NCBI GenBank assembly: GCA_027315255.1
Contig: DAHUYL010000056.1
Coordinates: 1-64,000, forward strand
Length of the DNA stretch: 64,000 nucleotides
Source: Solirubrobacterales bacterium
GTDB taxonomy: Bacteria > Actinomycetota > Thermoleophilia > Solirubrobacterales > Solirubrobacteraceae
Reading direction: 5' to 3'
A program made the translations under genes and the position numbers. The notes under the pieces are model-generated. The model was not told the origin of the DNA and ran no database searches. It saw only the letters and a list, made by a program, of their open reading frames with translations. Each line of letters opens with the position of its first letter. Position 1 is the first letter of the stretch. Shown here piece by piece: positions 1-64,000 of the stretch.

Positions 1-287
1 GGAGTCCACGTTTGGCACCACGCGCGTCGCGATTCCGAAGAACGGCGGCGGCAGGCTAGGCTCGAGTTCGCCGTCGACATCCACACGCACAAGACGGTCC
101 TGATCGGCGACCGTTCATCGCGACCTGCGAATAGCCCACCGGGGCCCAACTGGCGGAGTTCAGCCGCGCAGCCTTCACCCCGTCGAGCACCTTTTGGCCC
201 TTCACGGCGCTCGCCCGGATGTTCGAGAGCGCGCGCATCTCGCGGATGATTCCAATTCGTCCTGCTGCCGTCGACGACCGCGCGATC

Positions 288-641
288 GCATTGGCGACGG
301 AGCGCATCCTCGGTCCCGCGGAGCCAGCGGCGCCTCTGACGATCGCATTCGTCTCGCCAGGCCGCACGGGCCGGCAACTGCTATGGCGACGGAGCACATC
401 CTCGGTTCCGCGGAGCCAGCGGCGCAGCCGACGATCGCAACGGTCCGCCGGCCGTTTGCGGCCAGTGCGATGTCGATCACGGACAGGCGGCGCCAGCTTC
501 GCCGCTGAAAGCCGAGAGCGGTCACGACGGCCCGGACGCCCGTCGCTGCACCGCGGACGATGCCGACGCACCTGCACATAAGGCGACGATCCGTCGCCGG
601 TCCCGCGGAGCCAAGGGCGCCGCTGACCATTGCATTCACGT
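288..641. repeat. Three degenerate ~60-bp repeat copies (about 292-352, 384-445, 581-640) with core GGCGACGGAGC.CATCCTCGGTYCCGCGGAGCCAGCGGCGC
   Basis: Direct comparison: the copies at 292 and 384 are nearly identical over ~45 bp; the copy at 581 is more diverged but keeps TCCCGCGGAGCCA.GGGCGC..CTGAC.AT.GCATTC. Confidence 0.7.
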
Positions 642-708
642 GCGGCGTGCTCGGAAGCACGCCGTCGTAACGGCGACTTGCAGAGCGTCGTGAGTTCCTC
701 ATCGACCC

Positions 709-3696
709 TCAGCTCCGGACCGCGGCCGACAGCTCCCCGTGCGCGGCGGACAGGGGCACCCCGAGTCGCTCCATCACGCGCTCTGCGCGCTCGAGCAGTG
801 CGGCGGCTGCGCCGCGGCGGCCCTGCTCGAGCAGGAGCCGCGCTCCGCGGAGGTAGCGGGACTCGTCGTACGGGTCGATGTCGATCCCGCGCTCGAGGTG
901 GCGCAGCGCCTCGTCGACGTCCCCGTGCTCGTGCGCGGCGTCCGCGGCCGCATCGGCCAGGGCGATGAACAGCCGCTCGAGTCGCTCGCGCTCGGCGGCA
1001 GCCCACGGCTCGTAGCGGTCGTCGGGAAGCAGCGCGCCACGGTAGCGGGCGATCGCGAGACGGGCGGCGCCGAGCTCGACCCGTTCGAGCACGCGGCGCG
1101 CGTCCTGCTCGAACAGCTCGGCGTCGACGACGGCGTCGCACAGGCAGAGGGTGTCGCGATCGCGCTCGACGACGCCGGCAGCCGCTGCGCGCAGCCGGTT
1201 CAGCACGTTGCGAAGCCGCTTGCGCCCGCTGTCGGGGGCGACCTCCGGCCACAGCTCCTCGATCGCGACCTCGGCCGGCAGCCGGCCACCACACAGCGCC
1301 AGCAGCTTGACGAGCTGCTCCGGCCTGCCGGACGGCAGCACGATCGGCTCGCCGGCGCGGCGCACCTCGAACTTTCCCAGCAGCCGGACCCTCAGCGGCT
1401 GGCTCGACTCGAGCAGGGCCCGCGCCGCTCCGGACCCCGACGCCGCGGCCAGCTCGACGAGCTGCTCGGCAACGAGCCGTTCGCGCACGAGCGGGAGCAG
1501 CGGCTTGCCGAGCGCCGCCGCCTGCTCGAAGGCCGCGGCGGCACGTGCCGGAGCGCCGGCGTCGCCCCGGCGCAGCGCGGCGTACGCGCCGAGCAGCATC
1601 ACGCGCCAGCGCTCGCGGGGTGGCAGCCGTGGCATCGCCTGCACCCGCGCGCAGGCAGCCTCCGCCTCGGCCGGATCACCTGAGCGGGCGCTCAGCGCCA
1701 GCTCGGCGAGCGCCACCTCCAGCGGGCACTCCTCGCGCCGCGCGCGGGCGCGCTCCAGATATTCGCGGGCAAGCTCGTGCTCGCCGACCCGGTCGAGCAG
1801 GTCGGCCGCATCTGCCATGAAGTCGACGCCCGGCCAGTGCTCGAACCACTCGTCGCGGTGCGCCTCGACCTCGCCGACCGCGCGCACCGTCCGGTCGCGA
1901 TCGCTGCGCTGGGAGGCGAGCTTCGCTCCGGACCAGGCGGCGTAGGCGGAGATCCGGTTGTCGGACAGCAGTGCCCCCAGCGCCCGCTCCTCCTCGACGA
2001 CCGACTCGGCTTCGTCGAAGCGGCCGCAGTCGATCAGGATGTCGGCGACGAACGACAGGATCAGCGCCCGGTGACGGCTCCGTGCCGGCAGCCGCGCCAG
2101 CGTTCGCTCGATCAGCTCGAGCGCCTGCTCGTGCCGGCCGCGGGCGTAGTGCACTCCATAGCCGAGCGGCAGCACCACCTGCGAGGCCCAGCTGCGCTGG
2201 CCCAGACGCTCGCACAGCGCCAGCGCCTCGGACAGGAGGCGCTCGGCACGCGCCAGCGATTCGTCGCCGCGTTGCCACGCCGCCGCCCACCCGAGCGCGT
2301 CGAGTAGCCGTGCCCGCGTCGCCAGCTCCCCCGAGCCGGCATCAGCCAGCAGCTGCCGCGCCAGCGCCTCGCCCTCCTGCGCGCGGTTCTGCCGGACGAG
2401 GTCGCGGGCGACCTCCGCCTCGACGGCGCGCACGAGCAGCCGATCGCCGGCGCCCGTGGCCAAGGAGCCGGCGCGTTCAAGCGCGCGGGCTCGGAGCTCG
2501 ACCTGCGTCGCTGGCTCGCACGCCCGCGCCAGGTGCAGCAGCACAGCGGGGTGACGGTCGATCGCGGCGGCCGGGACCGCGTCGATCAGCGTCTGGAGCT
2601 CCAGGTAACCGAGATCATCCGCCTCCTGCGGAGACAGCTCGCCGAGCAGGGCGGCTGCCCGGTCCACCTCGCCGCCGGCCACGAGCAGATGCAGGGCGTG
2701 CGCCAGCTCGCCCGCCCGCACGTACACGGGCGCCACCGACAACGCCGTCTGCGGTCGCAGTGGCTCCATCGCCACGAGCAGGTCCTGCACCGGTCCCGGC
2801 AGCTCCAGCCAGCCGTCGACCCGCGCGCTCAGCGGGATCCCGGCGGCGCCCGCCCGATCGAGCGTCGCCGCGTCGCCGGTGACCGCCTCGGCGACTGCGG
2901 CGGACAGCAGCGGGAGGTGCGCAAGTTGCACGAGCGCCTGGCGCGATTCCGGATCCAGTGCTCGCAGCTGAGCGCCGAGCAGGTAACGCAACGGCCCGTC
3001 CTGCATCGCGATCCGAGGCACCTCGGCAGCCACGCTCGGCGAACGCGCCAACCGCTCCGCCGCGAGCACCAGCACGGTTGCCCAGCCCGCCGTCGCGCGG
3101 CACAGCGCCTGCGCCTCGGCAGCCGGCAGTGCGAGCGAGAACCCGTCGCCCAGGAGCCGCGCGACCTCCTCGGAGTTGAACGCGAGCTGGTCGGACCCGA
3201 TCAACTTGGCGGCACCGGGCGCGAGCGACTCGAGGCGCGGCGGAAGATGACGGGCGAGGACCAGCAGCCGATGGCCGGGCGGAAGCACCCTGGCGAGCCG
3301 CGCGAGCAGCTCGCCCGCGGCCGGCCCGAGGTGGTGGGCATCGTCGACCACCAGCACCACCGGTTCGCGTTCGTGCTCGAGCGCGGCCGCAAGCGCATCG
3401 ACTGCGGCGACGGGATCCGCCCGCTCCGCGTCGACCGCGCCCGCCACGTCGGACAGCCGCGCGCGGCCCAGAGCGAAGACGGTTCGCGACAGTAGCCCGG
3501 CCGGTTCCCGGTCGCCCGGAGCGAGCACGATCTCCACCGTGGCAAGTCCGAGCGAGCGAGCCAGCTCGACTGCGAGCAGCGTCTTCCCGTACCCGCCGCC
3601 CGCCACCACGATCGCCACGTGCGAGTCCTCCAGCTGATCGGTCAGCCGGGGACGCGGCACGTGGTGTGGTGGCAGCCCCGGCCGGAGCTGGCTCAA
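709..3696 (-). CDS. AAA/MalT-like ATPase regulator with C-terminal BTAD (SARP-like) domain, copy 1
   Basis: P-loop AGGGYGKTLL, VVLVVDDAHHL Walker B-like, C-terminal LLGKFEVRRAGEPIVLPSGRPEQLVKLLAL...IEELWPE and BTAD TPR. Likely TTG start at 3696 overlapping the upstream TGA (TTGA). Confidence 0.85.
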   Translation of the reverse strand: MSQLRPGLPPHHVPRPRLTDQLEDSHVAIVVAGGGYGKTLLAVELARSLGLATVEIVLAPGDREPAGLLSRTVFALGRARLSDVAGAVDAERADPVAAVDALAAALEHEREPVVLVVDDAHHLGPAAGELLARLARVLPPGHRLLVLARHLPPRLESLAPGAAKLIGSDQLAFNSEEVARLLGDGFSLALPAAEAQALCRATAGWATVLVLAAERLARSPSVAAEVPRIAMQDGPLRYLLGAQLRALDPESRQALVQLAHLPLLSAAVAEAVTGDAATLDRAGAAGIPLSARVDGWLELPGPVQDLLVAMEPLRPQTALSVAPVYVRAGELAHALHLLVAGGEVDRAAALLGELSPQEADDLGYLELQTLIDAVPAAAIDRHPAVLLHLARACEPATQVELRARALERAGSLATGAGDRLLVRAVEAEVARDLVRQNRAQEGEALARQLLADAGSGELATRARLLDALGWAAAWQRGDESLARAERLLSEALALCERLGQRSWASQVVLPLGYGVHYARGRHEQALELIERTLARLPARSRHRALILSFVADILIDCGRFDEAESVVEEERALGALLSDNRISAYAAWSGAKLASQRSDRDRTVRAVGEVEAHRDEWFEHWPGVDFMADAADLLDRVGEHELAREYLERARARREECPLEVALAELALSARSGDPAEAEAACARVQAMPRLPPRERWRVMLLGAYAALRRGDAGAPARAAAAFEQAAALGKPLLPLVRERLVAEQLVELAAASGSGAARALLESSQPLRVRLLGKFEVRRAGEPIVLPSGRPEQLVKLLALCGGRLPAEVAIEELWPEVAPDSGRKRLRNVLNRLRAAAAGVVERDRDTLCLCDAVVDAELFEQDARRVLERVELGAARLAIARYRGALLPDDRYEPWAAAERERLERLFIALADAAADAAHEHGDVDEALRHLERGIDIDPYDESRYLRGARLLLEQGRRGAAAALLERAERVMERLGVPLSAAHGELSAAVRS

Positions 3697-6600
3697 CGCT
3701 CCCCCGTCGCCGACCGAAGTGATGCTGCCAGCTCGCGGTGCGCGCGCGACACCGGTACCCCGAGCCGCCCGATCGCCCGCTCGCCCCGCTCGAGCAGCGC
3801 CGCGGCGGCGCCACGGCGGCCCTGCTCGAGCAGCAGCTGCGCGCCACGCAGGTAGCGAGCCTCGTCGAACGGATCGATCTCGAGCCCGCGCTCGAGGTTG
3901 CGCAGCGCCTCGTCGACCTCGCCGATCGCGTGCGCGGCGTCGGCGGCCGCATCGACCAGCGACGCGAACAATCGCTCGAGCCGCTCGCGCGGCCCAGCAG
4001 CCCACGGCTCGTAACGATCGTCCGGCAACAGCGAGCCGCGATAGCGGGTGATCGCCAGGCGCGCGGCACTCAGCTCGGTCAACCGGGGCGCGCCGACGTC
4101 CATCCGCCCGAGCACGCCGCGCGCTGCCCGCTCGAACAGGTCGGCATCGACCTCGACCTCACCCAGCGCGAGCGACCGACCATCGCGCGCGACGACGTCA
4201 GGGACGGTCGCGTGCAGCCGGTTGAGCACGTTGCGCAGTCGCTTGCGCCCGCTGTCAGGGCCGACCTCGGGCCATAGTTCCTCGATTGCGAGCTCGGCGG
4301 GCAGCCGCCCGCCCGAGATCGCCAGCAGCTTCACCAGCTGCGCCGGCTTCCCTGGCGGAAGCGCGATCGGCTCGCCCGCGCGGCGCAGCTCGAAGCCTCC
4401 GAGCACCGACACCGTCAGCGGGCGTCCGCCGACCTCCAGCTCGGCGGCGGCGCGCGAGCCGGCCGCGGCCGCCAGCCCGACGAGCCGTTCGGCGAGCTCA
4501 CGGTCGCGCCACAGCGGCAGTCGCGGCTTGCCGAGCGCGGCCGCCTGCTCGAAGGCGTCCGCGGCCAGCGCGCCGGCCCTCCCGTCGCCGGCGCGCAACG
4601 CCGCGTACGCGCCCAGCAGCGCCACCCGCCAGCGTTCGCGTGGCGCGAGCCGGGCGATCGATCCGAGCGCCGCAAGCGCAGGCACCGCGGCCTCGGGGTC
4701 GCCGGAGCGCGCGAGCAACGCGGCCTCGGCGATTGCCACCGCGAGCGGCGATTCGTCGCGCCGCGGGCGGGCGCGATCGAGATACTCGAGCGCGAGCTCG
4801 TGCTCGCCGACACGATCGAGCAGGTCAGCGGCGTCGGCGCTGAAGTCGACGCCGGTCGAGTGCTCGAACCAGTCGCCACGGTGGCGATCGGCCTCGCGCA
4901 CCTCGCGGACGGTGCGCCCGGCGTCTCCGGTCTGGGAGGCCAGCCGTGCGCCCGTCCAGGCGGCGTAGGCGGCGATCCGGTGATCCGACAGCAGCGAGCC
5001 GAGGCGGCGTCCCTCCTCGACCACCGGCTCGGCGTCCGCGAAGCGCCCGCAGTCGATCAGGGTGTCGCCGTAGAAGGACAGGATCACGCCGCGGTGAGGG
5101 CTGCGGCTGGGCAGCACGTCGAGCTCCTGCTCGATCAGCTCGAGCGCCCGCTCGTGCTCGCCGCGGGCGTAGTAGACGCCGTGCGCGAGCGGCATCAGCA
5201 CCTGTGAGGCCCAGCGTCGCTCGCCGAGTGCCCGGCACAGCTCGAACGCCTCGCGCAGCAACCGCTCCGCCTCGACCAGCGAGCTGTCCTCGCGACGCCA
5301 CGCGGCAGCGCGACCGAGCACGTCGATCACGCGCGCCCGGGTTCGAGGCTCGTCGGCGCTCGTCTCCGCCAGCACCCGGGCGGCCAGCACCTGCGCCTCG
5401 GCGTCGCGCCCGTCGCGCACGAGGTCGCGCGCGATCTCGGCGTCGACCGCCCTGGTGCCCGCCGCGTCCCGGCGGTGTTCGAGCAGCGATCGGGCGCGCC
5501 GCAGCGCGTCCGCGCGCAGCCGAACCTGGGCGGCCGGCTCGCACGTGCGCGCGAGGTGCAGCAGCAATCCGGGCTGGCGCTCGACCGCTTGTGGGGGCAG
5601 CGCGTCGATCAACGTCTGCAGCTCCAGGTAGCCGAGATCGTCGGCCGCGCGGGACGGAATCCCGGCGACCAGCGCCGCCGCCGCCTCGGCTTCGCCCGCC
5701 TTCAGCAGCAGGTGCAGCGCATCCGACAGCTCTCCCGCGCGCGCGTACACGGGTGCGGCCGCCAGCGCGGTCCGGGGCCGCAGCGGCTCGATCCCCGCGA
5801 GCATGTCCTGCACCGGCCCGGGAAGCTCCCACCAGCCGTCGGCACGGAGGCTCAGCGGGACTCCCGCGGCACCGAGCTGCTCGAACGCGGCCGCCTCGCC
5901 GGTAACCGCAGCAGCGACCTCGGGGGAGAGCAGCGGCAGATGCGCCAGCTGCACGGCGGCGCCCCGCGCGGCGTCGGTGAGCTCGTCGAGCTGGCGGCTG
6001 ACCAGGTAGCGCAGCGTCCGTTGCTGCTCGACGATCGCCGCGAGCTCCTGTTCGGGATCGGCCGCACGCGCGATCCGCTCGGCCGCGAGCACGAGCGCCG
6101 CCGCCCAGCCGGCCGTCGCGCGGCGCAGATCCTCGGCGTCGGAAGCGCCGAGCGAGACGCCGAACGCGCCCGCGAGCGTCGCCGCCTCCGGAGCACTGAA
6201 CGCGAGCTGCTCGGCCCCGAGCACGATCGCCGCGCCCTGGCGCAGGGTCTCGAGCGCCGCCGGTGCGTGGCGCGCGAGGACCAGGAGCCGGTGCTCATGC
6301 GGCAACCGCGCCGCCAGCCGCGCCAGCAGCACCGCCGCTTCGGGGCCTGCGAAGTGGGCGTCGTCGACCACCACCAGCACGGGATCGCGCTCGCGTGCCA
6401 GCACGCCCGCCAGCGCGTCGATCGCCGCCGCGGGGTCGGCGCGTGCGCCGTGCACGGCGCCTGCCGCGTCCGTCAGCCGCGCGCGCCGCAGTGCCGCGAT
6501 CAGGCGCGCGACGACCGCTGCAGGCTCGAGATCGGTCGCCGCCAGCCCGACGCTCACCGTCGCCAGCCCGAGCGTCTGCGCGAGCTCGAGCCCGAGCAGC

Positions 6601-6722
6601 GTCTTGCCGTAGCCGCCGCCCGCGACCACGAGCGCCGCGCGGGCGGGGCGCAGCTCGCCGAGCAATCTCGGCCTCAGCACGTGGTGGCGAGGCAACGCGC
6701 CGCCGCTGCTACCCCGATACAT
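3693..6722 (-). CDS. AAA/MalT-like ATPase regulator with C-terminal BTAD domain, copy 2 (tandem paralogue)
   Basis: Same architecture and extensive identity to 709-3696; AGGGYGKTLLGLELAQTLG, LGGFELRRAGEPIALPPGKPAQLVKLLAI. Confidence 0.88.
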   Translation of the reverse strand: MYRGSSGGALPRHHVLRPRLLGELRPARAALVVAGGGYGKTLLGLELAQTLGLATVSVGLAATDLEPAAVVARLIAALRRARLTDAAGAVHGARADPAAAIDALAGVLARERDPVLVVVDDAHFAGPEAAVLLARLAARLPHEHRLLVLARHAPAALETLRQGAAIVLGAEQLAFSAPEAATLAGAFGVSLGASDAEDLRRATAGWAAALVLAAERIARAADPEQELAAIVEQQRTLRYLVSRQLDELTDAARGAAVQLAHLPLLSPEVAAAVTGEAAAFEQLGAAGVPLSLRADGWWELPGPVQDMLAGIEPLRPRTALAAAPVYARAGELSDALHLLLKAGEAEAAAALVAGIPSRAADDLGYLELQTLIDALPPQAVERQPGLLLHLARTCEPAAQVRLRADALRRARSLLEHRRDAAGTRAVDAEIARDLVRDGRDAEAQVLAARVLAETSADEPRTRARVIDVLGRAAAWRREDSSLVEAERLLREAFELCRALGERRWASQVLMPLAHGVYYARGEHERALELIEQELDVLPSRSPHRGVILSFYGDTLIDCGRFADAEPVVEEGRRLGSLLSDHRIAAYAAWTGARLASQTGDAGRTVREVREADRHRGDWFEHSTGVDFSADAADLLDRVGEHELALEYLDRARPRRDESPLAVAIAEAALLARSGDPEAAVPALAALGSIARLAPRERWRVALLGAYAALRAGDGRAGALAADAFEQAAALGKPRLPLWRDRELAERLVGLAAAAGSRAAAELEVGGRPLTVSVLGGFELRRAGEPIALPPGKPAQLVKLLAISGGRLPAELAIEELWPEVGPDSGRKRLRNVLNRLHATVPDVVARDGRSLALGEVEVDADLFERAARGVLGRMDVGAPRLTELSAARLAITRYRGSLLPDDRYEPWAAGPRERLERLFASLVDAAADAAHAIGEVDEALRNLERGLEIDPFDEARYLRGAQLLLEQGRRGAAAALLERGERAIGRLGVPVSRAHRELAASLRSATGER

Positions 6723-6942
6723 CCTTTCCCTCGGCCCGAGCGTCCGCGTTCGCGACGACGATCCTACACGCCGACGCTCGCGCAGGCTCGAGTTTCGCGT
6801 TCACAGCCCTGCAACACGACGATCACTCCCCGGACACGCCATCGGCGCCGCTAACGGGAAGGGTTAGCGAGCTGCCTCGGGGCCCGCGCGGAGGGTCGGG
6901 TGAGCCTCGGGGTCACGTCCACCCACTCGACAGGAGACGCAG

Positions 6943-8697
6943 ATGGCGCGAAAGCGCATAGTTGCAGTCCTTGCCACCGCGATCGCGGGCGCCGGAGCAT
7001 CCGCGCTCGTCGTCGCGGGCTCCGCCGCGGGTAGCGCTCCGCACCGTAGCCCAGATCACCGCAGTGACCACCAGCGGCAGGTGCGAAGCGACAACGGCCC
7101 CGATGCCGCGACCGCCACCCCGATCAAGCACCTGGTCGTGATCTTCCAGGAGAACGTGTCGTTCGACCATTACTTCGGCACCTATCCGAACGCGACCAAT
7201 CCATCGGGCGAGCCGGCGTTCACGGCCGCGCCGGGGACGCCGACGGTCAACGGGCTCCAGGGCGCGCTGCTCGGCGCCAACCCCAACCTGGCGAACCCGC
7301 AGCGGCTCGATCGCTCGCAGCCGCTGACGTGCGACCAGAACCACGGGTACACCGCCGAGCAGAAGGCGTTCGACATGGGAGCGATGGACGCGTTCATCCA
7401 GAACACCGACGTCGAGAGCTGCAAGTCCCCCGACATCTCGCTGCCGAACCTGGTGATGGACTACTACGACGGCAACACCGTCACCGGGCTGTGGAACTAC
7501 GCACAGCACTTCGCGATGAGCGACAACTCGTTCAACGACAGCTTCGGTCCGTCGACGCCGGGGGCCGAGAACGTGATCTCCGGCCAGACGTACGGCGCGA
7601 TCTGCGGCCCGAGCTTCGCGACGATCAACGACAGCCCGTGCACGGCGGCGCCGGGGAGCGCCGCCCCGACGCCGGGGAGCCCTGTGCAGCTCGGACCGAG
7701 CACGCCGGGCACGGACTACAGCGACGCCGATCCGAACCTGGACATCTGCTCTGCGACCGAGGACCACAACACCGCCGCGACGACGATCGAGATGGGCGGC
7801 GAGAACATCGGCGACCTGCTCGACAAGGCCGGGGTCACATGGGGCTGGTTCCAGGGAGGGTTCGCGAGCCCCGGTTACGTGCCCGGCGACCCGGGCAGCG
7901 ACAACCTGTCTCAGGTCTGTACCGGCACCCACCAGAACGTCGGCGGGGCGACCGTGAACGACTACATCCCGCACCACGAGCCGTTCCAGTACTACCCCTC
8001 GACCGCCAACCCGACCCACCTGCCGCCGACCTCGATCGCGATGGTCGGCCAGCAGGACCAGGCCAACCACCAGTACGACATCCGTGACTTCTGGGCAGCC
8101 GCCGAGAACGGCGACCTGCCGGAGGTCTCCTACCTCAAGGCGCCGGCCTACCAGGACGGCCACGCGGGCTACTCCGATCCGCTCGACGAGCAGCAGTTCC
8201 TGGTGCAGACGATCAACAAGCTCGAGCTGCTGCCGACCTGGGGCAGTACGGCCGTCGTGATCCTCTACGACGACAGCGATGGGTGGTACGACCATGCGAT
8301 GGCGCCGATCTTCGACCAGTCGCAGTCGAGCATCGACGCGCTCACCGGCGCCGGCCTGTGCGGCTCGAACCCGAAGAAGGTGCCGACCACCAGCACCGGG
8401 ACGCTCGAGCAGGGGCGCTGCGGTCCCGGCACGCGCCAGCCGCTGCTGGTGATCTCGCCGTTCGCCAGGCGCAACTTCGTCGACAACACGCTGACGACGC
8501 AGGCGTCGGTCGTGAAGTTCATCGAGGACAACTGGCTCGGTGGCCAGCGGCTGGGCAACGGCTCGACAGACGCGCTCACCGGGTCTCTGAACAACATGTT
8601 CGACTTCACCCAGCCGGAGGGCCGGTTCGGTGGAACGCTGTTCCTGGACCCGTCGACGGGCGAGCCGATGTTCGGCGGGCGCCACGGCGACCGCTGA
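6943..8697 (+). CDS. Secreted alkaline-phosphatase-superfamily phosphoesterase (phospholipase C / acid phosphatase type)
   Basis: Signal peptide, IKHLVVIFQENVSFDHYFGTYP motif, ILYDDSDGWYDH motif; GGAG upstream of the start. Confidence 0.9.
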   Translation: MARKRIVAVLATAIAGAGASALVVAGSAAGSAPHRSPDHRSDHQRQVRSDNGPDAATATPIKHLVVIFQENVSFDHYFGTYPNATNPSGEPAFTAAPGTPTVNGLQGALLGANPNLANPQRLDRSQPLTCDQNHGYTAEQKAFDMGAMDAFIQNTDVESCKSPDISLPNLVMDYYDGNTVTGLWNYAQHFAMSDNSFNDSFGPSTPGAENVISGQTYGAICGPSFATINDSPCTAAPGSAAPTPGSPVQLGPSTPGTDYSDADPNLDICSATEDHNTAATTIEMGGENIGDLLDKAGVTWGWFQGGFASPGYVPGDPGSDNLSQVCTGTHQNVGGATVNDYIPHHEPFQYYPSTANPTHLPPTSIAMVGQQDQANHQYDIRDFWAAAENGDLPEVSYLKAPAYQDGHAGYSDPLDEQQFLVQTINKLELLPTWGSTAVVILYDDSDGWYDHAMAPIFDQSQSSIDALTGAGLCGSNPKKVPTTSTGTLEQGRCGPGTRQPLLVISPFARRNFVDNTLTTQASVVKFIEDNWLGGQRLGNGSTDALTGSLNNMFDFTQPEGRFGGTLFLDPSTGEPMFGGRHGDR

Positions 8698-8830
8698 ACC
8701 CGACAGGATCAGTCGTCTGCCGGGCGGCCGAGGCTGTGATGCCTCGGCCGCCCGGCCGCTTGGCGTGGCCCGTCAAGGCCGACGTCCGGGCCGACTCGAG
8801 CCGGGCCCGAGGCCCGCTGAACGACCGCTA

Positions 8831-8868
8831 TGTGCCACACCCCCGCCGCGGAAGGGGGGTGTGGCACA
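8831..8868. repeat. Hairpin H1: 14-bp perfect stem TGTGCCACACCCCC / GGGGGTGTGGCACA
   Basis: Read directly; loop gccgcggaag. Confidence 0.95.
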
Positions 8869-8892
8869 TTCGCGCGCTCACACGACGCCGAC

Positions 8893-8928
8893 GTGCCAAC
8901 CCCCTATTTCGGGAGGGGGGTGTGCGCA
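8893..8928. repeat. Hairpin H2: imperfect stem GTGCCAACCCCCT / AGGGGGGTGTGCGCA
   Basis: Read directly; second member of the H1/H2 pair. Confidence 0.75.
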
Positions 8929-9063
8929 GTTGAGGCCACCCGCCGAGACCCTGCGCGAGCCTGCAGGCAAGCCAGCGTCCCATCTCACCGGCCCGGTCAA
9001 GCGGCGAACCGGCTCCTCCACGTCGAGGGTGGGTACGCAGCTTCGACGACCGGAACGTCGAAA

Positions 9064-9155
9064 CCCCCCTGCCGACCGGACGGGGGTGTGCAGACAGCGT
9101 TGCTACAGCGCGCCGTTTGCACAGCCCCCGGCAGCTCGCTGGGGGGGTTGTGACC
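9064..9155. repeat. Hairpin pair H3/H4: CCCCCCTgccgaccggaCGGGGGTGTGCA and TTTGCACAGCCCCC..GGGGGGGTTGTGA
   Basis: Read directly; weaker, shorter stems than H1 but same C-tract/G-tract and TGCACA/TGTGCA boundary. Confidence 0.6.
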
Positions 9156-9439
9156 GCTTCGGTCGTCCCGACGCTGCCGCGCGCCCGCGCGCGAGGACCG
9201 CTGGTCCGCCGCCAGCCCGCGCGCCGGCTGCTCCGCCCGAAGCCCGCGCCGCCCGGTCCGCCCCCGGGCCTGGACGGCCGCTCGCCGCGGACCGACCCGG
9301 CGAAGCCGAGGTCCCGGGCGGGCTACATCTCAGCTGAACCGGGGGTCTTCGCCTGCGAACCCACAGCAAACGTGGAGACGTGGAGAAGCCGGCGAACCTG
9401 ACGGAGCACCAAGGCGTACGGCGGTGTCGCCGCCTCCCG

Positions 9440-9592
9440 CCAGGCGCGCCCAGAGTGACGCCATGCCGGAGCAGGGTTGACGTGGTAGGCCCCGTCCCAG
9501 ACCTCATCGAGCAGATCTTGCCCGAGCCGGCGGCGGCGCTCGAGCAGCTTCTCGAACTCGGCCGGAGGCGGGTCCCTGACGAAGGTCGGCAT
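9440..9592 (-). pseudogene. 5' fragment of an Uma2-like (DUF820) gene
   Basis: MPTFVRDPPPAEFEKLLERRRRLGQDLLDEVWDGAYHVNPAPAWRH resembles Uma2 N-termini; similarity is lost after NPAPAWRH and the frame ends soon after. Confidence 0.55.
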
Positions 9593-9622
9593 CGACCGGA
9601 GTGCAGGTCGCTCGGGTGGCGA

Positions 9623-12600
9623 TCAGGCGAAGCCGCTGGTGAGGAACGCGTGCTGGGCGGCCTTCGTGCGCGTGACCGTACGGGCGGCGATTCCGATCTC
9701 CTCGATAAGACCGCCGCGGCTCTTGAGGATCGCGGTGACCGAGCCGTGGGCGACGAGGTACCAGTGGTTGGCGCCGATCTGGAACTGGTTGCCGCCGGGA
9801 AGCGCGCCCAGCGCGGCGACGAGGGTCGCGCCGGGGCGGATGCCGGCGATCGCGTAGTAGGGGTTGGAGGTGGAGATCCAGACGATGCGGCCGATGCGTT
9901 CGGCGCCGTGTTCCCGGCGCGCCAGCTTCGGGGAGGCGTAGCCGACGCGGACGCCGATCGGGGTCAGGCAGAAGAAGTCCTCGAACGGCTTGCCGCGGTT
10001 CGAGCTGTGGCGGTAGGCGTGGTGGGCTTGCGCGCGGGTCATGCCGAGCGTGACGAGCCCGATGCGGGCGCCTGAGACCGTGCCGCTGGCCTTCGGGCAG
10101 CCTTTGATGGCTGGCAGCGCGATCGTGATCGGGGCACTGGTGGCAGGCTGGCTGTCGCCCGCGGGGTTGATGGCGGTGACGGTGCAGGTGAGCGTCGCGC
10201 CCTCGTCGAGTGTCGTGGGCGTGTAGGTTGGGGTGCTGGCGCCGGGGATCGGGGTGCCGTAGCGGGCCCATTGGTAGGTGTAGGAGGTCGGGTTGGCGGT
10301 CCAGGAGCCGGTCGGGCAGGTCAGCCTCATGCCTGGCTTGGGGTTGCCGGCGATCGCGGGCGCGAGCGTGTTCGCCGGCCGCGCGAGCGGCGACGGTGGT
10401 GTCGCGGTCGTGGTCGTGGGTGTCGGCGCTGTGGTCGTGGTCGTGGGTGTCGGCGCTGTGGTCGTGGTCGTGGGTGTCGGCGCTGTGGTCGTGGTCGTGG
10501 TTGTGGGGTTGGCGGTGAACGCCGCGCTCACGGTCGTGTCGGAGCTCAGCGTGAGCGTGCACGCACCGGCGCCCGAGCAGCCGGCGCCGGTCCAGCCCGC
10601 GAATGTCGAGCCGGTCGCTGCGGTGGCGCTCAGCGTGATCTGGCTGCCCTGGTCGTAGGCGTGCGAGCACGCGCCGGGGCAGGAGATCCCGGACGGCGAG
10701 CTGGCGATCGTCCCCGAGCCGCTGCCGGTCGGCGTGACGGTCAGCGTCTGCTGTGCAGGCGGGTTGGCGGTGAAGCTGGCCGTGATCGTCTGGTCGGAGC
10801 TGATCGTGACCGTGCACGTGCCGGTGCCCGAGCAGCCGCCACCCGCCCAGCCCGCGAACGACGAGCCCGACGCCGGGGTCGCGGTCAACGTCACCTGGGT
10901 GCCCTGGGCGTAGCTGTGGGAGCAGGTGCCTCCGCAGTCGATGTTGGCGTCGGCGCTGGACACCGTGCCCGAGCCGGAGCCCGCCTTGGAGACCGTAAGC
11001 GCGCACAGCGTCGGGACCTGCCCGATGGCTTTCGTCATTCCATCGTCGGTGAACCAGATGTCGCAGCCAGGGCCGCCCGCGATGGCGTTCGGAGAACTGC
11101 CTGAGTTCAGTCCTGTCGAGAACTCGCTGATCGCGTGCGTGCTCGGGTTGATCTCCCCGATCGCCGGGGTCGTGCCGCTGTCGGTGAACCACAGGTTGCC
11201 GTCCGGTCCCGCGGCGATCTCGCGTGGCTTGCTGCCGGCGTTCAGGCCGGTCGAGAACTCGCTGATCGCGTCCGTGCTCGGATCGATCACGCCAATCGCT
11301 CGGGCCCCGGAATCGGCGAACCACAGGTTGCCGTCCGGTCCCGCCGCGATCCCGATCGGCACGGTCCCGGTAAGCAGGCCGGCGGTGAACTCGCCGATCG
11401 CGTGCGTGCTCGGATTGACCTGCCCGATCGCGCACGGGGCGTCGCACCCCGTGTCGGTGAACCAGATGTTGCCGTCAGGGCCGGCGGTGATCTCCGAAGG
11501 GGCGCTGGTCGAGCTCAGTCCGCTGGAGAACTCGCTGATCGCGCGAGTGCTGGGGTTGAGCTGTCCGATCGCCTTCGTCGTGCCGCTGTCGGCGAACCAC
11601 AGGTTGCCGTCCGGCCCAGCCGCGATCCCACGCAGGGCGCTGCCGGCGTTCAGGCCGGTCGAGAGCTCGCTGATCGTATCGGTGCCAGGGTTGATCTCGC
11701 CAACCGCCGCGGTGGTGCCGTTATCGGTGAACCAGACGTTGCCGTCTGGCCCGGCCGCGATCCCGTTCGGGTTGCTGCCGGAGTTCAGCCCCGCCGAGAA
11801 CTCGGTGATTCCTGAGGTCTCGCCCAGCAGCAGCCCCTGCAGGGCCGGCGAAGTGTCGTCGTACTGGCCAACCGCGCTGCACTCGCCCGGCGACGAGCAG
11901 GACACCGAAGAGATGTACATGAAGCCCGACTGGGTCGATCTTGCGTTCGCCGGGAGCGTTGCCTGCACCCCGGTCGCCCACACGCCACCGGTTTCGGTCA
12001 GCAACAGCCCTTGCCGGTTGTTCGAACCCACGGAGTAGGACCCGACGGCGGTGCAGTTCCCCGCCGACGCGCACGACACCGAGCTCGGCGACGCGTTCGA
12101 TCCGCCCGCGGGCAGGGCCGCCTCGATCCCGCTTGCCCACACTCCTGCGGTCTCGGTCACGAGCAGCCCCTGACCACCGCCCGAGCTGTCGTTGTACTGC
12201 CCGACGGCGGTGCAGTCGCCCGCCGACGCGCACGACACCGACGCGACGGTGACCGACGGGTTCGATCCGGCGCCCGCGGGCAGGGTCGCCTCGATCCCGG
12301 TTGCCCACGTGCCCCCGGACTGGGTCAGGAGTAGCCCCTGCTCGTGGCTCGAGCTGTCGGCGTAGTAGCCGACGGCGGCGCAGTTGCCCGCCGACGCGCA
12401 CGACACCGAACGCAGCACGATGGTGGCGTTGGGGCTGGCCGCGCTGTTCGCCGGCGGGGTGACCTCAACCCCAGGCGCCCACGTACCCCCGGTCTCGGTC
12501 AGCAGCACCCCCTGCTGGTTGCCGGCCGTATCGTCGTACTCGCCGGCTGCGGCGCAGCTCCCGGCGGACGTGCACGACACGGAGTTGAGGGCGACGTTGT

Positions 12601-13234
12601 CGCTCGGCGCGGCGCCGGCGGGCAGGACCGCCTGCACCCCGGTCGCCCACACCCCTGCGGTCTCGGTCAGCAGCAGCCCCTGCTGGTTGCTCGAGCCCAC
12701 GGTGTACTGGCCGACGGCGGTGCAGTTCCCCGCCGACGCGCACGACACCGAGCTCAGCGAGACGAACGGGTCCGATCCCGCGCCCGCGGGCAGGGTCGCC
12801 TCGACCCCCGTCGCCCAGGTGCCGCCGGTCTCGGTCAGCAGCACCCCCTGCTCGCTGCCCAACGCATCGTAGTACTCGCCGACGGCGCCGCAGTTGCCCG
12901 CCGAGGCGCACGACACCGCGCTGAGTCGAGTACCGAAGGCAGGCTCGGCATTCGCGGGCAGGGGAGCCTGCACCCCGGTCGCCCACGTGCCGCCGCTCTC
13001 GCCGAGCAGCACGCCCTGCCCGCTGCTCGAGCTGTCGAAGTACGTGCCGACGGCGGTGCAGCTCCCCGGCGAGGCGCACGCCACCGAGCTGAGCGAGACG
13101 GCGGGGTTCGATCCCGCGCCGCCCGGCAGGATCGCCTCGACGCCGGTCCCCCACGACGCCGCCGCCGCAGCCGGTGCGCCCGGCCCGGCGATCAGCGCGA
13201 CCGTCGACACCACGAACGCCAGCAGCCGTCGCAT
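9623..13234 (-). CDS. Large secreted repeat protein: Cys-containing repeats, Vgb-like propeller repeats, two bacterial-type repeats (FAGW...CSGxGxC), PTTTTT linker, Ig-like segment, uncharacterised C-terminal domain
   Basis: Start at 13234 (MRRLLAFVVSTVALIAGPGAPAAAAA) preceded by GGAGGA; repeats SCASAGNCTAVGQY and IAAGPDGNLWFTDSGT. Confidence 0.85.
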   Translation of the reverse strand: MRRLLAFVVSTVALIAGPGAPAAAAASWGTGVEAILPGGAGSNPAVSLSSVACASPGSCTAVGTYFDSSSSGQGVLLGESGGTWATGVQAPLPANAEPAFGTRLSAVSCASAGNCGAVGEYYDALGSEQGVLLTETGGTWATGVEATLPAGAGSDPFVSLSSVSCASAGNCTAVGQYTVGSSNQQGLLLTETAGVWATGVQAVLPAGAAPSDNVALNSVSCTSAGSCAAAGEYDDTAGNQQGVLLTETGGTWAPGVEVTPPANSAASPNATIVLRSVSCASAGNCAAVGYYADSSSHEQGLLLTQSGGTWATGIEATLPAGAGSNPSVTVASVSCASAGDCTAVGQYNDSSGGGQGLLVTETAGVWASGIEAALPAGGSNASPSSVSCASAGNCTAVGSYSVGSNNRQGLLLTETGGVWATGVQATLPANARSTQSGFMYISSVSCSSPGECSAVGQYDDTSPALQGLLLGETSGITEFSAGLNSGSNPNGIAAGPDGNVWFTDNGTTAAVGEINPGTDTISELSTGLNAGSALRGIAAGPDGNLWFADSGTTKAIGQLNPSTRAISEFSSGLSSTSAPSEITAGPDGNIWFTDTGCDAPCAIGQVNPSTHAIGEFTAGLLTGTVPIGIAAGPDGNLWFADSGARAIGVIDPSTDAISEFSTGLNAGSKPREIAAGPDGNLWFTDSGTTPAIGEINPSTHAISEFSTGLNSGSSPNAIAGGPGCDIWFTDDGMTKAIGQVPTLCALTVSKAGSGSGTVSSADANIDCGGTCSHSYAQGTQVTLTATPASGSSFAGWAGGGCSGTGTCTVTISSDQTITASFTANPPAQQTLTVTPTGSGSGTIASSPSGISCPGACSHAYDQGSQITLSATAATGSTFAGWTGAGCSGAGACTLTLSSDTTVSAAFTANPTTTTTTTAPTPTTTTTAPTPTTTTTAPTPTTTTATPPSPLARPANTLAPAIAGNPKPGMRLTCPTGSWTANPTSYTYQWARYGTPIPGASTPTYTPTTLDEGATLTCTVTAINPAGDSQPATSAPITIALPAIKGCPKASGTVSGARIGLVTLGMTRAQAHHAYRHSSNRGKPFEDFFCLTPIGVRVGYASPKLARREHGAERIGRIVWISTSNPYYAIAGIRPGATLVAALGALPGGNQFQIGANHWYLVAHGSVTAILKSRGGLIEEIGIAARTVTRTKAAQHAFLTSGFA
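10406..10503. repeat. Tandem 27-bp coding repeat (PTPTTTTTA linker)
   Basis: gtcgtggtcgtgggtgtcggcgctgtg repeated at least three times in frame. Confidence 0.9.
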
Positions 13235-13336
13235 ACGTCCTCCTCGCAACCCGGAGATGTCCATGCGCGCCGACGCTAGGGACGGGGCGTCCCACGAGCG
13301 TCCCACGGACCGGCGGCAACTACGCGAGCGATCAGA

Positions 13337-16300
13337 TCAGGCGTCGGCGAGCGCCGGCTGATCCTCGCCGGCGGGCTCAGCGTCCGGATCGGCGTCGCTC
13401 AGCTCGGCGAGCCGGGTCGGGTCCTTGGCGCTGCCGGCGATCAGCTCGTCGTCCGCCTGGCGCCGGCTGCGCGGCAGCGACCCGTTGCGCATGCCGAAGT
13501 ACACAGCCTGCGGGTGATGGGCGACGATCGCGAGCGTCGACTGCTCGGGCTCGAGCGCGTAGCCGCCGGTCAACCGAAGCCCGATCCGCTCGGCATCGAG
13601 CAGCCTGAACACCTTCTCGTGCTCGGACTGCTCGGGGCAGGCGGGGTAGCCCCACGCGTACCGCCGGCCCTGCGCGGGTGCGATCCCGAGGTCGGATCGC
13701 ACCCGTGCGTGCAGCCACTCGGCCAGCCCCTCGGCGCACTGCGTGCCGAGCCCGTGCACGAACAGCTGCTCGGCGAACTCGCCGTCGGCCTCGAGTCGTG
13801 CCATCAGCTCGGTCACCTCGGCGCCGGCGGTCACAGCCTGGATCGCGACCACGTCGAACGTGTCGGTGACGGTGCTGGTCCGGCCAGACCAGCACCGGAA
13901 GAAGTCCGCCAGGCAGAGCCGGTCACCGCGGGGCTGGCGCGGGAACACGAGGCGCTCCAGCTCGATCTCGCCGGGGGCGTCCGGGTCCCACACGATCAGC
14001 TCGTTGCCGTCGGCGTTGCACGGGAAGTAGCCGAGCAGCGCGCGCGGGCGCAGGTAGCTCTGCTCGCGCCACATCCGCTCGAGCCGGGGCTGGAAGTCCT
14101 CGCGCACGAGCCGCGTCCAGGCATCGCCCTTGACGCCGCGACCGCCCCAGTGGAGCTTGAACAGCACGTGCGTGTCGAGGTGCGGGTAGACCTCGTCGAG
14201 GTCGACCTCGAGCTCGCGCGCGCCCCAGAACGGGGGCTCGGGGATCGGGTTGTCGGTCCTTGCCGCGCAGCGAACGCTCGCGTCGTCGAGACCCGGCGCG
14301 CCGTCGTCCTCGTCAGGCGGTCGCTCGCGCAACGTACGCGCCGCCGCGACCGTGCGCGCCACCAGCGCCTCGCGCGCCTCGGGCTCGACCAGCTCGTCCA
14401 TCCGCGCAAGCCCCTCGAACGCGTCCTTGCAGTAGAACACTCCGGGGGCGTACACGTCGTCGGACTCGGCTCCGTGCGGGTACAGGATCCGCAGGCCGAA
14501 GTTGCGATTGATCGCGGCGCCGCCGACCAGCACCGGAAACTCGAGCCCGCGCTCGTGCAGCTCCTGAACGGCGGCGGGCATCTGTTTCGAGGTCGAGACC
14601 AGCAGCGCGCTCAGCCCGATCGCGGTCGCACGGTGCTCGACCGCCGCCTCGAGGATCGTCGAGATCGGCACCTGCTTGCCGAGGTCGACGACGTGGTAGC
14701 CGTTGTTGGTGAGGATCGTGCCGACCAGCGACTTGCCGATGTCGTGGACGTCGCCGAACACGGTCGCGATCACGACCGTGCCCTTCGCATAGCCCTCGAG
14801 CCGGTCGAGGTAGCGCTCGAGCCGCGCGACCGCGCGCTTCATCACCTCGGCCGACTGCAGCACGAACGGGAGGATCAGCTCGCCGGCGCCGAACTTGTCG
14901 CCGACCTCCTTCATCGCGGGCAGCAGCACGTCGTTGAGCGTCGGCACCGCCCCGATCTTCTCGACGCTGCGATCGATCCAGTCCTCGACCCCCTCCTTGC
15001 GCCGGCGCAGGATGTGGAAGTGAAGCGCCTGCTCTGGCTCCATCCCCGCGGTCGGGTCCTCCCGGGTGGCTGTCTCGGCCGGGCCGGTCGCCGCCTTGGA
15101 CTCGAAGTGGGAGATCAGCCGCTCGAGCGCATCCTCGCGGCGGTCGAGCACGAGGTCGTCGGCCAGCTCCCGCTCGAGCTCGGGGATCTCGGCATACGGG
15201 GTGATGTGGTTCGGGTTGACCATCGCCAGGTCGAGCCCGGCCTCGACGCAGTGGTGCAGGAACACGCTGTTGATCACGCTGCGCGCCGCCAGGCCGACGC
15301 CGAAGGAGACATTGCTGACACCGAGCGAGGTCTTGACGCCCGGCAGCTGCGCCTTGATCAGGCGGATCCCCTCGATCGTCTCGACCGCGCTGTGGCGCCA
15401 CTCCTCGTCACCGGTCGTCAGCGTGAACGTCAGGCAGTCGAAGATCAGCGCCTCGCGGTCGAGCCCGTGCTCCTCGCAGCAGAGCTCGGTGATCCGACGG
15501 GCGACCTCGAGCTTGCGCGCCGCCGTCTTGGCCATCCCGACCTCGTCGATCGTCAGCGCGATCAGCGCCGCCCCGTGTTCGTGCGCGAGCGGCGCCACCA
15601 CGTCGAGCTTGGCGCGGCCGGCCTCGAGGTTGACCGAGTTGACGATCGCGCGGCCCGGGATCTGCTCGAGCGCCGCCTCGAGCACGTCGGGCTCGGTCGA
15701 GTCGATCTGGATCGGCGCCGGCTGGGTGAGGCTGATCCGCTTGACGAGCTCGCGCATCTGGTCGGCCTCGTCCTGGCGCTCGGTCAGCGCCACGCAGACG
15801 TCGAGCACGTGCGCGCCGCCGTTCACCTGGTCCTCGGCGATCTGCAGCAGGCCGTCGTAGTCGTCGGCGAGCAGCAGCTCCTTGGCCTTGCGCGACCCCT
15901 GCGCGTTCACGCGCTCGCCGACGAGCGTCGGCCTCGGGTCCTGGACCAGCGTGGTGGCCGCGATCATGCTGCTGAGGTGGGGCACCCGGCTAGCCGGCCG
16001 GGTGCCTGGCTTGGCGTCCTTCACCCGCTCGACGAGCGCCGCGATGTGCTCCGGCGTCGTGCCGCAGCAGCCGCCGACGATCCCGACCCCGTAGCGCTCG
16101 ACGAACTCGCCGAGCGTCGCTGCCAGCGGCTCGGGCTGCTCGGGGAAGATCGTCTCGCCGCTGCGTCCCTGCAGCGGCAGCCCGGCGTTCGGGATGCAGT
16201 GCACCGGCACGGTGCTGTACTCGCCGAGGAAGCGGATCGCGTCGCGCATGTCCTCGGGGCCGGTCGAGCAGTTGAGCCCGATCCCGTCGAGCTTCAACGC

Positions 16301-16936
16301 CTCGAGCGTCGCCAGCACCGAGCTGATGTCGGTGCCGAGCAGCATCTTGCCGCCGTTGGGAAGCAGCGACACGCTGACGATCAGCGGCAGCGGGCGGGCA
16401 GTGTTGGCGAACGCCGCGCGGGCGCCGAACACCGCCGCCTTCGCCTCGAGGATGTCCTGGACGGTCTCGACGATCAGCAGGTCGGCACCGCCCTGCACGA
16501 GCCCGGTCGCCTGCTCGGTGAACACGTCGACGAGCTCTCGGAAGGTGATCCTGCCGAGCGTCGGATCGTCGGAGGCGGGCAGGAAGCCGGTCGGGCCGAT
16601 CGACCCGGCCACGAACCTCTGCTCGCCCGCCGCGCGCCGCGCGATCTCGGCGGCCTTGCGATTGATCTCGAGCGCGTGCTCCGCGAGACCCCACTCGCCG
16701 AGCTTCAGCCGCGAGGCCTGGAAGGTGTCGGTCTCGAGGACCTCGGCACCGGCATCCAGCATCGCCGCGTGCACGCCTTCGATCACGTCGGGGCGGTTCA
16801 GGACGAGCGCCTCGTGGCAGCGGCCCGGGAGGCGGTAGTCGCGCTCGAGGCTCAAGTCGTACTGCTCGAGCGTCGCTCCCATGCCGCCGTCGAACACGAC
16901 CACGCGCTCCCGGGTGGCGGCGAGGAAGTCACGCAT
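13337..16936 (-). CDS. metH: Cobalamin-dependent methionine synthase, full-length
   Basis: Hcy-binding (FDGGMGATLEQY, GGCCGTTPEHI), pterin-binding, B12-binding (GDVHDIGKSLVGTILTNNGYHVVDLG), AdoMet activation domain (DTHVLFKLHWGGRG, YAWGYPACPEQ). Confidence 0.97.
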   Translation of the reverse strand: MRDFLAATRERVVVFDGGMGATLEQYDLSLERDYRLPGRCHEALVLNRPDVIEGVHAAMLDAGAEVLETDTFQASRLKLGEWGLAEHALEINRKAAEIARRAAGEQRFVAGSIGPTGFLPASDDPTLGRITFRELVDVFTEQATGLVQGGADLLIVETVQDILEAKAAVFGARAAFANTARPLPLIVSVSLLPNGGKMLLGTDISSVLATLEALKLDGIGLNCSTGPEDMRDAIRFLGEYSTVPVHCIPNAGLPLQGRSGETIFPEQPEPLAATLGEFVERYGVGIVGGCCGTTPEHIAALVERVKDAKPGTRPASRVPHLSSMIAATTLVQDPRPTLVGERVNAQGSRKAKELLLADDYDGLLQIAEDQVNGGAHVLDVCVALTERQDEADQMRELVKRISLTQPAPIQIDSTEPDVLEAALEQIPGRAIVNSVNLEAGRAKLDVVAPLAHEHGAALIALTIDEVGMAKTAARKLEVARRITELCCEEHGLDREALIFDCLTFTLTTGDEEWRHSAVETIEGIRLIKAQLPGVKTSLGVSNVSFGVGLAARSVINSVFLHHCVEAGLDLAMVNPNHITPYAEIPELERELADDLVLDRREDALERLISHFESKAATGPAETATREDPTAGMEPEQALHFHILRRRKEGVEDWIDRSVEKIGAVPTLNDVLLPAMKEVGDKFGAGELILPFVLQSAEVMKRAVARLERYLDRLEGYAKGTVVIATVFGDVHDIGKSLVGTILTNNGYHVVDLGKQVPISTILEAAVEHRATAIGLSALLVSTSKQMPAAVQELHERGLEFPVLVGGAAINRNFGLRILYPHGAESDDVYAPGVFYCKDAFEGLARMDELVEPEAREALVARTVAAARTLRERPPDEDDGAPGLDDASVRCAARTDNPIPEPPFWGARELEVDLDEVYPHLDTHVLFKLHWGGRGVKGDAWTRLVREDFQPRLERMWREQSYLRPRALLGYFPCNADGNELIVWDPDAPGEIELERLVFPRQPRGDRLCLADFFRCWSGRTSTVTDTFDVVAIQAVTAGAEVTELMARLEADGEFAEQLFVHGLGTQCAEGLAEWLHARVRSDLGIAPAQGRRYAWGYPACPEQSEHEKVFRLLDAERIGLRLTGGYALEPEQSTLAIVAHHPQAVYFGMRNGSLPRSRRQADDELIAGSAKDPTRLAELSDADPDAEPAGEDQPALADA

Positions 16937-16953
16937 GAAGCTCGATGGTAGCG

Positions 16954-16996
16954 AACCTTGACACGAGCGTGACAAGGTTGTGCAGGTGTCTACACT
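16954..16996. promoter_or_regulatory. Divergent metH/ABC exporter control region: inverted repeat AACCTTG-N12-CAAGGTT and candidate + strand promoter GTGACA-N16-TACACT
   Basis: Read directly in the ~70-bp divergent intergenic region. Confidence 0.45.
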
Positions 16997-17013
16997 CAGG
17001 CGACGTGGTGGAG

Positions 17014-17907
17014 ATGCCGGGCGCGATCGAGTTGACCGGCGTCGTCAAGCGGTTCGGCGAGATCGTCGCGGTCGCCGGCCTCGACCTCGAGGTCCCGGCC
17101 GGCGTGTGCTTCGGGCTGCTCGGTCCCAACGGGGCGGGCAAGTCGACGACGATGCGGCTCCTGACCGCCCAGGCGATCGCCGACGAGGGCACGATCCGGG
17201 TGCTCGGCTACCGCCTGCCCGCAGAGTCCAAGCAGGCGCGGATGGCGATGGGCGTGGTGCCACAGCTCGACAATCTCGACGTCGAGCTGACCTGCCGCCA
17301 GATCCTCGGCGTGTTCTCGAGGCTGTACCGCGTGCCCGCCGCCGAGCGGCGCGGCGCGATCGACCGGGCGCTGCGGATCGCCAACCTCGAGGCGCGGGCG
17401 GACACGATCGTGAAGGAGCTGTCGGGCGGGATGCGGCGCCGGCTGCTGGTCGCCCGCGGCCTGATCCACCGACCGCAGCTGGTGCTGCTCGACGAGCCGA
17501 CGGTCGGGCTCGACCCGCAGGTCCGCCAGGAGCTGTGGTCGCTGATCGACAGCCTGCGCGCCGACGGCGTGACCGTGCTGATGTCGACCCACTACATCGA
17601 GGAGGCTGAGCGGCTGGCCGACACGGTGGCGGTGATGTCCGGCGGGCGCGTGATCGCGCAGGGGACCCCGGCCGACCTCGTGCACACGCACGTCGGGCGC
17701 GAGGTGCTCGAGGTGTACGGCCCGGCGGCGGAGCTGTCGGAGCTCGAGCAGCTCGCCAGCAGCCGCGGCTGGCGCCAGCGGCGAAGCGGCCCGGCGATCG
17801 CGCTGCTCGGGGCGGAGTCGCTCGACGACGCTGCCCCGCAGGGCGTGCGGCGTCCGGCCAACCTCGAGGACGCGTTCGTCGCGCTGACGGGACAGGAGAT
17901 CGAGTGA
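17014..17907 (+). CDS. ABC-2 type exporter ATP-binding protein (DrrA-like)
   Basis: GPNGAGKST, LSGGMRRRL, VLLDEPTVGLDPQ; alternative GTG start at 17005. Confidence 0.92.
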   Translation: MPGAIELTGVVKRFGEIVAVAGLDLEVPAGVCFGLLGPNGAGKSTTMRLLTAQAIADEGTIRVLGYRLPAESKQARMAMGVVPQLDNLDVELTCRQILGVFSRLYRVPAAERRGAIDRALRIANLEARADTIVKELSGGMRRRLLVARGLIHRPQLVLLDEPTVGLDPQVRQELWSLIDSLRADGVTVLMSTHYIEEAERLADTVAVMSGGRVIAQGTPADLVHTHVGREVLEVYGPAAELSELEQLASSRGWRQRRSGPAIALLGAESLDDAAPQGVRRPANLEDAFVALTGQEIE

Positions 17908-18734
17908 TCGCGGATCCGGTCGACAGCGCTGCCGAGGCCCGGGCGTCGGCCCTCGGCGCCGGCCGGGTCGGCCGGCTCGAGCCGGCGGCGATCGCCGGCG
18001 TGATCTCGCGCGACGTCGTGATCTTCAAGCGGTATTGGCGCTCGACCACGTTCTCGTCGGTCGTGCAGCCGGTGATCTACCTGCTCGCGTTCGGGCTCGG
18101 GTTCGGTTCGCTCGTGAAGGTGGTTGGCCACATGAGCTACGTCCAGTACGTCGCCACCGGCGTCGTCGCCACCGCGGTGCTGTTCTCCTCGACCTTCCCG
18201 GGGATGTTCAACACGTTCATCCGCTGGCAGTTCCAGCGCACCTACGACGCGCTGCTGGCGGCGCCGGTCGACGTCGAGGAGCTGATCACCGCCGAGATCC
18301 TGTGGGTGTCGCTCCGCGCGGGTGTGTACGGCCTGGCGCCGCTGATCGTCGGGCTGGCGTTCGGGCTGACGCCCGAGCCCGGGATGCTGCTGGTCGCCCC
18401 GATCGGGCTCGCGACCGGGTTCGGGTTCTGCGCGTTCGGGGTGCTGATCGCCGGGATCGCGAAGACGATCGACAACTTCAACTACATCACCAGCGCGGTG
18501 CTGACGCCGATGTTCCTGGTGGCCGGCACCTTCTTCCCGATCTCGAGGCTGCCGGCGGGGCTTCGGACGATCGCCAAGTTCAACCCGCTGTACCACTGCG
18601 TCCAGCTCGTTCGCGACGTCTCGCTGCAGAGCTTCCAGGTCGCGGATCTGCTTCACCTCGGCGTGCTGCTCGCTTTCGGAGCGGTCGTCTGGCGGCTCGC
18701 GATCTGGCGGATGCGCACCCGTTTGATCGACTGA
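17904..18734 (+). CDS. ABC-2 type transporter permease (DrrB-like)
   Basis: Multi-TM; 4-bp overlap with the upstream ATPase gene. Confidence 0.9.
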   Translation: MIADPVDSAAEARASALGAGRVGRLEPAAIAGVISRDVVIFKRYWRSTTFSSVVQPVIYLLAFGLGFGSLVKVVGHMSYVQYVATGVVATAVLFSSTFPGMFNTFIRWQFQRTYDALLAAPVDVEELITAEILWVSLRAGVYGLAPLIVGLAFGLTPEPGMLLVAPIGLATGFGFCAFGVLIAGIAKTIDNFNYITSAVLTPMFLVAGTFFPISRLPAGLRTIAKFNPLYHCVQLVRDVSLQSFQVADLLHLGVLLAFGAVVWRLAIWRMRTRLID

Positions 18735-18735
18735 G

Positions 18736-19869
18736 ATGCGAGCCGGTCGGGCTGTCGGATTGGTCGTCGCGCTCGCGCTCGGCGGCGTGATCCTGGCCGG
18801 GTGCGGCGGGACCCGCGGCGCTTCCCGCCGTCGGCCGGCGCCGGTTGGCTTGGTCGTCGCACAGGCGCAAGCGGCAGTGCGGGCCAACCTCTCCTCGGAC
18901 GCCGGATACGCGGGGCCGGCGGCTGGGCCGGCGCTGAAGCGCGACGCGTTCGTGGTGTTCGTCGCTGCGGACATCACCAACGGCGGGATCGCCGGCGTCG
19001 CTCGAGGCGTCGAGCAGGCCACGCATGCGGTCGGTTGGAAGCTGCGGATCCTCGACGGCCAGGCCAGCGTCGCGGGCCGCCGCCAGGCGATGAACGAGGC
19101 GCTGGCGCTCGAGCCGAACGGGATCATCCTCGGGGGCTTCAATGCCAGCGAGCAACCGGCGGCGATGCGCCGCGCGCATGCCGCGCACATCCCCGTCGTC
19201 GGCTGGCATGCGGCGAGCAGCCCGGGCCCGGATCCCAGGGATGGGCTGTTCACCAACGTCAGCACCAACCCGCTCGAGGTCGCCCGCCTCGCAGCCGACT
19301 ACGTGATCGCACGGTCAAAGGGCCGCGCGGGGGTGGCGATCTTCTACGACTCCGGGTTTCAGATCGCGGTCGAGAAGGCCCTCGCCATGCAGGCCGCGAT
19401 CCGGCGGTGCGGGCGGTGCGCGGTGCTGGCGCTGGAGAACGTGGCGATCAGCCAGGCGCAGGATCTGATGCCGGCGCTCGTGGCGCGACTGGTCCGGCGG
19501 TACGGGTCGAGGCTCACCGACCTGCTGGCGATCAACGGCAACTACTTCGCCGGGTCGGGCGCGGGCCTGTTCGCCCTCGGGATCGCCGGCGACGCGCCGC
19601 CGTTCGCCGTCGCGGCCGGCGACGGCGATGCGGCCGAGTTCGCGCGGATCCGCAGCGGCGACTACCAGGCTGCCTCTGTCGCCGAGCCGCTGAACCTACA
19701 GGGGTGGCAGCTGGTCGACGAGCTGGGACGCGCGCTCGCGGGTGCGCCTCCGTCCGGGTACGTGGCACCGCCGCGTCTGATCACCCGCAGCAACGTCCCG
19801 GCGGGCGGCGTGTTCGATCCGCCGACGCCTTACCGGCAGCGTTACCTTCGCCTCTGGGGCGTAGCCTGA
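18736..19869 (+). CDS. Periplasmic sugar-binding-type (RbsB/LacI-like) lipoprotein
   Basis: Lipobox ILAGCGG; VVFVAADITNGG, EPNGIILGGFNASEQ, LLAINGNYFAGSGAGLFALGI. Confidence 0.75.
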   Translation: MRAGRAVGLVVALALGGVILAGCGGTRGASRRRPAPVGLVVAQAQAAVRANLSSDAGYAGPAAGPALKRDAFVVFVAADITNGGIAGVARGVEQATHAVGWKLRILDGQASVAGRRQAMNEALALEPNGIILGGFNASEQPAAMRRAHAAHIPVVGWHAASSPGPDPRDGLFTNVSTNPLEVARLAADYVIARSKGRAGVAIFYDSGFQIAVEKALAMQAAIRRCGRCAVLALENVAISQAQDLMPALVARLVRRYGSRLTDLLAINGNYFAGSGAGLFALGIAGDAPPFAVAAGDGDAAEFARIRSGDYQAASVAEPLNLQGWQLVDELGRALAGAPPSGYVAPPRLITRSNVPAGGVFDPPTPYRQRYLRLWGVA

Positions 19870-21919
19870 TCGCGCCGGCCGGCCGTCAGGACATCGGCTT
19901 CGCGCAGCGACGTGGCCGGGCGGCCGGTGAGCGGGATCGTCGCGTGGAGCGTCGTGCCCTCGCCGGGCTCGCCAGTCAGCGTGAGCGTTCCGCCGAGCGT
20001 CTCGACGCGGTCGCGCAGCCCGAGTAGGCCCGACCCCCGTTCGGGTTCGGCACCGCCGATGCCGTCGTCGCTGACGACGATGTCGACGATCGTCCCGCCG
20101 GCGCTGATGCGAACGACCGCCTGCTGCGCATGGGCGTGCTTCGTGGCGTTCGTCAGCGCTTCCGAGACGATGTAGTACGCAGCCACCTCGATCGGCGCCG
20201 GCAGCCGCTCGGAAAGCTCGACCTGAAGTTCGACCGGCAGCACGGAGCGCCGTCCCAGTGCCCGGAGTGCCGGCGCCAGCCCGCCCCTCGTCAGGATCGC
20301 CGGATGGATGCCGCGGGAGATCTCCTGCAGCTCCTCGAGCGCGGCCTCGATCCCGCGTTCGGCTTCAGAGAGCTGGCGCCGCAGGTCGACGAGCTGCTCG
20401 GGCACTCCTGCTCCGGCCGCGCGCAGGCTCAGCGCCAGCGAGACCAGTCGCTGCTGGGTCCCGTCGTGAAGGTCTCGCTCGATCCGCCGGCGGGTCTCGT
20501 CGGCGGCCACGACGAGGCGCGCCCGCGAGGCCGCCAGCTCCGCCCGGCTGTGGGCGTTCGCGATCGCCGTGGCGGCCAGCTCCGTGAACCCGGTCATCCG
20601 CGACTCGAGGTTGCTCAGCTGCGGGGATTCGTCGTGCCAGGCGAAGCCGAGCATCCCCCAGAGCCTGCCCTCGACGATCACCGGTGCGCCGGCCGTCGAG
20701 TGCAGGTCGAGCTCGCGCAGCCGCTCGGCGAAAGGGCCCGAGATTCCGTGCAGGCTGAGGATGCGTGGCGCTCGGTGACGTCGCGGGCGGCGGCGTAGAC
20801 GAGCCGTTCGCGCAGCACGGGGCGGCTGTTCCATTCGAGCCAGCGAGCCGACCCGTCCTTCGCCAGGTAACGGTTGCGGAAGGCCACGACGAGCTCGCCG
20901 CGCTCCAAGCGTGCGAACGCCTCACGCGTCTGATCGCGGTCATCGGGGTGCACGAAGTCGAAGAACGGCCTGCCCAGCAGCTCGTTTGCGGAGAAGCGAA
21001 GCGCCTGCTCGAATGCCGGGTTGATCCGTTTGAACGATCCGTCGTACCCGACCACGCACAGCATGTCCGGGGAGAGGTCGAATACGCGCTCGACCGTCCG
21101 CTCCGCGCGGCGCCGGCCCGCGACGGCGCCGCTGACCAGCGCCGCGATCAGGGCGAACACGACCGGCCATGCGAGCGCGATCCAGGGAAGCGTCGACTGC
21201 AAGGTCGTCGCCGGCGGAAGCGGCCGACCGATCTGGAAGTCCTGACCCAGCGCCTCGAAGCGCGCGACGCCGGGAGGCTGCGACAGCCGCGGGCCGTATA
21301 GCAGCCGTCCGCCGACGGAGACCGCGACCTGCCCCGGGGCGTCGCCGAGCGACAGCGCCAGCCAGCCTCGCGGGACGAACACCGCGAGGTAGCCGGCGCT
21401 CGCCGGACCGTGGCCGAACCTGGCGGTGGCGACGACGAAGATGCCGCGCTGTCCGCCGAACCGGCTGAGCGAGGTGGCGGTGACTCCGAACAGGACCTGC
21501 TGGCCGCCGATCGTGCTCGCGAGGGCCGGCCATTGCGTGACGCTGACGCCCGGCGCGATCGTGGTCGCGTACCTGACTGTCAGCCGGCGGCTCCCGGCTG
21601 GGATCCACAGCACGTCGACGAGACCGAAGCTCGCGCTCATCGCTCCTGAGACGAAGCTGAACTGCCGGGTCCCGGCGACCGGCTGGGATGCGAGCTGGCC
21701 TGCCAGCCCGGAGACGTAGGCGCTGGCGCGCTCGAGCAGCACCTGGGCCCGTATGCTGTCGAGCCTGGCGCCCTGCGCAGCCGATGCCCTGCGGTCGCTC
21801 CGGACCGCAGCAGCCGCCAACAGGTATCCGGCCACGCTCGCCGCTCCCAGCAGCGCTCCGATGGCGAGCCAGAACGAGCTGACGCTTCGAGGCCCTCGGC
21901 GCGTGTCCCTCGCTCTCAC
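19842..21919 (-). pseudogene. Membrane PAS-GAF sensor histidine kinase (NarL-type HisKA_3), split by a frameshift and apparent internal deletion near 20,760
   Basis: ORF 20678-21919 ends PAS ...YAAARDVTERHA then goes out of frame; ORF 19842-20834 resumes mid-GAF (ISGPFAERLRELDLHSTAGAPVIVEGRLWGML) followed by DETRRRIERDLHDGTQQRLVSLAL and the ATPase domain. Confidence 0.75.
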
Positions 21920-22042
21920 CAGAATTGACCAACCGTGGTCCCGTTGGGCTCAAGGTCCGCGTGCGCGGGTCGATGGCCCGAGAGAAATCTACAGGGCGCG
22001 GCGCACCGAGCAGGCCGGATCGGCGTCGCCAAAGGAGGGGTC

Positions 22043-23872
22043 GTGAAGACGTTCGCGAGGGATCTGTCGCTGCGAGCCAAGTTGCTCGCCGGGTTCGGCG
22101 CTGTGCTGGCGCTGACGGCGGTGCTGGGCTTCACATTGCTGTCGCAGCTGGGCAGCGTCAACCAGGGCGGGGAGTGGCTCGGTGCACACGCCGTTCCGAA
22201 GCTCGAACAGCTCGCCACGATCGGTCAGGACGTCGCCGACCTCCGGCGGGCGCAGATGAAGTACGTGCTCACCGGCGTGGCGTCGGCGAAGGCGTCGGCG
22301 AGGTCCGAGTGGGAAAGCGACGCGCGCGCCGCGAACGTGGCGTTGGCCGCATACGGGCGCGGGCTCGTGAGCAGCGCCGACCGTGGCTTCTTCGACAGCT
22401 TCAAGGCGCACTGGAGCGCGCTGCTCGAGCAGACCGCTCCGCTCGCGGGGTTGGCGGCGAGCGGTGCCGCATCGAGTGCCGGGCAGGCGAACATCAGCTC
22501 GAGCCTGCCCACGTATCTGGCGACGCTCAGCACGTTGCGCGGCTGGTTGTCGGCGAACGGCCGCTGGGCGCAGGCGAGGGTCGCGGGCAATCGCTCGACA
22601 TACGGCGCCGCCCAGCTGCTCGGGATCGTGTTGATCGCGGCGGCGCTGTTGCTCGGCTTGGGGATCGCGCTCGTGCTGTCCTCGAGCATCAAGCGGGCGG
22701 TCGACGTCGTGCTCGATCGCACGCGGATGCTTCAGGACAAGTGCCTGACGTACCTGCGCGACGGGATGGTCGCGCTCGCCGACGGTGACCTCAGCCGGAG
22801 CTACGTGCCGGTGACGCCGGTGATCGAGAACCCGTCGGGGGACGAGATCGGCCAGATCGCGACCGCCGTGAACGGCCTGCGCGAGCGGATCATCGCGTCG
22901 CTCGAGGCGTACAACGAGACCGCCGCGCGGCTGCGAGGGACGATCGGCCACGTGGCCGACGCGGCGAGCAGCGTCGGTGCCTCGTCGGAGGAGATGGCCG
23001 CGACCTCCGAGGAGGCCGGCAAGGCCAGCGGCGAGATCGCCCAGGCGGTGACCGACATCGCCGGCGGGGCCGAGCGGCAGGTGCGGATGATCGAGCAGGC
23101 CCGGCGCTCCGCGGAGGAGGTTGCCCGGGCGGTCGCGGAGTCGGCCGAGAACGCGCAGGTGACCGCTCGGCTTGCGGGCGATGCGCGCGAGGTCGCGCAG
23201 GCGGGCGTCGGCGCGGCCGAGCAGGCCGATCAGGCGATGCGCTCGGTCCGCGACAGCTCCGCGGCGGTGACGGAGACGATCGGTGAGCTGGCCGCGAAGT
23301 CCGAGCAGATCGGGAGGATCGTGCAGACGATCACGGGGATCGCCGAGCAGACCAACCTGCTGGCGCTCAACGCCGCGATCGAGGCGGCGCGCGCCGGCGA
23401 GCAGGGCCGTGGGTTCGCGGTCGTCGCCGAGGAGGTCCGCAAGCTCGCGGAGGAGTCCCAGCGCGCCGCGCAGGAGATCTCCGGACTGATCGGTCAGGTT
23501 CAGACCGAGACCGGCAAAGCCGTCGCGGTCGTGCAGGACGGCGCCAAGCGCACCGAGGACGGCGTCAACGTGGTCGACCAGACGCGCCAGGCGTTCGTCC
23601 GGATCGGCGGCTCGGTGCAGGACATCAGCGCCCGGATCGAGCAGCTCGCGACGGTCGCGGAGCAGATTGCCGCGGCCGCCTCGACGATGCAGGAGAGCAT
23701 CGGCGAAGTCGCTGCGGTCGCCCAGCAGTCCTCGGCGTCGACCGAGGAGGTGTCGGCCTCGACCGAGCAGAGCTCGGCGTCAGCACAGGAGATCGCCGCC
23801 TCCGCGCAGGACCTGTCCGGCAGGGCCGAGGAGCTGACACGGCTGGTGGCGCAGTTCAAGCTGAGCGCCTGA
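22043..23872 (+). CDS. Methyl-accepting chemotaxis protein
   Basis: GTG start after AAAGGAGG; 2 TM, HAMP, signalling hairpin [41 protein letters not shown]. Confidence 0.93.
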
Positions 23873-23969
23873 GAAGCGGGGTCCGATCCCGGGTGGCGCT
23901 CGTCAGTCGCCGCCCGGGACGCGGCATATACTGCGCGCGCACCGTTCGCCACGAACGCTGGGAGGGACC

Positions 23970-24563
23970 ATGGAGTACCCGGTTTCGTTTTCGGTCGACT
24001 ACGTCGCGCGCCGCAGCCGCCTGAGCGCGTTCTTCAGGCTCGTGCTCTCGATCCCGATCTTCATCTGGATCTACTTCTACGCAATCGTCGCGATGATCGC
24101 GACGCTGATCGCCTGGATCGCGCTGGTCATCACCGCGCGCTATCCGAGGCCCCTCTACAGCTTCGTCGCGGGCTTCGTCAGGCTGGGGGCGCTGACGACG
24201 GCGTACACCGCCCTGCTGTGCGACCAGTATCCGCCGTTCGTCGGGCAGGGCGAGGGCTATCCGGTGCAGATGACGTTCGCCGGCCCGCTGCCGCAGTACA
24301 GCCGGCTCAAGGCCTTCTTCCGGATGATCATCGCGATTCCGGTGATTCTGCTGCGCTACGTGATGCAGCTGCTGCTCGAGCTGGGGGCCGTGTTCGCCTG
24401 GTTCGTGATCGTGATCACGGGCAGGCTCCCGCGCGGGCTGTTCGACATGATGGTTCTCGCCAACTCCTACACCGCACGGTCCGACGCCTACCTGTTCCTG
24501 CTGACGGAGACCTATCCGCCGTTCCAGGACGAGGTGACCCGCACGGCGGGACTGGCTGCCTGA
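23970..24563 (+). CDS. DUF4389-family membrane protein
   Basis: Two internal repeats RLSAFFRLVLSIPIFI / RLKAFFRMIIAIPVIL with TM segments. Confidence 0.75.
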   Translation: MEYPVSFSVDYVARRSRLSAFFRLVLSIPIFIWIYFYAIVAMIATLIAWIALVITARYPRPLYSFVAGFVRLGALTTAYTALLCDQYPPFVGQGEGYPVQMTFAGPLPQYSRLKAFFRMIIAIPVILLRYVMQLLLELGAVFAWFVIVITGRLPRGLFDMMVLANSYTARSDAYLFLLTETYPPFQDEVTRTAGLAA

Positions 24564-24992
24564 CCTATTTGCGGACGGGGCGTTGCCTCGTCGGGTTGGT
24601 CGCGAGCGTCGGGCGGCCCGCGATGCTGCGGCGAGCGTGGTCAGGAGGTGCGCGCGGTCGAGCGTTGTCGCCTCTGGGTGCAGGTCACGCGGAAACGGCA
24701 TAAGCTCGACAGCACCGAGGTTTGTAGTTGGGGTGGTGCAGATCGGCTGGGTATGGGGGCGTGGCCGCGCGAGGTGTGATCGTGGGGGCGGTGGTGTTGA
24801 GGTTGTGCCGTCTACGCTGGCGGACTCGTCCCGCGCCTCCCGTGCACCCGCGGCGATCGGCTGGTCGTGCTCGAAGCCGAAGTCGCGGATGTGCATGATC
24901 CGTACACGGTAGACGGCGTCCGGACCGCTGGTCGCTGCCAAGGCGGGCAGCTGGAAGGAACTCGCCGGCAGTCGCAGAACCCCGACGGAGAC

Positions 24993-25433
24993 GTGACACG
25001 CCCGGTCGCCCTGATCTGCACGATTGCCGCCGGGTTGCTCGTCGGGCTGCAGCCGGCGGCCAACGCGGCGATGTCGGAGCACGTCGGCGATCTGGGCGCG
25101 GCGTTCGTGAGCGTGGTGGTGACCACGGCGATCATCGGCGTGTTGCTGCTCGTCGTGGGGCATCCCGGTCGGCTGAGCGGCGTCACCGGCATCCGCCCTG
25201 TGCAGCTGGTCGGCGCGCTCGGCGGCGCAGCGGTGGTGACGATCGGCTTGGCCGCGGTCAGGCCGTTGGGTGCCGGGGCGGTCGTCGCCTTGCTCGTCGC
25301 GGGTCAGGTGATCGTCTCGGTGATCGCCGACCGGCTTGGCTGGTTCGGCCTGCACCAGGTCCAGATCGGGTTCGGGCGAGTGCTGGGGATCGTGCTGGTG
25401 GTCGCCGGCACGGTGCTCGTGACGAGATCCTGA
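24993..25433 (+). CDS. DMT/YdcZ (DUF606)-like small membrane transporter
   Basis: ALICTIAAGLLVGLQPAANAAMSEHVGDLGAAFVSVVVTT...GRVLGIVLVVAGTVLV; GTG start inferred. Confidence 0.75.
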   Translation: MTRPVALICTIAAGLLVGLQPAANAAMSEHVGDLGAAFVSVVVTTAIIGVLLLVVGHPGRLSGVTGIRPVQLVGALGGAAVVTIGLAAVRPLGAGAVVALLVAGQVIVSVIADRLGWFGLHQVQIGFGRVLGIVLVVAGTVLVTRS

Positions 25434-25529
25434 TCTGCTGCGGATCGGCGGCGAGCGAGGCCGCAGCTACCGGCGCCGCTCAGCCTGCGAGGAACCCCAT
25501 CCCGCCGCGTGAACCAGGACGCCGAACGA

Positions 25530-26207
25530 TCAACCGAGCAGCTTGGTGACGTCGACCGCGTTCGCGGGTGCGCTGATCGCGACCGACTTGTCGTAGTTCG
25601 AGAAGTCGATCCGGCCGCCGGCTCCGCCATTCTTGACCACGGCGATCGGGTACGGCTTGCCGGTCGTCGCGACGTAGAGGGTGCCGCCCTTGGTCGTGTC
25701 GCTGACCGCGATCACCTTGCGGCCGTCGATCTTCGTGGTCTTGCCCTTGACCAGGCTGCCGTGCGTGGCGGTCAGCTTGGAGAACAGCTCGTGCACGTTG
25801 GCGAACGACGTGATCGAGGCGAACTGCCCGGTGTCGGGCGCCGACAGCCACTTGCCCTTGAGGAGCGCGGCGGCGGTGGCGCCGCCGAAGTGGGTCCAGA
25901 AGCCGGGGCTGGCGTTGATGTACACCTTGCCGCCGAGGTAGACGAGCTTGAAGCTGAGGCCGTTCACGGCCATCGAACCGCTCGCCTTGCCCGTCTGCAG
26001 GTCGAGGTCCATCGTGATCTGCTCCCCGGAGCTGTTGAAGCTGCCTGCGACGTGCACGGACTTGGCGTTCGCGGCCGCGTTGCCGGCCGTCGTGACGATC
26101 GCCTCCGGCGACTTGGAGGCGACGCCGTTGCCGCTCGAGCCGCCGCAGCCAGCCACCGCCGCAGCGACCGCGACGCCCACGAACCCCCACCTGAGATACC
26201 CGCGCAT
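25530..26207 (-). CDS. LppX/LprAFG-like lipoprotein
   Basis: Lipobox VAGCGGS, secreted beta-rich sequence with AITMDLDLQTGKASGSM-type strands. Confidence 0.65.
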   Translation of the reverse strand: MRGYLRWGFVGVAVAAAVAGCGGSSGNGVASKSPEAIVTTAGNAAANAKSVHVAGSFNSSGEQITMDLDLQTGKASGSMAVNGLSFKLVYLGGKVYINASPGFWTHFGGATAAALLKGKWLSAPDTGQFASITSFANVHELFSKLTATHGSLVKGKTTKIDGRKVIAVSDTTKGGTLYVATTGKPYPIAVVKNGGAGGRIDFSNYDKSVAISAPANAVDVTKLLG

Positions 26208-26277
26208 GTTCATCCTCCTCGAAGTGGGATTCGACACTACACGATTTCGCAGACCGGTCGCGATAGCCTCAGACGTG

Positions 26278-28335
26278 ATGCTGGCCGGGACGGTCCTGTT
26301 CGACGAGGCGCACAGCGAGGCGTGGACGATCCGGGCGGACGTCGCGTCGGCGATGCAGCCGACGCACCCCGGCGACGCCTCCTACGCACGGGCGGCGGCA
26401 CTGCTGCGCGGGCGCGGTTTCGATGTCCGGGCCCATCTCGACGGGGCGCTCGCCGGCCCGGCGCTCGCGAGCTGCGACCTGCTCGTGATCGCGCACCCGT
26501 CGGACCCGAAGTGGGAGCGGACGACCGGAATCGGCTCGCCGCTCCTGACCGGCGAGGAGATCGATGCGATCGATGCGTTCGTGCGCGGCGGCGGAGGCCT
26601 CGTCGTGCTCGGCGAGACCGAGCAGGACAAGTACGGCAACAATCTCGCGGCGCTGCTGGCGCGGTTCGGGATCGAGCTCGCCAGCGACACGGTCCAGGAC
26701 TACGAGCACAGCGTCGGGTCGCCCACCTGGATCATCGGCGAGCTGTGCGAGGCCGGTCGCGGCTGCGGCGGTGACCTGCTCGCGCGCGTGCGCGAGGTGT
26801 GCCTGTACCGGGCGACGACGATCGTGCGGACAAACGGCGCGCGGGTGGTGCTGCGGACCCACGCGACCGCGTCGGTCCCCGGCGCGCCGCTGATCGTCGC
26901 CGGCGAGCACGGCGACGGACGGGTCGTGGTGCTGGCCGACTCCGACCTGTTCGGCGATGACTGCATCGAGCAGTTCGACCACGGGGCGCTGCTGTGCAAC
27001 ATCGCTGACTGGTGCGGGAGGGCCCGGCCACATGGAGATCGAGGTGGCGAGCCCGCAAGCCGCCACCTCGATGGGTTGCCTGCGGCGTGGGTGGCGCTAC
27101 GCGCCGAGACGAACGCGCTGGCGCTGCTCCAGGCCCCTGACGGGGCGCTCGCGCAGGATGCCGACCGATCCCGGGCCGGCGCGCACGTGGACGCGATCGC
27201 GGCCATGCTGGCCGAGCTCGGCGGAGCGTTCCCCGATGACCGCGAGTACCTCGAGCGCTGCGTCGAGGACCTGAACGCCTGGGGCGGAGGCGGGTTCGAG
27301 CGGCCCGACTTCGCTCGCTCGCTCGCCGCCTTCCGTCCCGAGCACGCCCGCGTCGACGGTGCACGGCACCTCGTGTTCTTCCCGATGTACAAGCAGAACG
27401 GCTCACGCGACACCTGCTTCGAGGCGTTGATCATCAGGGTGCCGTGGCCGGGGTGGATCGCCGAGCTCGAGCGGACCCGCTACGACAACCCGAAGTTCGT
27501 GCCCGTGCAGCTGCTCGACGCGACCCGCGGCTACGACTCCGAGTGCGCGGTGCTGTTCCCGGAGATGGTGGCCGTCGCGCAGCGCGCCGGCAACAACTTC
27601 GGCGCGATCTTCTGCGACCGCGAGGCGGCGCGGCTGCGCCGGGTGGCGGGGGCCGCGGCCGACCTGCTCGCGCTCAACCTGCCGCCCGACGCGGCGCGGC
27701 TGCTCGCCTCGCCCCAGCTGAGCGAGGAGGCCTACATCCTCTGGGACCTGATCCACGACCGCGCGCACAGCCACGGCGAGCTGCCGTTCGACCCGTTCAT
27801 GGTCCGCCAGCGCGCCCCCTACTGGATGTACTCGCTGGAGGAGCTCCGCTGCGACCTGACCGCGTTCGCGCAGGCGGTCGAGCTCGACGCCACTCACCCG
27901 GCCGCCCGACACGTCCAGTACGCGATCCTGCTCGATCGGCTGCTGCGCGTCCCGATCGCCGGTTCCCGCGTGCGCAACTACGACGGCCTCGGCGGCCAGC
28001 TGCTGTTCGCGTATCTGCGCCGGCACGGCTACCTCGAATGGGCCGACAACCGGCTGACGATCGACTGGCGGCGGGTCGCCGACGGGGTCGCGGCGCTGAG
28101 AGCCGAGATCGAGGCGCTGTACCGCGCCGGCATCGACCGCACGAAGCTCGCGCACTGGGGTGCCGCGCACGACCTGATCGCGGCGTCCGTCGCGCCGGCC
28201 GCCGGCTCGAAGTGGGCCGCGGCGGTCCGCGATCTGCCCGAGGTCGAGGACCCGCGGCGTTACTGCGACCTCGTGCTCCTCGACGAGTTCCCGCTGTCGA
28301 TCTTCTACAGCTCGCTGAAGGCGAAGCTCGGCTGA
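26278..28335 (+). CDS. DUF6421-family protein with N-terminal GATase-like (DUF4350/ThuA-like) domain
   Basis: N-terminal FVRGGGGLVVLGETEQDKYGNNLAALLARFG and VLADSDLFGDD; C-terminal HLVFFPMYKQNGSRDTCFEALIIRVPWPGW. Confidence 0.65.
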   Translation: MLAGTVLFDEAHSEAWTIRADVASAMQPTHPGDASYARAAALLRGRGFDVRAHLDGALAGPALASCDLLVIAHPSDPKWERTTGIGSPLLTGEEIDAIDAFVRGGGGLVVLGETEQDKYGNNLAALLARFGIELASDTVQDYEHSVGSPTWIIGELCEAGRGCGGDLLARVREVCLYRATTIVRTNGARVVLRTHATASVPGAPLIVAGEHGDGRVVVLADSDLFGDDCIEQFDHGALLCNIADWCGRARPHGDRGGEPASRHLDGLPAAWVALRAETNALALLQAPDGALAQDADRSRAGAHVDAIAAMLAELGGAFPDDREYLERCVEDLNAWGGGGFERPDFARSLAAFRPEHARVDGARHLVFFPMYKQNGSRDTCFEALIIRVPWPGWIAELERTRYDNPKFVPVQLLDATRGYDSECAVLFPEMVAVAQRAGNNFGAIFCDREAARLRRVAGAAADLLALNLPPDAARLLASPQLSEEAYILWDLIHDRAHSHGELPFDPFMVRQRAPYWMYSLEELRCDLTAFAQAVELDATHPAARHVQYAILLDRLLRVPIAGSRVRNYDGLGGQLLFAYLRRHGYLEWADNRLTIDWRRVADGVAALRAEIEALYRAGIDRTKLAHWGAAHDLIAASVAPAAGSKWAAAVRDLPEVEDPRRYCDLVLLDEFPLSIFYSSLKAKLG

Positions 28336-28339
28336 GGCG

Positions 28340-29404
28340 GTGGCGGCCGAGCACCGATCGGGCGATGGTCCCCGGCGCGGCTTCGCGTCCGACAACGCGG
28401 CGACGATCCATCCCGAGGTGCTCGATGCGATCGCGTCGGTCAACCTGGGCCATGCGTTCGGCTACGGCCACGACTCGTACACGCACGAGGTCGAGCGACG
28501 GTTCGAGCAGGCGTTCGGTCCGGGCTCGCGGGCGTTCTTCGTGTTCAACGGGACCGGCGCCAACGTGCTGTGCCTGCGTGCGACGTGCCGTCCGTGGGAG
28601 GCGGCGATCTGCAGCGAATGGGCGCACCTGAACACCGACGAGGGCGGGGCCCCCGAGGCGATCGCGGGCGTCAAGCTGCTTCCCGCCGCCTCGGTCGACG
28701 GCAGGCTGACCGCCGCTGCCGTGGCAGCGATGCTCGGGCGCGAGGGCGACGAGCATGCCGTGCAGCCGCGGGTGCTGTCGCTGACGCAGTCGACCGAGCT
28801 CGGCACCGTCTACACGCTCGACGAGCTGCTGGAACTGGCGGCGCTCGCGCATGCGCGCGGGATGCTCGTGCACATCGACGGCGCGCGGCTGGCGAACGCC
28901 TGCGCCGCGCTCGGGCTCTCGCTGCGCGAGGGGAGCTTCGATGCGGGCGCCGACCTCGTGTCGTTCGGCGGTACCAAGAACGGCCTCCTTGCCGGCGAGG
29001 CGGTGGTCGTACGTGATCCTGCGCTGGCACAGGCGCTGCCGTATCTGCGCAAGCAGTCGCTGCAGCTGGCGTCGAAGATGCGGTTCCTGGCCGCGCAGTT
29101 CGACGCGCTCCTGCGCGATCAGCTGTGGCTGCGCAGCGCCGCGCACGCCAATGCGATGGCCGCACGGCTTGCGGCCGCGGTCGGCCCCCTCGAGGGTGTG
29201 AGGATCACGCGGCCGGTGCAGGCCAACGGCGTGTTCGCGATCATCCCCGCCACGGTGCGGGCGGCCCTGCAGGAGCGGTTCGACTTCTACATCTGGGACG
29301 AGGCCACGGGCGAGGTCCGCTGGATGTGCTCCTGGGACACCGAGCCGGAGGACGTCGACGCGTTCGCCGAGGCCGTTGCCGAGTGCTTGCAGGTCTGCAC
29401 GTGA
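28340..29404 (+). CDS. Threonine aldolase family PLP enzyme (beta-eliminating lyase)
   Basis: FASDNAATIHPEVLDAI, HIDGARLANACAALG, SFGGTKNGLLAGEAVV; 4 bp after the preceding stop. Confidence 0.9.
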   Translation: MAAEHRSGDGPRRGFASDNAATIHPEVLDAIASVNLGHAFGYGHDSYTHEVERRFEQAFGPGSRAFFVFNGTGANVLCLRATCRPWEAAICSEWAHLNTDEGGAPEAIAGVKLLPAASVDGRLTAAAVAAMLGREGDEHAVQPRVLSLTQSTELGTVYTLDELLELAALAHARGMLVHIDGARLANACAALGLSLREGSFDAGADLVSFGGTKNGLLAGEAVVVRDPALAQALPYLRKQSLQLASKMRFLAAQFDALLRDQLWLRSAAHANAMAARLAAAVGPLEGVRITRPVQANGVFAIIPATVRAALQERFDFYIWDEATGEVRWMCSWDTEPEDVDAFAEAVAECLQVCT

Positions 29405-29610
29405 GCGGCGGAGCGCAGGCACCACGGTCGGCGCCTGCTCACCAGTAGTTCGCCGCAGGCTCGCTCGGGATCTGCACCCCGAATCGGTGGGGAGCGGTTC
29501 CGCGGGCCGGCGCGGGATCAGGCGGATGGCGGCTCGCCGAGCCGAGCATAGATTGGCCCGGGTACGGCCCACGCCCTCCGACGGAGGGCTGACGCACCGG
29601 AGAGCGCCGC

Positions 29611-31041
29611 ATGCACCTGCTCGACTTCGCCCGCACCCAGTTCGCGATCACCACGCTGTTCCACTTCATCTTCGTGCCGATGTCGATCGGCCTGGCGCTG
29701 TTCGTGGCGGTGTGCCAGACGCGCTGGTACAGGACGAAGGACGAGGTGTACCTCCGGATGACCCGCTTCTGGGGGAAGTTCCTGCTGATCTCGATGGCGA
29801 TCGGGGTCGTCACCGGAATCGTCCAGGAGTTCCAGTTCGGGATGAACTGGTCTGTGTACTCGAAGTACGTCGGCGACGTGTTCGGGCCGCCGCTGGCGCT
29901 CGAGGGGCTGATCGCGTTCTTCCTCGAGTCGACTTTCATCGGGCTGTGGATCTTCGGCTGGGGGCGGCTGCCGGCGAAGCTGCACCTGTGGACGATCTGG
30001 CTCACGTCGATTGGCACGATCCTGTCGGCCTACTTCATCCTCGCAGCCAACTCGTGGATGCAGCATCCGGTCGGATACACGATCAACCACGCCACGGGCC
30101 GGGCGCAGCTGACCAACATCTTCGCGGTCCTGTTCAACGACACGGTGCTGCTCGCGTTCCCGCACACGATCCTCGGCGCGTTCACGACCGGCGGGATGCT
30201 CGTGACCGCGATCTGCGGCTACCTGCTGCTGCGTGGTCGCGGTAGCGCCCTCGTCACCAAGTCGCTGCGGATGGCGCTGCCGATCACCGCTGTCGCGGTG
30301 CTGGCGACGATGGGGTTCGGCGACGGCCAGGGGCGGCTGATGCTGAACCAGCAGCCGATGAAGATGGCAGCCGCCGAGGGGATCTACCACAGCACCAGGG
30401 GTGCGTCGTTCCAGCTGCTCACGACGGGCGCGTTCAAGCGCAACCCTGGCCATGTGACGAATGAGGTGTCGATCCCGCACGTCCTCAGCCTGCTCGAGGA
30501 CTTCTCCTGGAACGCGACCGTCAAGGGGATGGACAACCTCCAGGCCGCTGACGTCAAGAAGTACGGTCCGGGCAACTACATCCCGATCGTCGGCGTCGAG
30601 TGGTGGACGTTCCGGCTGATGATCGGCGCCGGGGTCCTGATGTTCGTGATCAGCCTCGCCGGCGTGTTCCTGATGCGCACGGGGCGGATCGAGCGAACGC
30701 GATGGTTCCACCGGGCCGCGCTCTTGGGGGTGGCGCTGCCGATCCTCGCCAACTGGACCGGCTGGATCTTCACCGAGGTCGGTCGCCAGCCTTGGGTCGT
30801 GTTCGGCCTGCTCAAGACGAACGTCGCCAACTCGCCGAACGTGTCGACCGCCGACGTGGTACTGACGCTCGCCGGCTACCTCGTGATCTACAGCGTGCTG
30901 ATCGCGATCGGTGGCTGGCTGATGTGGCGTGAGGTCAAGCACGGCCCGCAGCCCGATCCGCTCGAGCCGGGGCCCGGCGAGCTGCCACCCGGCGGCGCCG
31001 TCGCCGAGGAGACCGCGCCCGACCTCGTCCTCGCCTACTGA
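29611..31041 (+). CDS. cydA: Cytochrome bd ubiquinol oxidase subunit I
   Basis: DFARTQFAITTLFHFIFVPMSIGL, GRQPWVVFGLLKT. Confidence 0.96.
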   Translation: MHLLDFARTQFAITTLFHFIFVPMSIGLALFVAVCQTRWYRTKDEVYLRMTRFWGKFLLISMAIGVVTGIVQEFQFGMNWSVYSKYVGDVFGPPLALEGLIAFFLESTFIGLWIFGWGRLPAKLHLWTIWLTSIGTILSAYFILAANSWMQHPVGYTINHATGRAQLTNIFAVLFNDTVLLAFPHTILGAFTTGGMLVTAICGYLLLRGRGSALVTKSLRMALPITAVAVLATMGFGDGQGRLMLNQQPMKMAAAEGIYHSTRGASFQLLTTGAFKRNPGHVTNEVSIPHVLSLLEDFSWNATVKGMDNLQAADVKKYGPGNYIPIVGVEWWTFRLMIGAGVLMFVISLAGVFLMRTGRIERTRWFHRAALLGVALPILANWTGWIFTEVGRQPWVVFGLLKTNVANSPNVSTADVVLTLAGYLVIYSVLIAIGGWLMWREVKHGPQPDPLEPGPGELPPGGAVAEETAPDLVLAY

Positions 31042-31063
31042 CACGCGAAAGGCAGCGAACGCG

Positions 31064-32122
31064 ATGCACACCGACCCAAGCTTCCTGCAGGGCCTCTGGT
31101 TCGTTCTGATCTCCGTCCTCTGGGCCGGCTACTTCGTGCTCGAGGGGTTCGACTTCGGCGTCGGCATGCTGACCAAGCTGCTCGCGCGCGACGACACCGA
31201 CACGCGCATGATCATCCACACGATCGGCCCCGTCTGGGACGGCAACGAGGTGTGGCTGCTGGTCGCCGGCGGTGCCACCTTTGCCGCGTTCCCGCAGTGG
31301 TACTCGACCACCTTCAGCGGCTTCTACCTGGCGCTGTTCCTGGTGCTGGCCGCGCTGATTGTCCGGGGCGTCTCGTTCGAGTTCTGGGGCAAGCTCCCGA
31401 GCCGGCGCTGGCGCGACGGCTGGGCGTGGGCGCTGGCGATCTCGAGCGCGCTGGCGGCGCTGCTGTTCGGCGTCGCGTGGGCCGACTTCATCCACGGCGT
31501 GCCGATGTGGGCGAGCCACACCGTCCGTGCCAGCCTGCTCGACCTGCTGCACCCCTACGCGCTGCTCGGCGGCCTCGTGACGCTGTCGGTGTTCTTCGCC
31601 CACGGCGCGAACTTCCTGTCGCTGCGCGTCACCGGCGAGCTGCACGACCGTGCGCGCCGGGTCGCCGATCGGGCAGCGCCGGTCGCGAGCCTGCTGATGG
31701 TCGCGTTCCTCGTGTGGACCGCCTTCGATCTGCACTTCGCGACGGGCCGCGTGCTGGTCGCCGTGCTCGCGGGGCTGGTCGCGGTCGCGACCCCGGTGGC
31801 GGTGCGCCGCGCCGAGGGGCTCGGGTTCGTCGCAGGGACGGTGCAGGTCCTCCTGTTCACCGTCACGCTGGCCGCGGCGCTCTACCCGAACGCGCTGCCG
31901 TCGAGCACCAACCACGCCTACGACCTGACGCTCGCGACGGCCTCCTCGGCCCACTACACGCTGCTCGTGATGACGATCGTGGCGATCGTGATGGTGCCGG
32001 TCGTGCTGCTCTACCAGGGCTGGACGTACTGGGTGTTCCGCCACCGGCTCGGCCGCGACCACTACGACGGCAAGGTCACGCCGATCGGGGTGCTCGAACA
32101 CCGTTTCGGCACGGGCAAGTGA
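31064..32122 (+). CDS. cydB: Cytochrome bd ubiquinol oxidase subunit II
   Basis: LWFVLISVLWAGYFVLEGFDFGVGML, GPVWDGNEVWLL. Confidence 0.96.
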   Translation: MHTDPSFLQGLWFVLISVLWAGYFVLEGFDFGVGMLTKLLARDDTDTRMIIHTIGPVWDGNEVWLLVAGGATFAAFPQWYSTTFSGFYLALFLVLAALIVRGVSFEFWGKLPSRRWRDGWAWALAISSALAALLFGVAWADFIHGVPMWASHTVRASLLDLLHPYALLGGLVTLSVFFAHGANFLSLRVTGELHDRARRVADRAAPVASLLMVAFLVWTAFDLHFATGRVLVAVLAGLVAVATPVAVRRAEGLGFVAGTVQVLLFTVTLAAALYPNALPSSTNHAYDLTLATASSAHYTLLVMTIVAIVMVPVVLLYQGWTYWVFRHRLGRDHYDGKVTPIGVLEHRFGTGK

Positions 32123-33825
32123 GCGATCGCGTCGATCGCCGGCTCGCGCACGAGAGCGTCGCCGCCCGCCCGCACTTCGCCGCCGCGGTAGTGCTCGGGG
32201 TCGCCTCCGCGGCGATCGTCGTCGCGCAGGCTGCGCTGCTCGCGCACATCATCTCGGCCGCGGCGATCCGCCACGCCGGCCTGTCCGCGCTGGGTGGCTC
32301 GCTCGTCGCGCTCGCCGCCGTACTCGCCGCGCGGGCGCTGCTCCAGGGTGGCTTCGAGCTGTCGGGACGCCTGGCGGCGACGCGCGTGATGGCCGTGTTG
32401 CGCGACCGGCTCGCGCGGCACCTGCTGCTCGAGCGTCCGGGCCTCCGTCCCGCCGAGCGAACCGGCGAGCTGGCCGCCGCGGCCGTCCAGGGAGTCGACT
32501 CGCTCGAGAGCTACTTTGCCGGCTACCTGCCCGCGATCGTGCTGGCGACCGCGGTGCCGGTCGCGGTGCTCGCCTGGATCGTCCCGATCGACTGGGTCTG
32601 CGCGCTGATCCTCGCGATCACCGTCCCGATCCTGATCGCGTTCATGATCATCATCGGCCTCGGCGCGCAGTCCCGCACGCGCAGCCGCTGGCAGGCGCTG
32701 TCGCTGCTGTCGAGCCACTTCCTCGACGTCGTTCGCGGCCTCGAGACGCTCCGTGCGCACCGCCGCGAGCGCGCCCAGGCCCAGACGCTCGCGCGGGTCG
32801 GCGAGCGCTACCGCGAGGAGACGATGTCGACGCTGCGGCTGGCGTTCATGTCCTCGCTGGTGCTCGAGCTGTGCGCGATGGTCGGCACCGCGCTGGTCGC
32901 CGCGACGATCGGAGTCCAGCTGACCGGCGGCCACCTGACGCTCGACGCCGGCCTGACGGTGCTGCTGCTCGCGCCCGAGCTGTACAGCCCGCTGCGCCAG
33001 GTCGGTCAGCAGTTCCACGCGAGCGCCGACGGGCTCGCCGCCGCGGCGCGGCTGCTCGAAGTGCTCGGCGAGCCCGGTACGGTCCCGTCGCCGTCGGCGC
33101 CGCGGCCGGCGGGCGATCCGCGGGTGAGCCCGATCAGCCTCGAGAGCGTCTCGCACGCCTATCCGGGGCGGCCCCGCGAGGTTCTGAGCGACGTCTCGTT
33201 GACGATCGCCCCCGGCGAGCTCGTCGCGATCACCGGTCGCAGCGGCGCCGGGAAGAGCACGCTCGCCGCGCTGCTCCTGCGTCTGGCGGATCCGGTCGCG
33301 GGGCGGATCCGTTGCGGCGAGATCGACCTGCGCGACGTCGATCCGGCGGCCTGGCGCGAGCGGATCGCCTGGGTGCCGCAGCGGGCGACGCTGTTCGCTG
33401 GGTCGATCGCCGAGAACATCGCACTGGCGCAGCCGGGCGCGGCTCCGGCCCGGATCGCGCGTGCGGCCGCGAGCGCCGGGCTCTCCGAGATCGTCGCCGC
33501 GCTGCCCGACGGACTCGAGACGGTGATCGGCGAGGGCGGGCGGCAGCTGTCGGCGGGCCAGGGCCAGCGCGTCGCGCTCGCCCGCGCGTTCCTGTCGGAC
33601 GCGCCGCTGGTCGTGCTCGACGAACCGACCGCGAACCTCGACGCGGACACGGCCGCGGTCATCGCCGGCGCGATCGAGCGGCTCGCCCGCGGGCGCACGA
33701 CCGTCCTGATCACGCACGACCTGCGCCTCGCAGCGCGGGCCGGGCGGATCGTCGAGTTGCGCGACGGCCGGATCGTCTCGAACCTGGCGGCGTGCGTGGG
33801 CGCGCCGCTGGCGGTGGCCGCGTGA
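32119..33825 (+). CDS. cydD: Thiol reductant ABC exporter subunit CydD
   Basis: ABC exporter fold, TGRSGAGKSTLAALLLRL, LSAGQGQRVALARAFL; GTG start overlapping the cydB stop. Confidence 0.9.
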   Translation: MSDRVDRRLAHESVAARPHFAAAVVLGVASAAIVVAQAALLAHIISAAAIRHAGLSALGGSLVALAAVLAARALLQGGFELSGRLAATRVMAVLRDRLARHLLLERPGLRPAERTGELAAAAVQGVDSLESYFAGYLPAIVLATAVPVAVLAWIVPIDWVCALILAITVPILIAFMIIIGLGAQSRTRSRWQALSLLSSHFLDVVRGLETLRAHRRERAQAQTLARVGERYREETMSTLRLAFMSSLVLELCAMVGTALVAATIGVQLTGGHLTLDAGLTVLLLAPELYSPLRQVGQQFHASADGLAAAARLLEVLGEPGTVPSPSAPRPAGDPRVSPISLESVSHAYPGRPREVLSDVSLTIAPGELVAITGRSGAGKSTLAALLLRLADPVAGRIRCGEIDLRDVDPAAWRERIAWVPQRATLFAGSIAENIALAQPGAAPARIARAAASAGLSEIVAALPDGLETVIGEGGRQLSAGQGQRVALARAFLSDAPLVVLDEPTANLDADTAAVIAGAIERLARGRTTVLITHDLRLAARAGRIVELRDGRIVSNLAACVGAPLAVAA

Positions 33826-35468
33826 GCGCCGCGACCGCGGCGGTGATCCGGGCCGCGCGGCTGCAGCGCGGCGAGGGGCGCCGGCTCGTGCTGTCGATCG
33901 CGCTCGCGTTCGGGACGGTCGTGGCCGCGACCGGGCTGCTCACCACGTCCGGCTACCTGATCTCGCGCGCTGCGCAGCGCCCCGACATCCTCGAGCTGAC
34001 CGCCGCGATCACCGCGGCGCAGGCGTTCGGGCTGGCGCGGGCGCCGCTGCGCTACGCCGAGCGCCTCGTCTCCCACGACCTCGCGCTGCGGATTCTGGCG
34101 CGGCTGCGCGCCGGCTTCTACGCGGTGCTCGCGCCGCTCGGTCCCGGCTCGCTCGGCGAGCACCGCCGGGGCGAGTTGCTGTCCCGGTTCGTCGCCGACG
34201 TCGACGCGCTCCAGGATCTGTACCTGCGGGCGCTCGCGCCGCCTTGTGTGGCGGCGCTCGTGATCGTCTCCGCGGGCGTCGCCGCCTGGACGGCGCTGCC
34301 GCTCGCGGCGCTCGTCATCGCCGGCTCGCTCGCGGTCGCGGCGGTTGCCGTCCCGCTCGTGACCGGGGCGTTGGCCGGTGCCGCCGGCCGGCGTCAGGCG
34401 CCGGCGCGGGCCGCGCTCGCGACCGAGCTGGTCGAGGCGCTCGACGGCGGCGTCGAGCTGGCGGTCGCCGGTCGCGGGCCCGAGCGCGTGCAGCGGCTGC
34501 GAGCACTGAGCGGGCGGCTCACGTGGGTCGCACGCCGCGATGCGGTTGCCGGTGCGGCGGCGACGACGCTCAGCTCGCTGCTGACCGGCGGGGCGGTCGT
34601 CCTCGTGCTGCTGGTCGGGATCCCGGCCGTCCACAGCGGCGCGCTGGCGGGCGTGCTGCTGGCCGCGATCGTGTTCCTCGTGATGGGTGCGTTCGAGGGG
34701 CTTCAGCCGCTGCCGGCGGCCGCCCGGACGCTGCGCGGCTGCGCCCAGGCCGCCGAGCGGCTCGAGGAGCTCGGCTCGCTCCAGCCGGCGATCGTCGATC
34801 CGCCGGCGCCCGTGCCACTGCCGGCGACCGGCTCGCTGGCGCTGCACGCGGTGGCCTTCTCCTACGACCGTGCGGCGCCCCTGCTCGATTCGATGTCGTT
34901 CGAGTTCGAGCCGGGGTGCAGGGTGGCGGTCACCGGCCCGAGCGGCGCCGGCAAGACGACGCTCGCGCGGCTGCTCGTGCGCTTCCTCGACCCGGTGCGT
35001 GGCGCGGTGACGCTCGGCCGCGTCGACCTGCGCGAGCTGGCCGCTGACGACGTCCGAGGCGCGGTGGTGCTGATCGCCCAGGATGCTCACGTGTTCGCGT
35101 CGAGCATCCGTCAGAACCTGTTGCTGGCCCGGCACGGCGCGACCGAGGAGGAGCTGTGGGCGGCGTTGCAGGCCGTTCAGCTCGACGGGTTCGTGCGGGC
35201 GCTTCCCGACGGCCTGGACACGCTCGCCGGCGAGGACGGCAAGCTCCTGTCCGGTGGCCAGCGCCAGCGGCTGACGATCGCGCGGGCGCTCGTGTCGGAC
35301 GCGCGCTGGCTGGTGCTCGACGAGCCGACAGCCCACCTCGACGTGGACACGGCGACCGAGCTGATGCGGGCGGTCGACGCTGCCGCGGGCGACCGCGGGC
35401 TGATCGTGATCTCGCACCGGCCGGAGGGGCTCGAGGACTTCGACCGGCTCGCGCTCGCGCCGGCCTGA
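33822..35468 (+). CDS. cydC: Thiol reductant ABC exporter subunit CydC
   Basis: [51 protein letters not shown] start overlapping the cydD stop. Confidence 0.9.
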
Positions 35469-35504
35469 CGCGTTCTGCGCGACCGGATCCGACATCATGC
35501 GGCC

Positions 35505-37043
35505 GTGGACCGAGACGGCGCGATCATCGCGATGCTGACCGCACGCGGCGCCGCAGCGGCGCCCCACGCTCAGGGACGCAACCTGCTCGAGCACCTGATC
35601 GGCACGGCTGAGCTGCTCGGCCGCTGGCGCCAGCCGGACACGATCCGGCGCGCCGCGCTGATCCACAGCGTCTACGGCACCGACGTCTACCGCCACGCGA
35701 TCGCCGGGGAGGGGGACCGCGCCGAGCTGGCGGCGGTGGCCGGCGAGGACGCCGAGCGGCTGGCGCACCTGTTCGCCGTGACTCCGCGGCGGATGTTGTT
35801 CGCCGGCACGCATCGGTGGCTGAGGGGCCTCCCCGGCGACCCCAGCCGCGACGAGCTGGACGCGATCGTGATCATGCACATGGCGAACATCGCCGAGCAG
35901 AGCCGGCAGCCCGACGGCACGCCCGGACGGTGGCTCGTGCGGGTGCGTGACCTGGCCGCTCACGTCTTCGACTCCGAGACGATCATGTTGCCGGCATTCG
36001 TCGGGCATCTGCTCGACCTGACGGCCGCCGCCGAGGCCGACGTTCGCGCTCGCTACCTCGAGGCGCTCGGCGCCGACGGCGAGGCGCGCTCCACCGGGCT
36101 GGCGCTCCTCGCCGCCGCCTGCCCCGTGCTCGCGGAGCCCTGCGTCGCGCTCGCCGAGACTGCGGCCGAGCGTGGGGACGCGGACGGCGCGCGGAGATGG
36201 GGCGAGCAGGCGCGGAGGCGGCTGCTGGCGCTCGGGACCGCGTGGGACAAGCGCCAGTCCTACGAGGAGTGGCTGGTGCGGGCGGAGCGGCCGGCCGGCA
36301 CGATCTCGGCGGCGGCGACGTCCGCCCGGCAGCGCGCCCACAGCAGGTTTCACCGCTACCTCGAGTCGCTGCTCGATGCGCCCTCCGGCGCCGTCTACCC
36401 GGACGTCGAGAGCATGCCGTTCCACGACCCGGGGCAGTTCGAGATCGTCGCCGAGCTCGAGGCCAACTACGAGGCGATTCGGAACGAGGTCCTCGCACTG
36501 GGCGAGATGAGGTTCCAGCGCGAGAGCGAGCTGATCGAACGCACCGGCTCGTGGGACGTCGCCTTCCTCCACGAGCGCGGCCGCCGCAACCAGGAGGTGT
36601 GCGACGCCTGCCCGGTGACGGCGAGCACGATCGAGCGGCATCGCACGATTCGCACCCACGCAGGGCTCAGCTACTTCTCCCGCATGCGCGCCGACACCCA
36701 CATCGCGGCGCACCGGGGACCGACCAACCTGCGGCTACGATGTCACCTCGGCATCATCGTCCCCGAGGGCGACTGTGGAATCCGGGTCGGCGACGAGCTC
36801 GGCCGCTGGCAGGAGGGGCGCTGCATCGTGTTCGACGACCGCCACGAGCACGAGGCCTGGAACCACACCGCCGCCGAGCGGATCGTCCTGATCGTCGATC
36901 TGTGGCATCCCGACCTCAGCCCCGACGAGGTCCGCTGGCTCGAGTCGATGCACGTCAGCACCGCCTTCCATGCGGCTCGGCTGAGCCGGTACTGGGCCCG
37001 CAACGACGCCGCCGCGAGGCTCGCCGCCGGCGGGCTCGCCTAG
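35505..37043 (+). CDS. DUF6817 (HD-like) - TPR-like - aspartyl/asparaginyl beta-hydroxylase fusion
   Basis: N-terminal GRNLLEHLIGTAELLGRWRQPDTIRRAALIHSVYGTDVY; C-terminal HRGPTNLRLRCHLGI...GRCIVFDDRHEHEAWNHTAAERIVLIVDLWHPDL. Confidence 0.8.
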   Translation: MDRDGAIIAMLTARGAAAAPHAQGRNLLEHLIGTAELLGRWRQPDTIRRAALIHSVYGTDVYRHAIAGEGDRAELAAVAGEDAERLAHLFAVTPRRMLFAGTHRWLRGLPGDPSRDELDAIVIMHMANIAEQSRQPDGTPGRWLVRVRDLAAHVFDSETIMLPAFVGHLLDLTAAAEADVRARYLEALGADGEARSTGLALLAAACPVLAEPCVALAETAAERGDADGARRWGEQARRRLLALGTAWDKRQSYEEWLVRAERPAGTISAAATSARQRAHSRFHRYLESLLDAPSGAVYPDVESMPFHDPGQFEIVAELEANYEAIRNEVLALGEMRFQRESELIERTGSWDVAFLHERGRRNQEVCDACPVTASTIERHRTIRTHAGLSYFSRMRADTHIAAHRGPTNLRLRCHLGIIVPEGDCGIRVGDELGRWQEGRCIVFDDRHEHEAWNHTAAERIVLIVDLWHPDLSPDEVRWLESMHVSTAFHAARLSRYWARNDAAARLAAGGLA

Positions 37044-37064
37044 CAGCTTCCGGTCGCCAACCTG

Positions 37065-37898
37065 CTAGGAGTCGCCTCCGCCGTCGCCTCCATCGCCGCC
37101 GTCCCCTCCGTCACCACCACGGTCGCCGTCTCCACCGCCGTCGCCGCCGTCACCGAACAGGTCGCCGATCACGTCGTCGACGGCGCCGATCGCAGCGTCT
37201 GCGGCGTCGCCGACGGCCCCGAGGCCACCGTCGACCACGTCCCCGATCGCACCGATGCCGGCACCGAGGACTCCGGTGGCCGCACCGACCGCGTCACCGA
37301 CCAGTCCAATGCCCGCGCCGAGCGCCGACCCGACCAGCAGGTCGTTGATCAGGTGCCCGCCTCCGAAGCTCTGGTAGTAGCCGCTGGCCCACGGGCCGTA
37401 GTACCCGGGAAGGTTCCACCAGAACCACATGTCGTCGTTCTGCAGGAGCCGGACAGTTCGCGCCTGTGGCTCCGACTTCTCCCGGATCAGCTTGGCGCAG
37501 GCCGCGCACACCGGAACGAGCCGCTGCGCACCGCCCTCTGGCGCCCATCGGACGGCGGTGACCGACGGGCCGTGCCGCGGATCGAAGAAGCACGGTGGCC
37601 GCCGCTCCGGGATCGGTTGCCTGTGCGCGAGCGCGGTCGCGGCTGCCAGCTGATACCGCCCGACCTCCAGCAGCTCGCTGATCGCGGCGAGCTGCTCGGG
37701 GTGCTTGGCTCGCGCGAGCTGACGCTGCGCTCGCTGATGGGCCTTCTGGGCCTCGGCGTGGCGGATCCTGGCTTCGTCGGGTGCGCCCGACAGGTGTGGC
37801 TCGAGTGCCTGGAGGTCGGTGCCGAGCGCGTCGACGTCCTCTTGGGCCGTGTCCCGCACTTCGTGGAACTGCTCGTGATGATGTCCAAAAAGTGGCAT
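37065..37898 (-). CDS. Uncharacterised protein: N-terminal coiled coil, PPCFFDPRHGPS/VCAAC segment, Gly-rich region and Asp-Gly tail
   Basis: Start ATG at 37898; tail GDGGDGGGDGDRGGDGGDGGDGGDGGGDS. Confidence 0.6.
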   Translation of the reverse strand: MPLFGHHHEQFHEVRDTAQEDVDALGTDLQALEPHLSGAPDEARIRHAEAQKAHQRAQRQLARAKHPEQLAAISELLEVGRYQLAAATALAHRQPIPERRPPCFFDPRHGPSVTAVRWAPEGGAQRLVPVCAACAKLIREKSEPQARTVRLLQNDDMWFWWNLPGYYGPWASGYYQSFGGGHLINDLLVGSALGAGIGLVGDAVGAATGVLGAGIGAIGDVVDGGLGAVGDAADAAIGAVDDVIGDLFGDGGDGGGDGDRGGDGGDGGDGGDGGGDS

Positions 37899-37966
37899 AG
37901 CGCGCGATCCTAACCGTTCGGGCGGGTCGGGCCGCATGCGACGGCGGGCGCCGTCGCGGCCACCGC

Positions 37967-39667
37967 TCAGCTCGCCTCGCCCGCCAGTCCCTGGACGACT
38001 GCAGCCCGGCCCACGACCGCGATCCGCTCGCCGACCGACAGCACGCGCGAATCCGGCAGGTGCCATTCGGCGGGTTCGGTGGGCTTGGGCGCGGCCGCCA
38101 GAACCCGGAGCTCACCCGATGCCTGTAGGTCGGACACCCGCTTCCCGGCGGCGGGCCCTCCTGCAACCACGTCACACTCTGCGAACGCTAGCGCCTCGCC
38201 GCCGACGTGGATCGTGGTCACGGGCCCGCGACCGAGCATCTCAGTCGCGAACACGGGCGCGGCGATCACCGCGGTGCTGCGGGAGATGTGGATGTTGAAC
38301 CGTTGCTCGACCGCGGTCGAGAGCTCGTTGTCGAACAGCCGAAGGATGATCCGGACGCCGGTGTGCAGGGCGCGTGCGGTGACGGCGACCTGAAGGTCGG
38401 CGACGTCGTTGTCGGTGGCGGTGACGACCGCCTGTGCGTGCTCGACCTGCGCGGCCTTCAGCGTCTCGGTCAGGGTCGCATCGCCGATCACGACGGGGAT
38501 TCCCATCCGGCGTGCGGCCGCCACGTGGCGGCTGTCGTCATCGCGATCGATCGCCACGACCTGCACCCCCTGCTCGAGGAACTCCCCGAGCAGCCGGAAG
38601 CCAATGTTGCCGAGCCCGCAGACGATCACGTGGTTGCGCATCCGGCCGCGGACGCTGCCGAGGACCTGAGCCAGGCGCACGCCGATGATCGTGTCGGTGA
38701 GGACCGCGAAGAAGATCGCCAGCGCCGTCGCCCCGAGCATGATGAACCCGATCCCGACGAGCTTCACCGTGGCAGGGTCGTTCTGGAGATTGATGTCGCC
38801 ATAGCCGACGGTCGAAAGCGTCACGACCGTGAAATACAGCGACGTGATCGGACTGAGACCCTTGGCGATGCTGAAGTAGACAGTGCCGGCGACGACCAAT
38901 GTGACCATCGTCGCCAGCACGATCCGCAGGCGCGTGTCGAGCAGCTGGCGGACCGTCGACGTCGCCGCCCACCACTTGTCGGCGACGGTCCGCTGGTCGT
39001 GGGCCGGCGCGCGCAACCGTCCCGGAGCCGCGTCCTCGAACGGCCCCAGGTCGGTGATCACCTGACCGCCCGGCTCCGCCTGCGGTGGGAACAGCTCCGC
39101 CTTGCCGCCGCTGATGTTTGCGAGCGCCATCAGCACCGGCCGGTTCCGATCGGTGTCGGTCCGCGTTCGCTCCACGAGCAGCGCCCGTCCGGCGATCGCG
39201 ATGCGCTCGCCGTCGTACTCGCCGAGTGCGGCCGCGGCAAGGAAAGGCGCGGCGATCGCCGACTGGCTCAAGATCACGCAGTCCTCGAACAGATCCTTGA
39301 TCCGTTCGCCCAGGTCCTCGTTGAACAGCCGCAGCACGATTCTGAGGCTGTCCCCGTGCTTGGCTGCGATCAGGGCGCCGCGAAGGTTGCCGAGGTCGTC
39401 GTCGGCCACCAACGCCATCGCCTGCGCGCGATCGATGCCCGCACGGCCGAGCGCCAGCTCGTCATCCGGGCCGCCGTCGAGGATCGAGATCCCGAGTGCC
39501 GACAATGCGGACTCGAACGCCGGCTTCGCCTCCGAGCGGATCACGACGACCTGCTCTCCGAGCGTGTGCAGATGCTCTGCCAGGCGCAGCCCGAGCGTGT
39601 TCAGCCCGCACACGATGTGGTGGTTCGAGTAGGCGCTCGAGCCCGGACCCGTGGTGCCCTCCGTCAT
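37967..39667 (-). CDS. RCK/TrkA-N domain potassium channel protein, RCK-2TM-RCK
   Basis: TSLYFTVVTLSTVGYGDI pore filter; NHHIVCGLNTLGLRLAEHL and NHVIVCGLGNIGFRLLGEFL Rossmann motifs. Confidence 0.9.
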   Translation of the reverse strand: MTEGTTGPGSSAYSNHHIVCGLNTLGLRLAEHLHTLGEQVVVIRSEAKPAFESALSALGISILDGGPDDELALGRAGIDRAQAMALVADDDLGNLRGALIAAKHGDSLRIVLRLFNEDLGERIKDLFEDCVILSQSAIAAPFLAAAALGEYDGERIAIAGRALLVERTRTDTDRNRPVLMALANISGGKAELFPPQAEPGGQVITDLGPFEDAAPGRLRAPAHDQRTVADKWWAATSTVRQLLDTRLRIVLATMVTLVVAGTVYFSIAKGLSPITSLYFTVVTLSTVGYGDINLQNDPATVKLVGIGFIMLGATALAIFFAVLTDTIIGVRLAQVLGSVRGRMRNHVIVCGLGNIGFRLLGEFLEQGVQVVAIDRDDDSRHVAAARRMGIPVVIGDATLTETLKAAQVEHAQAVVTATDNDVADLQVAVTARALHTGVRIILRLFDNELSTAVEQRFNIHISRSTAVIAAPVFATEMLGRGPVTTIHVGGEALAFAECDVVAGGPAAGKRVSDLQASGELRVLAAAPKPTEPAEWHLPDSRVLSVGERIAVVGRAAVVQGLAGEAS

Positions 39668-39696
39668 CCCGGTCCGGGATCATATTCGGGGACGGC

Positions 39697-39890
39697 TCAG
39701 CCGAGGCTCGGCGGCGTCGGGACCGTGCAGCGGTTGGCGCGCGCCGCCGGGTAGGTGCCGGTCTCGGTGCTCTTGAACCCGGACTGCGTCTGTGCCTGCC
39801 CGGCGGGGGTGATCTTGCCGATCGCCGGGGTGTAGCCGGCCGTGCTGCCAGGGTCGTCGAACCACAGGTCCCGAGACCGCGGATCGCCAT
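39697..39890 (-). pseudogene. C-terminal fragment of a virginiamycin-B-lyase-like (Vgb) propeller gene
   Basis: DLWFDDPGSTAGYTPAIGKITPAGQ...FKSTETGTYPAARANRCTVPTPPSLG, no upstream coding continuation. Confidence 0.5.
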
Positions 39891-41374
39891 CATGGTTGCC
39901 GGTCGCGCAGGTAGCCGTGCTGCCGGAGCTCCTGGATCGTCGCGCGCTCGCGCGCGGCCAGCGCTTCCAGGTCGCTGCTGAGAGCCTGCAGCAATGCGTC
40001 GGCCTCGCGCTCGCGGCGGCGGACCGCAAGCAGCTGGCGGTTCTCGATCTCGCGCATCCGCGCTGCCCGGACCTCGTCGCTGACCGCTCCCTGCCGGCGC
40101 GTCGCGGCGTGCTCGCCACAGCGAAGCGCGATCGGCACGTGGACCACGAGCCCTCCGGGTCGTGCCGGGAGGGCGTGCTCGACCGACGCATCCCAGGCGG
40201 CGATTCGCGCAGCCAGCAGCCGGCCGACGGCGCGGCCAGGTGGCCACCACAGGCAGCGGGTTGACGGCTGGATCGTGCCAGGCGGGTTCTCGGCCTGCCA
40301 GCTCTTGCGCTGCCCGTGCAGGAGGATCCCGATCAGGTCCGGTGGCGTGGGCGCGGCAGCGCCGGTTCGCGCGGCTGCGATCGCCCCGACGGCGGCGTCG
40401 GCCTGCCGGGCGGCGAGCAAGGTGTGGTCGAGCGCGGAGGCGATGCAGCTGCCGACCGCCCAGACCCGCTCCGCGCCGCACACCCTGAGCGCCTCGTCGA
40501 CCTGTATGAACCCGGCGGCGTCGGTCGGCACCCCCGCGATCCGCGGCCCGAACGCCGCCGGCAGCGAGATCAGACGGTCGAATTCGCGCGTCTCGGAGGC
40601 GCGGGCGCGACCTGCGGTCGGATCGCCCGAGCGCCCGGTCGGCGCCGGAGAAGGCGCAGCCGGGTCCTCCGCTCGGAGCGCGAGCCGGATCGGCGGCGAG
40701 CTGCCGGCTGCCTGGTGAGGCTGCTCCAGCACCTCGACCCCGCCGACCACCTCCACTCCCGCCTCGTCGAGCTCGCGGGTCACGGTTTCGGTCGCGCCTG
40801 TTCCGAGTGCACCGAGTGGCGCTTGTTCGGCGCTCAGCAGCGTCACCCGGGTGTCGGTGCGTGCCGCCGTCCAGGCGAGCACGAGCGCCAGCTCGTAGAC
40901 CGGGACCGGCCAGCGCGCGCCGCGAGGGACGACGACCGCCACGCTCCGGATCTCCCCGGCGCGAATCTCGGCGAGGATCCGGTCGAGCACGCCCGGATCG
41001 CCGCCGCGCTCCCACACGAAGCCCTGCCGCAGGGTTCGCATCGAGCGTGCGCCCGGGGCGAGCAGCAGGAAGTCGAACCCGACGATGTCGCCCTCGCCGG
41101 TGAGCACCGTGCGGTCATCCAACCGCACCACGTCCGCGCGATCGGCCGTCCACGCAGCCCGGGCGTTGGCGGCCAGCTCGGCGATCGACAGCCCCCGCTC
41201 GGAGGCAGGACGGAACAGTGACCCGGCGCTCATCGGCCGGTAGCGGAACTCGTCCGGCGGGGCGATCAGTCGCAGCCGCGTCCGCGCGCCGAGCTGCTCC
41301 CGCGCCGCGAACAGCCCCTCGAGCCCCGCGGTGCCCGCTCCGACCACGCACACGACGTCTGCTGCGCTCGTCAT
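39890..41374 (-). CDS. FAD-dependent pyridine nucleotide-disulphide oxidoreductase (NDH-2/SQR-like) with C-terminal helical extension
   Basis: VVCVVGAGTAGLEGLFAAREQLG, DFLLLAPGARS, GFIQVDEALRVCGAERVWAVGSC. Confidence 0.82.
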   Translation of the reverse strand: MTSAADVVCVVGAGTAGLEGLFAAREQLGARTRLRLIAPPDEFRYRPMSAGSLFRPASERGLSIAELAANARAAWTADRADVVRLDDRTVLTGEGDIVGFDFLLLAPGARSMRTLRQGFVWERGGDPGVLDRILAEIRAGEIRSVAVVVPRGARWPVPVYELALVLAWTAARTDTRVTLLSAEQAPLGALGTGATETVTRELDEAGVEVVGGVEVLEQPHQAAGSSPPIRLALRAEDPAAPSPAPTGRSGDPTAGRARASETREFDRLISLPAAFGPRIAGVPTDAAGFIQVDEALRVCGAERVWAVGSCIASALDHTLLAARQADAAVGAIAAARTGAAAPTPPDLIGILLHGQRKSWQAENPPGTIQPSTRCLWWPPGRAVGRLLAARIAAWDASVEHALPARPGGLVVHVPIALRCGEHAATRRQGAVSDEVRAARMREIENRQLLAVRRREREADALLQALSSDLEALAARERATIQELRQHGYLRDRQP

Positions 41375-42439
41375 CTTCGGTCCTGCACGGCGCGCTCGCC
41401 GAAGCCGGCCAGCAGCGCGCGGGTCTGGCGGGCGATCTCGAGGTCCTCGCGGGCGGCGATCACAAGCGTCTCGAAGTCGCCCAGCCACCCCAGGCCGGCG
41501 ACCGCTTCGTCGCGGATCGCCGCCGCGTGCTCGCCGATCCCGCCGGTGAACGCGAGCACGTCCAGGCCTCCGATCGCGGCCGCCATCGCCGCGATCCCCG
41601 CTCGCAACCGGTGCAGGTAGACGTCGACCGCGAGCGTTGCACGGGCATCGCCGGCATCCCGTGCCGCCAGCACCTCGCGCATGTCGGCGCTGCCGGCCAG
41701 CCCCAGCAGCCCCGACGCGTGTTCGAGCCCGTCCGACAGCGAGACGGCATCGACCCGATCGCCGGACAGCAGCCACAGCAGCAGCCCCGGGTCGACGGTT
41801 CCCGAGCGGGTGCCCATCACGACGCCCTCGAGCGGCGTGAAGCCCATCGTCGTGTCGACCGAGCGCCCGCCGGCGATCGCACACAGCGATGCGCCCGCGC
41901 CGAGGTGGCAGGAGACGGTGCGCAGGCGCTCGCGCCCGAGCAGCTCCGGCACGCGCCGGGCGACATAGGCGTGCGAGAGCCCGTGGAAGCCGTAGCGGCG
42001 CAGGCCCCAGCGTTCGCGCCACTCCTGTGGCAGCGGGTACTCGAACGATGCCGGTGGCAGGGTTGCGTGAAAGGCGGTGTCGAAGCACGCGACCGCCGGC
42101 AGCTCGGGCAACGCCGCCCCCACCGCATCGAGCGCCGCCAGCGAGTGCGGCTGGTGCAGCGGCGCGAGCGCGACGAGCTGCTCGAGCTCGGCCCGCACCG
42201 CCGCGTCGACCAGCACCGCCTCACGGAAGCGGGATCCGCCGTGCACGACCCGATGACCGACACAGTCGGCCGCGCTCAGCCCACAAGCGAGCGCGGCCGA
42301 AAGCTCCGCCTGATCGAGCCGCGCCCCGGGCGCGTCGAGCTCGCGTGCGAGCACCGGCTCGTCGGAGCCCTGCTCGAGCAGCGACAGCTTGAGGCTGCTC
42401 GAGCCCGCGTTCACGACCAGTACCCGCGCTGCCGTCAGC
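41371..42439 (-). CDS. ackA: Acetate kinase
   Basis: [58 protein letters not shown]; start uncertain (possible CTG overlapping the upstream stop). Confidence 0.93.
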
Positions 42440-44762
42440 TCCAGGTCCAGTCGCGGACGTCTGGCACGTCGTCGCCGACCTCGCGCGTGTACGCGCGGTG
42501 CAGCAGCCGCGCGTCGACCAGTTCCTGGCGCAGCTGGGCGGCCGTCTCGCCGAGGCCGGGGACGCGGTCGATCACGTCGATCGCGAGGTGGAACCGGTCG
42601 AGGTCGTTGAGCATCACCATGTCGAACGGCGTCGTGGTGGTGCCCTCCTCCTTGTAACCGCGCACGTGGATGTTGTTGTGGTTCGTGCGCCGGTAGGTGA
42701 GCCGGTGGATCAGCCACGGGTAGCCGTGGTAGGCGAAGATCACCGGCCGCGTGCTCGTGAACAGCGCGTCGAACTCGCGATCGCTCAACCCGTGCGGGTG
42801 CTCGGTGTCGGGTTGCAGCCGCATCAGGTCGACGACGTTGACGACACGAACCTTCAGCTGCGGGAGACGCTTGCGGATGATCGCGGTCGCCGCCAGCACC
42901 TCGAGCGTCGGGATGTCACCCGCGCAGGCGAGCACCACGTCGGGCTCGACGCCAGCGTCGTTCGACGCCCAGTCCCAGATCCCGATCCCGCGCGTGCAGT
43001 GCGCGATCGCGTCCTCCATCGACAGGTAGTTGAGCGCCGGCTGCTTGCCGGCGACGATCACGTTCACGTAGTGAAGGCTGCGCAGGCAATGGTCTGCCAC
43101 CGACAACAGGCAGTTCGTGTCGGGCGGCAGGTAGACGCGCACGACCTCCGCCTTCTTGTTGACGATGTGGTCGATGAAGCCGGGATCCTGGTGTGAGAAG
43201 CCGTTGTGGTCCTGGCGCCAGACGTGACTGGAGAGCAGGTAGTTGAGCGACGGGATCGGCGCCCGCCAGGCGATGTCACGTGTCACCTTCAGCCACTTCG
43301 CGTGCTGGTTGAACATCGAGTCGATGATGTGGATGAACGCCTCGTAGCAGTTGAACAGACCGTGACGTCCGGTCAGCAGGTACCCCTCGAGCCACCCCTG
43401 GCAGAGGTGCTCGCTCAGCACCTCCATCACGCGGCCCTGCGGCGCGAGGTGGTCGTCGCCGGGCAGGATCTCCGCATCCCACACCCGGTTGGTCGTCTCG
43501 AAGATCGCCTGGAGCCGGTTGGAGGCCGTCTCGTCCGGACCCATGATCCGGAAGTTGAGCGGGTTCTCGCGGATCACGTCGCGCAGCCAGGTGCCGAGCA
43601 CGCGCGTCGCCTCGCTGCTGGTGGCGCCCGGCCGCGCCACCTCGACCGCGTAGTCGCGGAAGTCGGGCAGCTCGAGCGGCCGCGTCAACAGGCCCCCGTT
43701 GGCGTGCGGGTTGGCGCTCATCCGCCGCCTGCCCGGAGGGGCCAGCGCGAGGATCTCGGCGCGCACCGCACCGTGCTCGTCGAACAGCTCCTCGGGGCGG
43801 TAGGAGCGCAGCCACTGCTCGAGCTGGCGCAGATGCTCGGGGTTCTCGCGCAGGTTCGCGAGCGGCACCTGGTGCGAGCGGAACGAGCCTTCGGTCTGGA
43901 GGCCGTCGACCTGCTTGGGTCCGGTCCAGCCCTTCGGCGTGCGCAGCACGATCATCGGCCACCGCGGCCGCTCCGACACCCCGCCCTCGCGCGCGGTCCG
44001 CTGGATCAGCGCGATCTCGTCGAGGCACTCGTCGAGCGTCGCGGCCATCAGCTGGTGCATCGTCGGCGGGTCGGAGCCCTCGACGAACCGCGGCGCGTAG
44101 CCGTAGCCCCGGAGCAGCGCCTCGAGCTCGCCCGGCTCGATCCGCGCCAGCACCGTCGGGTTGGCGATCTTGTACCCGTTCAGGTGCAGGACCGGCAGCA
44201 CGGCGCCGTCGCCGGCGGGGTCGAGGAACTTGTTCGAGTGCCAGCTCGCCGCCAGCGGCCCGGTCTCGGCCTCGCCGTCGCCGACGACGCACACGGCCAG
44301 CAGCCCGGGGTTGTCGAGCGCTGCGCCGTAGGCGTGCACAAGGCTGTAGCCGAGCTCGCCGCCCTCGTGGATCGAGCCCGGGGTCTCCGGTGCGACGTGG
44401 CTCGGGATCCCGCCCGGGAACGAGAACTGGCGGAACAGCCTGCCGAGTCCTCGCTCGTCGAGCCCGATGTGCGGGTAGATCTCGCTGTAGGTGCCGTCGA
44501 GGTAGGCGCTCGCGACGAGGCCCGGCCCGCCGTGGCCGGGACCGGTGATGAAGATCGCCTCGAGCTGCTCGCGGAGTCGCAGCGCCCGGTTGACGTGCGC
44601 GTAGATGAAGTTGAGGCCCGGCGTCGTGCCCCAGTGGCCGAGCAGTCGCGGCTTGACGTGCTCGGCCACCAGCGGTTCGTGCAGCAGCGGGTTCTCGAGC
44701 AGGTAGATCTGGCCGACCGATAGGTAGTTCGCCGCCCGCCACCACGCGTCGATGCCCAGCAA
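42435..44762 (-). CDS. xfp: Xylulose-5-phosphate/fructose-6-phosphate phosphoketolase
   Basis: [71 protein letters not shown]. Confidence 0.96.
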
Positions 44763-44788
44763 CTCCGCGTCGCCCAGCGCCTCGACGG

Positions 44789-45445
44789 TCAGCTCACCAG
44801 CCCCTTGTCGAGCGCGTAGCGGACCAGCTCGGCGCGATCGGTCAGCCCGAGCTTCTGCTGGATGTGTGCCCGGTGCGTCTCGACCGTGCGCACCGACAGG
44901 AACAGCTCCTCGGCGACCTGCGCGTTCGTGTGCCCGAGCGCGATCATCCGCAGGATCTCGAGCTCGCGCGGCGACAGCCCGTCGGGCGGCCCCGGTGGCG
45001 GCTCGGCGGCGACCTTGGCGCCGAGTCGCGGATTCAGGTAGCGCTCACCCGCGACCGCGGCGCGCACGGCCTCGACCAGCTCCGCGTCGGCCGACTCCTT
45101 CAGCACGTATCCGAGCACGCCGGCGCCGAGCGCGCTGCGCGCGTACGCCGCCTCGTTCTGCATCGTCAGCACCACGATCTGGGTCTGCGGGAACTCCTCG
45201 CGCAGCTTCGGGATCGCCTCGAGGCTCGGCTCACCGGGCATGTTCAGATCGAGCACGAGCACGTCCGGCCGGTGGCCGCGCATGTAGCGCCGGGCGGAGT
45301 CGACGTCGGAGGCCTCGGCGACGACCTCGAAGCCGTGCTCGGCGTCCAGCAGCTGACGCAGACCGCGGCGCACGATCGCATGATCGTCGGCGATCACGAT
45401 CCGGATCAGGTCCTTCTGATCTGTGGTTGCGTCTTCGCCCATCAT
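44789..45445 (-). CDS. NarL/FixJ-type response regulator
   Basis: [69 protein letters not shown]. Confidence 0.93.
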
Positions 45446-45569
45446 CGCTGGGGTCAGTATTCCATCTGGTGGGTGCGGCGTGCAGTGCACCGGGCTCTAC
45501 GGACAATTACCTACCTGCGCGCGGGGCGGACCCGATGGCCCTGCGACCGGCTGGTGTGAGGATGTGCTC

Positions 45570-45977
45570 ATGAGCATCTCCGAGACACGACTTGAGCACA
45601 TCCGGGTTCACGACGCGATGCACACCGGCGTGTTGACGACCGACCCGACGACCTCGCTGCGCGTGGTCGCGCGGCTGATGGCCCAGCAGCGCGTGCATGC
45701 GGTCGCGGTCGCCGACCCCGATCACGCGCGCCGCCCGCACGGGTTCGTGAGCGCGCTGGATGTCGTCGCGGCCGCCGCCGCGGGCATCGACGAGAGCGCC
45801 GGTGAGGCCGCCGCCACCGAGGTCGTGACGATCACCTCCGCCGACTCGCTCGATCAAGCCGCTCGGCTGATGACCGAGCACCAACTGGGTCACCTGATCG
45901 TCGTCGACCCCGCCAGCGGGCACCCTGTCGGCGTCCTCTCAGCGCTCGACATCGCCGCCGCGTACGCCGAGGACTGA
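45570..45977 (+). CDS. CBS-domain pair protein
   Basis: VHDAMHTGVLTTDPTTSLRVVARLMAQQRVHAVAV ... LMTEHQLGHLIVVDPASGHPVGVLSALDI. Confidence 0.85.
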   Translation: MSISETRLEHIRVHDAMHTGVLTTDPTTSLRVVARLMAQQRVHAVAVADPDHARRPHGFVSALDVVAAAAAGIDESAGEAAATEVVTITSADSLDQAARLMTEHQLGHLIVVDPASGHPVGVLSALDIAAAYAED

Positions 45978-45985
45978 CCCGCCGC

Positions 45986-46999
45986 TCACAGCGTCCAGTA
46001 GTGGCCGATGTGAGCGGCCGCGCGCGAGGTGACGAGCGGATCGGGCGCGATCGATTCGGGCTCGCACCCGCCCGCCAGCGCCTGGATCGTCGCGAGCACC
46101 GACTCGGTCAGCGCCTCGGTGTCGTAGCCGCCCTCGAGCACGGCGCCCACCGGAGCGCCGCACCGCTCGGCGAAGTCGCGGACGTGGCAGGCGAGCTGCT
46201 CGTAGCTCGAGGACTCGAGCCGGCAGTCGGCCAGCGGATCGGCGCGATGGCCGTCGAACCCGGCCGAGATCAGGATCAGGTCGGGCTCGAACTCGAGCCC
46301 CGCGGGGAGGATCAGGTGCTCGAGCACCGACAGCCACACCTCCTCGCCTGAGCCCGGCGGTACGGGCACGTTGATCGTGTAGCCGCGACCGGCGCCGCTG
46401 CCTGCGTCGACGATCCCGCCGGTGCCCGGATACAGCCCCTGCTGGTGGATGTTCGCCACCAGCACGTCGGGGCGCGAGCGGAAGATCTCGGCGGTGCCGT
46501 TGCCGTGGTGCACGTCCCAGTCGATCACCATCACGCGCTCGGCGCCGAGCCGGCTGATCGCCAGCTCGGCGGCGTAGGCGACGTTGTTGAACAGGCAGAA
46601 GCCCATCGCCCGGTTGCGCTCCGCGTGGTGACCGGCCGGTCGCAGCGCGCTGAAGCCGGCCACGTCCTCGCCGGCGAGCAGCGCCGTGGCGAGCGCGCCG
46701 GCGCCGCCGGCCGCATGCAGCGCGGCGCGGTATGACACCTCGCCGACCCACGTGTCGTCGTCGATCTTGCCGCCGCCCGCCTCGCACAGCGTGCGGATGC
46801 CGTTGATCAGGCGGGGCGTGTGAACCAGCTCGAGGTCGGTCTCACTCACCGCCGGGGCCAGGCGCCGTTCCATCCCCAGCCAGTCGTAACGGGCGAGCTC
46901 GGACTCGATCGCGACGATCCGGGCCGGCGTGTCCGGGTGGTCGGGTGAGAGCACCCCGGGGTCGTGCTCGAGCGACGAAGGGTGGTGGAAGTAGAGCAT
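45986..46999 (-). CDS. Histone deacetylase / AcuC superfamily amidohydrolase
   Basis: RPAGHHAERNRAMGFCLFNNVAYAA, VIDWDVHHGNGTAEIF, ISAGFDGHRADPL, EGGYD. Confidence 0.94.
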   Translation of the reverse strand: MLYFHHPSSLEHDPGVLSPDHPDTPARIVAIESELARYDWLGMERRLAPAVSETDLELVHTPRLINGIRTLCEAGGGKIDDDTWVGEVSYRAALHAAGGAGALATALLAGEDVAGFSALRPAGHHAERNRAMGFCLFNNVAYAAELAISRLGAERVMVIDWDVHHGNGTAEIFRSRPDVLVANIHQQGLYPGTGGIVDAGSGAGRGYTINVPVPPGSGEEVWLSVLEHLILPAGLEFEPDLILISAGFDGHRADPLADCRLESSSYEQLACHVRDFAERCGAPVGAVLEGGYDTEALTESVLATIQALAGGCEPESIAPDPLVTSRAAAHIGHYWTL

Positions 47000-47013
47000 C
47001 GCTGGTCGAGAAG

Positions 47014-48393
47014 CTACGCCACGCAGCGCAGCCGGCGGGTGATCGCCGACACGAGCGCGGTCGCGGCGGCGCGGCGCGGATCGCCCGACGGGAGCACCGC
47101 GACCAGCGTGCGGGCGGCGGCGAGATCCTCGCGACCGGCCGGGTGCGCCAGCCACGCGCGCAGCAGCGCCGGGTCGGCCGTCGTCAGCACGCTTCGGCGC
47201 ACCGATTCCTCGAGCAGCTCGCGGGCGGCGACGATCGCGGGCGCTTCCGACGTCGGCAGCAGCGACCCGCGGTAGGCGCGCAGCGCCGCCGCCGGACGTC
47301 CCGCGGCCAGCAGCCGGTGCACCTCGGCGGCGTCTGACTGGACCCGCGCTCGTAGCCGGTAGGGCTGCGTGTCGAGCACCCCCTCGGCGAGCCTCGCCCG
47401 CACCCGGTGCACCTGCGCACGCACCGTGACCGTCTTGCCGTCCTCCCCGAACATCGCCAGCGCCAGCTGCTCGGCGGTCATCCCCTCCGGGTGCATCGCC
47501 AGCACCGCCAGCAGCTCGATCGAGCGCAACGCGTGCTCGCTCGCGCCGCTGCGCAGGGTCGCGGTGGCGCCGTGACCGAGCAGCCGCAGCGACAGCGACG
47601 GCCTCGGGGTCGCCGGCCGCGGGCTGGGGGCCCGCGGCCGCTTCAGCATGCGGGCTGCCGAGTGCGGCTCCGCAGCCCGCCGCGACCGCGCGACCGCGTC
47701 GTTGCGCAGCCTCGTCTCGGCCGCGTGGGCGGCCATCGCGGCGAGCGACAGCGTGTGCGGATGGGCGCTGCGCAGGTCGGCGGTGAGATCGACGACGCCG
47801 ATCAACTCGCCCGACACCGGGTCGTGGATCGGCGCTGCCGAGCAGGTCCAGGGGTGCACGGCTGCGACCAGGTGCTCGGCGGAGAAGATCTGGATCGCGT
47901 GGTCGAGCGCGACGGTGGTGCCGACCGCGTTCGTGCCGGCGTCCGACTCCGCCCACGATGCGCCCTCCTGGAAGCCCATCGCGCGGGCGCGCTCGACCGC
48001 GCACGGGTCGCCCGTGACCCACAGCAGGCTCGCCTCGGCGTCGGCGATCGCGACCACGTGCCTGGCGTCGCCGTCGAGGTTCGCGAGCGTCTCGAAGATC
48101 GCGTGCACCGCGGGCGCGAGCGGCGAGACCGCGCGTCGCCGCTCGAGCTCGTCGTGTGCGAGCCGGACGGCCGAGCCATCGGCGTCCGGGACGACGCCGG
48201 CGGCCAGGCTGCGCCGCCAGCTCGCGAGCACGAGCTCGCGCACTCCGCTCGTGGGCTCGTCACGCCCGAGCGCGAGCTCGTGGGCACGGCTCAGCTCCCG
48301 CGCGAGCACGCGAGGGTCCGTCGCCGCGTCGACGGCAATCCACGGATTGCGCACTGTCGCTCGCCTCTCTGCTGATCGAGCGTAGCCGATCAT
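47014..48393 (-). CDS. GAF-domain (AcoR-like sensor) transcriptional regulator with BTAD-like C-terminus
   Basis: ASWRRSLAAGVVPD, GASWAESDAGTNAVGTTVAL, VHPWTCSAAPIHDPVSGELIGVVDLT; no AAA+/Fis domain. Confidence 0.75.
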   Translation of the reverse strand: MIGYARSAERRATVRNPWIAVDAATDPRVLARELSRAHELALGRDEPTSGVRELVLASWRRSLAAGVVPDADGSAVRLAHDELERRRAVSPLAPAVHAIFETLANLDGDARHVVAIADAEASLLWVTGDPCAVERARAMGFQEGASWAESDAGTNAVGTTVALDHAIQIFSAEHLVAAVHPWTCSAAPIHDPVSGELIGVVDLTADLRSAHPHTLSLAAMAAHAAETRLRNDAVARSRRAAEPHSAARMLKRPRAPSPRPATPRPSLSLRLLGHGATATLRSGASEHALRSIELLAVLAMHPEGMTAEQLALAMFGEDGKTVTVRAQVHRVRARLAEGVLDTQPYRLRARVQSDAAEVHRLLAAGRPAAALRAYRGSLLPTSEAPAIVAARELLEESVRRSVLTTADPALLRAWLAHPAGREDLAAARTLVAVLPSGDPRRAAATALVSAITRRLRCVA

Positions 48394-48467
48394 GCCGCAT
48401 GGTCGAGCGGTTGCAATGACCCGGGTAAGCGTGGAAACCCGTCGAGCGGGCGCGATACTCCGCAACC

Positions 48468-50525
48468 GTGACGTTTCACTCGATCTACCGCCACGGGTTC
48501 GTGCGGGTGGCAGCTGCCGTCCCGCGCGTGCATCTGGGCGATCCGCAGGCCAACGTCGAGCGCACGCTCGCGCTAGCCCGGACCGCCGCCGAGCAGGACG
48601 CGGCGCTGGTCGTGTTCCCCGAGCTGGGGTTGTCGGCGTACACCAACGACGATCTGTTCCACCAGGCCGCGCTGCTGGACGCCGTCGACAGCGGGCTCGA
48701 GCGACTCGTCTCCGAGAGCGCCGGCCTCGCGCCGCTGATCGTCGTCGGCGCGCCGCTGCGCTGCGAGCAGGGGCTGTTCAACGCCGCGGTCGCGATCCAC
48801 CGCGGCCGGGTGCTCGGCGCGATCCCGAAGAGCTACCTGCCCGAGTACCGCGAGTTCTACGAGAAGCGCCAGTTCCGCGCCGCCCGAGACCTGATCGGGG
48901 GTGACGTCGTGATCGCGGGCTCGGCCGTGCCGTTCGGCCCCGACATCGTGTTCGAATGCAGCGACGTCCCCGGGTTCGCGGTGTTCGTCGAGATCTGCGA
49001 GGACGTCTGGGCCGCGATCCCGCCGAGCAGCTGGGGCGCGCTCGCGGGCGCCACGGTGCTCGCGAACCTGTCCGCCTCCAACATCACGGTCGGCAAGTCC
49101 GACTACCGCCACCTGCTGTGCGCCGCGCATTCGGCGCGGACGCTGTCGGCGTACCTGTACACGGCGGCCGGGCTTGGCGAATCGACGACCGACCTTGCCT
49201 GGGACGGGCAGGCGATGATCTGCGAGAACGGCGACCTGCTCGCCCAGACCGCGCGGTTCCCTGCTGATGACGAGCTGGTGCTGGCCGACGTCGACCTGGC
49301 GCGGCTGCTGGCCGATCGGGCCACGCTGAGCTCGTGGACCGACTCGCTCCACGACCACCACGAGCGGCTGCGGCGCGTGCGCAGGGTGAGCTTCCGGTTC
49401 GGGGTGCCGGAGCGGCCGGTCGCGCTGGCGCGCGAGATCGAGCGCTTCCCGTACGTGCCGTCGAACCCGGCGGTGCGCAACGAGCGCTGCGAGGAGGTCT
49501 ACCTGATCCAGGTCAACGGACTCGAGACCCGGCTGCGGGCGACCGGGATCGAGAAGCTCGTGATCGGCGTGTCCGGTGGTCTGGACTCGACGCACGCTCT
49601 GATCGTCGCGGCGCGGGTGCTCGACCGGCTGGGGCTGCCGCGCTCGAACGTGCTCGGCTACACGATGCCGGGGTTCGCGACGAGCCGCTCGACGCTCGCC
49701 AACGCGCACGCGTTGATGCGGGCGCTCGGCGTCAGCGCGCGCGAGATCGACATCCGCCCGGCCGCGCAGCAGATGCTGAGCGATCTCGACCATCCGGCCT
49801 GCCGCGGCGAGCCCCTGTACGACGTCACCTACGAGAACGTGCAGGCCGGCGAGCGGACCTCGCACCTGTTCCGGCTCGCGAACCTGCACGGCGGCCTGGT
49901 GGTCGGCACCGGCGACCTGTCCGAGCTCGCGCTTGGGTGGAGCACGTACGGGGTCGGCGACCACATGTCGCACTACAACGTCAACGCCTCGGTCCCCAAG
50001 ACGCTGATCCAGTTCCTCGTGCGGTGGGCGATCGACACCGACCAGTTCGGCGCGCAGGCGGGCCGGGTGCTCGAGGCGGTGCTCGGCACGGCGATCTCGC
50101 CTGAGCTCGTCCCGGCGACCGACCCCGACGCCGATTCGCCCGAGCAGCACTCCGAGCTGATCGTCGGTCCGTACGAGCTCCAGGACTTCTTCCTGTACTG
50201 GACCGTGCGGTTCGGCGCCAGCCCGAGCACGGTCGCGTGGCTGGCCCACCACGCCTGGGGCGACCGCGACGCCGGCCGCTGGCCGGACCTGATCCCGCTC
50301 GAGCGGCGCAACCAGTACACGCTGGCGGAGATCAAGCACTGGCTCGGCGTGTTCCTCGACCGCTTCTTTCGCACGAGCCAGTTCAAGCGCTCGGCGATCC
50401 CGAACGCGCCGAAGGTCGGTTCCGGTGGGTCACTGTCGCCGCGTGGCGACTGGCGGGCCCCGAGCGACGCGAGCGCGGCTGCGTGGCTCGACGAGCTCGC
50501 GCGCGAGGTACCCGATGAAGCCTGA
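48468..50525 (+). CDS. nadE: Glutamine-hydrolysing NAD+ synthase
   Basis: Nitrilase domain ([14 protein letters not shown]) and [55 protein letters not shown]. Confidence 0.95.
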
Positions 50526-50545
50526 CGCGTGACATCCTGCGCCGC

Positions 50546-51925
50546 ATGAAGGCGGTGGAGAAGATGCGGGCGGCCGGGCAGACCGAGGAGGCCGTCCGGA
50601 GCTTCGAGTCGGCGCTGTCGCGCGTGCGCGACGGCGTGCAGACGCTGCTGCCAAGCTCGGAGCTCGAGCCGGTCCAGGGGGTGGCGGCGCTGGCTGAGCT
50701 GCCCGACGTGGATGCTGCGGATGCGCTCGCCTCGGTGGCGGTGATCAAGCTGAACGGCGGGCTCGCGACGAGCATGGGGCTCGAGCAGCCGAAGTCGCTG
50801 GTCGAGGCGCGCGAGGGCGCCTCGTTCCTGGACGTGATCGCTCGGCAGATCCTGTCGCTGCGGCGGCGCTGGTCGGTGACGCTGCCGCTGGTGCTGATGA
50901 ACAGCGAGGTCACCCGGGCGCCGACCGACGCGGCGCTGGCCGCCCACCCGGAGCTGGCGGTGCCCGGGATCGCCGCGGACTTCCTGCAGAGCATGATCCC
51001 GAAGCTGACCCGCGATTCGCTCGAGCCGGTCGCCTGGCCGGCCAACCCCGAGCTCGAATGGTGCCCGCCGGGTCACGGCGACGTGTACGCGTCGCTGCGC
51101 GGCTCCGGGATGCTGGCTGCGTTGCTCGAGCACGGCTACGGCTACACGATGATCTCCAATGCCGACAACCTCGGCTCGACCGTCGACCCGCGGATCGCCG
51201 CCTACGTGGCGACGGAGCGGATCCCGTTCCTGATGGAGGTAGTCGAGGGGACCGAGGCCGATCGCAAGGGGGGGCACCTCGCGCGGCGGCTGGCCGACGG
51301 GCGCCTGGTGCTCCGCGAGACGGCGCAGACGCCGCCGCAGGACGCCGACTCGTTCCGTGACTACCGGCGCTGGCGCTACTACAACACGAACTCGCTGTGG
51401 GTCTCGCTCGAGGTGCTCGAGCAGACGCTCGCGGCGCGTGACGGCGGGCTCGAGCTCCCGGTGATCGTCAACCACAAGACCGTCGACCCGCGCGATCCGG
51501 GGTCCGCGGCCGTGGTTCAGCTCGAGAGCGCGATGGGGGCAGCGGTCGGGAGCTTCGCGGATGCCCGGCTGCTGCTCGTGCCGCGCACCCGGTTCGTGCC
51601 GGTCAAGACGACCGACGACCTGCTGCTGTTGCGCTCCGACGTGTACCGCCTCGGCGACGGGGGGGAGGTCGCGCCGGCAGCCGGCCCGGGTGGCCGCGGC
51701 CAGGTCGGCCGGCTGCCGTATGTGGAGCTCGACCCCCTCCACTACAAGCTGCTCGACCAGTTCGAGCAGCGGTTTCCGGACGGGCCACCGTCGTTGCGCG
51801 GCGCCGAGCGGCTCGTGGTCGAGGGCGATGTCACGTTTGGCGCAGGCGTGGTCGTTCGCGGCGCGGTCGAGCTGCACGCGGACGAGCCGCTGACGATCGC
51901 CGCCGGAACGGTGCTGGAGGGTTAG
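50546..51925 (+). CDS. UTP--glucose-1-phosphate uridylyltransferase (UDPGP family)
   Basis: VIKLNGGLATSMGLEQPKSLVEAR, LEWCPPGHGDVYASL, FNTNSLWVSL-like. Confidence 0.9.
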   Translation: MKAVEKMRAAGQTEEAVRSFESALSRVRDGVQTLLPSSELEPVQGVAALAELPDVDAADALASVAVIKLNGGLATSMGLEQPKSLVEAREGASFLDVIARQILSLRRRWSVTLPLVLMNSEVTRAPTDAALAAHPELAVPGIAADFLQSMIPKLTRDSLEPVAWPANPELEWCPPGHGDVYASLRGSGMLAALLEHGYGYTMISNADNLGSTVDPRIAAYVATERIPFLMEVVEGTEADRKGGHLARRLADGRLVLRETAQTPPQDADSFRDYRRWRYYNTNSLWVSLEVLEQTLAARDGGLELPVIVNHKTVDPRDPGSAAVVQLESAMGAAVGSFADARLLLVPRTRFVPVKTTDDLLLLRSDVYRLGDGGEVAPAAGPGGRGQVGRLPYVELDPLHYKLLDQFEQRFPDGPPSLRGAERLVVEGDVTFGAGVVVRGAVELHADEPLTIAAGTVLEG

Positions 51926-51932
51926 CCGGGCG

Positions 51933-52397
51933 ATGGAGGTCGAGCGCAAGTGGCTGGTGCGCGAGCCACCGGCCGGCGTGCTCGCCTACGCAGCCGAGCC
52001 GATCGACCAGGGCTATCTGGCGATCTGCGACGACGGCACCGAGGTGCGAGTGCGCCGCCGCGGCGAGCGCTGCTCGCTGACGGTCAAGTCGGGGCGGGGG
52101 CTCGAGCGCAACGAGTTCGAGACCCCGCTGTCGGGTGACCAGTTCGAGGCGCTGTGGCCCGCGACCGCAGGCCGGCGCGTGCAGAAGACCCGCCGGGCGC
52201 TGCCCGGCCCGAACGGGCTGACGATCGAGCTCGATCTGTTCGCCGGAGCGCTTGCCGGGCTCGTCGTGGCCGAGGTCGAGTTCGCCGACGTGGCGGCGGC
52301 GCAGCAGTTCGATGCGCCCGCCTGGTTCGGGCGCGAGGTGACCGGCGAAGCGGTGTACTCGAATCAACGGCTGGCGGTCCAGGGAAAGCCCGGCTGA
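51933..52397 (+). CDS. CYTH-domain protein (triphosphate tunnel metalloenzyme)
   Basis: MEVERKWLV, QGYLAICDDGTEVRVRRRGERCSLTVKSGRG, RRALPGPNGLTIELDLFAGALAGLVVAEVEF. Confidence 0.92.
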   Translation: MEVERKWLVREPPAGVLAYAAEPIDQGYLAICDDGTEVRVRRRGERCSLTVKSGRGLERNEFETPLSGDQFEALWPATAGRRVQKTRRALPGPNGLTIELDLFAGALAGLVVAEVEFADVAAAQQFDAPAWFGREVTGEAVYSNQRLAVQGKPG

Positions 52398-52475
52398 CGG
52401 CGGCGAGCGCGTCCGGGTCGGGGAACTGACCAGTTCCTACTGGCAGACCGGGAAAACTACGGATAATCTCTGGAC

Positions 52476-53147
52476 GTGAGCGACGTTCAGGCAGAGGTGG
52501 CGACCGACGGGACGCCGGGTCGGAGGATCCGGATCGTGCTCGCCGACGACCACCGTGTGGTCCGCGCCGGGCTGCGGTTGCTGCTCGAGAGCGAGGAGGA
52601 CTTCGAGGTGCTCGCCGAAGCCGGCGACACCGCCGAGTCGACTCGCAAGGTCTCGGCATTCCGGCCCGACGTCCTGATCCTCGACCTGAACATGCCCGGG
52701 GAGCCGCCGATCGAGGCGATCCCGCGCCTGCGCCAGACCGATCCGGACACCCAGATCGTCGTGCTGACGATGCAGAGCGACCCGGCCTTCGCCCGCGATG
52801 CGCTGCGCGCCGGCGCCGTCGGATACGTGCTGAAGGAGGCGGCCGACACCGAGCTGGTCGAGGCGGTGCGCCACGCCGCCCAGGGGCGCACGTACCTGAA
52901 CCCGAGCCTGGGTGCCCGCCTCGCAGCCGAGCCGACCGATCGGCCGCCGGCGCCCGACGCGCTGTCGTCGCGGGAGGTCGAGGTGCTGCGCCTGATCGCG
53001 CGCGGGCACACCAACGCCGAGATCGCGGGCAAGCTGTACCTCAGCGTGCGCACGGTCGAGTCACACCGGGCCCACATCCAGCGCAAGACGGGCCGGACCA
53101 GCCGCGCTGCGCTCGTGGCCTACGCGCAAGAGCACGGACTGGGCTGA
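52476..53147 (+). CDS. NarL/FixJ-type response regulator (paralogue of 44789-45445)
   Basis: [79 protein letters not shown]. Confidence 0.93.
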   Translation: MSDVQAEVATDGTPGRRIRIVLADDHRVVRAGLRLLLESEEDFEVLAEAGDTAESTRKVSAFRPDVLILDLNMPGEPPIEAIPRLRQTDPDTQIVVLTMQSDPAFARDALRAGAVGYVLKEAADTELVEAVRHAAQGRTYLNPSLGARLAAEPTDRPPAPDALSSREVEVLRLIARGHTNAEIAGKLYLSVRTVESHRAHIQRKTGRTSRAALVAYAQEHGLG

Positions 53148-53205
53148 CCGACCCACTCGATCGTCGAGACGGCCGCCGCGGAGCGTCTCGGTTCTCGTCG
53201 GCTCG

Positions 53206-54873
53206 CTACTGCCCGAGGGCGCCTGCGAGCTCGTCGCGCGTCGCCGGCATCCGTGCCGACAGCGGCTCGGGGAGCGCCAGCGGCGCGCTCCCGCTGCGTC
53301 GGGAGGCGCTCGCCGCCGTCCGGTGCGCGCGCCACGCCGCCGCCGCGGTCGACGAGTGGCGGGAGCCGGACTTCCACGTGACCGCCACGGGCGGCTTCTG
53401 CAGGAGCAACGCCCAGGTCGCCGCGCTGATCACGCCGGTCGGCTGCAGACCGTGCTGCGTTTGAAACTCGCTCACCGCCCGCTGCGTCGGGACACCGAAC
53501 ACGCCGTTGATCGGGGTGCTGATGCCGGCCCCGACCAGGTGCTCCTGCGCCCACACGACGAGGTCGCCGGCGGCCTTGCGCGCGAGCGTCGCGACCTGGT
53601 TGCTCGCCGCCGAGCGCGGCGCGGCGGGTGTCTGGCCTGAGACCGCGCGCCACTGCGGGACGGCAGCTGACTGCCAGTCCCACCACGACACGCCGCTCGC
53701 GCCGTACGGGTGCAGCAGCCCGATGAACTGGCGGATCGCGCGGGCCGGGGGCCGGTCGAACACCTGGCCGAGCGGCACGATCGGCCGCTGGTAGAGCCGG
53801 TTGAACTCGTAGGTGTGGGCGTAGACCGTCGTGACCGTCGTCCCGATCAGCTGCCAGTACATCTGCGGGGAGCTGAACTGCGCGCCATTCGGGCCGAGGA
53901 ACACGGAGTAGGGAAAGCTCGGGTGGAAGTCGACGTACGGGAAGCCGGCCAGCGCGACCGGGAACCTCGCCCCGATCAGCTTGCGCAGCGTCTGCATGTA
54001 GATCTGCGCCTGGACGTACTCGCCCTCGTACTCGGACTCGGCGTCGATCAGCAGGCAGTCCGCGCCGTCCCGGACTGCCTGGGCACCGACCTGCGCCTCG
54101 AACACCGGATGGCGGCCGTACACGTACTGCCACGCGCACACGCGAAGGTGCGAGTCATGCAGTCGCGCCACCAGCCCGGCATTGAACTGCGACCACATCT
54201 GGGTGCCGTCGCCGCTCTTGATCATCAGCGTCGCAACGCCGTAGGCGCGCGCCTGCGACACGATCGCCGCGACGTTGCCGTGGTCTGTCGCCTTCATGAC
54301 CCACACCCACATTCCGCGGCCCGCGAACGGGTTGCCGCCGGGAGCCGGCGGGAGCGCCGGCGTCGTGGGCGTCGCCGATGGAGTCGTGGGGGTGTGCGTG
54401 GTCGCGCACGCCGCCGGCGACGTCGCCCCGGTGGTCGCGGTGCCGCTCGTCGTCGAGGTCGTGACCGTGGTGGTCGGGGTCGTGCCGGTTGTCGTCGGGG
54501 TGGTGAGCGTGGTGGTCGGGGTCGCGCCGGTTGTCGTCGGGGTGGTGAGCGTCGTGCTCGTGGGCGCGATCGTCGTGTTCGTGGGTGTGGCCGTCGTGTT
54601 CGTGGGTGTGGCCGTCGCGCACGTCGTCGTGCTCGAGCCGCCGGGCCCGCTGCTGCCCGCCCCGGTGCCCGTTGTCCTCGTCGTCCCTGTCCCCAGCCCC
54701 GCGCCGCCGCTGCCAGGACCCGTGGCAGCGCTTGCCGCGGGCGTGCCGCCACCGGCACTCGGGGCAAGCGCGATCGCCGCCAGCGGGCCGAGAACCGCCG
54801 TCGCCAGCGCCGCCGAGAGCAGCGCCAGCAGCCGCCGGACCGGCGACTGCAGCCGCTTGTGCGAGCCCTTCAT
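53206..54873 (-). CDS. Secreted protein: signal peptide, Thr-rich linker, glycoside-hydrolase-like TIM-barrel segment, C-terminal peptidoglycan-binding (PG_binding_1) domain
   Basis: VVWAQEHLVGAGISTPINGVFGVPTQRAVSEFQTQHGLQPTGVISAATWALL; CLLIDAESEYEGEYVQAQIYM, SWWDWQSA. Confidence 0.75.
   Translation of the reverse strand: MKGSHKRLQSPVRRLLALLSAALATAVLGPLAAIALAPSAGGGTPAASAATGPGSGGAGLGTGTTRTTGTGAGSSGPGGSSTTTCATATPTNTTATPTNTTIAPTSTTLTTPTTTGATPTTTLTTPTTTGTTPTTTVTTSTTSGTATTGATSPAACATTHTPTTPSATPTTPALPPAPGGNPFAGRGMWVWVMKATDHGNVAAIVSQARAYGVATLMIKSGDGTQMWSQFNAGLVARLHDSHLRVCAWQYVYGRHPVFEAQVGAQAVRDGADCLLIDAESEYEGEYVQAQIYMQTLRKLIGARFPVALAGFPYVDFHPSFPYSVFLGPNGAQFSSPQMYWQLIGTTVTTVYAHTYEFNRLYQRPIVPLGQVFDRPPARAIRQFIGLLHPYGASGVSWWDWQSAAVPQWRAVSGQTPAAPRSAASNQVATLARKAAGDLVVWAQEHLVGAGISTPINGVFGVPTQRAVSEFQTQHGLQPTGVISAATWALLLQKPPVAVTWKSGSRHSSTAAAAWRAHRTAASASRRSGSAPLALPEPLSARMPATRDELAGALGQ
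54440..54625. repeat. Tandem Thr-rich coding repeats (TTPTTTGTTPTTT / NTTATPT)
   Basis: Repeated gtcggggtggtgagcgtggtggtcggggtcg and gtgttcgtgggtgtggccgtc units. Confidence 0.85.
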
Positions 54874-54886
54874 GCGGCACACGAAC

Positions 54887-55645
54887 CTAGCGGATCGGAC
54901 GCGATTTGGTCGCACGGCGCGTTGCCGCGTTGCTCCTCGCCCTGGCTGCGGTCTCGATCGCCGTGCGCGCCTCCGCGGGGGTCGGGGCGGTGCCCGGCAG
55001 CGACGTGCCGGTCGGCCGGAGCGCCGCCAGCATCAGCTCCAGGTAGCGGTACATGAGCACCTTCTGGTCGGCCGCTGGGATGTCGCACACGGTCGCGAGC
55101 ATGTGCAGGATCACGCCGAGATCGCCGGGGGCGAGATCTTCACGCAGCACCCCTGCCGCGCGCCCTCGCTCGATCAGCTCCAGCAGCAGCGGCTCGGTCT
55201 GCGCGTCGAGGCGCTCGAGCCACTCGTCCGCGAACCCGGGCTTGAACACGTCGACCAAGCCGCGGCGTGCGCTCAACAGCTCGAGCGTGCGGGTCAGGAA
55301 CTGGGTGATCCCCTGCCACGGGTCGGGGGTGGCGGCTGCGTCCTGCGCGATCGTGACGGCCTCCTCGATCTGCTGCTGCAGGAACGCCCCGATGAGCGCG
55401 TGCTTGTTGGCGAAGTGCCGGTAGGCGGTGGCAACGTTGACCCCTGCCTCGGCGGCGATGTCGTCGAGCGTCACGGACAGGCCGCGGGCCGTGAACAGCC
55501 GCTCGGCGGCGTCGATCAGCGCCTGGCGGTTGCGGGCTGCGTCGGCACGCAGTCGGCGCGGCTGGACGAAGGTCACGACGGCGCCGACACCGGCGCCGGT
55601 GCCGGACGCCTCGAGTGGCTGCGTTTCGAGCGGCGCAGGTGTCAT
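54887..55645 (-). CDS. TetR family transcriptional regulator
   Basis: ADAARNRQALIDAAERLFTARGLSVTLDDIAAEAGVNVATAYRHFANKHALIGAF. Confidence 0.93.
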   Translation of the reverse strand: MTPAPLETQPLEASGTGAGVGAVVTFVQPRRLRADAARNRQALIDAAERLFTARGLSVTLDDIAAEAGVNVATAYRHFANKHALIGAFLQQQIEEAVTIAQDAAATPDPWQGITQFLTRTLELLSARRGLVDVFKPGFADEWLERLDAQTEPLLLELIERGRAAGVLREDLAPGDLGVILHMLATVCDIPAADQKVLMYRYLELMLAALRPTGTSLPGTAPTPAEARTAIETAARARSNAATRRATKSRPIR

Positions 55646-57162
55646 GCGGGGATTGTGACCTCGCCGATGCCCTCGTTGGCCGCGAGATCAGGCACGCCTG
55701 GCCGCAGCAGCGGCGCGACCACCAGTGCGGCGAGGGCGAACACGGCGGCTCCCACCCAGAAGGCCACGGTGTAGCTGTGCACGGCTGCCTGCGCCGTCAG
55801 CAGCTTCATCGGTCGGCTGCCGGCGTGCAACGAGATGAAGCTTGCAGCGGCGCTGGTGGCGATGCTGTTGAGCAGGGCGGTTCCGATCGAGCCGCCGATC
55901 TGCTGGGCGACGTTGATCGTCGCCGACGCAACCCCGGCGTCCGAAGCGGCGACGCCGAGCGTGCCGAGGCTGAAGCAGGGCGCGAACACGAGGCCGAGGC
56001 CGATCGCGACCAGCACCAGCGACGGCAGGATCGTCGGCACGTAGCTCGAGTGAAGGCCGATCCTGGTCATCAACGCCAGGCCGGCCGCCGCCAGCAGCAG
56101 CCCGGCTCCAACCAGCAGCCGTGGACTGAGTCGCCTGATCAGCACGGTGTTGGCGACCGCGGCGACGGCGATCACGATCCCGGTCAGCGGCAGGAACGCG
56201 AGCCCGGTCCTGACCGGGCTGTAGCCGAGGATCGTCTCGAGGTAGTACGTGAGGAACAGGAACACCCCGTACATGCCGATCGAGGCGAGGAACATCGCCG
56301 TGTACGCCCCGCCACGGTTGCGGTCTCGGACGACGCGCATCGGCAGCAGCGGATCGACGGCGCGGCGCTCGACCCAGACGAACGCGGCCAGCAGCACGAT
56401 CCCGGCCGCCAGGAAGCCGAGCGTCTGGCCGTCGGTCCACCCGGCGCTGCCCGCCTTCAGGGCTGCGTGCGAGAGCCCGTACACCAGCGCGAACAGCCCG
56501 GAGCACGCCAGCAGGGTGCCGCGGCGGTCGATCCGCACGCGCTGCTCCGCAGCGTGCGGGGCGAGCAGCGCGAGACCGCCGACGCTCGCAGCCACTGCGA
56601 ACACGACGTTGACGTACATCGTGAACCGCCAGTTCAGGTACTCGGTGAGGATCCCGCCGAGCAGCAATCCGACCGACGCCCCGGCACCGGCGATCCCGCC
56701 GTAGATCCCGAACGCCTTGCCGCGCTCGTCGGGATGCGTGAAGGTCATCGTCAGAAGCGACAGCGCGGCCGGCGCCAGCAGTGCTCCGAACGCTCCCTGG
56801 ATGGCGCGGCAGGCGGTCAGCATCGCGAAGCTCGTGGATGCGCCTCCGATCGCGGACGCGGCTGCGAATCCGAGCACGCCTGCGACGAACACGCGCCTAC
56901 GACCGAACACGTCGGCGAGGCGGCCACCGAGCAGCAGCAGGCTGCCGAACGCGAGCGCGTACGCGGTCACGATCCATTGGCGGTCGGCATTGGAGAAGTG
57001 CAGGTCGGTCTGCGCGTGCGGGAGCGCGATGCTCACGATCGTCGCGTCGAGCACCACCATCAGCTGGGCGATCGCAAGCACCGCGAGGACCCACCAGCGC
57101 CGGGCGTGACGGAGGTCCGCGGGCGCGGTCACGCCCGCTGCGGGTGCGGTCAGAGCCGCCAT
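55642..57162 (-). CDS. MFS drug exporter, DHA2 (EmrB/QacA) type
   Basis: VLAIAQLMVVLDATIVSIALPHAQTDLHFS, 14-TM profile; 4-bp overlap with tetR. Confidence 0.94.
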   Translation of the reverse strand: MAALTAPAAGVTAPADLRHARRWWVLAVLAIAQLMVVLDATIVSIALPHAQTDLHFSNADRQWIVTAYALAFGSLLLLGGRLADVFGRRRVFVAGVLGFAAASAIGGASTSFAMLTACRAIQGAFGALLAPAALSLLTMTFTHPDERGKAFGIYGGIAGAGASVGLLLGGILTEYLNWRFTMYVNVVFAVAASVGGLALLAPHAAEQRVRIDRRGTLLACSGLFALVYGLSHAALKAGSAGWTDGQTLGFLAAGIVLLAAFVWVERRAVDPLLPMRVVRDRNRGGAYTAMFLASIGMYGVFLFLTYYLETILGYSPVRTGLAFLPLTGIVIAVAAVANTVLIRRLSPRLLVGAGLLLAAAGLALMTRIGLHSSYVPTILPSLVLVAIGLGLVFAPCFSLGTLGVAASDAGVASATINVAQQIGGSIGTALLNSIATSAAASFISLHAGSRPMKLLTAQAAVHSYTVAFWVGAAVFALAALVVAPLLRPGVPDLAANEGIGEVTIPA

Positions 57163-57176
57163 TCCGGTTCTCTTCC

Positions 57177-57234
57177 TAAACGAAGCTGCAATCTGCGTTT
57201 ACAGTATCACAAGCGCAGATAGGTACTGCGTTTA
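57177..57234. promoter_or_regulatory. Candidate TetR operator cluster: TAAACG / CTGCGTTTA (57193-57201) / GCGCAG / CTGCGTTTA (57226-57234)
   Basis: Direct and inverted copies in the intergenic region between the MFS and EamA genes. Confidence 0.55.
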
Positions 57235-57320
57235 GTCACGTGCATGGCGGGATGCCCGGCAGCTATCGTGCACTCGATGAGCGAGCGGGTGGGGCGAGCG
57301 ACGAGGCGGACGGCGTCGCG

Positions 57321-58352
57321 ATGAGCGCTCGCGCCTGGTCGCTGTTCGCGGCGGTCTCGGTCGTCTGGGGGATCCCGTATCTGCTGATCAAGATCGCAGT
57401 CGACGGCGGCATGCCGCCGGTCGTGCTCGCGTGGGCGCGGATCGTGCTGGGGGCCGCGATCCTGCTGGGGCTCGCCCGCCGCGCCGGGGTCCTCGATCAG
57501 CTCAGGGGGCGCTGGCGGGTGCTGGTCGCCTACGCGGTCGTCGAGCTGTGCATCCCGTTCCCGCTGATCGCGCTCGGCGAGCGCCACGTCGCGTCTTCCT
57601 TGGCGGCGATCATCATCGCCTCGGTGCCGCTGCTGGTCGCACTGCTCGCGTTCCGCTACGACCCGACGGAGCGGACCGGCGGGCCGCAGCTGGCGGGCCT
57701 GCTCGTCGGGCTCGTCGGCGTGGTGCTGCTGGTCGGGCTCGACGCGTCGGGAAGCCTCGCGTCCCTGCTGGCCGCCGGGGCGGTGCTCGTGTCCGCCGGT
57801 GGCTACGCGACGGGCGCGATGATCCTGAAGCGCCACCTCGCCGGGCTCGACCCGCGCGCGACGATGGGGGCTGTCCTCGCGATCGCCGCGGTGCTGCTGA
57901 CGCCGCTCGCGCTGATCGACGCGCCGAGCCGGATGCCGAGCGGTGGTGCGCTCGCCGCCGTGGGCGGGCTCGGCGTCGTGTGCACGGCACTCGCGTTCGT
58001 GCTGATGGCGGTGCTGATCGCCGAGATCGGGGCCGGGCGAGCGGTCGTCGTCACGTATGTCAACCCGGTTGTGGCGGTCGCGCTCGGCGTGACCCTGCTC
58101 GGTGAGCGGCCGGGCGCCGGGGCCGTCGCAGGACTGTTGCTGATCCTCGCGGGGTCGTGGCTGGCGACGGACGGCCGCCTGCCACCCGGCCTGCTGCGCA
58201 GCGTCAGGCGCTGGTTGCCGCGAACTCCCGCGGCTGGGTCGTGGCCACTGCGGCGGCTGGGTCTCCGCGGTGGATCGGGCGGAGGGCGACTGCGGCGAGC
58301 TGCCCGATCCGGGTTCTGTGCGGTCAGGTCGTTGGCCCGATCGTCTGCCTGA
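57321..58352 (+). CDS. EamA/DMT family transporter
   Basis: WSLFAAVSVVWGIPYLLIKIAVDGGMPPVVLAWARIVLG; two EamA repeats. Confidence 0.92.
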   Translation: MSARAWSLFAAVSVVWGIPYLLIKIAVDGGMPPVVLAWARIVLGAAILLGLARRAGVLDQLRGRWRVLVAYAVVELCIPFPLIALGERHVASSLAAIIIASVPLLVALLAFRYDPTERTGGPQLAGLLVGLVGVVLLVGLDASGSLASLLAAGAVLVSAGGYATGAMILKRHLAGLDPRATMGAVLAIAAVLLTPLALIDAPSRMPSGGALAAVGGLGVVCTALAFVLMAVLIAEIGAGRAVVVTYVNPVVAVALGVTLLGERPGAGAVAGLLLILAGSWLATDGRLPPGLLRSVRRWLPRTPAAGSWPLRRLGLRGGSGGGRLRRAARSGFCAVRSLARSSA

Positions 58353-58380
58353 GCGGCCGCGCCTCCCGCCTGCCAGACGA

Positions 58381-59820
58381 TCAGCGCATGGCGAGCGACC
58401 AGCTGCGGGTGTCCGTGTGCAACCGGCCGGCCGCATCGCGCGCGCTCACCCTGACCGTGAACGTCACGCGCTCGTGCGCGCGGAGCGCGGCGCGAGCCGT
58501 GGCAAAGACGCGGGAGGAAAGGGTGATCGTGACCGGATAGCTCCTGTTTGCTCGCAGCTCGTAGGTTCGCTGCATGGTCGCGAGCGCGCGAGTACCGATT
58601 CGGAGCGTGCCAGTCAGCCTTGCGGCACAGTCGGCGGTGCACTTCAGGGTTGTCGCGAGGCTGCGCGGACTGCGCAGAACCTGCGTCGCCGGGCCACTGA
58701 CCTTCACCGTGAGCGGGGCGAGTGCGGCTCGCGTGTGGAGCACGACGATGTCGACCGGAGTCGATCCGGCCCGCACCGACGCCTGGGGCTTGGCAGCCAG
58801 CAGCCCGCCGGCGCGAACGTCGAATTGCGAGACGGTGTCGGCGTTGTAATTGGCGGTGTAGACATCGGTGCCGCTCGGGCTGCACGCGATGCCGGTCGGC
58901 CCGGCGCCGGCCGCGATCTTCGCCGGTGCCTTGGGCGACAGCCCGCCGGTCGCGTCGACGTTGAACTGCGAGACCGTGCTGTCATCCGCGTTCGCGACGT
59001 ACAAGCTCCTGCCGTCAGGGCTGATGGCGAGGTCCTGCGGCCCGACGCCGGCAGGGATGCGCCCGAACTCGGTCAGCAATCCGCCGGCTCCGACGTGAAA
59101 CTCCGAGATGTTGCTGGTGCTGTGGTTGGTCGTGTAGACGGTCCTGCCGTCGCGGCTGATGACGATGCTCGAAGGGTTGCCGCCCGCCGTGACGCCGGCC
59201 GGCGACTTGTGTGACAGGAGCCCGCCGGCGCCGACGTCGAATTGCTCGACGTTCTGTAGCGAGCTGGTGTTCCTTGTCACATACAGGCTCGCGCCGTCCA
59301 GGCTGATCGCGAGCGTGTTCGGATACGGCAGAGTCGCCACCGTGGCCGGGTTCTTGGGAGTCAGCCTGCCATCCGACCCGACCGTGAACTGAGACACGCT
59401 CCCGGTACTGTCCTGGTTGGCGACATACACGCTCGTCCCGCTGGGACTGACGACGACCGCGGTGGGATAGGCGGCGGTTGCGACCGTGGCGGGCGACTTG
59501 TCCAGCAACTCGCCGCCTGCGCCGATGCTGAACTGGGTGACGGTGGCGCTGTAGAAGTTCGCCACGTACAGGCTACGGCCGTCGGGGCTGGCGGCGAGCC
59601 CGTACGGCCGCCCACCACTGCCGATCGTCGCAGGGGACTTCGCCCTCAGCTGCCCTCCCGTCCCGACATCGAACTGTGAGACGTCGCCGCCGGCGGCATT
59701 CGTCGCATAGACGCTCACGGTCGATGTGCTCGCGCTGCCGTTGGCGTCCGACCCGTTCGCCATGCCAGCGCCTGCGGCTGCGAATGCGAGCACGACAAAC
59801 GGCACCAAGCGACGAGTCAT
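58381..59820 (-). CDS. Secreted YncE/lactonase-like beta-propeller protein
   Basis: ATG at 59820; repeats ASPDGRSLYVANFYSATVTQFSIGAGGELLDKSPATV. Confidence 0.85.
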   Translation of the reverse strand: MTRRLVPFVVLAFAAAGAGMANGSDANGSASTSTVSVYATNAAGGDVSQFDVGTGGQLRAKSPATIGSGGRPYGLAASPDGRSLYVANFYSATVTQFSIGAGGELLDKSPATVATAAYPTAVVVSPSGTSVYVANQDSTGSVSQFTVGSDGRLTPKNPATVATLPYPNTLAISLDGASLYVTRNTSSLQNVEQFDVGAGGLLSHKSPAGVTAGGNPSSIVISRDGRTVYTTNHSTSNISEFHVGAGGLLTEFGRIPAGVGPQDLAISPDGRSLYVANADDSTVSQFNVDATGGLSPKAPAKIAAGAGPTGIACSPSGTDVYTANYNADTVSQFDVRAGGLLAAKPQASVRAGSTPVDIVVLHTRAALAPLTVKVSGPATQVLRSPRSLATTLKCTADCAARLTGTLRIGTRALATMQRTYELRANRSYPVTITLSSRVFATARAALRAHERVTFTVRVSARDAAGRLHTDTRSWSLAMR

Positions 59821-60065
59821 GCAATAACCGTAGGGCGCGCCGCGGGGCGTGATCTCCGTGGCGCGCACCGAACGGCGCTTCTCATTCCTACCCTCGGTGC
59901 GGCCGGATTCGAAGCGATCGAGACGCACACGACCCGGTTGGGGCAACCAGAGGGGCTTTGTCAGGCGAGCGCTCGACGCGCGGGACCGTGCGTGCACGGG
60001 GGGCGAGCGCCGCCGGATCGGTGGCCGGGGGTTGGCTGGGAGGGTGGCCGGGAGCGTGACCGGGC

Positions 60066-60113
60066 GCGGGCCGGGGTGCGGGCGGCGGTGCGGGCCGGGG
60101 TGCGGGCCGGGGC
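60066..60113. repeat. Four tandem 12-bp units gcgggccggggt
   Basis: Read directly; unit 2 has GGCGGCGGT variant. Confidence 0.9.
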
Positions 60114-60122
60114 GAGCTGAAT

Positions 60123-60156
60123 CTGCCAACCCCCGGGATTTGCCGGGGGTTGGCAG
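60123..60156. repeat. Hairpin H5: CTGCCAACCCCC / GGGGGTTGGCAG, 12-bp perfect stem
   Basis: Read directly; loop gggatttgcc. Confidence 0.95.
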
Positions 60157-60183
60157 CTCAGACCATCTCACAGGTGGCTGTGG

Positions 60184-60217
60184 CTGCCATCCCCCCGCTG
60201 GGATGGGGGGTTGGCAG
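60184..60217. repeat. Hairpin H6: CTGCCATCCCCCC / GGGGGGTTGGCAG, 12 of 13 pairs
   Basis: Read directly; loop gctgggat. Confidence 0.92.
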
Positions 60218-60369
60218 ATTCGAACGCGTGTGCCGGACCGCTTCGAGCCCGGCCACGGGCCGGCTCGGACGCGCCCGACCCCGGGGCTCGCCGGCGCGGG
60301 CGGCCGGCGCTCGCTGCGAGTCGAGTCGCGGGCGGCCACGACGTTCGCGAGCACCCCGACAAGGCACTG

Positions 60370-61923
60370 CTAGTTGCTCGGCACCTTGAGATCGACGTGC
60401 CAGCTGTAGCTGCGCCCGTCGATCGCGCGTTGGGCGCTCAGCTCGCTGGAATCGCTGCCTCCAGCGATGTTGTATTCGTGGATCCGCAGCGTCTGGCCCG
60501 GGCGCGCGCTGTTCACGATGTCGCAGACGTCCGACATCGTTCGCACGGGCGTGCCGTTGATGTTGTAGATCAGCCAACCGGCGCCGACGTTGGCTTTGTC
60601 GGCCGCTGAGCCCGGCTCGTCCCCGAGGTCATACATCCCGGTCGTCGCCGGCTTGGCCTGGAGGAAGGCGGCGGTATCGGCCGCCAGCCTCGACGCGTAC
60701 GGCGCGTACGTGGAGTCGCTCGCGTAGATGTCCTCGAGGGTCTGGGTGAGATGGGGGTCCTCGGCGGACAGCTGGACGAGGTTCCAGCCGATCAGGCCGT
60801 GGCTCCGGCCCGCCTCGAGGTCCGGTAGGAGTCGCTTTGCGTAATCGATCGCGATCGAGTAGTACTGACCCTGATTGCTCGGGTTGCCGAGCGTGTTGAT
60901 GCCAACCACCTGGCCTCGCTCGTCGAGCAGCGGCCCACCGGAGTTGCCGTGGTTCGTCGGGGCCTGATGAACGATCAGACTCTGGTAGGTCGGAAGCGAC
61001 GGGTCGGGGGTTGCCTGGACGTCGACCTGTGAGACGCTGCCGATGTTGGCAACGACGGTCGAAGCCTGCTGCTGGCCGATCTGCCCGCTGCCAGGTGTCG
61101 TCTGGAATGAGCCCGGGAAGCCGAGGACCGTGACCGTGTCGCCGGGGCGCACGGTCGCGGACGTGCCGAGCGGCAGCGCCTTGAGCCGTGGCAGCGGGGT
61201 CACGAGCTTGACCACTGCCAGGTCGTCGCCCGGGCTTGCCGCCACGAGCTGCAGCGGGCTGGTGCGGCTGCGGTCATCGCCCAGCTGGGCCTCGAGGGCG
61301 CCGTTACCGACGACGACATGGGCGTTGGTCAGGACCAGCTGCCGCTTGGCATCGATGACGACGCCCGAGCCGGCGCCATCTGAGCCGGTGATCCTCACGA
61401 CCGCAGGCGATGCTCTTGCGATCAGCTGCTCGGGCGTCAGGCGCGTCCGCGAAGCGCCGTCGACGATCAACGCGACGATCGCGGCGGCCGCGCCGATGAG
61501 CAGTATCGACGTGCCGATCAGCGCGCCCCGCGTGGTGAAACCGATGCGGCGGCGGTGTCGCGAAGCCGGCGCTGCAGGCGGGGCAGCTTCGGACGGCTCC
61601 TCGGAGGCCCGGACGACTGCCAGCTCTCCTCCCCCGATCGTGAGCCGATCGCCCGGTCCGACCACGGTCGGGGTGGTGATCTTGAGGCCATTCACGAACG
61701 TGCCGGTGCCCGATCCCAGGTCGTGCACCACCAGGTGCCCTTCGCGCAGCTTCAAGGACGCGTGCTCCCCGGATACGCCGGGACCGCCCAAGACGATGTC
61801 GCAATCCCGATCGCTGCCGACGATCAGTCGATCAGCGCCGATTTCGAACGTGTCGCCGGCGCGGATTCCCCCACGAAGCTCGAGGCGCAGTCTGGGATCG
61901 CCCGAGGATCCAGGATCGCTCAT
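60370..61923 (-). CDS. FHA domain - TM - trypsin-like (S1C/DegP-type) serine protease - PDZ-like
   Basis: FHA LIVGSDRDCDIVLGGPGVSGEHASLKL; LTNAHVVV; APTNHGNSGGPLLDERGQVVGINTL. Confidence 0.9.
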   Translation of the reverse strand: MSDPGSSGDPRLRLELRGGIRAGDTFEIGADRLIVGSDRDCDIVLGGPGVSGEHASLKLREGHLVVHDLGSGTGTFVNGLKITTPTVVGPGDRLTIGGGELAVVRASEEPSEAAPPAAPASRHRRRIGFTTRGALIGTSILLIGAAAAIVALIVDGASRTRLTPEQLIARASPAVVRITGSDGAGSGVVIDAKRQLVLTNAHVVVGNGALEAQLGDDRSRTSPLQLVAASPGDDLAVVKLVTPLPRLKALPLGTSATVRPGDTVTVLGFPGSFQTTPGSGQIGQQQASTVVANIGSVSQVDVQATPDPSLPTYQSLIVHQAPTNHGNSGGPLLDERGQVVGINTLGNPSNQGQYYSIAIDYAKRLLPDLEAGRSHGLIGWNLVQLSAEDPHLTQTLEDIYASDSTYAPYASRLAADTAAFLQAKPATTGMYDLGDEPGSAADKANVGAGWLIYNINGTPVRTMSDVCDIVNSARPGQTLRIHEYNIAGGSDSSELSAQRAIDGRSYSWHVDLKVPSN

Positions 61924-62052
61924 GGCGCGGCTCCTTGACGTCGAGGTCGATTGCTCGACGGTACCGCCGGGTGCCCGGCCCGCATCCGTCCAAGACTGCA
62001 GGTCGCACCGTGGATTCCGGCAGAGTGCGCAGAGGGCCGGCCACGGTCGCCA

Positions 62053-62083
62053 GCTAGCGCTAGCAGCCAGCGCTAGCGCTAGC
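62053..62083. repeat. Two self-palindromic GCTAGCGCTAGC 12-mers (62053-62064, 62072-62083)
   Basis: Read directly. Confidence 0.95.
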
Positions 62084-62240
62084 GCCCCTTCTGGCCGGTG
62101 CGCGCGTGGGCCGCGCCCAGATCGAGGCCGATCGCCAGGATCAGCGTGGCCGTCCAGGCGTTCACCGGATCGAACAGCAGAGGCTCGTGACCGCCGACGT
62201 TGTTGGCGATCAGCCAGACGATGAACCAGAGAACCGTCAT
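62079..62240 (-). CDS. Small membrane protein (53 aa)
   Basis: MTVLWFIVWLIANNVGGHEPLLFDPVNAWTATLILAIGLDLGAAHARTGQKGR. Confidence 0.5.
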   Translation of the reverse strand: MTVLWFIVWLIANNVGGHEPLLFDPVNAWTATLILAIGLDLGAAHARTGQKGR

Positions 62241-62613
62241 ACGAGCACGCTGCCATGGGTGACGGGCGCTGCACATCCGGTGCAAGCGGCGCACACCGCT
62301 AGGCCAACTACGTACCGATCGCAGCTGACGTCGACTGCGCGGCTGTCGCTGTCCCTGACGAGCGGCACTGGGAGTAGGCCCCCGCGGCTCGGCTGGACGA
62401 ACACGCTAAAGTTAGACAGACTCTCGCCAAACTCTCGGCAGCGGTGCCGCGACCACGCTATGATGGTCACATGTCTGTCCGCAGTCTGTCGAAGGAAGTC
62501 GCGCACCCGAGTTCCGGATCGCCTCTCGCCCGCGGGCAGCAGTCCGGAGGAGGCTTTGCGTGTGCGGTCTGCTGCGAGCGCTCGCGTTCGCGTCTGGTTC
62601 GACGCGAGCGGCG

Positions 62614-62748
62614 ATGAGGATCGCGGCCGTCGGCGCGGGCGTCTCGGGGTTGGTGGTCGCCCGTCTGCTGCATCCGCGGCACGTGCTCACCGTGTTCGAG
62701 GCGGCCGACTATGCGGGCGGTCATGCGAACGCGGTGCGGGTCGACACA
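62614..62748 (+). pseudogene. N-terminal fragment of an NAD/FAD-dependent oxidoreductase (amine-oxidase/CrtI-like)
   Basis: MRIAAVGAGVSGLVVARLLHPRHVLTVFEAADYAGGHANAVRVDT, then non-homologous sequence. Confidence 0.65.
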
Positions 62749-62789
62749 CCGAACCAGACCGACCAGCCTGAACAACAAGGAGAGACCCG

Positions 62790-63263
62790 ATGGCCCGCTA
62801 TCGAGCAACGGTTGATACATCACGCGAGCGCGAGGACGTGTTCGCATATCTCAGCGACTTCTCGACGACACAGGAGTGGGACCCGGGGGTCGTCCAAGCC
62901 GAGCGCCTGGACGACGGCCCGGTCGGGGAGGGAACCGAGTTCCACTTGGTAACCGAGTTCCTTGGCCGCACGACGGCGCTCACCTACCGAATCGTCAAGT
63001 ACGACCCTCCGCACGCGGTGAGCTTTCGTGGCGAGAACGCGACCGTGATCTCCACCGACAGGATCAGCTTCGAGATCGCGGGCGGCGGCACGCGCGTCAC
63101 TTACGACGCCGACCTCGTGCTGAAGGGCCCGCTGCGGATCGCCGATCCGCTGCTCGGCGTCGTGTTCAGGCGGCTGGGCGACCGGGCACTCGACGGTCTG
63201 GAGCACAGGCTCGCCCCGATCACCGTCAACACCGACGTCCGGCAGGACGCGGTGGCGGCATGA
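62790..63263 (+). CDS. SRPBCC/polyketide cyclase-like protein
   Basis: YRATVDTSREREDVFAYLSDFSTTQEWDPGVVQAERLDDGPVGEGTEF. Confidence 0.88.
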   Translation: MARYRATVDTSREREDVFAYLSDFSTTQEWDPGVVQAERLDDGPVGEGTEFHLVTEFLGRTTALTYRIVKYDPPHAVSFRGENATVISTDRISFEIAGGGTRVTYDADLVLKGPLRIADPLLGVVFRRLGDRALDGLEHRLAPITVNTDVRQDAVAA

Positions 63264-64000
63264 GCCGGCGCGTGCTGGTCACTGGCGCGACCGGGTTCAT
63301 CGGCGGTCGCCTAGCGCGGGCTCTCCGCGCGTCGGGACACGAGGTGCGATGCCTCGTCCGCGACTGCGAAGGGACCCGGGCGCGCGCGCTCGCGAGGGAC
63401 GGCTTCGAGCTGCACGAGGGGGACGTCCTGCATCCGGAGACGCTGCGCGGTGCCGGGCGGGAGATCGATGCCGCGTATTACCTGATCCACTCGATGGGCC
63501 GGGGCGCATCCAGGGAATTCGAGTCGCGCGAGAGCGCCGGCGCGATCGCCTTCGCTCGCATGGCGCGCGCGGAGAGGATCGAGCGCGTGATCTACCTCGG
63601 CGGGCTCGGCGATCGCCCCCACTCCCGGCATCTGCGCAGCCGACACGAAACCGCGCTGCTGCTGCGCGAGCACGGCCCGCCCCTGACCTATTTCCGCGCC
63701 GGGATGGTGGTCGGCCCCGAGAGCGAGTCCTACCGCACGCTGCGCTACCTGGTTCAGAGACTGCCCGCGATGATCGCGCCCGCGTGGCTCCAGAACCCAA
63801 CTCAACCGATCGCGATCGACGACGCGTTGCGCTACCTCGTGCAGACGCTGGCGATCGAGGGGTCGGCCGGCCGTGAGATCCAGATCGGCGGACCGGACGT
63901 GCTCACCTACGGTGAGATGCTCGACCGGATGGCAGCGGCGTTGCGCATCCCGCGACGCCCGCGGATCCCCGTCCCGCTGATCACCCCATGGCTGTCATCG
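63260..64000 (+). CDS. NAD(P)H-binding atypical SDR/NmrA-like protein, 3' truncated by the window edge
   Basis: MSRRVLVTGATGFIGGRLARALRASGHEVRCLVRD, AYYLIHSMG, YFRAGMVVGPESESYRTLRYLVQRLP; ATGA overlap with SRPBCC gene. Confidence 0.88.
   Translation, partial: MSRRVLVTGATGFIGGRLARALRASGHEVRCLVRDCEGTRARALARDGFELHEGDVLHPETLRGAGREIDAAYYLIHSMGRGASREFESRESAGAIAFARMARAERIERVIYLGGLGDRPHSRHLRSRHETALLLREHGPPLTYFRAGMVVGPESESYRTLRYLVQRLPAMIAPAWLQNPTQPIAIDDALRYLVQTLAIEGSAGREIQIGGPDVLTYGEMLDRMAAALRIPRRPRIPVPLITPWLSS

Follow-up and report, generated by a model that had tools for sequence, protein, structure and literature searches.

Paired hairpins in a probable IS701-type MITE-like element and their likely kinship to a genus-wide family of stand-alone hairpins

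Three described systems come close to the paired hairpins reported here. REPINs (PMC3116915) consist of inverted palindromes set at a fixed distance, which are extragenic and dispersed, can fold into one long hairpin and carry compensatory changes, and the hairpins of this study share all of these traits. They differ from REPINs in having no RAYT association and no GTAG/GGAG tag, in their low sequence conservation within a genome, and in stems that are longer than those of typical REPs. The CGTC-tagged REP dimers (PMC3733652), with stems of 8-9 bp and loops of 4-5 nt, resemble our hairpins as palindromic dimers for which the transposase is not known. In our hairpins, however, the stems are longer, CGTC is not a fixed terminal tag (CGTC or GACG lies within 16 nt of an end in 26 of 53 stand-alone copies), and one class, that of genome G011, is unrelated in sequence. 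Finally, MITEs derived from IS701 elements are, like the element in our locus, short, non-coding and present in many copies within one genome, with 4-bp CTAG-like target copies; an IS701 element in one congener also has terminal inverted repeats almost identical to those at our locus. Unlike such MITEs, ours has no partner with the same ends that we could find in the source genome, and its type I form contains both an array of 12-bp tandem repeats and a sizeable palindrome as its core. A literature search on MITE and IS701 combined returned one paper, in which the terms are simply mentioned.

Two separable things emerged from our analysis: a species-specific burst of an IS701-type MITE whose core is structured, and a hairpin family that is more widespread and keeps its shape as its sequence changes. 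We give a probability of roughly 0.78 to the reading that the hairpin pair H5/H6 forms the palindromic centre of a non-autonomous, MITE-like element belonging to the IS701 family, and that this core was captured from the stand-alone hairpins. Our confidence is high that the dispersal unit of H5/H6 is an IS701-type MITE, and moderate that H5/H6 are kin to the pair H1/H2.

Within the window (the whole 64-kb stretch of DNA that we analysed), H5 occupies 60123-60156 on the plus strand and forms the left half of the core, with 14-bp arms (60123-60136 and 60143-60156) that are 100% complementary around a loop of 6 nt. H6, the right half (60184-60217, plus strand), has arms at 60184-60196 and 60205-60217 that form 12 of 13 pairs, with a T/T mismatch at 60190/60211. 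As a preliminary description of this DNA had claimed, both are near-perfect hairpins that start 61 bp apart, and the same spacing separates H1 from H2 (ATGTGCC at 8830, ACGTGCC at 8891). That description had overlooked an outer dyad, perfect over 16 bp, in which 60119-60134 pairs with 60206-60221 and joins H5 to H6. Its account of the surroundings was accurate: the pair is flanked by two minus-strand genes, by the start of a YncE-like gene on one side and by the stop codon (60370-60372) of an FHA/trypsin-like protease gene (ORF 60370-62274) on the other, and it lies next to a 12-bp GC-rich tandem repeat that consists of two overlapping arrays (60020-60075 and 60062-60112).

The source genome, a 4.3-Mb draft that is 92% complete, has a GC content of about 72%, a composition in which hairpins might be expected by chance. 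This explanation is refuted by several observations. With at most one mismatch allowed, the window holds 8 copies of the 11-nt core motif TGCCAACCCCC where shuffles predict 0.83, and 0 of 100 shuffles reached that count. The draft genome has 70 exact copies, whereas the reversed pattern has 0. At most genome sites, the outer core copies lie 82 bp apart, as they do at H5/H6. The copies also have ends, flanks and target copies in common, and a model of the core found no match in 60 relatives of similar composition. The genome-wide scan and the comparison of spacing that the preliminary description had proposed thus both bear out its view of a dispersed element rather than chance.

When sites across the genome were compared, the sequence common to H5/H6-type sites reached well past the hairpins, and the approximately 28 cores that we could align in the source genome share their linker and flanks. 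In the window, we delimit a 419-bp element, a type I copy, at 59951-60369 on the plus strand, with terminal inverted repeats at both ends that are common to other copies; these repeats, starting at 59951 and 60369, had previously been overlooked. The 5' repeat (59951-59979, plus strand) reads AGGGGCTTTGTCAGGCGAGCGCTCGACGC and the 3' repeat (60340-60369) reads CAGTGCCTTGTCGGGGTGCTCGCGAACGTC on the minus strand, and across copies the two take the forms NRGYGCTTTGTCRGGTSGAGCGCTCG (5') and NRGYGCTTTGTCGGGTTGANCGCGATCGTC (3', inverted). Between them lie the tandem repeats (60020-60112, plus strand), a stretch that differs in length among copies, and the long-hairpin core (60108-60230, plus strand), which is separated from the 5' end by 59-168 nt depending on the copy. 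The element holds no transposase gene, only short, mechanically called ORFs, none with a recognised frame. Its terminal repeats are present at dozens of places in the source genome, and 27 congeners gave no match to the terminal-repeat pattern or to the core model. We rejected carriage by a phage, plasmid or virus: phages and viral contigs gave no match, and one Streptomyces plasmid record gave a partial match (72%, covering 33% of the query).

Just outside the terminal repeats, we found target copies of 4 bp that fit YYAR. Of the 17 elements in which both ends are present, 2 of them with pairs aligned by eye, 6 had perfect target duplications (CCAG, TTAG, CTAG, CTAA, CCAG and TCAG) against 1.1 by permutation (p = 0.00015). 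The other 11 of the 17 have no perfect duplication. In the window copy, the left target copy, CCAG (59947-59950), directly precedes the 5' terminal repeat and fits the YYAR of other copies, and it matches the right one, CTAG (60370-60373), at 3 of 4 bases. The protease gene has its stop codon within the right copy, which means that an element targeting CTAG can insert at the end of a gene and leave the protein unaltered. The targets of the element would then be CTAG-like sites such as this stop codon.

Targets of 4 bp resembling YTAR suggested the IS701 family, and we tested this lead. In congener G021, the transposase at locus L105 passes the NCBIfam IS701 model NF033540 (432.6 bits, cut-off 150) and is flanked by CTAG followed by TAGTGCTTCGTTAGGT and by CTAG followed by TAGTGCTCCGTTAGGT. 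Many intact IS701-type elements among 80 loci examined from named genomes have ends in which CTAG is followed by TAGTGCT..GT.A, and there are named IS701 elements with CTAG followed by TAGTGCTTTGTCA, including a Hamadaea example with CTAG followed by TAGTGCTTTGTCACGT. The MITE end CAGTGCTTTGTCAGGT closely matches these IS701-family ends, both TAGTGCTTCGTTAGGT of L105 and TAGTGCTTTGTCACGT of Hamadaea. Given these ends, the CTAG-like targets and the 4-5 bp direct repeats that IS701 members are reported to yield (PMC8024623), the best reading of the window element is a non-autonomous element of IS701 type.

We considered the transposases of the source genome as autonomous partners. The two DDE_5 transposases there, which belong to another type, have no matching ends, so the mover is lost, unassembled or absent; matching ends are also lacking for DDE_Tnp_1 (PF01609), and neither the source genome nor its congeners yielded an autonomous element whose ends are exactly these. 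The elements may have been moved in trans by a transposase of IS701 type that has since been lost or is not in the draft. Separately, we observed that the 3.5-Mb, one-contig genome of congener G011 has 26 DDE_5 (IS701-type) transposase matches, mostly of near-identical score, a pattern of recent IS expansion.

Sister elements of types II and III have the same ends with other interiors and no twin hairpins. One of them, a truncated type III element, lies within the window (24581-24848, minus strand) and carries the same 3' terminal repeat without the twin hairpins. Inside type II/III elements (e.g., L041 373-504), about 130 bp form a conserved block that terminates in GGTGCTGTCGAGCTTATGCC.

The architecture of H5/H6 could also suggest a REPIN proper, that is, a REP doublet moved as a single-stranded hairpin by a RAYT (Y1) transposase: two inverted palindromes at a fixed spacing, extragenic and dispersed, with compensatory changes and the option of one long hairpin (cf. 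PMC3116915). Six congeners do encode Y1 transposases. However, we detected no Y1 transposase in the 92%-complete source genome or in several hairpin-bearing congeners (G004, G005, G008, G010, G014 and G019), none of the six congener Y1 loci that we checked has a hairpin beside it, and of 53 copies only 3 have GTAG/GGAG close to an end. Since the MITE copies, in addition, bear DDE-type ends and target copies, we consider a REPIN improbable. A REP-type mechanism, with the single-stranded binding or transposase association raised in the preliminary description, is therefore unsupported, the associated transposase being of the IS701 (DDE) type.

The preliminary description had placed H5/H6 in the same family as H1/H2. 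A family defined by the shared string TGCCACACCCCC was rejected with three occurrences only, and we therefore sought the relation with covariance models. The first, R2, was built from six H1/H2-like copies and found about 30 further stand-alone copies in the source genome, as well as copies in 10 congeners. The second, R3, was built from stand-alone copies with zero MITE copies in training; its alignment, A5, consists of 53 stand-alone copies aligned with MAFFT without structure, row L223 being left out. R3 recognised about 34 stand-alone sites in the source genome and, within the genus, matched the source genome and 15 of 24 other congeners (16 of 25 genomes in all), against a single marginal match in 15 genomes from other families of the same order. 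In the window, it matches H1/H2 (8817-8940, plus strand; 95.3 bits, E = 1.2e-14) and H3/H4 (9045-9170, minus strand; 85.3 bits, E = 6.2e-13), both of which were in its training set. Neither H1/H2 nor H3/H4 have MITE-type terminal repeats or lie in that element; H1/H2 are also unmatched by the model of MITE cores, and on these grounds we rejected H1/H2 as members of the MITE. Rfam 15 gave no match at gathering score across the whole window, and a relaxed search of 59900-60420 returned chance-level matches only; the stand-alone hairpins of about 125 bases are apparently an undescribed family, absent from Rfam 15.

The unit of this family, about 125 nt long, comprises an outer stem, an internal loop of roughly 10 x 10 nt, an inner stem and an apical loop. 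All 28 consensus pairs show compensatory change among the 53 copies of A5 (323 cells vs 118 in shuffles), and covariation is 0.551 compared with 0.192 in shuffled alignments (0 of 500 as high) and at most 0.14 when the partners are slid. The hairpins are nearly strand-symmetric. The stand-alone sequences fall into classes, among which that of G011 is unrelated in sequence and identical in geometry. Across many species of the genus, the fold of this family is conserved, whereas its sequence turns over. We also asked whether the palindromes might be double-stranded, operator-like sites, placed about six helical turns apart for binding by a dimeric protein. Both the 61-bp spacing and the length of the internal loop (~10 nt) are constant, as this would predict, but arm sequences vary widely within one genome with their pairing kept (mean identity 0.55), which is unexpected for the sites of one protein, and the outer stem reaches past the palindromes. 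We therefore regard operator sites as highly doubtful.

R2, trained on stand-alone copies only, recovers H5/H6 (E = 7.8e-6) with the same geometry, as does R3 (46.9 bits, E = 2.3e-6), and a common origin is therefore likely. A convergence of two palindromes is also conceivable, as the MITE core and the stand-alone family have different apical sequences and blastn finds only short similarity between the two (best 81% over 37 nt). Our models make derivation of the MITE core from the stand-alone family the likely account, and the H5/H6 core would probably be a captured copy of the genus-wide hairpin of about 125 nt. The claim of a single family thus stands as a distant kinship, as R2 and R3 find H5/H6, but not as membership of one element, given that H1/H2 have neither MITE ends nor a match to the MITE-core model.

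Whether the MITE core folds as one hairpin or two could be addressed with its 28 aligned copies. For the single long hairpin, 6 pairs were changed on both sides and covariation was 0.087 (1 of 500 shuffles as high), compared with 3 pairs and 0.043 for the two-hairpin fold (186 of 500 shuffles as high). On these figures, and on the pair counts from A5, a single long hairpin is the better supported fold.

As far as can be judged from flanking genes, hairpin sites of the source genome have no orthologues among those of distant congeners, and similarity is higher within a genome (0.55 and 0.71) than between genomes (0.46), as would be expected for a family renewed by copying. The close relatives G011 and G020 have at least nine sites in common. 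At nine orthologous sites, substitution was 8.6% in stems, 19.4% in internal and apical loops and 18.3% in flanks (p = 3e-9 and 2e-6), a comparison biased towards conserved stems because the model had to recognise a site in each genome. A second caveat is that 36 pairs were broken and 3 compensated.

The conservation of stems at these sites raises the potential that the hairpins are functional RNAs or bidirectional 3'-end elements, such as terminators or mRNA protectors, that are kept by selection at each site, with dispersal secondary. With genes predicted by a simple codon model, 30 hairpins lie between tandem, 19 between convergent and 8 between divergent genes, and the excess of convergent spacers by count (p = 0.002), together with the near strand symmetry, would agree with this idea, although weighting the spacers by length removes the excess (p = 0.59). 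In 92 flanks, no T-run of four or more occurs within 12 nt beyond the stems, and we rejected intrinsic terminators in the absence of T-runs. No Rfam family matches, and the repeated unit at H5/H6 clearly exceeds the hairpin. We consider this reading, with dispersal secondary, possible but rather unlikely.

Tentatively, and at less than even odds, we suggest that the stand-alone hairpins are a new genus-wide extragenic class, selected for a two-stem shape with a fixed internal loop over sequence. They would be replaced from species to species with no RAYT involved, perform a structural task in DNA or RNA, and sometimes be captured and amplified by an IS701-type MITE. In our main reading, each would act as a strand-symmetric extragenic hairpin, as REP dimers are thought to be, in DNA, RNA or both, and its role, judging from our analysis, would most likely be that of a strand-symmetric 3'-end element or a binding platform. 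We find these hairpins the more interesting part of our results, being REPIN-like without the REPIN tag or transposase. Since the architecture occurs without that transposase, it can serve to test whether REP-like hairpins persist by moving or by being of use to the cell, and R3 and the orthologous G011/G020 sites make this question directly testable.

We rejected the idea that the stand-alone hairpins are carried by larger repeated units, as their flanks are mostly not common to the copies. An exception is the pair formed by H3/H4 and locus L232: window positions 9011-9378 and L232 (G000:C185) 777-1189 are 94-96% identical across the hairpin and its flanks, and insertions or deletions abut the hairpin on opposite sides. 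At L053 (G000:C23), around positions 1825-1860, two terminal-repeat elements seem to abut with a single CTAG in common, as if one had entered the target copy of the other, and a stand-alone hairpin directly adjoins them.
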